Source: an uncultured Methanomicrobiales archaeon (lineage in GTDB: Archaea; Halobacteriota; Methanomicrobia; Methanomicrobiales; Methanospirillaceae). From it: a DNA stretch of 43,810 nt. How positions within the stretch are numbered: the stretch's first letter is position 1; each line of letters starts with the position of its first letter. The notes beneath the pieces are model-generated. The model saw nothing but the letters and a program-made list of their open reading frames with translations. It ran no database searches and was not told the DNA's origin. The stretch is taken from positions 1 through 43,810 of the forward strand of contig CAILCG010000002.1 in the NCBI GenBank assembly GCA_903832665.1. The letters run 5' to 3'. Made by a program: the position numbers and the translations under genes. Below, piece after piece: positions 1 through 43,810 of the stretch.

Positions 1-117
1 ACCTGATATTCCGGCTCGCTGATTTCTTTATTGTCTCCTTTCGATTTGACTTCACAATCAACAAAAGGAGACGCTGTACCTTAGATCTTTCGGTCGTCAG
101 TACATCTCTTTTGGACT

Positions 118-134
118 AGGTTTTCTACAGAGCA
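118..134. repeat. 17-bp repeat, inverted copy at the far end of the window
   Basis: The 17 bases AGGTTTTCTACAGAGCA recur exactly, on the other strand, at 43586-43602, where they encode the C-terminal VFYRA residues of a transposase. Here the plus strand reads VFYRA in the matching frame, preceded by a stop codon. The stretch 1-145 contains no intact gene. It may therefore hold the decayed 3' end of a second copy of the same insertion sequence in opposite orientation. A chance match of this length in 44 kb is unlikely but not excluded. Confidence 0.4.
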
Positions 135-145
135 GAAATTTCCTC

Positions 146-877
146 TCACAGGCTTCCCACTAAATTTCTGAGGAACGCCTTTCCTTCTTCGCTCGTAAAC
201 AGCGGAAGATCTTTATCAACAGTAACGGCGCTCCGTTCCGCAACAACCGTTTCTTGCGTGATCGGGTTGTATCCCTCTTTTTCAGTAAGTTTTTTGTACA
301 CCAGCACGCCACGGCGTTGCCATGCCGGTGTCAGGGCCAGGTTAAAACCCCGCACATGCATCATATCGTGCAGTTCCTTGGAGGGCAGACCCTTGAGATG
401 CTCGGCGGCTTTCTTCCCGTTCATGCCTTCCTCGATCAGCACCTGCTGGCAGCAGCCGTTGATGTGATTACGCCATGCCTCGTTCTGGCGGTTCGCAAGA
501 TACTCCATGGCAAAAGCCGGCGTAGCCGGAATCACCCGGGCATCGAACGACAGCAGCGTGGTCCCTCCCAGTGCAAGAGTGAGCGAGCTTGCGGCAAACG
601 AAGCCGCCACGGAATCGATCTTCTCGACCCGGCCGCTGAACGGGAGCTGGGTGAAATACAGGCTGATCTCATCGGAGAAGGTGAACGCAAAATCGGGATT
701 CAGGCCACTCTCCGCCATGAGCGATGTGCAGACGGTGATCATCGAAGTATTAAAGAAATCATCAAAGGGTTTTTCGAGGCCCAGCGTTTCTGTCAGGCGG
801 TGGAATGCCCGCCCGTCAAGCCGGACAAGAATCGGGGGAATGGTGGTAAGATTTGAAAAGAGTTCCCGGTTTTCCAT
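146..877 (-). CDS. thg1: tRNA(His) guanylyltransferase family protein (Thg1/TLP)
   Basis: A 243-residue protein of the Thg1/Thg1-like family, which adds nucleotides to tRNA 5' ends in the reverse (3'-to-5') direction, placing G-1 on tRNA-His or repairing truncated tRNAs. The family signature LDGRAFHRLTE is at residues 20-30 with metal-binding Asp21. The second metal motif SDE is at 68-70. Length is normal for archaeal members. The start ATG at 877 has no obvious ribosome binding site, but an AT-rich TATA-like stretch lies about 27 bases upstream (near 903), which fits a leaderless transcript. It stands alone on the minus strand, with the PRC-barrel gene upstream in the same direction. Archaeal members often act as repair enzymes rather than strict G-1 transferases, so the exact activity is not settled by sequence. 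Confidence 0.9.
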   Translation of the reverse strand: MENRELFSNLTTIPPILVRLDGRAFHRLTETLGLEKPFDDFFNTSMITVCTSLMAESGLNPDFAFTFSDEISLYFTQLPFSGRVEKIDSVAASFAASSLTLALGGTTLLSFDARVIPATPAFAMEYLANRQNEAWRNHINGCCQQVLIEEGMNGKKAAEHLKGLPSKELHDMMHVRGFNLALTPAWQRRGVLVYKKLTEKEGYNPITQETVVAERSAVTVDKDLPLFTSEEGKAFLRNLVGSL

Positions 878-943
878 AAGATGACCGTGACAGATGAGAT
901 AAAATATGGGGTGCGGACGTATCCGCGGTTTTTTATCAGTTCG

Positions 944-1210
944 TTACTCGTCGCCGCTACCTGAGCCGGAGAATGCTCCCTGCAGGTGGCGGATAAGGAC
1001 AATATCGTCGATAGCGCTGATGATGCGGTACGGTATCTTGAGTCCCTTGGAGTTCCTGAGATCAAAGAGCTCTTCGTTGACCTTGCCAACTACGATACTT
1101 TCTATCTTCTTATTATCCACATCGATGACGACATCCTCGACTTCGCCGACAAACATGCCCTTATCGGTATAGATCTGGAGTCCGAACAAATCGGTAATCT
1201 GATTTTCCAT
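944..1210 (-). CDS. PRC-barrel domain protein
   Basis: An 88-residue protein made almost entirely of one PRC-barrel: GLQIYTDKGMFVGEVEDVVID at the N-terminus, then a turn and a second beta-rich half ending near residue 75, followed by a flexible GSGSGDE tail. Small stand-alone PRC-barrels are common in euryarchaeal methanogens. They resemble the RNA-processing protein RimM C-terminal domain and photosynthetic reaction centre H subunit, but their archaeal role is unknown. It is divergent from the site-2 protease gene, and both starts flank the same palindromic TATA element at 1225-1232. Confidence in the fold is high; the function is not assigned. Confidence 0.8.
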   Translation of the reverse strand: MENQITDLFGLQIYTDKGMFVGEVEDVVIDVDNKKIESIVVGKVNEELFDLRNSKGLKIPYRIISAIDDIVLIRHLQGAFSGSGSGDE

Positions 1211-1224
1211 CGTTATCAGAGAAA

Positions 1225-1232
1225 GTATATAC
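1225..1232. promoter_or_regulatory. Shared palindromic TATA element of a divergent gene pair
   Basis: The perfect palindrome GTATATAC sits between the PRC-barrel start (1210, minus) and the site-2 protease start (1261, plus). Its distance to the protease ATG (about 30 bases) fits a leaderless archaeal transcript. The distance to the PRC start is shorter (about 18 bases), so that gene may use a slightly displaced box. Symmetry would allow TBP binding in both directions. Confidence 0.5.
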
Positions 1233-1260
1233 TTAAGAGTTAAAAAGATAATCCTTTCAT

Positions 1261-2415
1261 ATGGACGGATCAGTCAGGATTGGCCGCTTATTCAGGATTC
1301 CGATCCTGATCCATTATACCTTTCTCATAGTCATTCCCCTCTTTGCCTGGATTATCGGCAGCGAGATCAAGGACACCGCCGGGTTAATCGGGAAGCTCTT
1401 CGCGGTTACCATCGATACCTCCGTTATCACCAGCGGCTACATGCCATGGATCCTGGGAGTCGTTGTCGCCCTCGGGCTCTTTGCCGGGGTGCTTATCCAT
1501 GAGCTGGCCCATTCAATTGTCGCCCTGCATAAAGGGATCGCGATCAACAATATCACGCTGATGATCTTCGGGGGCATCGCGGAGATGGAAGAAGGGACAC
1601 CTGACCCCAAAGTCGAGCTCCCGATGGCTCTCGTGGGACCCGTTGCAAGTCTTTTTGTCGGGATCATCTGCTGTGTGCTCGTCTACACGGCACCATCCGT
1701 GACACCGGACCCGGGAATGCAGGGCGTCTGGATCTTTGCCTTTGGCTACCTGGGCATGCTCAATATCATCCTGTGTGCCTTTAACCTGATACCGGCCTTT
1801 CCCATGGACGGGGGCAGGGTGCTCCGGGCATGGCTCGCAACAAGGATGCCCCTCCACCGGGCCACGAAGATCGCTGCTGATATCGGAAAAGGGTTTGCTA
1901 TACTTTTTGCCATAGTTGCGATTATACCAATGTTTTATAATCCCAATTTTTTTAATCCCATGTTGCTGCTCATCGCGCTCTTCATCTATATCGGTGCCAA
2001 CACGGAATCCTCTGCAGTGAAGTACAGCCATCTCCTGCAGAATGTGACCGTGGGCGACATGATGAGCACCCCGGTGATCACGGTTCCATCGACCATGCCG
2101 TTGAGCACCGTAATCAGCATGATGTACACCAGCAAGCATCTCGGTTTTCCGGTTGTTGAGCGCGATACCCTGGTCGGCATGGTCACCCTTGCCGATGTGA
2201 ACCGTAACTCCTCCATTGACCGGGAGGCGATGCAGGTGCGCGATATTATGACCCGGGATCTGGTGACCCTTCCCCCGGAAGCACCCGTGATCGATGCGCT
2301 CCGGATCATGTCGGCACAGGATTTCGGCAGGATACCCGTTGTGCAGGACGGCAAGATTCTCGGGATCGTGACCCGGACAGATATCCTGAAAGTAGCGGAA
2401 TTAAAACAGGTCTAG
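1261..2415 (+). CDS. Site-2 protease (M50) with tandem CBS domains
   Basis: A 384-residue integral membrane zinc protease of the S2P/SpoIVFB type that cleaves substrates within the membrane. The catalytic HELAH motif is at residues 80-84 and the third zinc ligand region NLIPAFPMDGGR at about 175-186 (Asp183). Five to six hydrophobic segments span residues 15-240. Two CBS domains follow (about 262-320 and 323-382), which usually bind adenine nucleotides and gate the protease. This order (M50 then CBS pair) is a well-known bacterial and archaeal architecture. Start ATG at 1261 has an upstream TATA and no clear ribosome site, suggesting a leaderless mRNA. It converges on the truncated permease gene, and the reading frames overlap at 2306-2415. 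The substrate is not evident from the neighbours. Confidence 0.93.
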   Translation: MDGSVRIGRLFRIPILIHYTFLIVIPLFAWIIGSEIKDTAGLIGKLFAVTIDTSVITSGYMPWILGVVVALGLFAGVLIHELAHSIVALHKGIAINNITLMIFGGIAEMEEGTPDPKVELPMALVGPVASLFVGIICCVLVYTAPSVTPDPGMQGVWIFAFGYLGMLNIILCAFNLIPAFPMDGGRVLRAWLATRMPLHRATKIAADIGKGFAILFAIVAIIPMFYNPNFFNPMLLLIALFIYIGANTESSAVKYSHLLQNVTVGDMMSTPVITVPSTMPLSTVISMMYTSKHLGFPVVERDTLVGMVTLADVNRNSSIDREAMQVRDIMTRDLVTLPPEAPVIDALRIMSAQDFGRIPVVQDGKILGIVTRTDILKVAELKQV

Positions 2416-3676
2416 AACCGGAGATACCGGAATTGCCATTCCGTCTCTGTTTTTTTGCCGGGCTGTGCAGTTGCGTGACAATTCCTGATTTTGCCACGGT
2501 ATAGGTTAATCGAGGGTGAGATCTCACCTTTTTTCCAGGCGGTATGAGTCCCCACCAGAGCGAACCGGAAAAGCCCGGACGAAGCAGTTCGCGGCTCAGG
2601 GCAAGTGAGAGGGGAATCCCGATACCGACCACGCAGGCAACGATGAGGAGCGAGTCCCCGATCTCGTGCGCAGAGAACGCAAGGGTTGAAGTGAACTTTG
2701 CCAGAGATCCCAGCGAGAACGAGAGGCCGAGGATGATGATCACCAGCTGGAGTCCGACCAGGAGCAGTGCCCCCTCCTGCAGCACCTTCAGATATCCCGG
2801 AAAGACAGGCGGGTTCTCCCATACCCCGAGCGTCCAGCCGGGAGTCTGTGCGAGACGACGGATCCCTGAACGGCATGCGGTCAACACCGTGATGGTAATG
2901 AGAAGAAGGGGAAGAGCCGAGACAAGGGCTGCACCGGCACTGCCGGTTGCACTGTACACCGAGAAGATGTCGAGGGCATATGTATCACTCCCGAAAAGGG
3001 AGGGCACGGAATAATCGGTGCACGAGAGGACAAAGATGAACCCGGACGCCGCAAGCAGCGTGGGGGCCGCGAGGGGCAGGATGATCGTGCGCAGAACTTC
3101 ACCATCTGGGCGCACCATGCGGGCAGCCTCGATCAGGTTCCGGTCCACTGAGGCAAGACCAATGTATGAGAGGAGGATGGCGATGGGGAGCAGGGCCATG
3201 AACTGGACCCAGAAACTGACAAGCCAGCCGGTTACCGGAAGGGGTGCAGCACCGAGAACAGAGAGCCACTGGTTGAAGAGGGCGATTGCCGATGACCAGG
3301 TCAGGGCGTGAATATAGGGAGGGATAGGGGCAAGGGCGAGGACCAGCAGGAGGACACCCAACGCGACCGTCCTGCTCCTGCGCCAGAGTGCCGTTGCAAC
3401 CAGCACCCCGGCACCGATCCCGGCAGCGGCAACTGCTGCGGCAAGGCCTAGACTCTGGAGAAGAAGCATGAATCGCCGTTCCGTCACGAGCCCGGCAAGG
3501 GCTGACAGCCCTTTGCCGGACAGGGCCAGGCGTCCCAGCTCCGTGAGGAGCCCGGCAAGCGGGCCGAAGATGATGATGATGATGGAGACGAAGAGGAGAA
3601 GAGCATACCCAATGGCAGACGGCGTGACGCGGTTCCACACCCGTCCGGGGATCAAAGTGCTGCTCTCCATACGCAT
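2306..3676 (-). pseudogene. Truncated iron(III)-type ABC transporter permease
   Basis: The reading frame encodes the first half of a FbpB/ThiP-like double permease: hydrophobic segments from about 3640 to 2900 with an EAA loop (IEAARMVRPDGEVLRTIILP). It then enters the second permease domain and, after the first helix of that repeat (LSLALSREL, near 2580), turns into unrelated basic sequence ending inside the convergent protease gene. Full-length members have roughly 500-550 residues with a second EAA loop, which is absent here. Translation starts at ATG 3676 or 3670; 3676 overlaps the stop of the binding-protein gene. No ATPase gene follows. The 3' half of the permease and the ATPase were probably lost by deletion next to the protease gene. 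The encoded stump is unlikely to transport. Confidence 0.75.
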
Positions 3677-4716
3677 CAACGAACAAAGATCTCGGTGAGA
3701 TCGGTCTTGGTCGCCTGTACCCCGTCATAGATGTCCTGGTAGTTGACCGACATCGGCTTGATCGCCATGCCGCCCAGGCAGGGTACCCGGGCAGTAACGT
3801 TCCTGCTCGGGATCTGGATCCAGCCGGATGTTACCAGGTCGTTCTCGGTGTTCCGGTCAAGGAGAGAATCGATGAAGATTTTGCCTTCTGCCGTATGGGG
3901 GGAACCCGCAATGAGTGCAACCGTGTCAGGGATCCCCAAGATCCCCATCTGCCCCTCGCCCTGGTCCGGCACCACGAGGGCCACGTGTCCGCCATTTGCA
4001 ATCGCACCGCACGCATCGTCCGTATCCGTCAGCCCGAAATCGAGTTGTCCCAAGACGACGAGATCTTTTACCACGGAGTTGCCATCGACCACCCGGACGC
4101 CCCGTTCGGAGAGGTTGCTATAGAACGCGTGGGCCTTCTCCTTGCCGAGGAAACTGTAGAGGGCGGCTGCCTGCGTCGCAGTTGTCCCGAACATCGGGTA
4201 CGCGATACCTATGGACTTCCCAGGATAGCGGGGGTCCAGCATATCGTTGAGGGTGCGGGGATAATCTGCGGGTTTCATGCGATCGGTGTTCACAATAAAG
4301 ACCCGTCCCCGGCCACCGACTCCGGTCCAGTAACCGTCTGCATCATGGTACTGGGCGGGGATATCAGTGCCGGAGGGGGACGAATAACGGGCCAGGGCAC
4401 TCTGGTTTTTCAGGAGAATCATCTGGCTGAACTCGCCCGCCCAGAAGACATCGGCCCGGGGATTACCCTTCTCCGCGATCAGGCGGTTGACAAGCCCGGT
4501 TGTCTTGGTGGCTTCCACATCGTACACGGGAAGGACCGTGATACCGGTCCGATTTTCAAAATCGCGGAATACCGGCTCCGAGTAGACCTGGTCGACTGAG
4601 GTATAGACGACCACGGTCTTTTTCTGGGCTTTGGGGAGTATGACCAGCACTGCGATGAGGATGACGGCAAGCACGGCAATTACTGCCAGGATCTGGAGAG
4701 CGCGGGTCTTATTCAT
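3676..4716 (-). CDS. Iron(III)-type ABC transporter substrate-binding protein
   Basis: A 346-residue extracellular solute-binding protein of the Fe3+/FutA-FbpA-like group. An N-terminal membrane anchor (residues about 5-27) is followed by the mature start VVVYTSVDQVYSEPVFRDFE, the usual beginning of ferric-binding proteins. It continues with RADVFWAGEFSQ and the hinge segment GRGRVFIVNTDRM. I chose the ATG at 4716 because a GAGG ribosome site lies about 9 bases upstream; an earlier ATG-like codon at 4755 lacks one. The downstream permease start overlaps its stop codon, so the two formed one operon. The permease is truncated and no ATPase is present, so this protein may be orphaned. Ligand assignment (ferric iron versus other anions or thiamine) is by family resemblance. 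Confidence 0.85.
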   Translation of the reverse strand: MNKTRALQILAVIAVLAVILIAVLVILPKAQKKTVVVYTSVDQVYSEPVFRDFENRTGITVLPVYDVEATKTTGLVNRLIAEKGNPRADVFWAGEFSQMILLKNQSALARYSSPSGTDIPAQYHDADGYWTGVGGRGRVFIVNTDRMKPADYPRTLNDMLDPRYPGKSIGIAYPMFGTTATQAAALYSFLGKEKAHAFYSNLSERGVRVVDGNSVVKDLVVLGQLDFGLTDTDDACGAIANGGHVALVVPDQGEGQMGILGIPDTVALIAGSPHTAEGKIFIDSLLDRNTENDLVTSGWIQIPSRNVTARVPCLGGMAIKPMSVNYQDIYDGVQATKTDLTEIFVR

Positions 4717-4733
4717 GCAAAAGTCCTCAGAGA

Positions 4734-4768
4734 GATGATAGTCAACTCTCATCATCCGTTTTTAAAAA
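4734..4768 (-). promoter_or_regulatory. Promoter and possible operator of the iron ABC genes
   Basis: Upstream of the binding-protein start is the AT-rich palindrome TTTTTAAAAA (4759-4768), a candidate TATA element. Immediately downstream is an inverted repeat GATGAT...ATCATC (4734-4756), lying between the TATA box and the start codon. That position would allow repression by an iron-sensing regulator such as a DtxR-type protein. The regulator assignment is speculation. Confidence 0.3.
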
Positions 4769-4879
4769 TCATCCCATTTTATTTCCGGCAAAGGTTTTGC
4801 CCTGAATAAAAAATGGCTGAACAGAATATGAACGATGTAAAGAAAAAAGAAAGCCGGGTTTAACCCGTCTCGTTACCCC

Positions 4880-6532
4880 TCAACTGATATCAAAGGAGAT
4901 AACCGGATCGATTGCAGAGCTTCCCGCCACCTTGCGGTATGCTTCGAGGTCCCTGAAAGGCCACTTTGCGATCACCGCCGCAACTTTTTTCTTCCCGATA
5001 CCGGGCAGCCACCTCATGGCAGAGGCGGGAAGCGAATTGATCCGTACCGGAGCGGGCAATGCCGTGATTGACCGCATGCCCCAGTCCACCACCACCGCAT
5101 CGGTCACGGTATTCCGTGGGAGATCGAGCGGGAGCCCCACCAGGATCGGGTAGGATCCCAGCTGCCGGCCGAATGACAAGGCCCCGCTCACTTCAACCCG
5201 CACATCGCGGAGCACCGTGCCAATCGGGTACACCCGCTGGAGCATCGGGAGATCGATCGTGTTCCGGACAAATTCCTTGAACGCCTTGAACCGCTGCTCG
5301 TTCTGCCCGAGCGTATTGTTCGTGTACACGGGCGTGCCCTCAAAGGGCATCACCTGCCGGATATTTACCCGCCGGACGGAGAGCCCGGCATCCCGCACCC
5401 TGAGGAGGAACTGCTCATTCAGCTCATAGGTCCGCACGGTCTCCCCCGCAAGCCCGCAGACAAAGTTGAGGCCCGGGAGGAGCTTGGGCACATTGTCCCA
5501 CCGCATCCCCCCTTCCTCGTTGACGATCTCTATAGCCCGGAATACTTCATCGGGCTGCGCCTTGAGATTGTTCACAGCGATCACCGCCGGGTCCGCAGTC
5601 TCCATGCCAAACGCAGCCACATCCCCCGGGGTATGGTGGCGGATGATAGCCCGGAGCGCCTCGCGGGCGGCATCCTCGTGGCGGGCGATCGTGGCCGGGT
5701 TCGTATTGTCGATATGGAGCGTTTTGAGCCCGGGGGCTGCGGTGCGGATTGATGAGAAGAGGTCTTCGAGCAGGTCCGGCCGGGGGGCCGGGTACTCGCC
5801 CGCTCCCGCACCATAGGCAAGAATATCCGGCTGCCGTCCCACCCGGAAGTGACGGGCACCACTGGCATACAGGGCAGTAACCTCCGCTGCGATGGCCGCA
5901 ATACCGCGGTACCTGGGCTGGCCGTAGAAGGGCTCGGTGCAGAACGAGCAGCCGCCGGTTGCCCCGTGGGCACAGCCCCGGGCGGTCTCCAGCTCGCACA
6001 TCACGAACGGGTAGTCGGGGTGCTGTGCGATGATCGGGCTGCCCGCAATGCTCCAGGGGTCCGTGCGGGCGTAGTCAAGCGGCCCCGCGGGTTCATTCCC
6101 GCCAAGATAATTGTCCAGTGCAATCGCCGGCTCCCCGGTGAGCAGGGCATCGAACCCGCTGATCACCTGCCGGATCGCCTTCTGCCCACCCCCTGCCGCG
6201 TACCCAAACCCGATCGGGCCGCCGATCAGCTTCTTCGGGCCGCGTACCATGTGGCCCACCTGCTGGATCTCGGTGAGAGTTGCCGGCGTACCGCCAAGAT
6301 ATTTGCCCGGCACCGTGACTCCCGCGATCATGACGAGCAGGTCTGCCCGGTTCAGTTCGACCGTCCGCATCGGAGCGAGGCGGAGCTGGTCGATGGTAAG
6401 ATACTCCACCGAATAGCCATGGGCGAGGAGTGCCCCGGCGACCGTGCGGATATACGGCGAAACGTACGGGGGCACGCCAAGACAGGCAGGCTCGTCTACG
6501 TACCCGTCCAGGATAACGGCAACCGGGCTCAT
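4880..6532 (-). CDS. Radical SAM protein with C-terminal helix-hairpin-helix
   Basis: A 550-residue radical SAM protein. The N-terminal part (1-170) looks like a B12-binding-type Rossmann region without a clear cobalamin motif. The cluster cysteines are C187, C195 and C198 in RGCAHGATGGCSFCTEP, a C-x7-C-x2-C spacing rather than the canonical C-x3-C-x2-C. The barrel follows to about residue 430 and a helix-hairpin-helix motif, LPGIGKKKVAAVIAKWPF, lies near 512-530, suggesting contact with nucleic acid. It is a recognisable archaeal family of unknown substrate. The start ATG overlaps the stop of the mptE-like gene by four bases (6529-6532), so it is translationally coupled as third gene of the 8608-4880 operon. 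The reaction is not assigned. Confidence 0.85.
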   Translation of the reverse strand: MSPVAVILDGYVDEPACLGVPPYVSPYIRTVAGALLAHGYSVEYLTIDQLRLAPMRTVELNRADLLVMIAGVTVPGKYLGGTPATLTEIQQVGHMVRGPKKLIGGPIGFGYAAGGGQKAIRQVISGFDALLTGEPAIALDNYLGGNEPAGPLDYARTDPWSIAGSPIIAQHPDYPFVMCELETARGCAHGATGGCSFCTEPFYGQPRYRGIAAIAAEVTALYASGARHFRVGRQPDILAYGAGAGEYPAPRPDLLEDLFSSIRTAAPGLKTLHIDNTNPATIARHEDAAREALRAIIRHHTPGDVAAFGMETADPAVIAVNNLKAQPDEVFRAIEIVNEEGGMRWDNVPKLLPGLNFVCGLAGETVRTYELNEQFLLRVRDAGLSVRRVNIRQVMPFEGTPVYTNNTLGQNEQRFKAFKEFVRNTIDLPMLQRVYPIGTVLRDVRVEVSGALSFGRQLGSYPILVGLPLDLPRNTVTDAVVVDWGMRSITALPAPVRINSLPASAMRWLPGIGKKKVAAVIAKWPFRDLEAYRKVAGSSAIDPVISFDIS

Positions 6533-7149
6533 ACGGTGTGACCGATCAGGGCGAGAAGTTTCCGGGCCCAGATGAGTTTTCCGCGCTTGACCGGAACAAC
6601 TGCCGTGTCATCGAGATCGAAACCGATGAGCGTAATCCCTGCTGCCCCGAGTTCGTCAGCGGTAAAGACAGCCCGGTCCCCGTCAGAAAATCCGCCAAAG
6701 TTGTGGACATGGGGAAGCGGGGTGCTCTGGGTGGTCCCGACCACCGGGCCGGTGAACTGCGGTACCCAGTGCTTCAGCAGAGCCGTGTTATCGCCATGCG
6801 CATGCACGACCACGATCGTCCCCTCCTTATTCAGCTCAAGGAGCCGGTCGCTCGCACCATCGAGATCGGTAAAGACGGCATCCGGGTAGATCCCGTGGGC
6901 ATCGAGCACATCGGATGCTGCATCGGCGGCAAAGACGACCCCGTTGATCTTCTCCAGCTCGTCTTTGAGACACGGTGCATTCCCGCAGACCGTGACCGGT
7001 TTATCGTAGGCCAGGGATGCCAGGGAGAGGAGGTTGTCGCGGGGCAGGAGCGAGGCGAGCAGCCGGGCTGCCTCCTCGTCTGCGGCCCGGTCGAACGCGA
7101 AGTACTCAAGGATCTCGCAATAGTGCGGTTCCCAGTCCTTAAACTGCAT
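6529..7149 (-). CDS. mptE: 6-hydroxymethyl-7,8-dihydropterin pyrophosphokinase, MptE-like
   Basis: A 206-residue DUF115 protein resembling the archaeal 6-HMDP kinase MptE, which activates the pterin precursor with diphosphate during tetrahydromethanopterin synthesis. Visible family features are the VCGNAPCLKDELEKI loop, the acidic segment YPDAVFTDLDG, VVHAHGDN, and GITLIGFDLDD near the C-terminus. The start at ATG 7149 is preferred because upstream in-frame sequence is the antisense-like tail of the previous gene; it overlaps the DHH gene end (7139) by 11 bases. Its own stop overlaps the radical SAM start. It sits in the same window as the fused beta-RFAP synthase at 31519, another enzyme of the pathway, but not in the same operon. 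Confidence 0.88.
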   Translation of the reverse strand: MQFKDWEPHYCEILEYFAFDRAADEEAARLLASLLPRDNLLSLASLAYDKPVTVCGNAPCLKDELEKINGVVFAADAASDVLDAHGIYPDAVFTDLDGASDRLLELNKEGTIVVVHAHGDNTALLKHWVPQFTGPVVGTTQSTPLPHVHNFGGFSDGDRAVFTADELGAAGITLIGFDLDDTAVVPVKRGKLIWARKLLALIGHTV

Positions 7150-8608
7150 TCTTCCGGTCCTCGTTCTCCAGGCCAACGAGATTCTTGAACTTCTCAAGAA
7201 TCGGTTCGATGACGAGTTTTAACAGTTCTTCCTTGTTCTCCACCTTGTTAAAGAAGTGGAGCGGGAGGGCTGCTGCCGCCATGTTCGGGTGGCCCCCGGC
7301 ATCGCCCATCTCCCCGAATGCCTCCGAGAGGGCATTGCCGATGTGCAGCCGGATGTCGCGGTTGCGGGCCGAGATCACGATCGCGTTGTCGGTAATACCA
7401 TAGACAAGCGCCGTGTTCACCCCTTCGAGCGTGATGAGGATGTCGGCTGCCTGCGGAAGTGCATCGCGATTCATCACAAAGCCGACATTGGAGAAGAGGT
7501 ACCCGCTCTGGATCTTCCGCTCCTGGATCGCCTTGCCGATCACATCGAGAGTCTCCTGCGACATGGATGGCGACATGATCTTGTCGAGCAGGTCCGCATC
7601 CGTGAGCGGCAGCAGGAAACCGGCATAGTTGAGATCCTGCGGGGTCACGTTGCGCTTGAACTCCTTGGTGTCCGTGCGGATACCGTAGAGCAGGGCGGTC
7701 GCGACCCGCTTGTCGACCGGCACATCGAGTTCCTGTAAATACTGGGTGAGGATGCTTGCCGTTGCCCCGACCCCCGGCCGGATATCGACAAAGGTGCTCT
7801 GGGTGGCGACATGCTTGCCATCCTTGTGGTGGTCGATGACGATGTTGATCTTCGTCTGGGGGGGGATATCGTTGTTGGCGCCGGGGCCTGAACAGTCCAC
7901 GAGCGCTAAGAAGTTGCACTGCTGCATTGCTTCTGCGGTCAGGTGCTCCATCTTGATGTCGAGCAGGTTGACAAAGGTGCGGTTCTCCTGATGGCCGATA
8001 TTGCCTTCGTAGAAGATCCGCGTGGTGAGGGTTTTTGGATTGGCCCGTTTGGCAATCTCCGCGAGTGCCAGTGCTGAGGAGATTGCATCGGGATCCGGGT
8101 TCTTGTGGGTGATGATGCCCAGGCAGCCCTCCCAGCCTGCGAGGAGGGTGAAGAGCCGCTGGGAGATCCGGCTGGAGTGCTGTTTCTTGATCTGGAGAAT
8201 TGCCGAGCGGGCAACGACTTCCTGCGGGTAGAGAACGAACTCGGCCCCGGCTGCGGTGAGCTTCTGGCTGTTGACCGGGTCGACCGAGCGAGCAACGACC
8301 TGGACTGCGGGGTACCGGTTCTTGATGGTGAGGACTGCCGCGAGGTTTGCATCCCCATCACCTGTCATGACAAACGCTATCTCGAACGGGGGAAGGCCCA
8401 CCAGCATATCGGACGAGGTGATGTCGCGCTGGTACGCATCATATTTCTGGTCGCGGAGATGACGTACCCGGGAGTCGTCCTTGTCCACGACCATCACGCG
8501 CTCCTGCTCTTTCAAGAGCTCCACGATAATGTTGTAACCGTTCGTGCCGCAGCCGAAAATACAGTATTTTGTCGGTCCCGGCTGCTCAAACGGGGCTGGT
8601 TCAGGCAT
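7139..8608 (-). CDS. TrkA-N (RCK) plus DHH/DHHA1 phosphoesterase
   Basis: A 489-residue cytosolic protein in two parts. Residues 14-140 form an RCK/TrkA-N nucleotide-binding Rossmann fold (CIFGCGTNGYN at 16-26, acidic VVDKDD at 40-45). Residues 160-470 form a DHH phosphoesterase: HKNPDPDAISSAL (168-180), Asp238 in LVDCSG, and DHHKDG (259-264), followed by a DHHA1 part. All metal-binding residues are present. DHH proteins of this layout hydrolyse short nucleotides or cyclic dinucleotides; the RCK part suggests ligand gating. It is first gene of a three-gene overlapping operon. The start ATG at 8608 lacks a ribosome site, and a TTAATA box about 30 bases upstream suggests a leaderless transcript. 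The natural substrate is not deducible here. Confidence 0.9.
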   Translation of the reverse strand: MPEPAPFEQPGPTKYCIFGCGTNGYNIIVELLKEQERVMVVDKDDSRVRHLRDQKYDAYQRDITSSDMLVGLPPFEIAFVMTGDGDANLAAVLTIKNRYPAVQVVARSVDPVNSQKLTAAGAEFVLYPQEVVARSAILQIKKQHSSRISQRLFTLLAGWEGCLGIITHKNPDPDAISSALALAEIAKRANPKTLTTRIFYEGNIGHQENRTFVNLLDIKMEHLTAEAMQQCNFLALVDCSGPGANNDIPPQTKINIVIDHHKDGKHVATQSTFVDIRPGVGATASILTQYLQELDVPVDKRVATALLYGIRTDTKEFKRNVTPQDLNYAGFLLPLTDADLLDKIMSPSMSQETLDVIGKAIQERKIQSGYLFSNVGFVMNRDALPQAADILITLEGVNTALVYGITDNAIVISARNRDIRLHIGNALSEAFGEMGDAGGHPNMAAAALPLHFFNKVENKEELLKLVIEPILEKFKNLVGLENEDRKNAV

Positions 8609-8711
8609 GTAACAGAAGATGTACTATTCTAGGGTATTAAGGGATTCTTTGGCATGAGTACCCAAAACCTTTATTCGGCATTATCGACCACTTAATTAGG
8701 TCTAACAGGCT

Positions 8712-8785
8712 GGGTCTGTAGCTTAGTTCGGCATAGCGGCGGACTCTTAATCCGCAGGTCAAGGGTTCAAATCCCTTCAGGCCCG
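8712..8785 (+). tRNA. tRNA-Lys (anticodon CUU)
   Basis: The acceptor stem 8712-8718 pairs fully (one G-U) with 8778-8784. D stem 8721-8723/8735-8737. Anticodon stem 8739-8743/8751-8755 with loop CTCTTAA and anticodon CTT at 8746-8748. T stem 8761-8765/8773-8777 with loop TTCAAAT. Discriminator G8785, no encoded CCA, no intron. A T-rich tract follows directly. The AT-rich island begins at the tRNA 3' end. Confidence 0.97.
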
Positions 8786-9136
8786 TTTTCTTTACCTTTT
8801 CTGACTCTCGTAGGGTCACTTCGAATTTTCATTCAGTTTAAACTCATTATTTTTATTTTGGATTAACAGTTAATATGCAGTCTCTATATCCAACGATCGA
8901 TTTTTACAATAGGAATGATGGTAAAAAATTTTCTAAACCAAAAACGATAAAATCAAAACGCAGGTGAATTTCACAGGGGAGTTTACTTTAAAAATTAAAG
9001 TCATTTCAAATGCAATATCAAAATGTTTTATTAAACAAAAAAAGAAAGTATATAAGCCAAATGCGTTATATGAGTAACATTAGTAAGAATCGTAAATCAA
9101 TCGTCGCGGGATGCAATTTCCAAAGGTGATAGGAAT
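8786..9136 (+). promoter_or_regulatory. AT-rich leader region with TATA box and palindrome
   Basis: This 351-bp stretch after the tRNA holds no gene. It is strikingly AT-rich compared with the tRNA operon side. A strong archaeal TATA box, TATATAAG, lies at 9049-9056 with an upstream purine-rich BRE-like run, predicting transcription from about 9080 into the regulator gene. A perfect 7-bp inverted repeat ACTTTAA...TTAAAGT (8985-9001) lies about 50 bases before the TATA box and could be an operator for the adjacent winged-helix protein (inference). Confidence 0.55.
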
Positions 9137-9460
9137 ATGCAACAAGACTTCGTAAAACTGATTGATGAGGCACAAGGCCTTAATTCAAAACTATTCTCAT
9201 TGATTAGATTTGAGTTAATGGCGAACTTGGCAGTATTCGGTGATGACGGCATTACTTACAGAGAGTTGAAAGCCACCCTCAAACTTAGTGATGGGGTATT
9301 GTATTCTAATTTACAGACATTAGCAACAATGGGATACGCAAATATCTCGACAGTTAAATATGAAAACAAAGATCTACAATTATTCAAAATTACTCCTGAA
9401 GGGTTGAATGAATGGAAGAATGTTAGATCGTGGTTATGCAAATTTCTGAATTGTAAATAG
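9137..9460 (+). CDS. Winged-helix transcriptional regulator
   Basis: A 107-residue DNA-binding protein of the small archaeal winged-helix kind (HTH_34/MarR-like). Residues 25-90 show helix-turn-helix and wing: IRFELMANLAVFG, then GITYRELKATLKLSDGVLYS, then LQTLATMGYANIS and the wing KNKDLQLFKITPEG. Start ATG 9137 has GGTGAT about 8 bases upstream. The next gene starts 13 bases after the stop, so they form an operon. Codon choice is AT-rich, unlike flanking genes, consistent with acquisition. Family members often repress their own operon; here the partner genes (YwgA-like and MazF-like) suggest control of a toxin-antitoxin or defence-type unit, which is inference. Confidence 0.8.
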   Translation: MQQDFVKLIDEAQGLNSKLFSLIRFELMANLAVFGDDGITYRELKATLKLSDGVLYSNLQTLATMGYANISTVKYENKDLQLFKITPEGLNEWKNVRSWLCKFLNCK

Positions 9461-9472
9461 GAGAGGTAGTAA

Positions 9473-9997
9473 ATGCATAAAATTAACAGGGTGATCGCAC
9501 TTTTCAAGGAATTGAAATTCACACCAGCAGTAGATGAGTTTCAAGATAGACTAATTGCACAGAAGGTGAACTGTCTTTTAAATTTAAGTGGAATAAAAAC
9601 AGGTTACGAATGTCACCTCTACATAAGAGGGCCATATTCACCAGATTTAGCGGATGCACTTTTCACACATAAAGAGCATGTTGAAAACTTACTGACAGAT
9701 GTATCGTTAACAGATAGCGAGAAACAAAAAGTAAGGGAATTAAAAAGCATTTTTGATACAAATGCAAGCCATTTAGAAATCGGATCAACATATGCATATC
9801 TTACCATAAAGGACGGAATACCACCACTCGAGGCAGTGAGAAAGGTAAAAGCAATGAAATCCTTTTTTACCGAAGCTCAAATAGCGGTGGGTGTATCCAA
9901 AGCCAAGGAGTTCTTAAGCAAGCCTTCAAAAGAATTAGTTGACGAGGTAATTGCTGAATCCGATATGTGGAAAAATGCACAATCCCATAATACTTAA
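9473..9997 (+). CDS. YwgA/Panacea-like protein (possible antitoxin)
   Basis: A 174-residue soluble protein resembling the archaeal/bacterial YwgA group and, more distantly, the SocA-like Panacea fold (DUF4065). The characteristic part is KVNCLLNLSGIKTGYECHLY followed by IRGPYSPDLADALF at about residues 30-62, matching the family pattern of a helical core ending in a GPYS loop. The remainder is helical. Start ATG 9473 has a strong GGAG site. It lies downstream of the winged-helix gene and ends seven bases from the convergent MazF-like gene. Panacea-type proteins can act as antitoxins to diverse toxins, so an antitoxin role is attractive but unproven. AT-rich codon use suggests transfer. Confidence 0.6.
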   Translation: MHKINRVIALFKELKFTPAVDEFQDRLIAQKVNCLLNLSGIKTGYECHLYIRGPYSPDLADALFTHKEHVENLLTDVSLTDSEKQKVRELKSIFDTNASHLEIGSTYAYLTIKDGIPPLEAVRKVKAMKSFFTEAQIAVGVSKAKEFLSKPSKELVDEVIAESDMWKNAQSHNT

Positions 9998-10003
9998 AAA
10001 AAT

Positions 10004-10357
10004 TTAGAGGAATTTCATCTGCTCTCTGATGATAGATTCTATCGATTTTTTATCATCATCAGAGAGTTTTCCAATAGTCTTGATGTTTCCAGAGGGATCT
10101 TTTTCAAATCGTGCTGTAGAGCAGGAGTTAATCTGGAACACTTGTGCGACACTATCAGTCGTCAGCCCGTTTTCAGCGGATCGTCTGATGTAATGAGTCA
10201 TCCCAAATTTATTGTAAACCTCAACATTTGAGGTTAAGGGTACAACAATCGCAAGGGAGGTCCCTTGGATATATTTCAGGATAATCGCTCTGTGGATTCC
10301 CCTTTGTTCATTTCCCTTGCCATCAAGGTCAACATGAACGATCTTTCCACTTAACAC
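10004..10357 (-). CDS. MazF/PemK-like mRNA interferase
   Basis: A 117-residue protein with the MazF/PemK SH3-like barrel: an N-terminal LSGKIVHVDLDGKGNEQRG strand-loop, hydrophobic IILKYIQG, the core strand IVVPLTSNVEV, GLTTDSVAQVFQI, and a C-terminal GKLSDDDKKSIESII helix. The usual EQxGxRPA motif reads EQRGIHRA, so the expected Arg is His with Arg beside it; activity may be altered. The GTG start at 10357 is chosen because a perfect AGGAGGT ribosome site lies 6 bases upstream; the ATG at 10381 is not so placed. Its gene converges on the YwgA-like gene (gap 6 bases). Family members cleave mRNA or are inhibited by a partner protein; no classical MazE is adjacent. Confidence 0.82.
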   Translation of the reverse strand: MLSGKIVHVDLDGKGNEQRGIHRAIILKYIQGTSLAIVVPLTSNVEVYNKFGMTHYIRRSAENGLTTDSVAQVFQINSCSTARFEKDPSGNIKTIGKLSDDDKKSIESIIREQMKFL

Positions 10358-10535
10358 AAAAATACCTCCTGTATTGAACATATCAGCGAGGTCAGATTAC
10401 ATCCGTTACAAATTGTCCGGTTATTAATGATCGTCGTTTTCCAAACCAGGTTATGTTCCTTGAGCCAACGCGGGAGGCAGAATGAGAAAAGATTTTATAT
10501 GATTATATCATAATTCTGTGTTAATATCTCATTTT

Positions 10536-10563
10536 GAAGTGATGATTTTATAATCATCACTTC
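10536..10563. repeat. Perfect 12-bp inverted repeat with 4-base loop
   Basis: The arms GAAGTGATGATT and AATCATCACTTC flank TTAT. The element lies in the 425-bp gene-free part of the AT-rich island (10358-10782), upstream of the MazF-like gene. A smaller repeat TATGAT...ATCATA lies just before it near 10500. It may be an operator, a terminator hairpin or part of a mobile-element end. No T-tract follows on the plus strand. Confidence 0.6.
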
Positions 10564-10646
10564 GTTCCTTCTTACACGAGAGATGTAATCAGTATTTGAT
10601 TGTCAAAAATTTAAACATTGTGGTTATTTTTGCGAGTTTTGCACAA

Positions 10647-10659
10647 ATTATATATACAA
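10647..10659 (+). promoter_or_regulatory. TATA-like promoter at the right side of the AT-rich island
   Basis: AATTATATATACA is a good archaeal TATA match on the plus strand. About 30 bases downstream begin two short inverted repeats (AGAGTT...AACTCT and GTTTCG...CGAAAC, within 10685-10736). No convincing reading frame follows, because the GC-rich DNA beyond is the 3' part of an opposite-strand gene. It could drive a short RNA or be a relic of an interrupted promoter. Confidence 0.3.
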
Positions 10660-10782
10660 TGAAAGTTGTTCGCGCACTTTTTTTAGAGTTAACTTTGAAA
10701 AACTCTTAAAAAACAAATGTTTCGAATATGCGAAACTAAGTTTAAACCTGGTTCCGGTCGCTCCTCTCGGCCCGTGTGTTTT

Positions 10783-11478
10783 TTAGTATCCCGGGAAGAA
10801 CTCGGACCGCAGGTGATCCTCAGGAATTCCCATCTCCCGGAGCACGGCAAGCATCGCGTTGACCATCACGGCCGGACCCGAGATGAAGAAGACCCGCTCG
10901 CGCCAGTCGGGCACCTCCTGCTCGATCATGGCCCGGTTGATCCTCCCGTTGCGTCCCGTCCACCCGGGTCCCGGCTCCGTCACCGTAATGACAAAACCCA
11001 GGTTTGGGTTTGCGTGTGACAGTTCAGTCAATTCCCTCCCGGAACAGGATCTCCGGCTCGGTCTTTACCGAGTACAGCAGCCGGATATCAGTTTCCTGAT
11101 GCATTTCAGTAATAGAGCGGATCATGCTCCTGAGGGGCGTGATGCCAATGCCTCCCGCGATGAAGGCAACCTTTCCATATTCGCCCGGAACGTGAACTCC
11201 CCGAACGGTCCCCGCAACACGACTTCGTTGCCAGCCTTGAGCAACCGCAGAGACTCGGCAAAGGGATGGCCGGTCGACCCTTTCGTCACTTCAAGATGCG
11301 GGTCGGACGAGCTGCTGGTGATCGTGAGATGTTTCGTGAGGGCATCGGTCCCCGTCCCGGTCGTGATGAACATGTACTGGCCCGGCAGGAATGAGAAGAC
11401 AGGAGGCCGCTCGAACCTGACCGAGAACGCGAAGTTCCCGTAGGAAAGGACCTCCACCACCCGGACATGATACTCCAT
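10783..11478 (-). pseudogene. FAD/NAD(P)-binding oxidoreductase, two frameshifts
   Basis: Read across frames, the gene encodes a ferredoxin-NADP reductase-like electron transfer protein. FAD-binding part: FSFLPGQYMFITTG, then KHLTITSSS and LRGPFGEFTF. NAD(P)-binding part: VAFIAGGIGITPLRSMIRSI, ending with VFFISGPAVMVNAM and EFFPGY. The frame breaks once near 11180-11190 (between GEFTFRA and YGKVAFIAGG) and again near 11035-11045 (between ILFRE and LTELSHANPN). Each is consistent with a one-base change in a short G/C run. The normal product would be about 230 residues. It lies at the right border of the AT-rich island, whose transition to GC-rich sequence is just past its stop codon. Single-base assembly errors are possible but two in one gene favour inactivation. 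Confidence 0.8.
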
Positions 11479-11608
11479 GAAAGGTACACTATCCCGGGAT
11501 GGTATAAAAGATTGCCCGGTTTTTTGTTAAGGAGGACCGGTCGATTCGCCTACCAAAATCTCCCGGATCGAGCAGATCGAGATCGAATCCAATTACCGTA
11601 ATCAAAAT

Positions 11609-11726
11609 TGTCCCTCACTGACCCCCCCCTTACACTTTTTGTCAGGGTTTCCTCACAATTACGAAGTGAAATGCACCGTTTTCTGCCCGAAAAATAAAGG
11701 ATTGTGATTGGGGTCAGTGAGGGACA
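11609..11726. repeat. 118-bp element with 17-bp perfect terminal inverted repeats
   Basis: The arms TGTCCCTCACTGACCCC (11609-11625) and its exact reverse complement (11710-11726) enclose 84 bases. Inside are a second inverted repeat CACAAT/ATTGTG (11654-11659, 11701-11706) and a hairpin TTTTC/GAAAA (11679-11693). It fills the 390-bp gene-free interval 11479-11868 between two broken minus-strand genes. It could be a miniature inverted-repeat transposable element or a structured RNA; no clear target-site duplication is visible. No reading frame uses it sensibly. Confidence 0.75.
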
Positions 11727-11868
11727 TTTGTCCGGACGCGGGTCAGATACCGCAGAAAGAGTGAGAAGATATGGTGGAGCTGTCGGAGGACTCCCTGTGT
11801 TCTGCTGAGGGTTCTGGTCGAACCCGTTTTCACGACTTCCCCCAGAACCTATCCGGGTATTTTCCCGG

Positions 11869-12664
11869 TTACCGGAACTCGTATGCCCCCATACCGAGAT
11901 TCCCCCACCACCAGCTCTGGTGGATGCGGGTGCCCTTTGCCCCGGGCCCCGCTGCACCGAGAGCCGTGAGAAGCGGCATGAAATGATCGGGATACGGCTG
12001 GGCGTGGACTGCCGAAGGGGCGAGCGTGCGGTAGCTGACCAGGCTCTCCGCATCGCCAGCAGTGACCGCACGGTCCAGCCAGTCATTGAACGCGATCGCC
12101 CGCCGGTCCGTGGGGTACCCGTCCCCCAGTGCCAGCGTCGGATCACCCAGCGGGTGAACTGCCCCGCCGCTGCCCATCACCAGCACGCCCTCCTGCCGGA
12201 GAGGAGCGAGCGCCTCCCCGAGTGCAAGGTGGCGGACCGGGTCCAGGTGCCCCTGGATCGAGAGCTGGACAACCGGCACTCCGGCTCCCGGATACATCAG
12301 CATCAGGGGGATCCAGGCCCCGTGGTCAAGACCGCGGCCGGTATCGGTGTCGCACGGCAGGCCCGCAGCCTCCACAAGTCCCGCAACCCGGCGGGCAAGA
12401 CCGGGATCTCCCCGGGCCGGGGTACGTGATCCCGTAGAGTTCCCCGGGAAACCCGTAGAAATCATGGATGGTAGCCGGTTGCATCACCGAGTTCACCGCA
12501 GGCCGGGGGGTGTTCCAGTGGGCCGAGATGCAGAGCACTCCGGAAATGCCCGGGTAGCGGGAACCGAGCCCAGCCAGGAACTAGCGGGCAGGCACACATC
12601 GTTCAAGAGGGAGGGTCGGCGCACCATGCGAGACGAAGAGGGTGGGGAGGGATGCCGGTGTCAT
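11869..12664 (-). pseudogene. DODA-type extradiol dioxygenase (YgiD-like), stop codon and frameshift
   Basis: The gene resembles LigB-family 4,5-DOPA dioxygenases of about 260 residues. From ATG 12664 it reads MTPASLPTLFVSHGAPTLPL (metal His in the SHGAP motif). An in-frame TAG follows at 12581-12583, then the frame continues with CISAHWNTPRPAV and TIHDFYGFPGELYGITYPGPG. Near 12419-12432, in a G/C run, the frame shifts and resumes as LARRVAGLVEAAG, GLDHGAWIPLMLMYP, VQLSIQ, SGGAVHP and the C-terminal WWWGNLGMGAYEFR. All metal-site histidines are recognisable, so the ancestor was an active-type enzyme. Two independent lesions make a current function unlikely. The TAG might tempt a pyrrolysine reading, but the second frameshift argues for decay. 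Confidence 0.85.
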
Positions 12665-12741
12665 GACGGATGATGGATCCGGCGAGTAAAAAAATCAGCG
12701 GATGGGGACAATCGACCGCACCGGAAAGAGACTGTTGTTTC

Positions 12742-14899
12742 CTACCCGGCTTGGTTATGATACATCCCTTTGGGCACGGTAATTTCAAACCGGGTGCCCC
12801 GCTTGCTCATACCCGTCTCCTTGATGGTCATGCCCGTAATAGAGAGAACTTCCCGCACGAGGAACAGGCCGAGACCAGTCCCTTTCCCGTAGCCCCGGTC
12901 AAAGATCATGTTCTTCTCTTCAGCGGGGATTCCTACCCCGTTATCTTCGATAAAGAGCGTGAGGTGATCGGGTTTCTCCTCGTACCGGAGCGTCACTTCG
13001 GTAGCACTGACCCCGTGGGCAAGGACATTTTCCATGATGTTGAAGAGGGCTTTTTCAAACAACGGGTCGGCGAAGATCTCGAGCGTACCCAGCTGCAGGT
13101 TCTGTTTCATGTGCAGGAAATCCAGGTGCGAGATGGCGTAGAGGAATACCTGCCGGACGTTCTGCCACCGTGGCGGGTGCATGCCCATCTCCTGGTAATT
13201 CTTGGCAAAATCCAGTGTATCGACCATCTTTTTCAAGAAGATCTCCTGCTTGGCGACATAGGACCGGGCTTTCGGGTCCGCGATCGCGGTCTTGACCAGT
13301 TCCTGGTAGGCAGAGAGGGAGAAGGCTGCCGTCTGGATATCCTGGAATGTCACCGCATTCAGGAGATTGAGCTTGTTGCGGGCCTGCTGTAAGGCAACGT
13401 CGGTCTGCTTCCTGGTGGAGATATCGCGGCAGAGGGTCAGGATTACGTCCCCGTCTCCTGAATGGAAGATCGTGGCATTGATCTCGATGGGCTGGAATGT
13501 CCCGTCGGGCCTGACATAATCGAGCTCGAGACCCCGGACATGACCGGTTTTGAGACATTTTTCCACCTCGCGGGCATTGCGTTCCAGGTCATACGGGGCA
13601 GTCCATTCGGTAACTGAATGACCGGCAATCTCTGCAAGGGACGCCCGGCCGGTGAGTTTCAGGTACACCTCGTTGGCATCAATGATGAGACCCTGGCTGT
13701 CAAGGACCACGTACCCGGTATCGGTGATGTCGACCAGGCTCCGGTGCAACGAAATCCAGGAGAGGTTTTCCGGTCACCTCAGCCGGGTCGCTATACCCGG
13801 TCATGCGGCAGAAGGCCGAGTTGGCATAGATGAAGATCCCCTCGCGGGTGAGGGTGATCGGGAGGGGTGATGCCTCAATTAAGGTCCGGAACCTTCCTTC
13901 GCTCTCCCGCAATGCATCGGCCGCCCGTTTTCTTTCCGTGATATCCTCGATCTGTGCGGCGAGGAAACGCAGCTTACCCTGCGGGTCCCGGATCGTTGTC
14001 ACCCGGAGCAATCCCCAGAGGATGCTGCCGTCTTTCCGGATATAGCGTTTCTCCGTATTGTATACCGGAATCCTGCCTTCGATAAGGTCCCGGATATGTT
14101 CCCGGTCACCGGCAATGTGGTCCGGGTGAGTGATATCGGGAAACGAGAGCTTCAGCAGTTCTTCTTCGGAATAGCCGGTCATGGCCACCCAGGCCGGGTT
14201 GACAGAAAAGAACCGGAATTCCGGCGTGACAAGGGTCATGCCTACCGGGCTGTTCTCGAAGATCTGCCGGAACCGCTCCTCGCTCTCCCGGAGTGCCTTA
14301 TCTGCCCGCTTACTTTCGGTGATGTCCAGGATGGCTCCCACAGCCCGGATTGGCCGGCCCTGCTCATCCTTCTCGAGCCGGGCAATGGAACGTACCACTC
14401 TCCGGGGGGAGCCGTCATGGGGATTGATGGTGATCTCAATATCGTAGGCTTTCCTGCCGCTGCGAAAGTCGGCAAATGCCTGCCGGGCCTGTTCCCCGTC
14501 TTGAATGCAGGCCTCGATCTCCTCCCGGGGATGGTACCCGGCCACCGGAGGGAACCCGTATATGCTGAGTGCCTCGGCAGAGCCCCAGATCTGGTCCGTA
14601 TCAAAGGAATACTCCCAGGAGCCGGTGTGACCAATCTCCTGCGCCATGACCAGCCGCTCTTCATTCTCCTGGAGCGCCCGCTCCTTGTGGCTCGTCTCAT
14701 CAAACTGCTGGCGAAGTTCTTCCTCAATTGCCGTCTGTGCTGCATACGCCGCCTGCAGCTCCCGGTTCTTCTTCTCCAGTTCTAAGATCCGCTGCTGAAG
14801 CTCAGGGTAGTAACTCTTGCGCAGCGACGTCTCGCCCAGGCCAATGATCCGGTCCCGCTGGGCTTCCCAGTCGGGGGTATTCTCAGAGGGCTCGTTCAT
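12742..14899 (-). pseudogene. PAS-domain sensor kinase, internally fused and frameshifted
   Basis: From ATG 14899 the protein has a coiled-coil N-terminus (14830-14660), two complete PAS domains (about 14640-14300 and 14290-13930) and the first half of a third ending at PLLDFVAPE (13752). There the sequence jumps, with a frame change at 13741-13752, to the beginning of another PAS (RSLVDITDTGYVVLDSQG). A DHp-like helix pair and a HATPase (DNGVGIPAEEKN, GYGKGTGLGLFLVREVL) follow. The junction looks like a deletion between PAS repeats. The DHp helix reads AVTFQDIQ where the two sister kinases read SITRHD, so the phosphoacceptor His is Gln (codon 13342-13344). The start overlaps the alcohol dehydrogenase end by 17 bases. 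Signal transfer by autophosphorylation is not expected even if repaired. Confidence 0.8.
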
Positions 14900-16046
14900 A
14901 GATCCGCTCAATATCCTCAAGGGTCATCTTCTTCGGGTTGGTTGCAAGGCACGGGTCACGTAACGCTTTTTTTGCCAGCTCGGGGATATCCTTCTTAGTC
15001 ACTCCTAAGTCCGATAACCTGTCTGTCACGCCCAGCGATTCCCGGAGGGTATGGAGGGAATGGACAAGCTCCTCTTTCGCTCCGGGGAAGGTCCCGCCCG
15101 ACCCGGGCGACCGGAGGAGGTGACCGATGGCAGTATACTGTTCGGGGCACGCGTCAAAATTGAATTCTGCCACATGTTCCAGCAGCAGGGCATTGCATTC
15201 CCCGTGGGGCAGATCCGAGTACCCGCCCAGGCTGTGGGCCATCGCGTGCACGGCTCCCAGGCTGGCATTCGAGAACGCAAGGCCCGCGAGGAGGCTTCCG
15301 ATCATCGTGTGGTACCGTTCCTCGACCGATGCCGGGTCCCGGTATGCGGCGGGGAGATGCTCCTTCATGAGCCTGATGGATTCCCGGGCCTGGATATCCG
15401 TAACCGGGGAACTGGCATTCGAGACATAGGCTTCCACGCTGTGGGTGATCGCATCGAGACCGGTGTGGGCAGTCAGTTCCGGCGAGAGGGTCGTGAGGGG
15501 GACCGGATCGATGAGCGCAATATCCGGCACAATCATCTTGCTGATGATGGCGATCTTCACCCGCCGCCCGGTATCGTTGATGATGGCGAACTGGGAGACA
15601 TCGGCGCCGGTGCCTGCGGTCGTGGGGATACAGATCATCGGCGGCGGGGGAACGGGCACATGATCCACCCCCTCGAACTCCAGCACGGGTCTCTTATTCG
15701 AGACCACGATCCCGATGCCCTTGGCGCAGTCTATCGGGCTGCCTCCCCCAATGGCAACGATCGCATCGCAGCCGGACTCGTTGTAGAGGGCGGCGCCATT
15801 CGTTACTTCGAAATCGCGGGGGTTCGGGGTCACCCCGGAAAAGAGGGTGTGGCCGATGCCTTCGGCCTCAAGGCTGGCCGTCACGTCCTTCACCCAGCCG
15901 GCGCTGATGATCCGGGGCCCCGTGACCACGAGCACATGGCGCACACCGAAATTTTTCGCGTACCTTCCGGCAAGCAACCGGGCATCCGCCCCGATAATAA
16001 ACTCCGGGGCAACGAACTTCCGTAACTGAACCGATGCTGTAGCCAA
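14883..16046 (-). CDS. Iron-type (group III) alcohol dehydrogenase
   Basis: A 387-residue cytosolic Fe-ADH. N-terminal cofactor-binding part with VLVVTGPRIISAGW and AIGGGSPIDCAKGIGIV (about residues 95-112), the PTTAGTGADVSQFAII segment (140-156), and metal ligands in the C-terminal helical part: Asp and His in GLDAITHSVEAYVS, MAHSLGGYSDLPHGECNALL and the final TNPKKMTLEDI. Length and motifs are complete. It reduces or oxidises small alcohols or diols with NAD(P); the substrate cannot be told. It is the only intact gene between the damaged kinases and partly overlaps the first of them, so they were probably co-transcribed. A possible role in alcohol use by the methanogen is inference. Confidence 0.93.
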   Translation of the reverse strand: MATASVQLRKFVAPEFIIGADARLLAGRYAKNFGVRHVLVVTGPRIISAGWVKDVTASLEAEGIGHTLFSGVTPNPRDFEVTNGAALYNESGCDAIVAIGGGSPIDCAKGIGIVVSNKRPVLEFEGVDHVPVPPPPMICIPTTAGTGADVSQFAIINDTGRRVKIAIISKMIVPDIALIDPVPLTTLSPELTAHTGLDAITHSVEAYVSNASSPVTDIQARESIRLMKEHLPAAYRDPASVEERYHTMIGSLLAGLAFSNASLGAVHAMAHSLGGYSDLPHGECNALLLEHVAEFNFDACPEQYTAIGHLLRSPGSGGTFPGAKEELVHSLHTLRESLGVTDRLSDLGVTKKDIPELAKKALRDPCLATNPKKMTLEDIERIYERAL

Positions 16047-16161
16047 ACGTGACTCCTCCTTGAACAGGTAATGCGCTGTGACAGAGAATACCCGTCATTC
16101 ATATTTCAAGGTTTATACGATAACACGCTCCGGGAGGGCGGGATAAGGGGGGGCACCGCAT

Positions 16162-19100
16162 TTACGGGACTTTGGGGAAACGATATACTCCCCTGGGCAC
16201 GGTGATCTCGAACCGGGCCCCTTTGCCGTACACGCCGGCCTCTTTGATGGTGATACCCGTGATGGCAAGGATCTCCCGGACCAGGAAGAGGCCGAGACCG
16301 GTATTCTTTCCAAATCCCCTCTCGAAGATCTTCTCTTTCTCCCCCGCCGGGATCCCGACACCGTTGTCCTCGACGATCACAAGGATTCCATCGGGTTCCC
16401 GCTCGCAGCGGACAGTGATTGCAGTCACCCGGACCCCGTGTTTGACCGCATTGTCGATGAGGTTAAAGAACACCCGTTCCAGCATCGGGTCGGCAAAGAT
16501 CTCCCCCCCGGCGGGTGCCGGAGAACCGGACCGGCACCCGGCTCTCCACGTGAGTGATAATCTCTTCAAGCGAGGTCCATGCGGGTGCCTTTACCCCCAG
16601 TTCCTGGTACGTCCGGGTAAACTCGACCTGGTGGGCGATGATGTCGGCAGCAGTGAGGATCTTGGCAAGGTAATCTGCCATCACCGGATCCTCTTTCTTC
16701 ACGGCGGCAATCTGGGCATAGCCCTGCAGGATCGTGAGCTGGTTTGCCACATCATGGCGGGTGATGCTGTTCAAGAGAGTGAGTTTATGATTGGCCTCGC
16801 GGATCGCGTTCTCCATGCTGTGGCGCTCGGTGATGTCGACGGCATTCCCGACAAACGACACCAGGTGATTCTGATCGTCAAAGACCGGAGTAATATTGGA
16901 CCGGTGCCAGCGGATGGAGCCATCCTTGTGGAAGACCTGGTATTCGATACCGGGCTGCATGGTTCTGCCCTCGATCGTCTTTTGTAATAACTCATTGCAC
17001 GCAGCCATGTCATCCCGGTGTACAAAACTCCGGAAATCGTGATCCACCACTTCGGCGGGGTCATGCCCGAGAAGTTTTGTCCAGCTGGGGGAGACAAAGG
17101 TGAGGATGCCATCGGGTCGTATCGTGTAGATGATACTCTGGCTGTTCTCTACGAGGGTCCGGTAGTTCCGTTCGGTTTCCTGCAATGCCTTCTCGGCTGA
17201 TATTCTCATGGTGATATCCCGGGCGGAGGCATAGATCAGGTTGCCCTTGGGGATGGAACGCCATTCGAGCCACCGGTACGTCCCGTCCTTGTGACGGTAC
17301 CGGTTGGTGAAGTTGAGGACTTCTTTCTGGGAACTCAGGGCCGCTACGGACGCCAGGGTTGCCGTAAGGTCATCCGGGTGCACGAGATCGATGAAGTGTT
17401 TCCCTTCGAGTTCCGCAAGCGTGTACCCGAGGGTCTTTTCCCATTCGGGGTTCAGCCGGAGGAAATGGCCTTCGGTGTCCGCTATGCAGTAGAGGTCCAG
17501 GCTGGTGGTGAAGTACTGGTTGATCTCCTCGGTCTTCTCCCGCAGGGATTCCTCGGCCTGTTTTCGCTGGGTGATATCGAAGAAGGTGGCTGCCATCACG
17601 CCGGGCCGGATCTGGAATGCAGAGACGCTGAATGCACCGCTGATCGTACCATTGTCATAGGTCACCTGCTCCGTCTGCCAGGGGTCCCCGGTCCGGGCAA
17701 CCCGCCGGTACTGGTCAGGGATCTCGGTTTGCGTAAGGGCAGGGAAGGCCTCTTCGATGGTCCGGCCGATAAACTGGCTGTTGTCAACCCGGAGGATGGT
17801 ATCTGCCGCAGGGTTGGAACCGGTAAAGATGAGCGAACCATCCTCATGAAGTGCATAGAAATGCATACCGAACGGGGAGAAATCGATCACATTCCGGTAT
17901 CGCTCTTCGCTCTCCCGGATCCGTTTTTCGCTGTTCGCCAGCTCATCGTACTGGCCCCGCAGCTCCTCGTCCGATGCCATCAGCTGCTCGTAGGTGGCCC
18001 GGAGTTCGTCGCTGGTCTTCTTCTTTTCCGTAATATCCCGGGCAACGCCCCGGAATCCTTTGACCCTGCCATCCGGGTCGAGCAGCGCCACCGCCCATAT
18101 TTCTACAGTGATGATGTGCCCGTTCCTGCACCGGATGGGAAGATCAAAGCCTGATGGAGGTTTTTTCGCCTCTACGCTGGCGATAAAGATCTCCCGGACA
18201 GATGCCAGTGCATCGTCGGGGACAAACGAGAAGATGTTCCTGCCGGCAACTTCCTCCGGGGGGTACCCCATCCCGCGAGACTCTGCGGGCTGATGTATCG
18301 TAACACGCCCTGCCCGTCCATCTCCCAGATAATATCCGGAGAGGTCTCGACAAGATCCCGGAATTTCTCTTCGGATGCCTTGAGCGCAGCCTGGTTGTCG
18401 GAGAGCTCCTCCAGTTGTCCCCGGAGTTCCTCTTCACTTGCCGTGATCTGTTCGCAGGCAGCGCGAAGCTCATCCTGCTCGCGCTGCCGGTCCGTCATGT
18501 CGATCCCGACACCGGTGAAGTAGGTCTTTCCCTCAATCTCGAGTCGCTTTGCCGTAAAGAAGAAGGGGATCTGCTTCCCGCTCTTTGTCTGCAGTTTTGC
18601 TTCGGCAGTAGCCTGCCCGTCCCGCATCGCCCGCCCTACGCCATCAGTGATGGTCGCGATCGCGTCATCGTCTCCCCTGTACCAGTCGATGAGATGCATG
18701 CCGGCGAGTTCCTCTGGCGAATATCCCGTGATGGATTCATGGGCTTTGTTCCACCGCACGAGCCGTCCTTCGCTGTCATAGAGATAGAGCAGGCCGGGAA
18801 TGCTCTCAAGCACTGCATCCGAGAAGGTTTTTTCCCGGAGGAGGGCTTCTTCCGCTTTCTTCCGGGCAGTGATATCCTCAATCGTGCCTTCATAGTAGCG
18901 CACCGTTCCCTTTGAGTCGGACACGGACCGGGCATTGATCAGGATCCAGACCGCATGCCCGTCGCGGTGATAATACTCCGCTGCAAAGTCTTTGATAAAC
19001 CCGTCGGTTTTCAGGGCATGAACAAAATGATCCCGGTCTTCCGGGTGGACATAGAGCTGGGTCCGTATATCCCCGATCGCCTCCATCATCTCCGTGGCAG

Positions 19101-20631
19101 ACTCGTACCCGGAGATCCGGGCAAACGTGGTATTGATGGCCGAGAATGTCCCTTCCAGCGTTGTCCGGAAGATCCCGATCACAGAGTTTTCGAAGAGGTC
19201 GCGGTACTTCTCCTCGCTCTCCAAAAGCGCCTCTTCGGTCCTGCGCCTCTTGATCACGAGCCAGAGACTCTGCATGAGGAGGGTGAGTTCCCTCACATCG
19301 GCAGGGAAATAATCAACAGGTTTGTTTGCAACACCCGCCACGAGAACAATGTGGTCACCGTCAATGACGGGGACATTCATGTGCCGGACGATCCCGGGAT
19401 GCCCGTCGGGCAATCCTTTTTTGGCCGGATTCGGGGCAGCATAATCATTGGTGATGACGGCACGTCTCTGCCGCACCGCCTCGCCCCAGAGACCGGTCTG
19501 CTCAGTCTTGTATACAATGGGCTTGTTACGGATCCGGCATTCTTCCATCACCGATCTCGACCAGGCATACATGGAGAGCTCTGTCTCGTCATCGTTGAGG
19601 AAAGCCAGGTACCCGAGCGGGCTGCCGGTAACGGCCCCGGCCCCCTCAACGGCATACTCGAGAAGTTCCCGTTCGGGACCTTTGGCCTTCTCTTAGAACC
19701 CGATCATGTACCGGAGCCGGGCTTCGCTCTCCCGGATCTTCTTCTCGCTCTCTTCGAGCACATCGAGCTGGCCCCGGAGTTCTTCTTCGCTCGCGGTGAT
19801 CTGTTCGTAGGCGGCCCGGAGTTCATCCTCCCCTCTCTTCCGTTCGGTGATGTCGCGGATCGCTTCGATGGCCCCGTTGACCTGCCCTTCTCGATCATAG
19901 AGCGGGCTTGCCTTAGCCAGGACCGTGATTGGGGTTCCCTTCGGGTGGGGAAGATCGGTTTCCGCCGTAAGGGAAACCCCTTCCCGCAGCATGTTCGTGT
20001 AATACCGTGCTATCTCATCCTCCGGCGCGGAGACCAGGTCGATTAGTATGGGCCGCCTCTCGCCGTAAAAAGGGATGGAGTACTCGTGGTCGCCTTTCCC
20101 GAGCATTACGGCGGCAGGGACGCCCGTCATCTCCTCGATGGCACGATTCCAGGCAATGATGATACCCTTGCGATCGATCGCAAACGTGGCATCCGGAAGA
20201 AAATCGATGATGTCGCCAAGTCGTTTTTCTGATTCAACCAGCGAGTGCTCGGCCTGTCGCCGCGCCACAGATTGCCGGATCTTGTGCGAGAGCTCGGCAA
20301 ACTGTGCCTTTACCTCACCGCCTTTCTGGAGATAGAAGTCAACGCCGTTGTTGATGGCCTCGATGACCACGTCCTCCCGGCCGCGTCCCGTGAAGAGGAT
20401 GAAGGGGACATCCCCGTACCTCTGGCGGACCGCTTTGAGAAAAGCAATCCCGTCCATCTCCGGCATCTGGTAATCCGAGACAATGGCATCGTACGAAGAG
20501 AATGCCGGCGATGCAAGCGCATCCTTTGCAGACGGGGAGATCGCAACGTGGAATTCCGGTGACTGCTCCAGAAAGATCTTACCCAGTTCCAGGAGATCAC
20601 GCTCGTCATCCACGTACAGTACGGAAAGCAT
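16162..20631 (-). pseudogene. Giant REC-PAS-GAF-multiPAS sensor kinase with three lesions
   Basis: Read as one gene of about 1,490 codons: a receiver domain (MLSVLYVDDERDLL, phosphoacceptor in IVSDYQMPEMDG; 20631-20270), PAS (20240-19850), a GAF domain (19690-19240), then a string of about six PAS domains to 16810, a DHp with SITRHDVANQL, and a HATPase with DNGVGIPAGEKE and GFGKNTGLGLFLVREIL. Lesions: an in-frame TAA at 19693-19695 between the first PAS and the GAF (MIGF stop EKAKGPERELLE, same frame on both sides); a frameshift near 18262-18290 in SPQSL/RGMGYPPEEVAG; and a frameshift in a C7 run at 16503-16509 just before GGEIFADPMLERVFF. Such hybrid soluble sensors are typical of Methanoregula-like methanogens. 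The gene is very probably dead. Confidence 0.82.
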
Positions 20632-20792
20632 CAGAGTTCTCCTGATCTATAGTATCCAGTTGCGCTGGTTATTCTATATAATATTGCGGGAATAATCCGA
20701 CATTTCCCAGCCGGAACAAAAAACGGCGGAAAAAAGAAAAAAATCCGCAAAACCTTAAAAGGAATCTGATTTAGCAAAAAGAGGCGAGAAAT

Positions 20793-23700
20793 TTATATTC
20801 CCGGTGATACGGTGTCGATGGAGCGGTACTTACCGGAGGGCACCAGGATCTCGAACCGGGCTCCTTTTCCCGGAATTCCTGTCTCACGGAGGGTCAGGCC
20901 GGTGATGGAGAGAATTTCCCTGGCCAGGAAGAGACCGAGACCGGTATTCTTCCCGTACCCGTGATCGAAAAGGCGTGCCTTGTCCGTTTCGGAAATCCCC
21001 TTGCCATTATCCTCGATAACCAGGACGAGATCCGGATCTGCATCACGAACACTGACACGGATGGTCGTCAACGGGTCTCCCCCATACCGGAGGGCATTGT
21101 CCAGCAGGTTGTAAAAGACCATCTCAAAGAGCGGATCGGCAAAGATCTCGATGCCGGGGAGGTCCACGACCAGCCTGACTTCCTTAAAGGGCAGGGATGA
21201 TTCTGCTTTCCGGACAAGGGGGGCAGGGTCCTGCCAGGCCGCATCTTTTACCCCCATCTCCTCAAAGAGCGTGGTGAAATTGATCTGCTCTTCGATGATC
21301 GATGCAATATGCTGTTCTTTGGTGATCAGTTTAAGCATCCGGTCCGGATCCGAAACAGAAGCCCGCGAGAGCTCGAGCCAGGTCCCGAGTGCGGTGAGCT
21401 GGTTGCGGATATCATGACGGGTAATGCTCGTCATGAGGGTGATCTGCCGGTTTGCCTGGCGCAACGCATCTTCCACCCGCTTGAGATGCGTAACCTCATG
21501 CAAGATCCCCTCGATCCCGTTCACCGTTCCATCCCGGTCATACAGGAGGCGGCTGCTCGCGGTTGCATAGTGCAGGTTCCCGTACCGGTCCTTCAGCGTG
21601 AGAGAGTAGCCGCTCACCACGTGTTCCTGGCGGAGATAGGAGAGGAACTCGTCCCGCTGTTTGGGATCGGCGTAAAAATCTGTTGCACGGTACTTCCCGA
21701 TGATCTCATCGGCCGAATCAAAGCCTACCAGGTGAGCCCCGTACGGGCTGATCATCGTTATGATGCCTTCCCGGTCGACCCGGTAGAAGACATCCTGCAT
21801 ATTCTCGATGATGTGCCGGTAGTTCTCCTCGCTCGTGCGGAGTTCCTCTTCCGCCCGCCTCCAGTCAGTAATATCCCGGAGTATGGAGATGAGACCCCTG
21901 ACCGAACCGTTGCTGTTATGGAGTGCCGCGCTGTGCATCTCCACAATGAACGTGGAGCCATCCCGGCGATGAGCCTTATAGATGTTGGAGGTGAAGGTTT
22001 CATCGGAGAGGACCTTGGCAAGTCGTTGCCCCACAAGACCGCGATCGTCACCGGTCATCCATTCAAGGACCCGGGTACCTATGGCTTCTTCGGGCCGGGA
22101 AAGCCCGAACATCTCCAGGGCCTTGGGGGAGACGTACGTGAGAATCCCCTGGGTATCCACCATGGCAATGCCATCCGGAGATGCCATGAGCAGGTTCCGG
22201 TGAAGCTCCTCGCTCTCCCACAGGAGTTCCTGGCCAGCTTTGAGCGAATCGAACTGGCCTTTGAGCTCCTCTTTCGAGGCAGCCAGCTCTTCATAGGCGG
22301 CCCTGAGCTGCTCATCCGCCAGTTTTGTCGCCGTGATATCCAGCTCGATTCCATCCCAGCAGATCCCACCGCCCGGCAGAGTGCGGGGGGCCGAACGGAG
22401 AAGTACCCACCGCTTAATGCCGGAAGGCGTACGGATCCGGACCTCGAAGTTCAAGGGGGACATCGTCCTGCTTGCCCGGTCCTCCGCATCCCTGAGCAGG
22501 AGCCGATCCACTTCGACAACCTGGTTATACAGTAATGACGGGTCTCTCAGCACTTCGTCGGCCGTCACTTCATGAACGCGTTCAACCCCGGCACTGATAT
22601 ACACAAACCGCCTCGTGCCATCCGGATCGATAATCCCCTGGTACACGATCCCGCTCGGGAGATTGTCCGAGAGCGACCGGAGCTGTTCCTCGCGCTCCCT
22701 CAGCGTTGCTTCCGCCCGCTTCTTCTCGGTAATATCCCGGGCAATGCCGAGGATCGCAGGTTTTCCCTGAAGATCTACGAGATCGACAAAAAATTCCGCA
22801 TCCCTCACTTCGCCGTTCTTGCAAAGGATCCTTGTCTGGAATTCCGAGGAGACATGCCCACCGGCAAACCTTTTTGCAGCCGCCGCCTTCAGCGGCTTCC
22901 GGTCATCCGGGTGAATGAAGTCCCAGAGCTCATGCTCCATGAGTTCATCATGCGAAAAGCCGCTGATCTCCTCGACCTGCCGGTTCACAAAGAGGAAGCG
23001 GTTGTCCCGGTACACGTAAATGCTGTCCTGGCTGTGCTCCACCACCAGCCGGTACTTCTCTTCGGACTCCTTCAATGCTTCTTTTGCCTTTCGCTCCGTA
23101 GTAACGTCATGGGAGTGAATCGCAACCGCGGTAACCTCCCCGTCCGGCCCGGTCACCGGGTAGAGGCGGTTCTCATAGGCCTGTCCGGTCCGGTCATCGA
23201 GAAAGACCAGCGGTTCCCGGGTAGCGATTGCTTCTCTGACATTGGTCCTTCGCAGTTCCGCCAAGTCGGGGGAGATGAGCGTGAATGCATCCCGCCCGAT
23301 AAGGTCATGGACGGGCAGGCCAAACCGTACCGTGGCCGCATGATTGGCGGCAAGGATCGTGCCCCGGGTATCCACCAGGAGCGAGACATCGGGGGGGGCG
23401 TTGAGCAGGGCGGTGATGGTCTGCTGGGCCTTCTTCTGTTCCGTGATATCCACGGACTGGGTGTTAAATGAGATCCTGGCCATGGGCCTGCACGCGGGTC
23501 AGCGAGGTGAGGGTCGTGTAGGCCCTCCCATTCCGGGACCGGACGAGAAGTTCGGCATTGCGCACCACGCCTTCCCATTCCAGCTGGTGGATCATCTCGG
23601 AGAACCGCTGCTGGTCGATGAAGAGGCCGATCTCCTCCATGGTCTTTCCTATCACGTCGCCACTCAGATTCCAGGTGTTCGTCTACCGCCCACTTCCGTT

Positions 23701-24056
23701 CCACGGCTTTTTTGATCTTGTGCCCCAGCTCGGCAAACTGGCTCCGCGGATCCCCGCCTTTCTGGATATAGAAGTCCACGCCATTGTTGATGGCCTCGAT
23801 CACCACCTCCTCACGCCCGCGACCGGTGAACAGGATGAAGGGTAATGTTTTGGACCGCTTTCAAAAATGCAAGCCCGTCCATTTCGGGCATCTGGTAATC
23901 CGAGACGATGACATCGCAGGCCGCGATAAGCGGGGAATCGAGCGCGGCCCGTGCCGAAGTCTGGGTAATTACGGAAAATTCCGGCGAACGTTCTAAAAAA
24001 ATCTTCGCCAGGTCGAGAAGGTGCTGCTCATCATCCACGTAAAGGACCGTATACAT
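20793..24056 (-). pseudogene. REC-multiPAS sensor kinase with deletion and frameshifts
   Basis: The gene begins with a receiver domain (MYTVLYVDDEQHLLDLAKIF, VIVSDYQMPEMDG) that loses about 11 bases after FLKAVQ (near 23846-23856) before [20 protein letters not shown]. After [11 protein letters not shown] the front half of a PAS is missing and the frame changes (23650-23690), giving [20 protein letters not shown]. Another frame change lies near 23470-23480 before [15 protein letters not shown]. From 23483 to 20793 the frame is open for 896 residues: about five PAS domains, DHp with SITRHDIRNQLTAL and HATPase with DNGKGISETDKARL and GYGKNTGLGLFLAREIL. The long 3' part could be expressed only from an internal start (ATG 23483), giving a kinase without its receiver; that is possible but unproven. 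Confidence 0.8.
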
Positions 24057-24230
24057 AGCGCTGAGGTACTCGAACTAGTGTCTGCAATACATTCTAGATA
24101 AAACAGCCGAAAACGCCACGGGTGAAAAGATTATCCGCAGGAACAGGAATATTACCAAGTACCAGTCCTCTCTGCAAAACGTAAATCGGATACCGGTGAG
24201 GGACGGAAAAAAAACAAAAGATACCAGACC

Positions 24231-24803
24231 ATGGAGTTCAAAGGAAGCAAAATCGAGAAGAACCTGCTCGCCGCATTTGCCGGTGAATCCCAGGCACGGA
24301 ACCGCTACACCTTCTTTGCAAGCGCAGCAAAAAAAGAAGGATACGAACAGATCGCCGCCATCTTCCTGCAGACTGCCGAAGAGGAGAAGGAGCATGGGAA
24401 ACTGTTCTTCCGGCAACTCAAAGACGGCGATGTGGAGATCACTGCATCATACCCGGCCGGCATGATCGGGACCACGAAGGAAAATCTTGCCGCAGCTGCG
24501 GCAGGTGAGATGATGGAATGGGGCACGCTCTACCCCGGTTTTGCTGCAACGGCCACAAAAGAAGGGTTCAAAGAAGTTGCCCAGCTCTTCACCAATGTCG
24601 GGAAGGTGGAGGCACGCCATGAGAAACGGTTCGAAAAACTGCATACGAATATGGTGAAGGGGGCGGTATTTACCACCGTAACTCCCGTGAAATGGTACTG
24701 CCGGAACTGCGGGTTTATTATCGAAGGAACCACCGCTCCTGAAAAATGTGTGGTCTGCGATCATCCCAAGGCGTATTTCGAGATTGCAGCGGAGAATTAC
24801 TAA
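24231..24803 (+). CDS. rbr: Rubrerythrin
   Basis: A 190-residue cytosolic non-haem iron protein that reduces hydrogen peroxide in anaerobes. The ferritin-like diiron domain has E19 (AFAGESQARNRY), E52 and H55 (EEEKEHGK), E93 (AAGEMMEWGTLYP) and E127/H130 (KVEARHEKRF). The C-terminal rubredoxin-like centre has C157, C160, C173 and C176 (WYCRNCG and KCVVCDHP). Length and every iron ligand are present. It is a single gene reading away from the decayed kinase and ends in a T-rich tract. Its electron donor is not visible in the window, although a flavoprotein gene lies 1 kb downstream on the other strand. Confidence 0.97.
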   Translation: MEFKGSKIEKNLLAAFAGESQARNRYTFFASAAKKEGYEQIAAIFLQTAEEEKEHGKLFFRQLKDGDVEITASYPAGMIGTTKENLAAAAAGEMMEWGTLYPGFAATATKEGFKEVAQLFTNVGKVEARHEKRFEKLHTNMVKGAVFTTVTPVKWYCRNCGFIIEGTTAPEKCVVCDHPKAYFEIAAENY

Positions 24804-24804
24804 C

Positions 24805-24812
24805 TTTTTTTT
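24805..24812 (+). terminator. T-tract terminator after rubrerythrin
   Basis: Eight consecutive T residues start two bases after the rubrerythrin stop codon. Archaeal RNA polymerase terminates at such T-tracts without needing a hairpin. The convergent transglutaminase-like gene ends 25 bases further on. Confidence 0.5.
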
Positions 24813-24836
24813 ATAAAAAATATCCCCCTTAAGGAA

Positions 24837-25457
24837 CTATCGCGGGAACACTTCCCGGTCGGGCGGGTTCCGCAGCACGTCACGATAATCCCGGTATTGC
24901 CGGAGCACCGCCACAACTTCCGGGAACGGTTCGGCATAGATCCCCGGGAGGTCCGCTTCTCCCGGTTCACCGGGAACGTACGCCAGGTGTTCACCCGGAG
25001 GCGAAAAGCGGGAATTGATTCCTGCCTTGTTTCCCCGGGGATCGATACGGAACCAGCCGTACTCAACCAGGTACACTGCATTGAGACCGTGAAGGCCAAA
25101 CGGTCGGCCGCACTTTTCAAGAGCAATCCGCTGGTAACAGAGCCCTGCCGGGATACCATTTGCCCGGAGCAGTGCGGCAAGCAGGTGGCTCTTGGCATAA
25201 CAGAAACCGGTGCCGTGTTCGAGCACCTCGGATGCACACAGGGTGACCGGGTTCTGGCAAAAGTCCCCGCTATGCCGTATCTCATCCCGGACAAAGAGGA
25301 AACTGCTCTCGGCAATCGCTGCCCTACCGGTCAGGCCGGCTGCAAGTTCGCGTGCTTTTGCCGTTACTGCCGTATGATCGTGGTCGATCACCCGGCTCGC
25401 GGCGAGGAAATCCCGGAGAGCCGGCCCATTCTGGCATACCGGGACAGAAGATTTCAT
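24837..25457 (-). CDS. Transglutaminase-like cysteine protease-fold protein
   Basis: A 206-residue protein with a transglutaminase-like core and the expected catalytic triad: Cys86 in HGTGFCYAKSHLLAALLR, His123 in GLHGLNAVYL and Asp139 in WFRIDPRGNK. No signal peptide or membrane segment is present, so it is probably cytosolic. The ATG at 25457 overlaps the stop of the upstream flavoprotein gene (ATGA), so the two are translationally coupled. Archaeal proteins of this kind are usually assumed to be peptidases or amidases rather than cross-linking enzymes; the substrate is unknown. Confidence in the fold is high. Confidence 0.85.
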   Translation of the reverse strand: MKSSVPVCQNGPALRDFLAASRVIDHDHTAVTAKARELAAGLTGRAAIAESSFLFVRDEIRHSGDFCQNPVTLCASEVLEHGTGFCYAKSHLLAALLRANGIPAGLCYQRIALEKCGRPFGLHGLNAVYLVEYGWFRIDPRGNKAGINSRFSPPGEHLAYVPGEPGEADLPGIYAEPFPEVVAVLRQYRDYRDVLRNPPDREVFPR

Positions 25458-26122
25458 GGGATCCAGCCCAGCTTCACCCACCGCTCGTACTCGTCGGTGC
25501 GGAAATCCCGGTTCTCAAGAACGATTTCTTTGAAAAACTCCCGGTTGCCGGCGATCTCCACTTCCTGTTTCGTATCGGTAAAACCCTGCCGGATTGCACC
25601 GGCCAGGGTCCTGCCGAGCTCCCGCGCCGCGGGTTCTGCGCCATCAAGGGCCTCTGAGTTCCCGCCCGTTGCGATACTGAGTCCCCCGACTGCCACAATA
25701 CCCAGGTAATTCATCACATGCTTCTGGTATGCCACGACATCGTCTCCTCCGGACGTGTGGGTGGTCGCGACCGTGCAACCATATTTTCCTGCGAGGACCT
25801 GGTAATGGATCGCGTCTGCAAGCCGGTCGAAGAAAATTTTCATCTGGCCCGAGACATTATCGAGATAGACCGGCGATCCGAATACGATCCCATCGGCCTC
25901 TTTGATCCGCTCGACAATGGCCGGGAGATCGTCTTCGTACACGCAGATGCCATTGAACGAGCATCCTTCGCAGGCCGTGCAGGCGGTGATCCGGGAGTCA
26001 CAGAGATCGATCATCTCTGTCTCTGCCCCGGCCTCTGCGGCTCCTTCCAGGACAAAGCCGGCAAGTCTTCGCGTGGCGCTGCGGGTGGTGTGGGGGCTGC
26101 CGTGGATGGCGAGAATCTTCAT
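25454..26122 (-). CDS. NADPH-dependent FMN reductase / iron-sulfur flavoprotein family
   Basis: A 222-residue flavodoxin-fold protein. The FMN phosphate loop GSPHTTRSATRR begins at residue 9, the cysteine cluster CTACEGCSFNGIC at about 48-60 resembles the compact 4Fe-4S motif of iron-sulfur flavoproteins, and the FMN-ring loop FGSPVYLDNVSGQMKIFFDR is near 81-100. Methanogen Isf proteins pass electrons from ferredoxin to oxygen or peroxide. This fits the nearby rubrerythrin but is not proof of pairing. The start ATG 26122 is clear and the gene is coupled to the transglutaminase-like gene. Confidence 0.88.
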   Translation of the reverse strand: MKILAIHGSPHTTRSATRRLAGFVLEGAAEAGAETEMIDLCDSRITACTACEGCSFNGICVYEDDLPAIVERIKEADGIVFGSPVYLDNVSGQMKIFFDRLADAIHYQVLAGKYGCTVATTHTSGGDDVVAYQKHVMNYLGIVAVGGLSIATGGNSEALDGAEPAARELGRTLAGAIRQGFTDTKQEVEIAGNREFFKEIVLENRDFRTDEYERWVKLGWIP

Positions 26123-26272
26123 GGGGTTTCCTGCTCAGGAGATGAGACGGCAGGTGATATTAGGATAGGGTAGCGTAGGATCATAGGGAAGTATAGTATC
26201 GGGAAAAGAGGGAGGGGAGCCGGGATTTCCCGGACCGCTTCTTTGTCCGTGATTCTGCAAAAACGGTTGGGC

Positions 26273-26295
26273 CGGGAACTGCCTTGTAGTTCCCG
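26273..26295 (-). terminator. Hairpin downstream of the small membrane protein gene
   Basis: A perfect 8-bp inverted repeat CGGGAACT/AGTTCCCG with a 7-base loop lies eight bases beyond the stop of the 26303-26584 gene in its transcription direction. It has the place of a terminator, though a T-tract on that strand is weak. Confidence 0.45.
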
Positions 26296-26302
26296 TAAAA
26301 GG

Positions 26303-26584
26303 TTATTTTTTCCAGAACCCTTCGAGCTGGTCACCGATAAATGATCCGAGGATGAAGATGATCACAAAAAGAATGATCACGATGAATATCCCGAACACTC
26401 CGAGGAACCCGACATCGAGGGTTATCTGGCCGGGGATCAGGAAGATCGACACCAGCACTAACAGTATCCCCATGATGATCCCGGTGATCGCACCGTTCCG
26501 GAGCAGGCCCATACGGTCTTCCTTTCCCCGGTGAAAAAAGCCAAATGCAATACCCATAATGAAGGTGAAAAGTTCAAACCACAT
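26303..26584 (-). CDS. Small membrane protein with two to three helices
   Basis: A 93-residue hydrophobic protein, not recognised as a named family. An N-terminal helix (FELFTFIMGIAFGFF, residues 3-17), a basic loop (HRGKEDRMGLLRNG) and two further helices (about 32-52 and 57-84) ending in GSFIGDQLEGFWKK. The pattern and length resemble DUF5518-like or similar small methanogen membrane proteins. A hairpin follows the stop codon. No neighbour suggests a partner. It is likely a real gene because the hydrophobic pattern and acidic/basic ends are coherent. Confidence 0.7.
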   Translation of the reverse strand: MWFELFTFIMGIAFGFFHRGKEDRMGLLRNGAITGIIMGILLVLVSIFLIPGQITLDVGFLGVFGIFIVIILFVIIFILGSFIGDQLEGFWKK

Positions 26585-26818
26585 GCAGATACCCTGTTTT
26601 AAGAAACACTATCGCCCACCACCACTAAATAGGTTCCGTGCAAAAGCAAAACCGGGGGGACACCGGGTCACCCGCGATCTGAAAGGCAGCGGCAAAAAGG
26701 TGTCAGGCAACCCGGCCGGATCAAAAGTTGGGAATTCTGTTGTAAGGGCATTGATGAAAAAAGTGGGCTGTTGATTTTCCTTGCGCCCGCGTATCCGGTC
26801 GGCTTTCCCGTACGGTAC

Positions 26819-27508
26819 CTACGCCGGGCTGATCGATAACCACCCGATCACCATGAGGGAGAGACCTGCGGAAACAAACGTACCGATCACCAGCAGGACG
26901 GGGCTCGTGGCAAAGAACATCTCCCGGAGGGGATAGATCATGAACGTGAGGGCAAAGAGGCAGATCCCGATGAGGATCTTCTGGTAGCTCATGAGCGAGT
27001 GATTCAGCCCGGTGATGACCAGAGACCCGCAGGCAAAGAAGTACAGGAACGTGACCAGTGCTGCTGCGCTGAAACCAGCGGTAGCCAGCACATACACGGG
27101 AATAACGAGCGTGGCGATGAGAATCCCCAGGAGGATATGCGGTGCAACCTGTTTTTTGGGAAATCCCTTCTGGATCGCAACGAACAGTATGAAGATCGAG
27201 GCGATCATCCCCATGTCGATCAGGCTCGGGAAGACCTCGTTTCGCAGCCCCATGAGGATATTTACGTACCAGGCGATATTCGAAATTCCCCAGAGCCCGA
27301 ATGCACCTGCCACATAGAGCAGGTATTCCTGCCGGCCTTCACGATGCCAGAAGTACAGGAAGACAAGAGCCGCACCAATGGCGGTGAGGATCTGCCGCAA
27401 AGGATCGTCAATGATAACAACGGAACCCCCGGGGCTCTGTCCAGAGAAAAGATCCCGGTTCCGGCGGTCATGGTATGTTACCCCGGGTCCGGGGGAAAAG
27501 GGGATCAT
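26819..27508 (-). CDS. Seven-helix integral membrane protein of unknown function
   Basis: A protein of about 229 residues with roughly seven hydrophobic segments (from LRQILTAIGAALVFLYF to LLVIGTFVSAGLSLMVIGWLS). The first 35 residues are polar and may not be part of the natural protein; the ATG at 27508 is the best in-frame start, with a TATA-like TGTATCTAAA about 30 bases upstream. No catalytic motif is visible. The topology resembles sensor-associated seven-helix modules found beside archaeal kinases, but no output domain is attached. Function is not assigned. Confidence 0.65.
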   Translation of the reverse strand: MIPFSPGPGVTYHDRRNRDLFSGQSPGGSVVIIDDPLRQILTAIGAALVFLYFWHREGRQEYLLYVAGAFGLWGISNIAWYVNILMGLRNEVFPSLIDMGMIASIFILFVAIQKGFPKKQVAPHILLGILIATLVIPVYVLATAGFSAAALVTFLYFFACGSLVITGLNHSLMSYQKILIGICLFALTFMIYPLREMFFATSPVLLVIGTFVSAGLSLMVIGWLSISPA

Positions 27509-27570
27509 CCCCAACGGGACCGGGGGAGAGAATTTTTTTTAGATACAGGGTAAAAAAGGTAAAAAAAGAA

Positions 27571-27759
27571 TTATTTCTTCGCAGACGGTTTTTCGTCATG
27601 GATCAGTTTGCACTTGTTGACACATTCCCAGTTTTCGGGCAGGAATTTCCCATCAGCACCGGGTCTCATCACCGCGTTGTGCTTTGCCCCGCAGACAAGG
27701 CATTCCATAAGCCCGGAAGATTCGTCCACCACTTTCATTACATGTTCTTTCTTTGTCAT
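27571..27759 (-). CDS. Small zinc-ribbon-like protein
   Basis: A 62-residue protein starting MTKKEHVMKVVDES with a GGAG site about 10 bases upstream. It contains CLVCG at residues 20-24 and a second pair of cysteines in WECVNKCKL (about 45-53), a plausible single zinc site, and ends in a lysine-rich tail. An earlier in-frame start at 27828 would add sequence without similarity to such domains and lacks a ribosome site. No specific family is recognised. It may bind nucleic acid or protein. Confidence 0.6.
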   Translation of the reverse strand: MTKKEHVMKVVDESSGLMECLVCGAKHNAVMRPGADGKFLPENWECVNKCKLIHDEKPSAKK

Positions 27760-28013
27760 GGTTGCAGTCTCCAACTTTGGCACAGATAAAGGCATGGAAT
27801 GAGGAAATGCCGGCAATCCGTTCCCCACCCGGGTTCATAGGATATCCGGGTTCGGAGCCGGGGTGGTGCCGGATGCATACGGGACAAGGAGGAACAGGCA
27901 GCCCCTGCATACCCGCGTTCCGCGATACCCCGGATTTTACGGTATTTTGGGGGTTTGGTTTTATGAATGGTTACTTCATGTCATACGTCCAATACTATGG
28001 TAGTGACACGCTC

Positions 28014-28141
28014 ACAGGTTCCCGGCACAGGGAATCCGGGCGACATTTCCGCTGTCGCTCCAGGCCCGCATGAATTCATTGCAGCCCCTGGTAACCAGGG
28101 GCACCCCGGGCCCGAAAAATCTGTGCCGGCCAGGAACCTGT
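28014..28141 (+). ncRNA. Candidate structured RNA, three-way junction
   Basis: In the gene-free interval 27760-28170, the sequence folds into nested helices. P1: 28014-28022 pairs with 28133-28141 (9 bp) and 28023-28030 with 28121-28128 (8 bp), separated by a 4-base bulge on the 3' side. P2: GCGACA/TGTCGC at 28040-28045/28053-28058 with a 7-base loop. P3: GGCCCG/CGGGCC at 28063-28068/28107-28112, enclosing a perfect hairpin GCCCCTGG/CCAGGGGC (28084-28091/28095-28102). The strand is chosen because the winged-helix gene starts 30 bases downstream. It may be a cis-regulatory leader, an independent RNA or a palindromic mobile element. I recognise no known riboswitch class. Confidence 0.45.
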
Positions 28142-28170
28142 AACCGGTTAATCTATCACGAGGTTGAAGT

Positions 28171-28449
28171 ATGGAGTCTATATCATTTGAAGTCCCGCAA
28201 GTCTTTGTGCCTGATCCCATCCATATTCACATTCTTCAGGCAGTTGGCGATAAACAAGGTTGCCATATCACCCATGTGGTTGAGCAGCTTCTCGCCAGCC
28301 ATGGTGAGAGCAGCATCAGGTCGAACGTCCGTATCTTACTCTCCAAGCGATATCTCGACGGGGGCAAATCCAGCAGCGAGATCGTACTCCGGCTCACATC
28401 GAGCGGTCGGCTCCTGCTCCAGAAGGCAGCAGCAGCAAAAGCAGTCTGA
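28171..28449 (+). CDS. Small winged-helix DNA-binding protein
   Basis: A 92-residue protein with a winged-helix pattern: IHIHILQAVGDKQGCHITHV (helices 1-2), VEQLLASHGESSIRSNVRIL (recognition helix region), LSKRYLDGGKSSSEIVLRLT (wing) and GRLLLQKAAAAKAV. Start ATG 28171 has a GAGG site 8 bases upstream. The predicted three-way-junction element ends 30 bases before the start, so its transcript leader may carry that structure. A strong hairpin plus T8 follows at 28567. It has no partner gene on the same strand. Target genes are unknown. Confidence 0.72.
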   Translation: MESISFEVPQVFVPDPIHIHILQAVGDKQGCHITHVVEQLLASHGESSIRSNVRILLSKRYLDGGKSSSEIVLRLTSSGRLLLQKAAAAKAV

Positions 28450-28566
28450 TCGTTTCGGCAGCGCTGCCGGTAACAGGGAATCAGCTCCCATTCATTTTTT
28501 TCTGATTTTGGTTTCATCCGGGAAGAACCCGACTTATCCTTCACAGTAGTTTCCGAACCGGGATAC

Positions 28567-28598
28567 GGCACCTGAAAAAGAGAGGTGCCCTTTTTTTT
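28567..28598 (+). terminator. Hairpin plus T8 terminator
   Basis: GGCACCT/AGGTGCC (28567-28573 and 28583-28589) with a 9-base loop is followed by eight T residues (28591-28598). It terminates the winged-helix transcript and overlaps the stop codon of the convergent C39-like peptidase gene. Confidence 0.75.
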
Positions 28599-29367
28599 AT
28601 GACGGGAGGGGCGCGTTGCCGGGAACGGCAACAACATATACCCGGTCCTTCATCGATGCCGGGAAGTAATGGGCATCGAACTCCCCGTAATTGAAGTACG
28701 TGATCCCGTCCACGCGATCATCATGGCAGTCCACGGAATCGGCAAAGAGGATCACATCGTCCCAGACATTCTCTGTGCCCCGGGTATCATATCCCACAAC
28801 CACGACCCAGTGCCCGCCCCAGTCCATCCATTCCACCATCGTGGGAATGCCGTTCTTCAGGTTCTCCCGGAGCATCTCGCGGCTGCCGCCGGTCGACCAG
28901 CTCGCGTTCATACCCTGCCGCTTGAACCATGCGACGATCTGTTCCGGGTTGATGCCGGTCTTCTCGCTGACATTGGGGTACATATCCCGGGCTACCTGTT
29001 CCTCATCGGCATCGGAATTGTTCACGGGTTTTCCATACCAGGACATCACCGTCATGGCCGAAACCGCACCACAACTGTAGTTGGTCACCTGCTGCCGGTA
29101 ACTTTTGAGGGGCAGGACGGTGAGGTGATCGTTGGATTTGAGCGTATCAAAATCAATGCCCGTATAGTACTGCGGGCCGGGCAGCGAGGTCTCCGACACG
29201 TACTTCACACCGGAGTTGTCTCCCGGGGGAGTGAGGAATGTCGGGGGGATGACGGGGGGAGCGAGTGATGCAGAGGGGAGCACCGAACAGGTAAAGATGA
29301 TCGCAAAGGCCAGCACCACAATGGCAGCCGCGGCAAGCACGGCAAAACTGAGATTGAGCGGACGCAT
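28597..29367 (-). CDS. Secreted C39-like cysteine peptidase
   Basis: A 256-residue protein with an N-terminal membrane anchor or signal peptide (residues 5-33), then a proline-rich linker and a C39-like papain-fold domain. Catalytic features: Gln93 and Cys99 in QQVTNYSCGAVSAMTVMSWYG, and His186 in GGHWVVVVGYD with a following Asp194. The C-terminal region VDGITYFNYGEFDAHYFP completes the fold. It probably acts outside the cell. The start has a GAGGTG site 8 bases upstream that overlaps the stop region of the AN1 protein gene, so the two form an operon. Bacteriocin-type processing is not implied, as no ABC exporter is fused or adjacent. Confidence 0.88.
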   Translation of the reverse strand: MRPLNLSFAVLAAAAIVVLAFAIIFTCSVLPSASLAPPVIPPTFLTPPGDNSGVKYVSETSLPGPQYYTGIDFDTLKSNDHLTVLPLKSYRQQVTNYSCGAVSAMTVMSWYGKPVNNSDADEEQVARDMYPNVSEKTGINPEQIVAWFKRQGMNASWSTGGSREMLRENLKNGIPTMVEWMDWGGHWVVVVGYDTRGTENVWDDVILFADSVDCHDDRVDGITYFNYGEFDAHYFPASMKDRVYVVAVPGNAPLPS

Positions 29368-29379
29368 GATTTTTACACC

Positions 29380-29730
29380 TCACCCGAACCGGTACCCGCT
29401 GAACGCCAGCCATGCAATGCCGAGAATGATCAGGACAAGAATGGCAAGGAGTATCGCAAGGTACGGGAGATCGTTTCCGGTCTTCGCTGGTCCGTTTTTT
29501 TTGTTTCCCGCCTGCCGGGGGCCGGGAATATCGCTGCCACCCGTGGGAGTTGCTCTTCCGCCTTTTCCATAGGATATGCCAACCGACGGGAGGGGTTTGC
29601 TGTTCCACAGGACGATATTGACGCAGTCATGGTTGGGCGGCAGCCGGCAGTCAGCGCAGTATCTTCCCCCGCAGTACTGGCAGGAGAACGGGAGCACAAC
29701 TTCGTTTCCGCAGCGATCGCACCGGCTCAT
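29380..29730 (-). CDS. AN1-type zinc-finger membrane protein
   Basis: A 116-residue protein. The N-terminus carries an AN1-like zinc finger with C4, C7, C17, C20, C25, C28, H34 and C36 (CDRCG, FSCQYCGGRYCADCRLPPNHDC); the usual His after the fifth Cys is Cys28. A Gly/Pro-rich linker (45-85) leads to one C-terminal membrane helix (about 88-110). Such AN1-plus-helix proteins are frequent in methanogens and often sit beside rhomboid or other membrane proteases; here the partner is the C39-like peptidase. A role in protein quality control is inference. Confidence 0.85.
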   Translation of the reverse strand: MSRCDRCGNEVVLPFSCQYCGGRYCADCRLPPNHDCVNIVLWNSKPLPSVGISYGKGGRATPTGGSDIPGPRQAGNKKNGPAKTGNDLPYLAILLAILVLIILGIAWLAFSGYRFG

Positions 29731-29824
29731 TACAGGTTTTAGTTGGATGAGCCCGGGTATAAAATATTCTCATTGGGGATTTCCGGGCAGCTCATCCCGG
29801 GATCCGCCTCCCGCCAGCGCTCAG

Positions 29825-30379
29825 TTACAGCGTAACCAAGGGCACTATGCCTGCCCGGGCAAATGCAATGAAGGCAAACCCGGCCAGGATAATCACGAAG
29901 AACCCGGTCGAGACTACGCTCCGGAGGACTCTCGGGCGGTGGGCCGGTATGTGGAGATCTTCCCAGGTGCGGGCCTCGAAGAGATGGAGGAAGAAGGCAC
30001 AGAGGAGATACGTTGCATAGATGGCAAGCACCAGCCCGCAGGCAAGGGTTCCCCAATTCAGGGCCGCTGCCAGGAGTGCCCAGATGCCGAGTGCAAGATT
30101 CGCATACCCCACCTCGAGCTGGAACTCCGGGTGATCCTGCCGCCAGCCCATCCGGACCTGGTCGGAGCGGAAGTACACGGAATGCCGGACAAAACTGATA
30201 ATTCCCACAACCCCCACCAGGACGGCTGCTGCGATCCGGACCGCGATATCGATATTGATGAACAGAAAGAAAATGCCGATAAATATTCCGATCATGGACA
30301 GGGCCATGGTCGCACCCATCAGCAGCGAGGCCTCACGCGCTGTCGGGGTTACTGATCCACTCTGACTTGGTTTTCTCAT
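29825..30379 (-). CDS. DUF6790-like integral membrane protein
   Basis: A 184-residue membrane protein with about five hydrophobic segments (ASLLMGATMALSMIGIF, IAVRIAAAVLVGVVGIISFV, ALGIWALLAAALNWGTL, GLVLAIYATYLLCAFFLHLF, TGFFVIILAGFAFIAFA). The pattern GYANLALGIWALLA after a polar FQLEV is like the DUF6790 family. The ATG at 30379 has a strong AAGGAG site 8 bases upstream. It is divergent from the PemK-like gene. No function is known. Confidence 0.75.
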   Translation of the reverse strand: MRKPSQSGSVTPTAREASLLMGATMALSMIGIFIGIFFLFINIDIAVRIAAAVLVGVVGIISFVRHSVYFRSDQVRMGWRQDHPEFQLEVGYANLALGIWALLAAALNWGTLACGLVLAIYATYLLCAFFLHLFEARTWEDLHIPAHRPRVLRSVVSTGFFVIILAGFAFIAFARAGIVPLVTL

Positions 30380-30449
30380 ACGATTGTCTCCTTTTAGTGA
30401 ATGCTCCATATGGAGAGAAAAATCCTGCGCAAAAAGGATCCAACGGCTT

Positions 30450-30845
30450 ATGCCCGATGGTGACGAAAATATTCCCCATATGGGGCGTTACCTCACGGGC
30501 GATGTCATTCTTGCACCGGTGGCGTTTGAAGAGCGGGGCGGGATAAAGACACGCCCGGCGATCGTGATCTCAACTTCCGAAAGCGGCGACCTGCAGGTCT
30601 GCCCGGTCAGCAGCCGGCCCCCGACTGATTCCTCCTGCATCCCGATCTCGCTGGACGATTTTTCCGAGGGAGGGCTTGACCTGTTTGAGGAGAGCTATGT
30701 CCTTACCACCCGCACCCGCACCATCCGGAGCGGGGATGTGGTGGGCAAGCGGGGGAGACTCACCCGGGAATCGATCGCCGCGATCCTTGCCCAGGCGCCC
30801 GGGCCCCGGCCAAAAAACCCGGAGAATAAAAAAAGAAGCCGGTAA
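30450..30845 (+). CDS. Solitary PemK/MazF-like protein
   Basis: A protein of about 131 residues with the PemK-like barrel: RYLTGDVILAPVAFEE followed by the signature RGGIKTRPAIVIST, a hydrophobic strand, then YVLTTRTRTIRSGDVVGKRG and a C-terminal helix ESIAAILAQA. The conserved KTRPA motif is intact. The start is either ATG 30450 (AGGA about 12 bases upstream) or ATG 30480. No antitoxin-like small gene is adjacent: the divergent neighbour is a membrane protein. Single PemK-like genes in archaea may not be toxins, so function is open. It differs in sequence from the MazF-like protein at 10004. Confidence 0.78.
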   Translation: MPDGDENIPHMGRYLTGDVILAPVAFEERGGIKTRPAIVISTSESGDLQVCPVSSRPPTDSSCIPISLDDFSEGGLDLFEESYVLTTRTRTIRSGDVVGKRGRLTRESIAAILAQAPGPRPKNPENKKRSR

Positions 30846-30874
30846 TTCCCCCGTAAACTTCAACGAACCTGCTC

Positions 30875-31390
30875 TTATTCCCGCAGGAAGAACCGCCATT
30901 TGCAGAACAGTTCTTTCGGATGGGGATCGAGCGGGGCAAAGACGCATTCCACTACAATGCGTTCATCGATTATCCGGGCAAAGCTCGTGAACTCGGCCCG
31001 GTGCATCTCGCGACAGACAGACTCTCCCTGCCCCCTCTTGAGCCGGGCTTCCTGCGCCGGACAGAACGGGACCGTGATGATCACCTCGTCTGCCTTCTCC
31101 TCGATCATATAATCAACGATCATTGCCCACGGGAACAACCGGAGCGCCCGGACAAAACCGGCAAGTCCCTTTTCGGGGATCCCGAACTGCTGCACCAGCT
31201 CCTTTGCCGCCATCCCGCCGGCTTTCCCCCAGACCTGCTCGTTAATCTTCACTGCAACGGGCTGGCCGTCGCGTTCGGCAACGTTGATGAACCAGAAGGC
31301 ATCCACCACCCGGTAATGCCAGAGCAGGAATTCCAGGTACCGGCGTTTCTCTGCATCCGTCATCCGGTCAAAGGCTGCGAGATTTGTCAA
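30875..31390 (-). CDS. DUF6125-like cytosolic protein
   Basis: A 171-residue soluble protein of a family seen in methanogens (DUF6125-like). Diagnostic stretch: [18 protein letters not shown], then [15 protein letters not shown] and [26 protein letters not shown]. The latter carries a single Cys and ends with [19 protein letters not shown] prefer the TTG start at 31390 (TTGACAAATC) because GGAG lies five bases upstream; the ATG at 31441 has none and its extra residues are unlike the family. It overlaps nothing and its promoter faces that of the fusion gene at 31519. No reaction is known. Confidence 0.72.
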
Positions 31391-31518
31391 AACTCCACCT
31401 CTGATAATGGGTTGCCCGGCAAGGTAAAAGATTCTGTGCAACAGCCCTGCGCAGCGTTGCTGCAGTGCCGCAGCAGGATTTCACTACCCTTATCAGTTCC
31501 TGAGATAAGGTTGTTGGG

Positions 31519-33051
31519 ATGGATATCTCGGGCAATATCAGGGATATTGAAGAGCACGTGGGCCGGCTGTCGCGGGTACAGAAGATCCTGCTCGGCACCG
31601 ACGGCTCGGTCACGCAACTGCTGGAGTCGATCACGGGAAATCCCGTCACGGTAAAGACTCTTGTGCAGGAAATTAAGCCCGCCGATGCAGAGACCGCCGG
31701 GCGGGTGGATGTCTGCGTAGGGGCACCGGTCAATCACCGGGTGGTCGAGCTCCGGGACACGGTGACCGGCGAAGTGCTGATCTATGCGATATCCGAGACG
31801 CCGGTCGAGCGGCTCTCCCCCTCGTTCAAAAAAGACCTGATGATGGCCGATATCCCGATTGGCAAGATCATCATGCATCACCAGATCGAAGCCCGGCGTG
31901 AGATCCTCAATGCCCGTGTAGCCGCTGCTTCCCCCGAGACCGGCCGCATCTTTTCCCTCTGTCCAAAAGAGCCCGTGCTCAGCCGGCAGTACCAGATCAT
32001 CCACCAGGAAAAGCCCCTCATATTTATCGAGGAGCAGTTCCCGTACAACCAGTTTCTCGATGAGCGCCGGATCGTGGTCAATACCCCGTGCCGTATCCAT
32101 GTCAGCCTGATCGATATGCATGGGGGACTGGAGCGGGTTGATGGCGGGATCGGCATCACGCTCGACGAACCGGGGATCCTGCTGGAGGTGCAGCAGAGTC
32201 CCGCCATCCGGGTGACGGGCTGCGACGCTGCGACCCAGGAGCGGCTGGCCGGGATCGCGACAGAAGTACTCCGCCAGATCCATGCCGGGGCCGCAGTCTC
32301 GATTCATGTGCGGTCCCAGTACCCGGCCCACACCGGGCTGGGGAGCGGCTCCCAGCTTGCCTTGGCTACGGCCCGGGCGATCTGCGAACAGTATGGCAAA
32401 AATGTACCGGTAACGGAACTGGCACGGTTAGCCGGCCGGGGGGGCACCTCGGGTATCGGCACCGCGGCGTTTGAACACGGGGGCTTCATCATCGATGGCG
32501 GGCACCGCTTCGGGCCGAACGGCGACAAGGCAGATTTCCGGCCCTCATCAGCATCGCGGGGCATCCGGCCTCCCCCGGTCATCGCCCGCCACGACTTTCC
32601 TACAGAATGGAAGATCCTGCTCGCAACCCCGGACCTGCCGGCCGGTGCCAGCGGGGCTCAGGAGACCGACATCTTCCGGCAGCACTGCCCGGTGCCGCTT
32701 ACGGAAGTGCAGGCACTCTGCCACGAGGTCCTGATGCGGATGCAGCCCGGGATCGTGGAGCGCGATCTCGACCTCTTCGGTTCTTCGATCAACGCGGTCC
32801 AGTCGCTGGGATTCAAGAAAGTCGAGCTCGGTCTCCAGCCACCGGAAGTTGCGGGGCTCCTTGCGGTGATGCGGGAGGCCGGGGCTGCGGGGGCAGGCAT
32901 GAGCTCGTTCGGGCCGACCGTCTACGCGGTCTGTGACACCGGGGCACTGGCGATCGAGCGGGCTGCGCAGTCGTTCATGCAGGCAAACTGCGGGGGAACG
33001 ACCCTCATCACGTCAGCCAGGAACACCGGGGCGATGATCCGGGTGGCGTGA
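31519..33051 (+). CDS. Fused chorismate-lyase-like / beta-RFAP synthase (methanopterin)
   Basis: A 510-residue two-domain protein. Residues 1-178 match the DUF98 chorismate pyruvate-lyase-like fold: LSRVQKILLGTDGSVTQLLE, Arg74 in NHRVVEL, PIGKIIMHHQIEARRE, and RQYQIIHQEKPLIFIEEQFP with Glu171/172. Residues 183-510 form a GHMP-superfamily beta-ribofuranosylaminobenzene 5'-phosphate synthase with the ATP-loop-like PAHTGLGSGSQLALA (269-283) and GRGGTSGIGTAAFEHGG (307-322). The known family reaction joins a benzoate to PRPP in methanopterin synthesis; a lyase domain would supply 4-hydroxybenzoate from chorismate, so the fusion would link two successive steps. That substrate channel is inference. 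The frame is open across the linker without internal start signals. Confidence 0.88.
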   Translation: MDISGNIRDIEEHVGRLSRVQKILLGTDGSVTQLLESITGNPVTVKTLVQEIKPADAETAGRVDVCVGAPVNHRVVELRDTVTGEVLIYAISETPVERLSPSFKKDLMMADIPIGKIIMHHQIEARREILNARVAAASPETGRIFSLCPKEPVLSRQYQIIHQEKPLIFIEEQFPYNQFLDERRIVVNTPCRIHVSLIDMHGGLERVDGGIGITLDEPGILLEVQQSPAIRVTGCDAATQERLAGIATEVLRQIHAGAAVSIHVRSQYPAHTGLGSGSQLALATARAICEQYGKNVPVTELARLAGRGGTSGIGTAAFEHGGFIIDGGHRFGPNGDKADFRPSSASRGIRPPPVIARHDFPTEWKILLATPDLPAGASGAQETDIFRQHCPVPLTEVQALCHEVLMRMQPGIVERDLDLFGSSINAVQSLGFKKVELGLQPPEVAGLLAVMREAGAAGAGMSSFGPTVYAVCDTGALAIERAAQSFMQANCGGTTLITSARNTGAMIRVA

Positions 33052-33113
33052 AAAGACATGATGCCAGCGCGTGACGAGTTCCGGCACGAGGTTCCCGGGT
33101 AAAAAACCAATAA

Positions 33114-34301
33114 TTATCCAGGGGAGATACTAAAGATCTCTGAAGTTCCAATGCTCTCATCCATTGATTCAACCTCAATTGCAAATTCATCATCCTCCGG
33201 AAACGCGGATCCATTCAGTACAATTTTATAGGAATGATTTGCTGATGTGTCCTGGAGAACAGTAGTGTTCCCGGCGGGTCCGACAAACAGGCATCCTCCG
33301 CCAGGACAGAAATATGAACGATAGGTAAAAAATTTCAGCGCACTTCCCACCGGAAGGTTCGTGGTTCCCGTAACGTAAATCTCCTCATTGACTCCATGCT
33401 CTCCAATCGGGGCGATATCAATCCAGTATTCCGGTCGTACCGGCAAATCCGGTGACATACGTATTGATATTCTCTCATACCTGATATTGCTCTGATTGAG
33501 CACATGGATGAATTGTTCTCCAAGGATCAATCCACGGGTATTTGTTATCCGGTCCAGGCAGAATATCTCCGATTCCGGGAATTTTTTTGTAGGATTATTT
33601 GTCCGTGTGACGGCACAACCCGTGGAAGTGTTCAGCACCACTTCAGATGGTTGCATCTTCTCCTGGTAGACGAAAAGAAGGGTATACTGCTGGTCTGTCA
33701 TAGTGTCGGTAACATTCCGATCAAAAAGGTACGATACGGATCCATCCTTTTTGACCGGAGTTATGGTCTGTGAAAGATAGCGGTCGCCAAAGAGCCAGAC
33801 CTGCACGCTGGTATTCTGAGAAAGAGCATTTTCCTTTTCAGCATCGCGATCGAAAAATATCGTGTTTGCACGGTCGCAAGATGAAATATTGATCATGCCC
33901 GAATCCGACAACAGACTATTCAGAGAGATGAATGAGTTCCCATGATGTTCAGAATCATGGAGGGGCCGCGGGATCATCTCGCGAACCTGGACGGACCGGT
34001 TATACACTGCTATAACGTCCGATCCATCCGCCCGTTCGAGATGCTGGAGGATGAGCCACGGGTCTGGTGAGAGCGACCGGTTAATTTTTTGGCGGCGTTC
34101 TTGTGTTCCCTTAAAGGGATCTGTTTCCTGCATTGTTACATCAAGGCTCTGCAATGGCGTAACCGACCCAGAAAGATTCCCTGTCCTGGGAGTCCAGGAT
34201 GGGGGCACCTTATCAGAGTGTACCAGCATAGTCCCCGACAAAATTGCAAAGAAAATTATCAGGATTCCCAACAGGATGCAACTTCGCAGGGAATTTTTCA
34301 T
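33114..34301 (-). CDS. Secreted protein, methanogen surface family (DUF3821-like)
   Basis: A 395-residue protein with an N-terminal signal or anchor (residues 5-28) and a long polar ectodomain rich in beta strands, Asn-x-Ser/Thr sequons (for example NLS, NVT, NTS, NQS, NGS) and few cysteines (CDRANT, CAVTR, CLDR, FCPGGGCLF). Segments such as SVQVWLFGDRYLS, YTLLFVYQEKM and VGSALKFFTYRS are like the DUF3821/MEMO repeats of Methanomicrobiales envelope proteins. No catalytic motif or C-terminal anchor is visible. It converges with the fusion gene, whose stop is 62 bases away. Role at the cell surface is inference. Confidence 0.7.
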   Translation of the reverse strand: MKNSLRSCILLGILIIFFAILSGTMLVHSDKVPPSWTPRTGNLSGSVTPLQSLDVTMQETDPFKGTQERRQKINRSLSPDPWLILQHLERADGSDVIAVYNRSVQVREMIPRPLHDSEHHGNSFISLNSLLSDSGMINISSCDRANTIFFDRDAEKENALSQNTSVQVWLFGDRYLSQTITPVKKDGSVSYLFDRNVTDTMTDQQYTLLFVYQEKMQPSEVVLNTSTGCAVTRTNNPTKKFPESEIFCLDRITNTRGLILGEQFIHVLNQSNIRYERISIRMSPDLPVRPEYWIDIAPIGEHGVNEEIYVTGTTNLPVGSALKFFTYRSYFCPGGGCLFVGPAGNTTVLQDTSANHSYKIVLNGSAFPEDDEFAIEVESMDESIGTSEIFSISPG

Positions 34302-34497
34302 TACTCAGCATTTACTGCAAAGGGAAAAAATGCTGGCGATGAGTGAAAAAATTTGTGCGGTCATCGGGACGGTGCGTTGTGCTTTTCAATCCACCTCCCA
34401 CGAAGTTCAAACGGGACGGACCCGAGCCACGAGTACCCATCGATCCGCTTCACGTATGACCCCCATAAAAACCCGGGACATAATTCCCGCACACAAG

Positions 34498-35388
34498 TTA
34501 TTTCCCAATCTTGACGAGCATCTCTTCGAGCGACGGGTACCGGGACTCGATCTTCTCGACCTTGCCCCCCAATTCGGCAATAAGCCCGGTGCATTCGTTG
34601 AGCGCAGTCATATTCTCCGCATCACAAACGAAGAGTCCCTCTTCCTGCCGGTAGGTTTTCGAATGCCCGATGAGTTTGCCCGCATCATCGATCGAGAAGA
34701 AGATCGTGTAGGTCAGCGAGCCGAACTGCTCGCGAAGTTCCTTCATCGTGCCGAAGGCCACCATCTTCCCGCGTTTCAGGATCATCACCTTGTCGCAGAT
34801 CGCCTCGACCTGGTAGAGGTTGTGGGCCGAGAGCACGATCGTCTTGCCCTCCTTTTTGAGCGTTCGGAGGTAGTCTGCGATGAAGCGCGAGGTCATGGGG
34901 TCGAGCCCGCTGGTGGCTTCATCGTATACCAGGAAGTTGGGTTCATGGATGAGCGAGCGGGCGATTGCCACTTTCCGCTTCATCCCCTTGGAGAACTCCC
35001 CCAGTTTCTTTCCCTCGGGTTCCAGCGAGAGGGCCGAGAAGAGCTGGGACGAGCGGATGCGGATCTCCTGCGGGGAGAGCCCATAGATCTCGCCAAAGAA
35101 GGCAAGGTAATTCTCCGCAGTCATGGTCTCGTAGAGCCGGGATTCCTCGGGAAGGTACCCAAGATTCTCCTTGAGCGCAACCGGGTTCTTCACCACGTCC
35201 GTATCATTGATGAACAGTTCTCCGGTTGTCGGAGCGATGAGCCCGGATATGATCTTGAGCAGCGTGGTCTTGCCGGCCCCGTTGTGCCCGATGATGCCGA
35301 AGATCTCCCCGTCTTCAAACTCGAAGCTGACGCCATCGAGTGCCATGAATCCATCAAAATTTTTCGTGAGATTGCGGGCGGTTATCAT
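34498..35388 (-). CDS. ABC exporter ATP-binding protein
   Basis: A 296-residue ABC ATPase of the ABC-2/NatA type. Walker A GHNGAGKTT (34-42), Q-loop region GYLPEESRLYE, a signature reading FSKGMKRKVAIAR (132-144), Walker B FLVYDEAT (152-159) and the H-loop LSAHN. A C-terminal extension of about 80 residues is typical of exporters of this class. The ATG at 35388 begins the conserved MITARNLTKNF; earlier in-frame codons are not coding-like. A TATA-like CTATATC lies about 40 bases upstream. It is divergent from the permease genes at 36480 and 38282, separated by a long non-coding interval, and probably energises them. Confidence 0.92.
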   Translation of the reverse strand: MITARNLTKNFDGFMALDGVSFEFEDGEIFGIIGHNGAGKTTLLKIISGLIAPTTGELFINDTDVVKNPVALKENLGYLPEESRLYETMTAENYLAFFGEIYGLSPQEIRIRSSQLFSALSLEPEGKKLGEFSKGMKRKVAIARSLIHEPNFLVYDEATSGLDPMTSRFIADYLRTLKKEGKTIVLSAHNLYQVEAICDKVMILKRGKMVAFGTMKELREQFGSLTYTIFFSIDDAGKLIGHSKTYRQEEGLFVCDAENMTALNECTGLIAELGGKVEKIESRYPSLEEMLVKIGK

Positions 35389-36479
35389 GCCGGGTTGCCT
35401 ATCAATCTGATGTGTGCGGAATTGGAGATATAGATTGGGATGGGGGCAGGGTTGGGTTTGATAATAGCAGTTTGTTAATCCCACCCCCAAAACAGGGGTT
35501 TTTTTCCTCAGCAGGGTCTTACCTATGGCAGGAAAAAAGAGGCGATGTAAACGCTGCTAAAGAGCAAGATATTTTCCCGAGATAATCGCCTATTTTCAAA
35601 AAATACGCCCATTTCAATGAGTTTAGAAAATGTGTGGACACAAATACCCCCACGAAGAAAAACAGGATCCCCGGATTGCCAAACGGAGCCCTGAATGAAC
35701 CCCGAATAGTACGGGGATTCCGGAGATTCTGGAAGCGGATTCAGTGGGGGATCCGACATGAGTAAACTGCATGATCTACTCCAAAGACCATAAGACACCT
35801 ACAATCTTCCGTACGTATTTCTCCGTCGGAGACGCTCTTTCAGGGAGTGCGTCCCCCCCATTAAAAAGTGCAGAATTCGGGAAATTCCGGCACACCTGTT
35901 TTTAAAAACCTCAATTTATGCCTGGATTGGCTGAATTCTATATGAAATGAACTCTAAAAAGAACCCTAATAGCACTGTTTGGCTGGCCGATCGTTTGCCG
36001 GATGGACCAATATAGGTGAAAAGTGAAAAGAAGGCCTGTTTTGGGGGTCGAACCCCCGATCCCTCTCGTCGGATATCGTCGTGAATTGAGGGGGCTCCCC
36101 TTTTTCACACCAGCACCGCTGAAAGAAATTCGATCGACCACCGGATAAAAAATTTGAATCAAAGTCTGCCCAAAAATTTCAAATCAGGATCCGGTTGAAA
36201 AATCAAAATCCGGATTCGATCGATCCGGATCAACTTTTCAATCGCGATCATGCTTGCGCTGAAAATTTTTCAATCCGATCCGGTAAAAAAAATTCCCCAT
36301 CAAAGTTCGATAGAAAATTTCTGGACATCTAAGAACCCCACCCTCAACCAGCCCCCGCAAAAAAATTGCACGCAACGATGGGTATTTTACCGATACCCCA
36401 TATTATTCTGTAATCATAATACCACCTGCGTATAAGTATCCGTAACCGGCAGGTGCACACCACAAAAGGAGAACAACAC
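35389..36479. other. Long intergenic region with hairpins and ATCCGG repeats
   Basis: About 1.09 kb between the divergent ATPase and permease genes contains no convincing gene. Visible structure: CCCCG/CGGGG hairpin near 35701-35717; a hairpin GACGC...GCGTC near 35831-35853; a perfect hairpin GGGGG-TCGAA-CCCCC at about 36043-36057; two copies of ATCCGGAT 15 bases apart (36208-36215, 36223-36230) with more GATCCGG copies at about 36187 and 36273; and an inverted repeat GGGTAT...ATACCC at 36380-36398. The size and repeat content suggest regulation or a lost gene. Confidence 0.6.
36430..36438 (+). promoter_or_regulatory. TATA box and ribosome site of the permease operon
   Basis: GTATAAGTA lies about 50 bases before the ATG at 36480. 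A strong AAAAGGAGAA ribosome site follows at about 36463-36472, eight bases from the start, and decides the start over the earlier in-frame ATG at 36453. Confidence 0.6.
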
Positions 36480-38285
36480 ATGGGAAGACTGACCGACATC
36501 TGGACCATCACGCGATGGGAAGTGAAGAAATCCTTCACCATGATGAGCCGGGAGGTCCTCCCCTTCGCCATTGTCCTCTTCATCCTGTTGGTCGCGGTCA
36601 CCGGCTTTGCCGCCCAGGCGGGCATGCACCTCCAGGATAGCATGTACGAAGTGGGTGTCGATGATCCCCAGATCGCCAGCCTCATTGCCAGCGACGCCCG
36701 CTTCACCGTGTACCAGACCGATGCCTTCACCCTCATAAACAACCGGAACGCGTTCGACCTCGTCATCGTGCACGGGCAGCTCTACGCGGGCCAGACCGAC
36801 CGGGCCAAGGCAGCCCAGAAGACGCTCGAACGCGATTACACCAAGCACGTCAACTCCGTGTACAACCAGGAGTCGGATCTCTTCGCCGCGTACCCGCTCT
36901 GGATCGATGTCCAGACCGTCAAAAGCGAACTCATTTTCCTCTCCACCCAGGCAGGCCAGTACATCCAGGCCGCCCCCAGCCGGATCGCACCGGTCCCCCA
37001 GGGCGATATCAGCCCCATCCCCACGCCCTCTGCCTCGCTCGACTTTACCAAGGAAGAACTCCGGCAGGAACTCGTCAAGACCAGTTCGAAGAACACCCAG
37101 ATCTCGCGCTACACGGAGGTTCTCGCAGCCGACAGCACCATGGGCAGCTTCAAGACCCCCTCCCAGCTCTCCCCTCCGCTCCCCTTTGACTCCATCATCC
37201 TCGTCTTCGTCTTCATCTTCCCGCTCTACTTCACCTCCCAGTTCTTCATGATGAGCATCATGAACGAGCGCATTGAGCGCAAGGGCGAAGTCCTGCTCTC
37301 GACTCCCGTGGCATCCTCCTCCATCATCCTCGGCAAGATGATCCCGTACTTCATCGGCATGGTGGCGATCTGCATCGCCCTCACCATCTACGTCAAAGCG
37401 CCCCTCATCATCATCCTCCCCCTCATACCGGTCATCATCTTCTTCCTGGCAAACGCCCTCCTCATCGGGATGCTCGCCCGGAGCTTCAAGGAACTCTCCT
37501 TCATCTCGATCTTCTTCTCGACCGTCGCCACCTCGTACCTCTTCTTCCCCAGCATCTTTGCCAATTTCCACGTCATCTCCCTCATCTCGCCGCTGACCCT
37601 GATCGTCCTCTCGATCCAGGGCACCGCGTGGACCATCACTGACTACCTCTACTCTACCTCCCTCTTCTGGCTGACCGGGGCCGTCCTCTTCTATATCGGG
37701 ATGATGAACTTCAAAGAAGAGCGGCTCTTCTCGGAAAAACCGCTCCTGCCCCGGATCCGCGAGTTCCTCTCGGAAATCATGAGCCGGCGGCACCCGTACC
37801 TCTCGCTCTTCCTGCTGACGGGATTCTCGATCCCGTTCGTCTTCATGGTGCAGCTGATGAGCCTCACGCTCTTTTTCAACCTGCCCATGCCGTACTCGCT
37901 GGTGCTGCTCCTCATCTTTGCCGCACTGGTGGAGGAGTGTGCAAAGGCGGTCGGGATCTACACCCTCTTTGCCACAGACCCGTCCTTCCTCAGCTGGAAG
38001 AACCTGGTCGCCGCCTGCGCCGCCACCGCGATCGGCTTTCTGGTGGCGGAGAAACTGCTCCTCTTCATCACGCTCGCCCAGATCACCGAATCGGTCTTTG
38101 GCAGCATCCTCTTCCTCTCGTTAGGAGTGCTCTGGATGCCGCTGCTCCTCCATTTCGCGGGCGTGCTGATCGTGGCGTGTTCGCTGAAGTTCTGGGGCCG
38201 GAAGGGGCTCGTCATCGGGCTCGTGATTGCCACGGCGGTTCACTGCCTGTATAATCTCTACTTTATCCTGGGGTGGATCGGATGA
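36480..38285 (+). CDS. ABC-2 permease fused to a PrsW-like intramembrane protease domain
   Basis: A 601-residue membrane protein. The first part (1-410) is an ABC-2 exporter permease: one helix near residue 20-45, a large external loop, then a helix cluster with MNERIERKGEVLLSTPVASSSIILGKM, the typical ABC-2 elbow motif. The last part (about 430-600) has seven hydrophobic segments with EECAK at 485-489, a membrane His in LLHFAGVLIV and HCLYNLYF near the end. This E-E-x-x-K/H/H-x-x-x-N arrangement is that of PrsW-type glutamic intramembrane proteases. NatB-like permeases fused to CPBP proteases are known; a PrsW-type partner is the interesting point. The stop overlaps the next permease start (ATGA). 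Substrate unknown. Confidence 0.82.
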   Translation: MGRLTDIWTITRWEVKKSFTMMSREVLPFAIVLFILLVAVTGFAAQAGMHLQDSMYEVGVDDPQIASLIASDARFTVYQTDAFTLINNRNAFDLVIVHGQLYAGQTDRAKAAQKTLERDYTKHVNSVYNQESDLFAAYPLWIDVQTVKSELIFLSTQAGQYIQAAPSRIAPVPQGDISPIPTPSASLDFTKEELRQELVKTSSKNTQISRYTEVLAADSTMGSFKTPSQLSPPLPFDSIILVFVFIFPLYFTSQFFMMSIMNERIERKGEVLLSTPVASSSIILGKMIPYFIGMVAICIALTIYVKAPLIIILPLIPVIIFFLANALLIGMLARSFKELSFISIFFSTVATSYLFFPSIFANFHVISLISPLTLIVLSIQGTAWTITDYLYSTSLFWLTGAVLFYIGMMNFKEERLFSEKPLLPRIREFLSEIMSRRHPYLSLFLLTGFSIPFVFMVQLMSLTLFFNLPMPYSLVLLLIFAALVEECAKAVGIYTLFATDPSFLSWKNLVAACAATAIGFLVAEKLLLFITLAQITESVFGSILFLSLGVLWMPLLLHFAGVLIVACSLKFWGRKGLVIGLVIATAVHCLYNLYFILGWIG

Positions 38286-39356
38286 AAGCGCGTCACCTGT
38301 CAATCGTTGCCAAGAAAGAGTTCCGGGGACTGTTCAATGAGCGCACGATCCTGCTCGCGGTCCTGCTGCAGCTCTTCATCGCGATGTTCTCATCGTTCCT
38401 GATGGTCGGGCTCACGTCCATGTATGACCCGACCTCACTCTCGAAACGCATTACCGGTACAATGTCGCCTATGCCGGGAACGATTCCGCGGTCCTCACGT
38501 ACTTGCGAGCCAGCCCCGACTTCCGGGTCTACAAGATGGATCTCTCCACCGGGGTCGCAGCGCTCAAGGAGCGAAAACTTTCGGCGGTGATCTATGTACC
38601 CGACACCTCCCCTGCCGCAGACGATCCGGTCAAGATCACGCTCTACACGCTGACCAATGATCTCCAGAGCGCGATCGTTGATGTCAAGCTCAAGGATATC
38701 TTCCTGAGCTATGAGAAGGATCTGCGCAAGATCCGGGTGGACCGGCTGAGTGAACTGCCGATCCCGCTCCAGATCCCCAGGGCCAGTGCGGGCGGGGACT
38801 TCTACGAGTTCGTGTACGGCCTGCTGATCCCGCTGCTGGTCTTCATGCCCGCGATCATCGCGTCTGCGCTGGTCATCGATCTCATCACCGAGGAGTACCA
38901 GCACGAGACGTTAGAGACCCTCATCTCGACCCCGGTCACCTTCCCCGAGATGATCTGGGGCAAGGTGCTTGCCTGCGAGCTGCTGGTGCCGATCCAGGCG
39001 GGGGCATGGCTGCTGCTCCTGATGGTCAATGGTATCGCGATCCAGAATGCCGGGCTGATCCTGCTCCAGGTCGTGGTCACGTCCCTCATCCTGATCCTGC
39101 TGGGTACCCTCACGGCTCTGCACTACCGCGAGCGGACCGCAGCTCAGTTCATCTTCTCCACAGCGCTCGTAGTCGTGATCCTCTTTGTGCTGGCCCTGCC
39201 CTCCAACCCACTCAACCTCCTCACCCGGCTGGCGGTTGGCACGGCCGGTCCCGAGCAGTGGATCGTGCTCGGGTCACCGGGGCGGTCATCATCCTTCTCG
39301 GGTATGTAACCCAGAAATATGCCGAGCAGATGGGAAAGTCTCACCACTCGGGCTGA
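38282..39356 (+). pseudogene. Second ABC-2 permease, two frameshifts
   Basis: Starts MKARHLSIVAKKEFRGLFNE at ATG 38282, coupled to the previous gene. The first helix and SMYDPTSLSK read in frame 1. Near 38448 one base is missing and the frame continues as YRYNVAYAGNDSAVLTYLRA, MDLSTGVAALKERKLSAVIYVP and the ABC-2 helix block with ITEEYQHETLETLISTPVTF. Near 39270, in GTGCTCGGGTCACC, a second single-base loss shifts the end; the restored C-terminus is VTGAVIILLGYVTQKYAEQM, ending at 39356. The normal length would be about 358 residues. Each lesion is one base, so assembly error is a fair alternative; otherwise the exporter lacks one half-transporter. Confidence 0.8.
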
Positions 39357-39498
39357 AGGAACAGGCAGGCAGGCAGGGGAAAAACGGGATTGTAAACGGG
39401 TACAAAATCGGATCGAAATGCAGGGCAAAAAATTGGATATAAAACGATAGAAAGGGAATGAAAAAAAAAGAAAATGAAGGGAAAAAACAGGAAAATAA

Positions 39499-39987
39499 TC
39501 AGATCGATGCTGCCGTGATCATCGGCTTATCGATCGCCTTGTAGGTGACCCCGGCGCTCGTCACAAAGACCTCGACCCGGTCGCTGCCCCTGCTGCCCTG
39601 TATCACCAGTTCATCCCCGCGCCGGGGTTTTCTCTGCCCGTCGTTCATGTACTGCTGTACAATCTCTCCGTTCAAGAGCGTGACCTTCATCATCACGTTC
39701 TGGACAAAGATCTCTCCTTTCCCGCCATTGTAGAGCAGGTGAATCGTAAAGTCCGGCCGCTCCTTGGTCACCTGGAGGTCGACAAACTGCTCTGAGGGGA
39801 GCGTATCGACTGCAACGGGAGTTGAGACAACCGTTGATACGGTAGTGGAGGAAGGAGAGGTGGGCAGGAGCGTGAAGGTCTCCACCGGTTTGAGCTCTGC
39901 CTGGGTCGGGCTGGTGCAACCCGCGGAGAGCGCACAGAGCACGAGCACGAGCACGAGTGCAGTCAGCAGGGACAGGGTACTTTTCAT
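39499..39987 (-). CDS. Predicted lipoprotein of unknown function
   Basis: A 162-residue exported protein. The signal STLSLLTALVLVLVLCALSAGC ends in a lipobox-like LSAGC, suggesting lipid attachment at Cys24. A Thr/Ser-rich linker (TTVSTVVSTPVAVDT) precedes a beta-rich domain (VDLQVTKERPDFTIHLLYNGG, KGEIFVQNVMMKVTLLNGEI, VEVFVTSAG). The domain resembles small extracellular beta-sandwich proteins of methanogens. The ATG at 39987 is chosen at the signal peptide; an in-frame ATG at 40011 is possible. No enzyme motif. Confidence 0.72.
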   Translation of the reverse strand: MKSTLSLLTALVLVLVLCALSAGCTSPTQAELKPVETFTLLPTSPSSTTVSTVVSTPVAVDTLPSEQFVDLQVTKERPDFTIHLLYNGGKGEIFVQNVMMKVTLLNGEIVQQYMNDGQRKPRRGDELVIQGSRGSDRVEVFVTSAGVTYKAIDKPMITAASI

Positions 39988-40177
39988 GGAGATTGCTTTT
40001 AATTTGTACATATTTCTGATTTGTGCTCAGTTATGGTGCTGGAGGGAAAGCCGGCCGTAAGGCTTTTTTTCGTTCAGCGCGCGTTTGGAGCAGGGAAAAA
40101 TGCATAAAAATGCAGGAAAGAACAGTTAAATTAAAAAGGACACCCGGATTAACGTTATGTATCAGGAGTAACAGGGA

Positions 40178-40783
40178 ATGTTCTGTCCTAAATGTGGAAA
40201 AGAGACCGATGCATCGGGAAAATTCTGCCAGTGGTGCGGTTACGATATCGCATCCATTCCAGTCAAGCCCGTCATCGTTCCTGAAGAGGAAGAGGGGCCG
40301 GAAGTCGGCGTGCATGCAGGTCTTGGCAGGCGGTTTATCGCGTTCATTGTAGATGCTATCCTCATCCTCCTTATCGGCATTGTCGTAATCACGTTCTTCT
40401 CGATGACGAACGGTGTGAGATATGCACTTTATCTCGCGCAGGGAGCATCGATTTATGATCTCACTGAGGCAGCCACGTGGGATGCCCCCTTGGGCCCGAT
40501 CGTTGCAGCGTTCGGTATGCTCATCATCATTGTCCCGTGGCTCTACTTTGCCGGGTTCGAATCATCCCGCAGCCAGGCAACGCCCGGCAAGGTGCTGATG
40601 CACATCATGGTGACGGATATGGAAGGCAACAAGCCTACCTTCGCCCGCGTGACGCTCCGTCACTTCGGGAAATTCATCTCGGCCATTCCCGTATTTCTCG
40701 GATTTTTGGCTATAGGGCTTACCAAGAAGCGGCAGGGGCTGCACGACAAGATCGGCAACTGTCTCGTGCTTCTCGAGGACTAA
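40178..40783 (+). CDS. RDD-family membrane protein with zinc ribbon
   Basis: A 201-residue protein. Residues 3-21 form a double CxxC zinc ribbon (CPKCGKETDASGKFCQWCG). An acidic linker leads to an RDD domain with membrane helices at about 54-76 (FIAFIVDAILILLIGIVVI), 105-127 and 165-185. Conserved features are the Arg in LGRRFIAFIVD, the Asp that follows, and SQATPGKVLMHIMVTDMEG. RDD proteins have been linked to ion or small-molecule transport; this role is not shown. Ribosome site AGGAGTAACAGGG precedes the ATG. A normal-length, intact gene. Confidence 0.9.
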   Translation: MFCPKCGKETDASGKFCQWCGYDIASIPVKPVIVPEEEEGPEVGVHAGLGRRFIAFIVDAILILLIGIVVITFFSMTNGVRYALYLAQGASIYDLTEAATWDAPLGPIVAAFGMLIIIVPWLYFAGFESSRSQATPGKVLMHIMVTDMEGNKPTFARVTLRHFGKFISAIPVFLGFLAIGLTKKRQGLHDKIGNCLVLLED

Positions 40784-40916
40784 AATTCCCCATTAACAGA
40801 CAATCAATATCTTTTTTAAGGAAAGTTTAAAGAAAAAAATCCTGCGGTTCAGACCGTTTTATTTGGAAAGGTTTCCGTATCAAACAATTATAAAATATCA
40901 GAAATTATTATAAAAT

Positions 40917-41171
40917 TTATTTGTACCGGATCTTCAGGCCGAACAGCACGAAGACCAGGAGAAACGTGATCAGGTTTGCCGCGATGATGGGCATGGACCC
41001 GGTCCAGAAGCCATAGAAGGTCCAGAGGAGAACGCCCAGCCCAAGAAGGACAAGCATGGCAAGCGAGAGATCCCGTGTCTCCCTGAGTTTCCATGCCCGT
41101 ATCACCTGCGGGACAAATGCGATCGTGGTGAGGGCGCTGGCAACGTAACCGACAATGAGAATCGTATCCAT
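40917..41171 (-). CDS. SemiSWEET-type sugar transporter
   Basis: An 84-residue protein with three helices, the half-SWEET (MtN3/PQ-loop) fold. Key stretch ASALTTIAFVPQVIRAWKLRETRDLS carries the PQ motif at the end of helix 1, followed by LVLLGLGVLLWTFYGFWTGS and PIIAANLITFLLVFVLFGLKIRYK. Such proteins work as dimers to move small sugars down a gradient. Substrate is unknown in methanogens, where glycogen or trehalose metabolism may be relevant (inference). Intact, monocistronic. Confidence 0.92.
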   Translation of the reverse strand: MDTILIVGYVASALTTIAFVPQVIRAWKLRETRDLSLAMLVLLGLGVLLWTFYGFWTGSMPIIAANLITFLLVFVLFGLKIRYK

Positions 41172-41247
41172 GAAATGTTCTCTGGTTTATATTAATCCTG
41201 ATACGATTTATACCGCTGGCGTCTGTGAGGGGCTGCCTGCCCTTTGC

Positions 41248-41655
41248 TCACGAGGGAAAAGGTTCCGGCGAGAACTGGTCGGCGACCACCAGCCACCGCC
41301 CGGCTTCCTTCACCAGGAAGAACATGTCCCTGCCCTTCATCGTCACGGGGTGGCCCGCCATCGTGAACGAGATGGTGAAGAGATACGTGACCACCGCACT
41401 GGTCCCGGTGGCGTGGAGCCGGATGCGGAGATCCTGCTCGTTCCACGCGTGAATCGTCGCCGCCTGGGCAAAACCTCTCCACCCGGCAACATAGGCGTCC
41501 CGTCCTTCCAGGCAGCCCGGGGTGGTGGGAACGATCGCAACTGCACCGGGATGGATATATTCCCGGAACCGGGCTTCATCCCAGGTCTCGGTCCAGCACC
41601 GGTTCATATCGCGTATGGTTATCTCGATCACCTGTTTGTCATCAGTAGGGTCCAT
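41248..41655 (-). CDS. NTF2-like (SnoaL/DUF4440) protein
   Basis: A 135-residue cytosolic protein with a cone-shaped NTF2 fold: IEITIRDMNRCWTETWDEAR, FREYIHPGAVAIVP, GRDAYVAGWRGFAQAATIH and the terminal strands VVTYLFTISFTMAG and DMFFLVKEAGRWLVVADQFS. The ATG at 41655 has GGAG upstream; the frame is open further to the flavodoxin-fold gene, but the intervening 55 codons are unlike protein and contain a T-rich stretch and an operator-like repeat (41672-41686). The fold is used for ligand binding or isomerisation; substrate unknown. Confidence 0.8.
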   Translation of the reverse strand: MDPTDDKQVIEITIRDMNRCWTETWDEARFREYIHPGAVAIVPTTPGCLEGRDAYVAGWRGFAQAATIHAWNEQDLRIRLHATGTSAVVTYLFTISFTMAGHPVTMKGRDMFFLVKEAGRWLVVADQFSPEPFPS

Positions 41656-41671
41656 GTAGTACATCTCCGTT

Positions 41672-41686
41672 CCGTATGGTATACGG
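41672..41686 (-). promoter_or_regulatory. Inverted repeat upstream of the NTF2-like gene
   Basis: CCGTAT and ATACGG flank GGT (41672-41686), 17 bases from the ATG at 41655. It includes a GTATAC-like centre and may be a TATA or operator element. A chance palindrome is possible. Confidence 0.3.
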
Positions 41687-41823
41687 GACAGGTAAAAAGG
41701 CCAGCGGGTATGCAACGCGAAAGTGAGAAGAGACTGGATCCCCCCATCGCTCACACGGATGAGCCGTAATTGATAGATAAAAAAAGCGGGAATGAAAGGG
41801 TCCGGAACCTCAGGGTGAGACCG

Positions 41824-42425
41824 GGGAAATGTGCTGAGGATCAGGCCCCGCACTTCTTCAAGCCAGCCCTTCCGCTGCTCTTCTGTGCTGGTGACGACAA
41901 CGCCAAACATCTTCCTGGAAAATGAGGGGACACCGCAGAACGAGACAATGCAGTCTCTCCAGATCCGTTCAAGCGGATCGCCAAAGACTTCCTGTTCCCG
42001 CGCCGGGGGGGGGCGTTGGAGGTGTTGAAGACGAGAACTGCTTTTGCAGACAGGAGGCCAATGGGGATTCCTTCACCCGAATCCGTTTCTGAAAACCGGT
42101 ACGCCACCCCGGGACGGAGGACCCGGTCGAGCCAGCCCTTCAGGATTGCCGGGGGCATCCCCCACCAGTTGGGATGCACGATCACGATCCCGTCCGCCGC
42201 TGCGATCTCCCGGCAATGCTCCGATATTACCGGGGGCAGAACCGCATTGCGGGCAATCTCCGGGTCCGGCAGCAGGGGATCGAACTGCTCTGCATAGAGA
42301 TCATGCACCGTAACCAGATGACCGGCTTGCCGGAGGGTCGCCGCAGCCGTGTCTGCGATTGCATGGTTGAAACTCCCGGGGCGGGGATGGACCAGGATGA
42401 GGGTGATCTTCATTGGGTTCGTCAT
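41824..42425 (-). pseudogene. Flavodoxin-fold NAD(P)H quinone reductase, frameshifted in G9 run
   Basis: From ATG 42425 the sequence reads MTNPMKITLILVHPRPGSF, the FMN-loop start of the MdaB/KefF-type flavodoxin-fold family. IAAADGIVIVHPNWWGMPPA and LKGWLDRVLRPGVAYRF follow. At 42005-42013 a run of nine Gs (Cs on the coding strand) shifts the frame. In the restored frame it continues REQEVFGDPLERIWRDCIVS, FCGVPSFSRKMFGVVVTST and EEVRGLILSTFP (near 41824), the expected C-terminus. The ATG overlaps the stop of the methyltransferase gene (ATGA), so it is coupled. The long homopolymer makes both a phase-variable switch and an assembly error possible. Confidence 0.8.
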
Positions 42426-43228
42426 TTTCTACCAGTTGCCTTGAAGAACGTGTAGCAGAAGACCCCATCGGGTTCAGCGGTCCGGTAAAGGGCCGCAATC
42501 CCCCGTTCCCATTCCTCCGGCGTCATCAGTTCCTGTTCGAGAACCGCAGGTCCGACCCCCCCCACCATGGCCGTGAAGGTCAGCTTCGTGAATCCCTCCA
42601 TTAGAGCGGGGCGGGACCCGTCGATATAGACCATCCGGGGGGAGACCCGGACATCCGTGTATCCCGCGCCCGCCACCAGCGGATAGAGTTCTCGCCCGAT
42701 CAGGGCATTGCCGCCTGCCTGCTGCTGGAGATCCACCAGGCACTGGACCGCACGGCGGGCATCCGCATTCTCCGGGGGGAAGAAAGTGGAGCCGTGGTCG
42801 CCCTCGATCACGGTGATGGTTCCGTCATCCTTGAGGAGCGGGCGGAGCTGTTCGAGCGCCCGCTGCGGCTCGGCTAGGTGTTCGAGCACAAAGCAGACAA
42901 AGATGTGATCGAAGCTCGCCGGCTCGAACGCGAGCTGGAAGATATCTCCTTGCTCGAAAGTAACGTTCGTGATTCCTTCCTGCCGGCACTTCTCTTCAGC
43001 CCGCTGGAGGGAATCTGCGGAGATATCGAGCGATGTGATGTGGGCACCAGGACTGTTCCGGGCCAGGATCACGGTCTGGGCGCCGATCCCGCAGCCGGCT
43101 TCGAGCACTTGGGAGCCTGCGGGATACCGGGTGTCTGCGTGCAGGAGTGCCGTGAGGGTCTGTGCCTGGTCAGAAAGCCGCTCCGACTCGCGGGCTGAAT
43201 AGCCGTGGACATAGGTGGGGTGTGGCAT
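42422..43228 (-). CDS. Class I SAM-dependent methyltransferase
   Basis: A 268-residue Rossmann-fold methyltransferase: motif I VLEAGCGIGAQTVILAR, motif II ITSLDISADSL with Asp, post-II VTFEQGDIFQL and the motif IV region FDHIFVCFVLEHLAEP. The C-terminal half (ELYPLVAGAGYTDVRVSPRM) is of the small-molecule or lipid methyltransferase kind, with 3-demethylubiquinone-like spacing. ATG 43228 starts MPHPTYVHGYSARESER; the upstream extension is not protein-like and the ribosome site is weak. It is coupled to the flavodoxin-fold reductase. Substrate not assigned. Confidence 0.88.
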   Translation of the reverse strand: MPHPTYVHGYSARESERLSDQAQTLTALLHADTRYPAGSQVLEAGCGIGAQTVILARNSPGAHITSLDISADSLQRAEEKCRQEGITNVTFEQGDIFQLAFEPASFDHIFVCFVLEHLAEPQRALEQLRPLLKDDGTITVIEGDHGSTFFPPENADARRAVQCLVDLQQQAGGNALIGRELYPLVAGAGYTDVRVSPRMVYIDGSRPALMEGFTKLTFTAMVGGVGPAVLEQELMTPEEWERGIAALYRTAEPDGVFCYTFFKATGRK

Positions 43229-43564
43229 GATGGAATTCTCGTGAGGCAGGCCGGAAGGTGCTGCCGGCCAACCATGATATTGTACAAGTTTGGCACTCAA
43301 TGCACAAAAAAGTACTATACCGGAGCAGCGGTAACTGACACATGAAGTAAATCCCCACGGTTCTGTTGGCGCCAATGCAGGACAAATACCGACCGGCAAC
43401 GATAACCGGGAAGTACCGGAACCAGTTCCCGATCTCTCCCTTCCCGGACCCGGGGCCGGATACTCCCGAACTGATCCTTACCCTTGCACCTTGCCACGTC
43501 AAGACAGTACAATTATTGTACAGCGCGGTTATCCGGTGACGACTCTGCCTGGTAAATCCGGTAA
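43229..43564. other. Intergenic region with TTGTAC palindromes
   Basis: About 336 bp between the methyltransferase start and the transposase end with no gene. TTGTACAA at 43280-43287 and GTACAAT-T-ATTGTAC at 43507-43521 are perfect palindromes sharing the TTGTAC core; the first is about 55 bases upstream of the methyltransferase ATG. They could be operator sites. A regulator is not identified. Confidence 0.45.
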
Positions 43565-43810
43565 CTACCTGTCACATATTTTTTTTGCTCTGTAGAAAAC
43601 CTCAATGATGAGAAATTGTAAGAATCTGTGAATATTGCAGACAATCATTTTGTTAGCGATTTCTTTCATTTGAATCCGGAATATTCTTGCTTTAAGATCT
43701 CCGTCAAACTTTCTTTTCAAGACAGAGAATTTGTTTTCCACGAGTTGTCGTCTTGGATAAATCGTATCATTGAACTGACAAGCCATTTCCTGGCGGTATT
43801 TACCGCTGAT
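43565..43810 (-). mobile_element. Transposase 3' part, cut by the window end
   Basis: The reading frame is open from the window edge to the stop at 43565 (82 codons). It reads KYRQEMACQFNDTIYPRRQL and then VENKFSVLKRKFDGDLKAR, the YRxR...VExxFSxLKR pattern of the C-terminal part of IS4/IS5-type DDE transposases, ending VFYRAKKICDR. The catalytic Glu of the DDE triad is probably the E in LVENKFSVLK. The terminal inverted repeat of the element should lie just beyond 43565, near 43560, but I cannot define it. AT-rich relative to neighbours. The 17-bp end of this gene recurs inverted at 118-134. Confidence 0.82.

Follow-up and report, generated by a model that had tools for sequence, protein, structure and literature searches.

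A predicted control region with a covarying stem upstream of a winged-helix gene in an uncultured Methanomicrobiales archaeon

Positions 27959-28170 of the window (the whole stretch analysed, 43,810 nt of contig CAILCG010000002.1, GenBank assembly GCA_903832665.1, from an uncultured Methanomicrobiales archaeon) are predicted, with a chance that we put at about even, to be a control region dedicated to one small winged-helix gene and to consist of a promoter/operator block and a 5'UTR stem-loop. The block at 27967-28016 would serve as promoter and operator, probably bound by the winged-helix product of the gene itself, and the structure at 28014-28141 would form the body of a 5'UTR of about 180 nt, with its foot just before the Shine-Dalgarno sequence. 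The closing helix of this structure appears to be under selection and the interior free to vary. The stem would most likely act near the 5' end of the mRNA, where it protects the leader and sets the place of the ribosome-binding site; it would not be a ligand-sensing three-way junction. A preliminary description had presented 28014-28141 as the object of interest. So described the object is incomplete: within the leader, conservation of sequence is found in 27967-28016, just upstream.

Closing helix and variable interior

The inverted repeat was folded on the plus strand. The outer P1 helix of 9 bp (28014-28022 with 28133-28141), a 4-nt bulge (28129-28132) and an inner P1 of 8 bp (28023-28030 with 28121-28128) enclose two inner stems, the P2 hairpin (28040-28045 with 28053-28058) and the 8-bp perfect hairpin of P3 (28084-28091 with 28095-28102); sequence and fold agreed on this arrangement, as it had been described. 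The minimum free energy of 28014-28141 as RNA was -67.2 kcal/mol, against -47.0 +/- 4.25 kcal/mol for dinucleotide shuffles (n=200), giving z = -4.76 with 0/200 shuffles as good; the comparison with shuffled sequence proposed in the preliminary description thus came out far on the side of structure. The minus strand gave a z of -3.8, nearly equal to the plus strand, so a single sequence does not determine the strand. Outer P1 pair probabilities in the modelled transcript were 0.94-1.0 for eight of the nine pairs and 0.50 for the innermost, and the stem can be weakly extended outward by pairing GTGA (28003-28006) with TCAC (28156-28159). The ATG at 28171 lies 29 bases beyond the end of the structure (30 had been stated).

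Only a tRNA gene at 8712-8785 on the plus strand (RF00005, 69 bits) passed a family threshold when the whole window was scanned with Rfam, and the leader structure was without a match. A permissive Rfam scan of 27900-28250 returned two matches at chance level (E 2.6 and 4.6), in line with the earlier remark that no known riboswitch was recognised.

Compensatory change in at least one helix, as in a structured 5'UTR or cis-regulatory RNA, was found in P1. Among eight close species, both strands of outer P1 carried compensatory changes, affecting 4 of 10 closing-helix positions: G-C, G-U and A-U pairs occurred at each of positions 4 and 6, U-A and A-U at position 8, and C-G and U-A at position 9. 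The first ten positions read ACAG-GTTCC/GGAAC-CTGT in this genome, ACAGAATACC/GGTATTTTGT in G032 and ACAAAATATC/GATATTTTGT in G012. Intermediates in these close species were G-U in eight cells and C-A in two, and RNA of the gene-sense strand is therefore favoured. Over all closing stems of all species, in longer alignments, the excess of G-U over A-C was small (78 to 59). When the fold of this genome was mapped onto four relatives, 7-9 of the nine outer P1 pairs were retained.

In most species an insert of differing length separates the block from the Shine-Dalgarno sequence and folds into a stem. Pairing of the arms was examined more widely by halving each insert without overlap and matching 5' arms to 3' arms both of the same and of other species, with 20000 permutations. 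Arms from the same species paired at -14.9 kcal/mol and crossed arms at -11.4 kcal/mol, with 0/20000 permutations as good; shuffled arms gave -10.5 kcal/mol. The signal was present within the clade of this window (1/20000) and weaker outside it (381/20000, z -2.2). A coding-region control gave no signal (4800/20000), and a control taken upstream of the block gave a smaller same-species excess (-12.0 vs -10.2, 34/20000), so that intergenic inverted repeats have a background of their own and the signal may be partly general. Compared with shuffles, the stem region had a mean z of -1.87 in 33 species, most of which fold better than shuffled sequence; stretches of equal length upstream of the block had a mean z of -0.19 (Wilcoxon p 2e-6 vs the stem region). 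Folding energy showed no strand preference across species (16/33). P1 is taken to be a selected stem because the energy of the structure beats that of shuffles and compensatory change in P1 is found in relatives.

The interior (inner P1, P2 and P3, within 28023-28128) folds in this species and is variable between species. P2 kept 3/8 and P3 7/18 pairs in the nearest relative, and 0-4/8 and 0-7/18, respectively, in four relatives. In close relatives the loop enclosed by the closing helix was as short as 10 nt and as long as 121 nt, and G010 has a loop of 10 nt where this genome has 110 nt. The preliminary description had named compensatory substitution in P1, P2 and P3 as the evidence to be sought. 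It was present in P1, with four positions altered on both sides and the permutation result of 0/20000, and was lacking in P2 and P3, neither of which is preserved even in the closest relative. The proposal of a new structured RNA in the form of a three-way junction thus held for stem P1, which covaries, and failed for P2 and P3, which are absent from relatives; since these two are not preserved, the three-way junction belongs to this species alone. What is conserved is the closing helix, and the interior is mostly species-specific. A striking fold in a single genome can thus consist largely of embellishment peculiar to that species around a single conserved helix.

Conserved block, candidate promoter signals and the winged-helix gene

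The conserved 50-nt block ATGGTTACTTCATGTCATACGTCCAATACTATGGTAGTGACACGCTCACA (27967-28016, plus strand) was defined from an alignment of 31 species, in which its consensus is ATGRTTACWTCATSTC-N5-CMAATACTAT-N4-GGTGATTCGTTCACAG, and by profile search. Block element 1, ATGRTTACWTCAT (ATGGTTACTTCAT in the window; 27967-27979), has near-invariant columns and is a possible operator copy 1. An AT-rich box, CCAATACTAT, was located at 27989-27998 by the AT profile of the columns, and block element 2, GTGACACGCTCAC (consensus GTGATTCGTTCAC; 28003-28015), is a possible operator copy 2 and forms the 5' edge of the stem. The block profile (R1) was searched against 232 genomes of the order and found in 37, with E from 1e-13 to 2.6e-6, each time directly upstream of the winged-helix gene. 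There was one strong copy per genome, the next-best profile match having E=0.011, and no strong block without the winged-helix gene occurred in the 232 genomes. Because the copies are single and gene-linked, the block is private to this gene and is neither a regulon motif nor a dispersed repeat. A regulon for block element 1 was also sought with the pattern GGTTACTTCATSTCATAC at up to 3 mismatches and was rejected, the matches being no more numerous than those of the reversed control pattern. The block was undetectable in six gene-bearing genomes (G017, G033, G039, G042, G045 and G050).

In three compact leaders of the sister genus (G054, G055 and G053; loci L065, L066 and L067) the block nearly abuts the Shine-Dalgarno sequence and start (GTGATTCGTTCACAGGAGGAAAGATG). 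Since these leaders, a minimal form provided by nature, keep the block and have almost no insert, the block stands without a long insert and is the essential part. The gene that precedes the compact leaders of G055 and G053 resembles, by eye, translation initiation factor aIF1A.

Autoregulation of the winged-helix gene through the block is putative, the exclusivity of the block to that gene being an indirect sign of it. Of all 13-mers in the block, ATGRTTACTTCAT and GTGATTCGTTCAC, on either side of the in-block AT-rich box, resemble each other most, which suggests two operator copies as a lead only. A two-operator model of direct repeats or palindromes within the block was not significant against shuffled columns (255/300). 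Since neither the likeness of these 13-mers nor any palindromic character reaches significance, binding of a protein to the block is a guess.

A TATA-like box, TTTTATGA, at 27959-27966 (plus strand) is the candidate core promoter; sister species have TTTTTATATGG. Every species of the clade of this window (clade A) has TATA-like 8-mers in the stretch of about 15 nt that precedes the block. Outside this clade the sole positionally conserved AT-rich stretch, scored as AT by column, was the in-block box, which is for that reason the candidate TATA there; TATA positions thus differ between clades. In G003 and G109 the block lies about 50 nt beyond the preceding gene, and the intervening stretch holds no TATA-like sequence. 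Long 5'UTRs are frequent in the methanogen Methanolobus psychrophilus, whose BRE/TATA elements are found at a distance of about 19-22 nt from the start (PMC5378194). With spacing as in that species, transcription in this clade would probably begin about 20 nt beyond TTTTATGA, around 27986-27990 and a short way before the stem. The Shine-Dalgarno sequence GAGGT (28160-28164, plus strand) belongs to a stretch, ACGAGGTTGAA, that is conserved ahead of the start codon among close relatives; in the folded leaders of the various species it was neither clearly open nor clearly closed.

The gene at 28171-28449 (plus strand) encodes 92 aa, and the protein had no Pfam or NCBIfam assignment. An AlphaFold2 model based on 31 orthologs gave a winged helix (pLDDT 85.7, H-H-H-E-E-H), and Foldseek matched it to MarR-type regulators, AspA, TubR, SSV1 F-93 and AF1382 with TM of about 0.6-0.7; the earlier identification of the gene as winged-helix was borne out by this predicted structure. 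Its recognition-helix region is nearly invariant among orthologs, and the product of the gene downstream of the leader was a winged-helix protein in all species examined. The gene was found in 42 of the 232 genomes of the order (E<=1e-5), covering its own genus, the sister genus, two additional genera and one additional family, the G018 copy being truncated. By this ortholog search its distribution is limited to Methanoregulaceae and one other family of the order. G042, of a related genus, has two paralogous copies (L118 and L119), both without a detectable block.

Several neighbouring genes on the minus strand were recorded. The gene at 27574-27762, divergent from the winged-helix gene, encodes a small conserved protein (TMTKKEHVMKVVDESSGLMECLVCGAKHNAVM...) without a Pfam match, which is kept beside the winged-helix gene in close Methanoregula species at 82-93% identity. 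A C39-like/papain-like cysteine peptidase (PF13529, PF12385) is encoded at 28597-29367, tail to tail with the winged-helix gene, and such a gene was found within about 1.5 kb of the winged-helix ortholog in a number of Methanoregula species. The small protein encoded at 29380-29730, starting MSRCDRCGNEVVLPFSCQYCGGRYCADCRLPPNHDC, resembles by eye an AN1-type zinc finger with a C-terminal membrane segment; its gene is a neighbour in many relatives.

Alternative readings

Block and stem could instead form one cis-regulatory leader RNA, in which the block senses a protein or small molecule, the stem is peripheral and translation is controlled; this, the main rival, we regard as unlikely. A conserved core with a variable, covarying helix is the usual look of leader RNAs, TATA-like boxes lying 26-39 nt before the block in several species would put the start at the block edge, and in a few species (G034, G009) base pairing is possible between the block and the Shine-Dalgarno region. 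Such pairing of the block with the Shine-Dalgarno sequence or start, however, was no better within species than between them (matched -6.95 vs crossed -7.12), and an anti-Shine-Dalgarno role for the block, suggested by eye in single species, was dropped since it showed no co-variation between species. Pairing of GRTTAC with GTGATTC inside the block was just weakly better (458/5000) and was rejected as an alternative structure. The TATA-like box that directly abuts the block in this clade and the lack of any TATA-like sequence in the roughly 50 nt before the block in G003 and G109 also count against the leader-RNA reading. That block and stem together make up a new class of archaeal cis-regulatory RNA, found in Methanoregulaceae and one sister family, is considered unlikely. 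If it were true, the 50-nt core would be the site through which a winged-helix protein or a ligand acts on translation of the winged-helix gene. A conserved upstream ORF (MVTSS...) encoded by the block was thought of because of an ATG at the block start in 34 of 37 species with similar first codons. It is extremely improbable: ACG, CTG or GTG replaces the ATG in three species, stops occur at codon 4 to 6 in G008, G018, G002 and G049, and the frame length is not conserved.

Three further readings concern the arms of the stem themselves. Were the arms half-sites of a DNA-binding protein (GGTGAT/ATCACC), with RNA folding incidental, one would understand why they are largely conserved as sequence outside this clade (GGTGAT...ATCACC), why GTGA-N5-TCAC is itself a dyad and why folding has no overall strand bias. 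Within this clade, however, the arms change completely (ACAGGTTCC, ACAGAATACC, ACAAAATATC, GAATCCCGGTC) and complementarity stays; they do so despite a recognition-helix region that hardly varies in the protein, and G-U intermediates are tolerated in the stem. This reading is accordingly given a low probability. Much the same low standing, a trace lower, is given to a functionless inverted repeat produced by template switching in replication. Fast turnover of the interior, widely variable lengths, the species-specific extra hairpins of this genome and some inverted-repeat background upstream of the block agree with neutrality; against it, most of the species compared, which number more than 30, have a stem in this place, with step-wise compensatory changes through G-U. 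Insertion of a palindromic, MITE-like mobile element upstream of the gene, raised earlier as an alternative, would explain the large inverted repeat and the difference between the loop of 10 nt in G010 and that of 110 nt here. The repeat is nevertheless single-copy in the 2.88-Mb genome, and relatives have differing, non-homologous interiors always at the same orthologous place, which makes insertion very improbable. In viral contigs no exact match to the core pattern was tied to the gene family, the scans giving nothing above chance, and no viral relatives of the gene were found. The preferred reading is that of a private promoter/operator block and a 5'UTR stem-loop.

Comparison with known systems

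The region is read as a promoter/5'UTR control region that serves one gene and has a structured leader, and it matches no known Rfam family. Small archaeal winged-helix proteins that are autoregulated exist, with folds such as SSV1 F-93, AF1382 and those of the MarR, AspA and TubR matches. The present case resembles them in the small size of the protein and in the conserved private element at its own promoter, and differs in that the family is unassigned in Pfam/NCBIfam and binding is putative.

Few archaeal cis-regulatory elements are known outside model species, and just a handful of archaeal cis-regulatory RNAs have been confirmed or even predicted (PMC7247131). The 50-nt element and covarying stem, kept across two methanogen families that are uncultured or little studied, give transcript mapping and binding assays a well-defined object. 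Among described elements, the archaeal ribosomal-protein leaders (S15, eL15 and L4, one of them from Methanomicrobia; Eckert and Weinberg 2020, PMC7247131) are similar as gene-specific leaders of Euryarchaeota with helix covariation. A ribosomal-protein leader was rejected here on the gene downstream, which encodes the winged-helix protein and not a ribosomal protein in all species examined; moreover, one helix is conserved here and the interior is not, and the conserved sequence may be promoter DNA. The structured 5'UTRs of Methanolobus psychrophilus (PMC5378194) share with the present leader a long 5'UTR and a stem-loop near the ribosome-binding site. They are single-genome predictions made from mapped starts, whereas the leader described here was derived from cross-species comparison with a predicted start.
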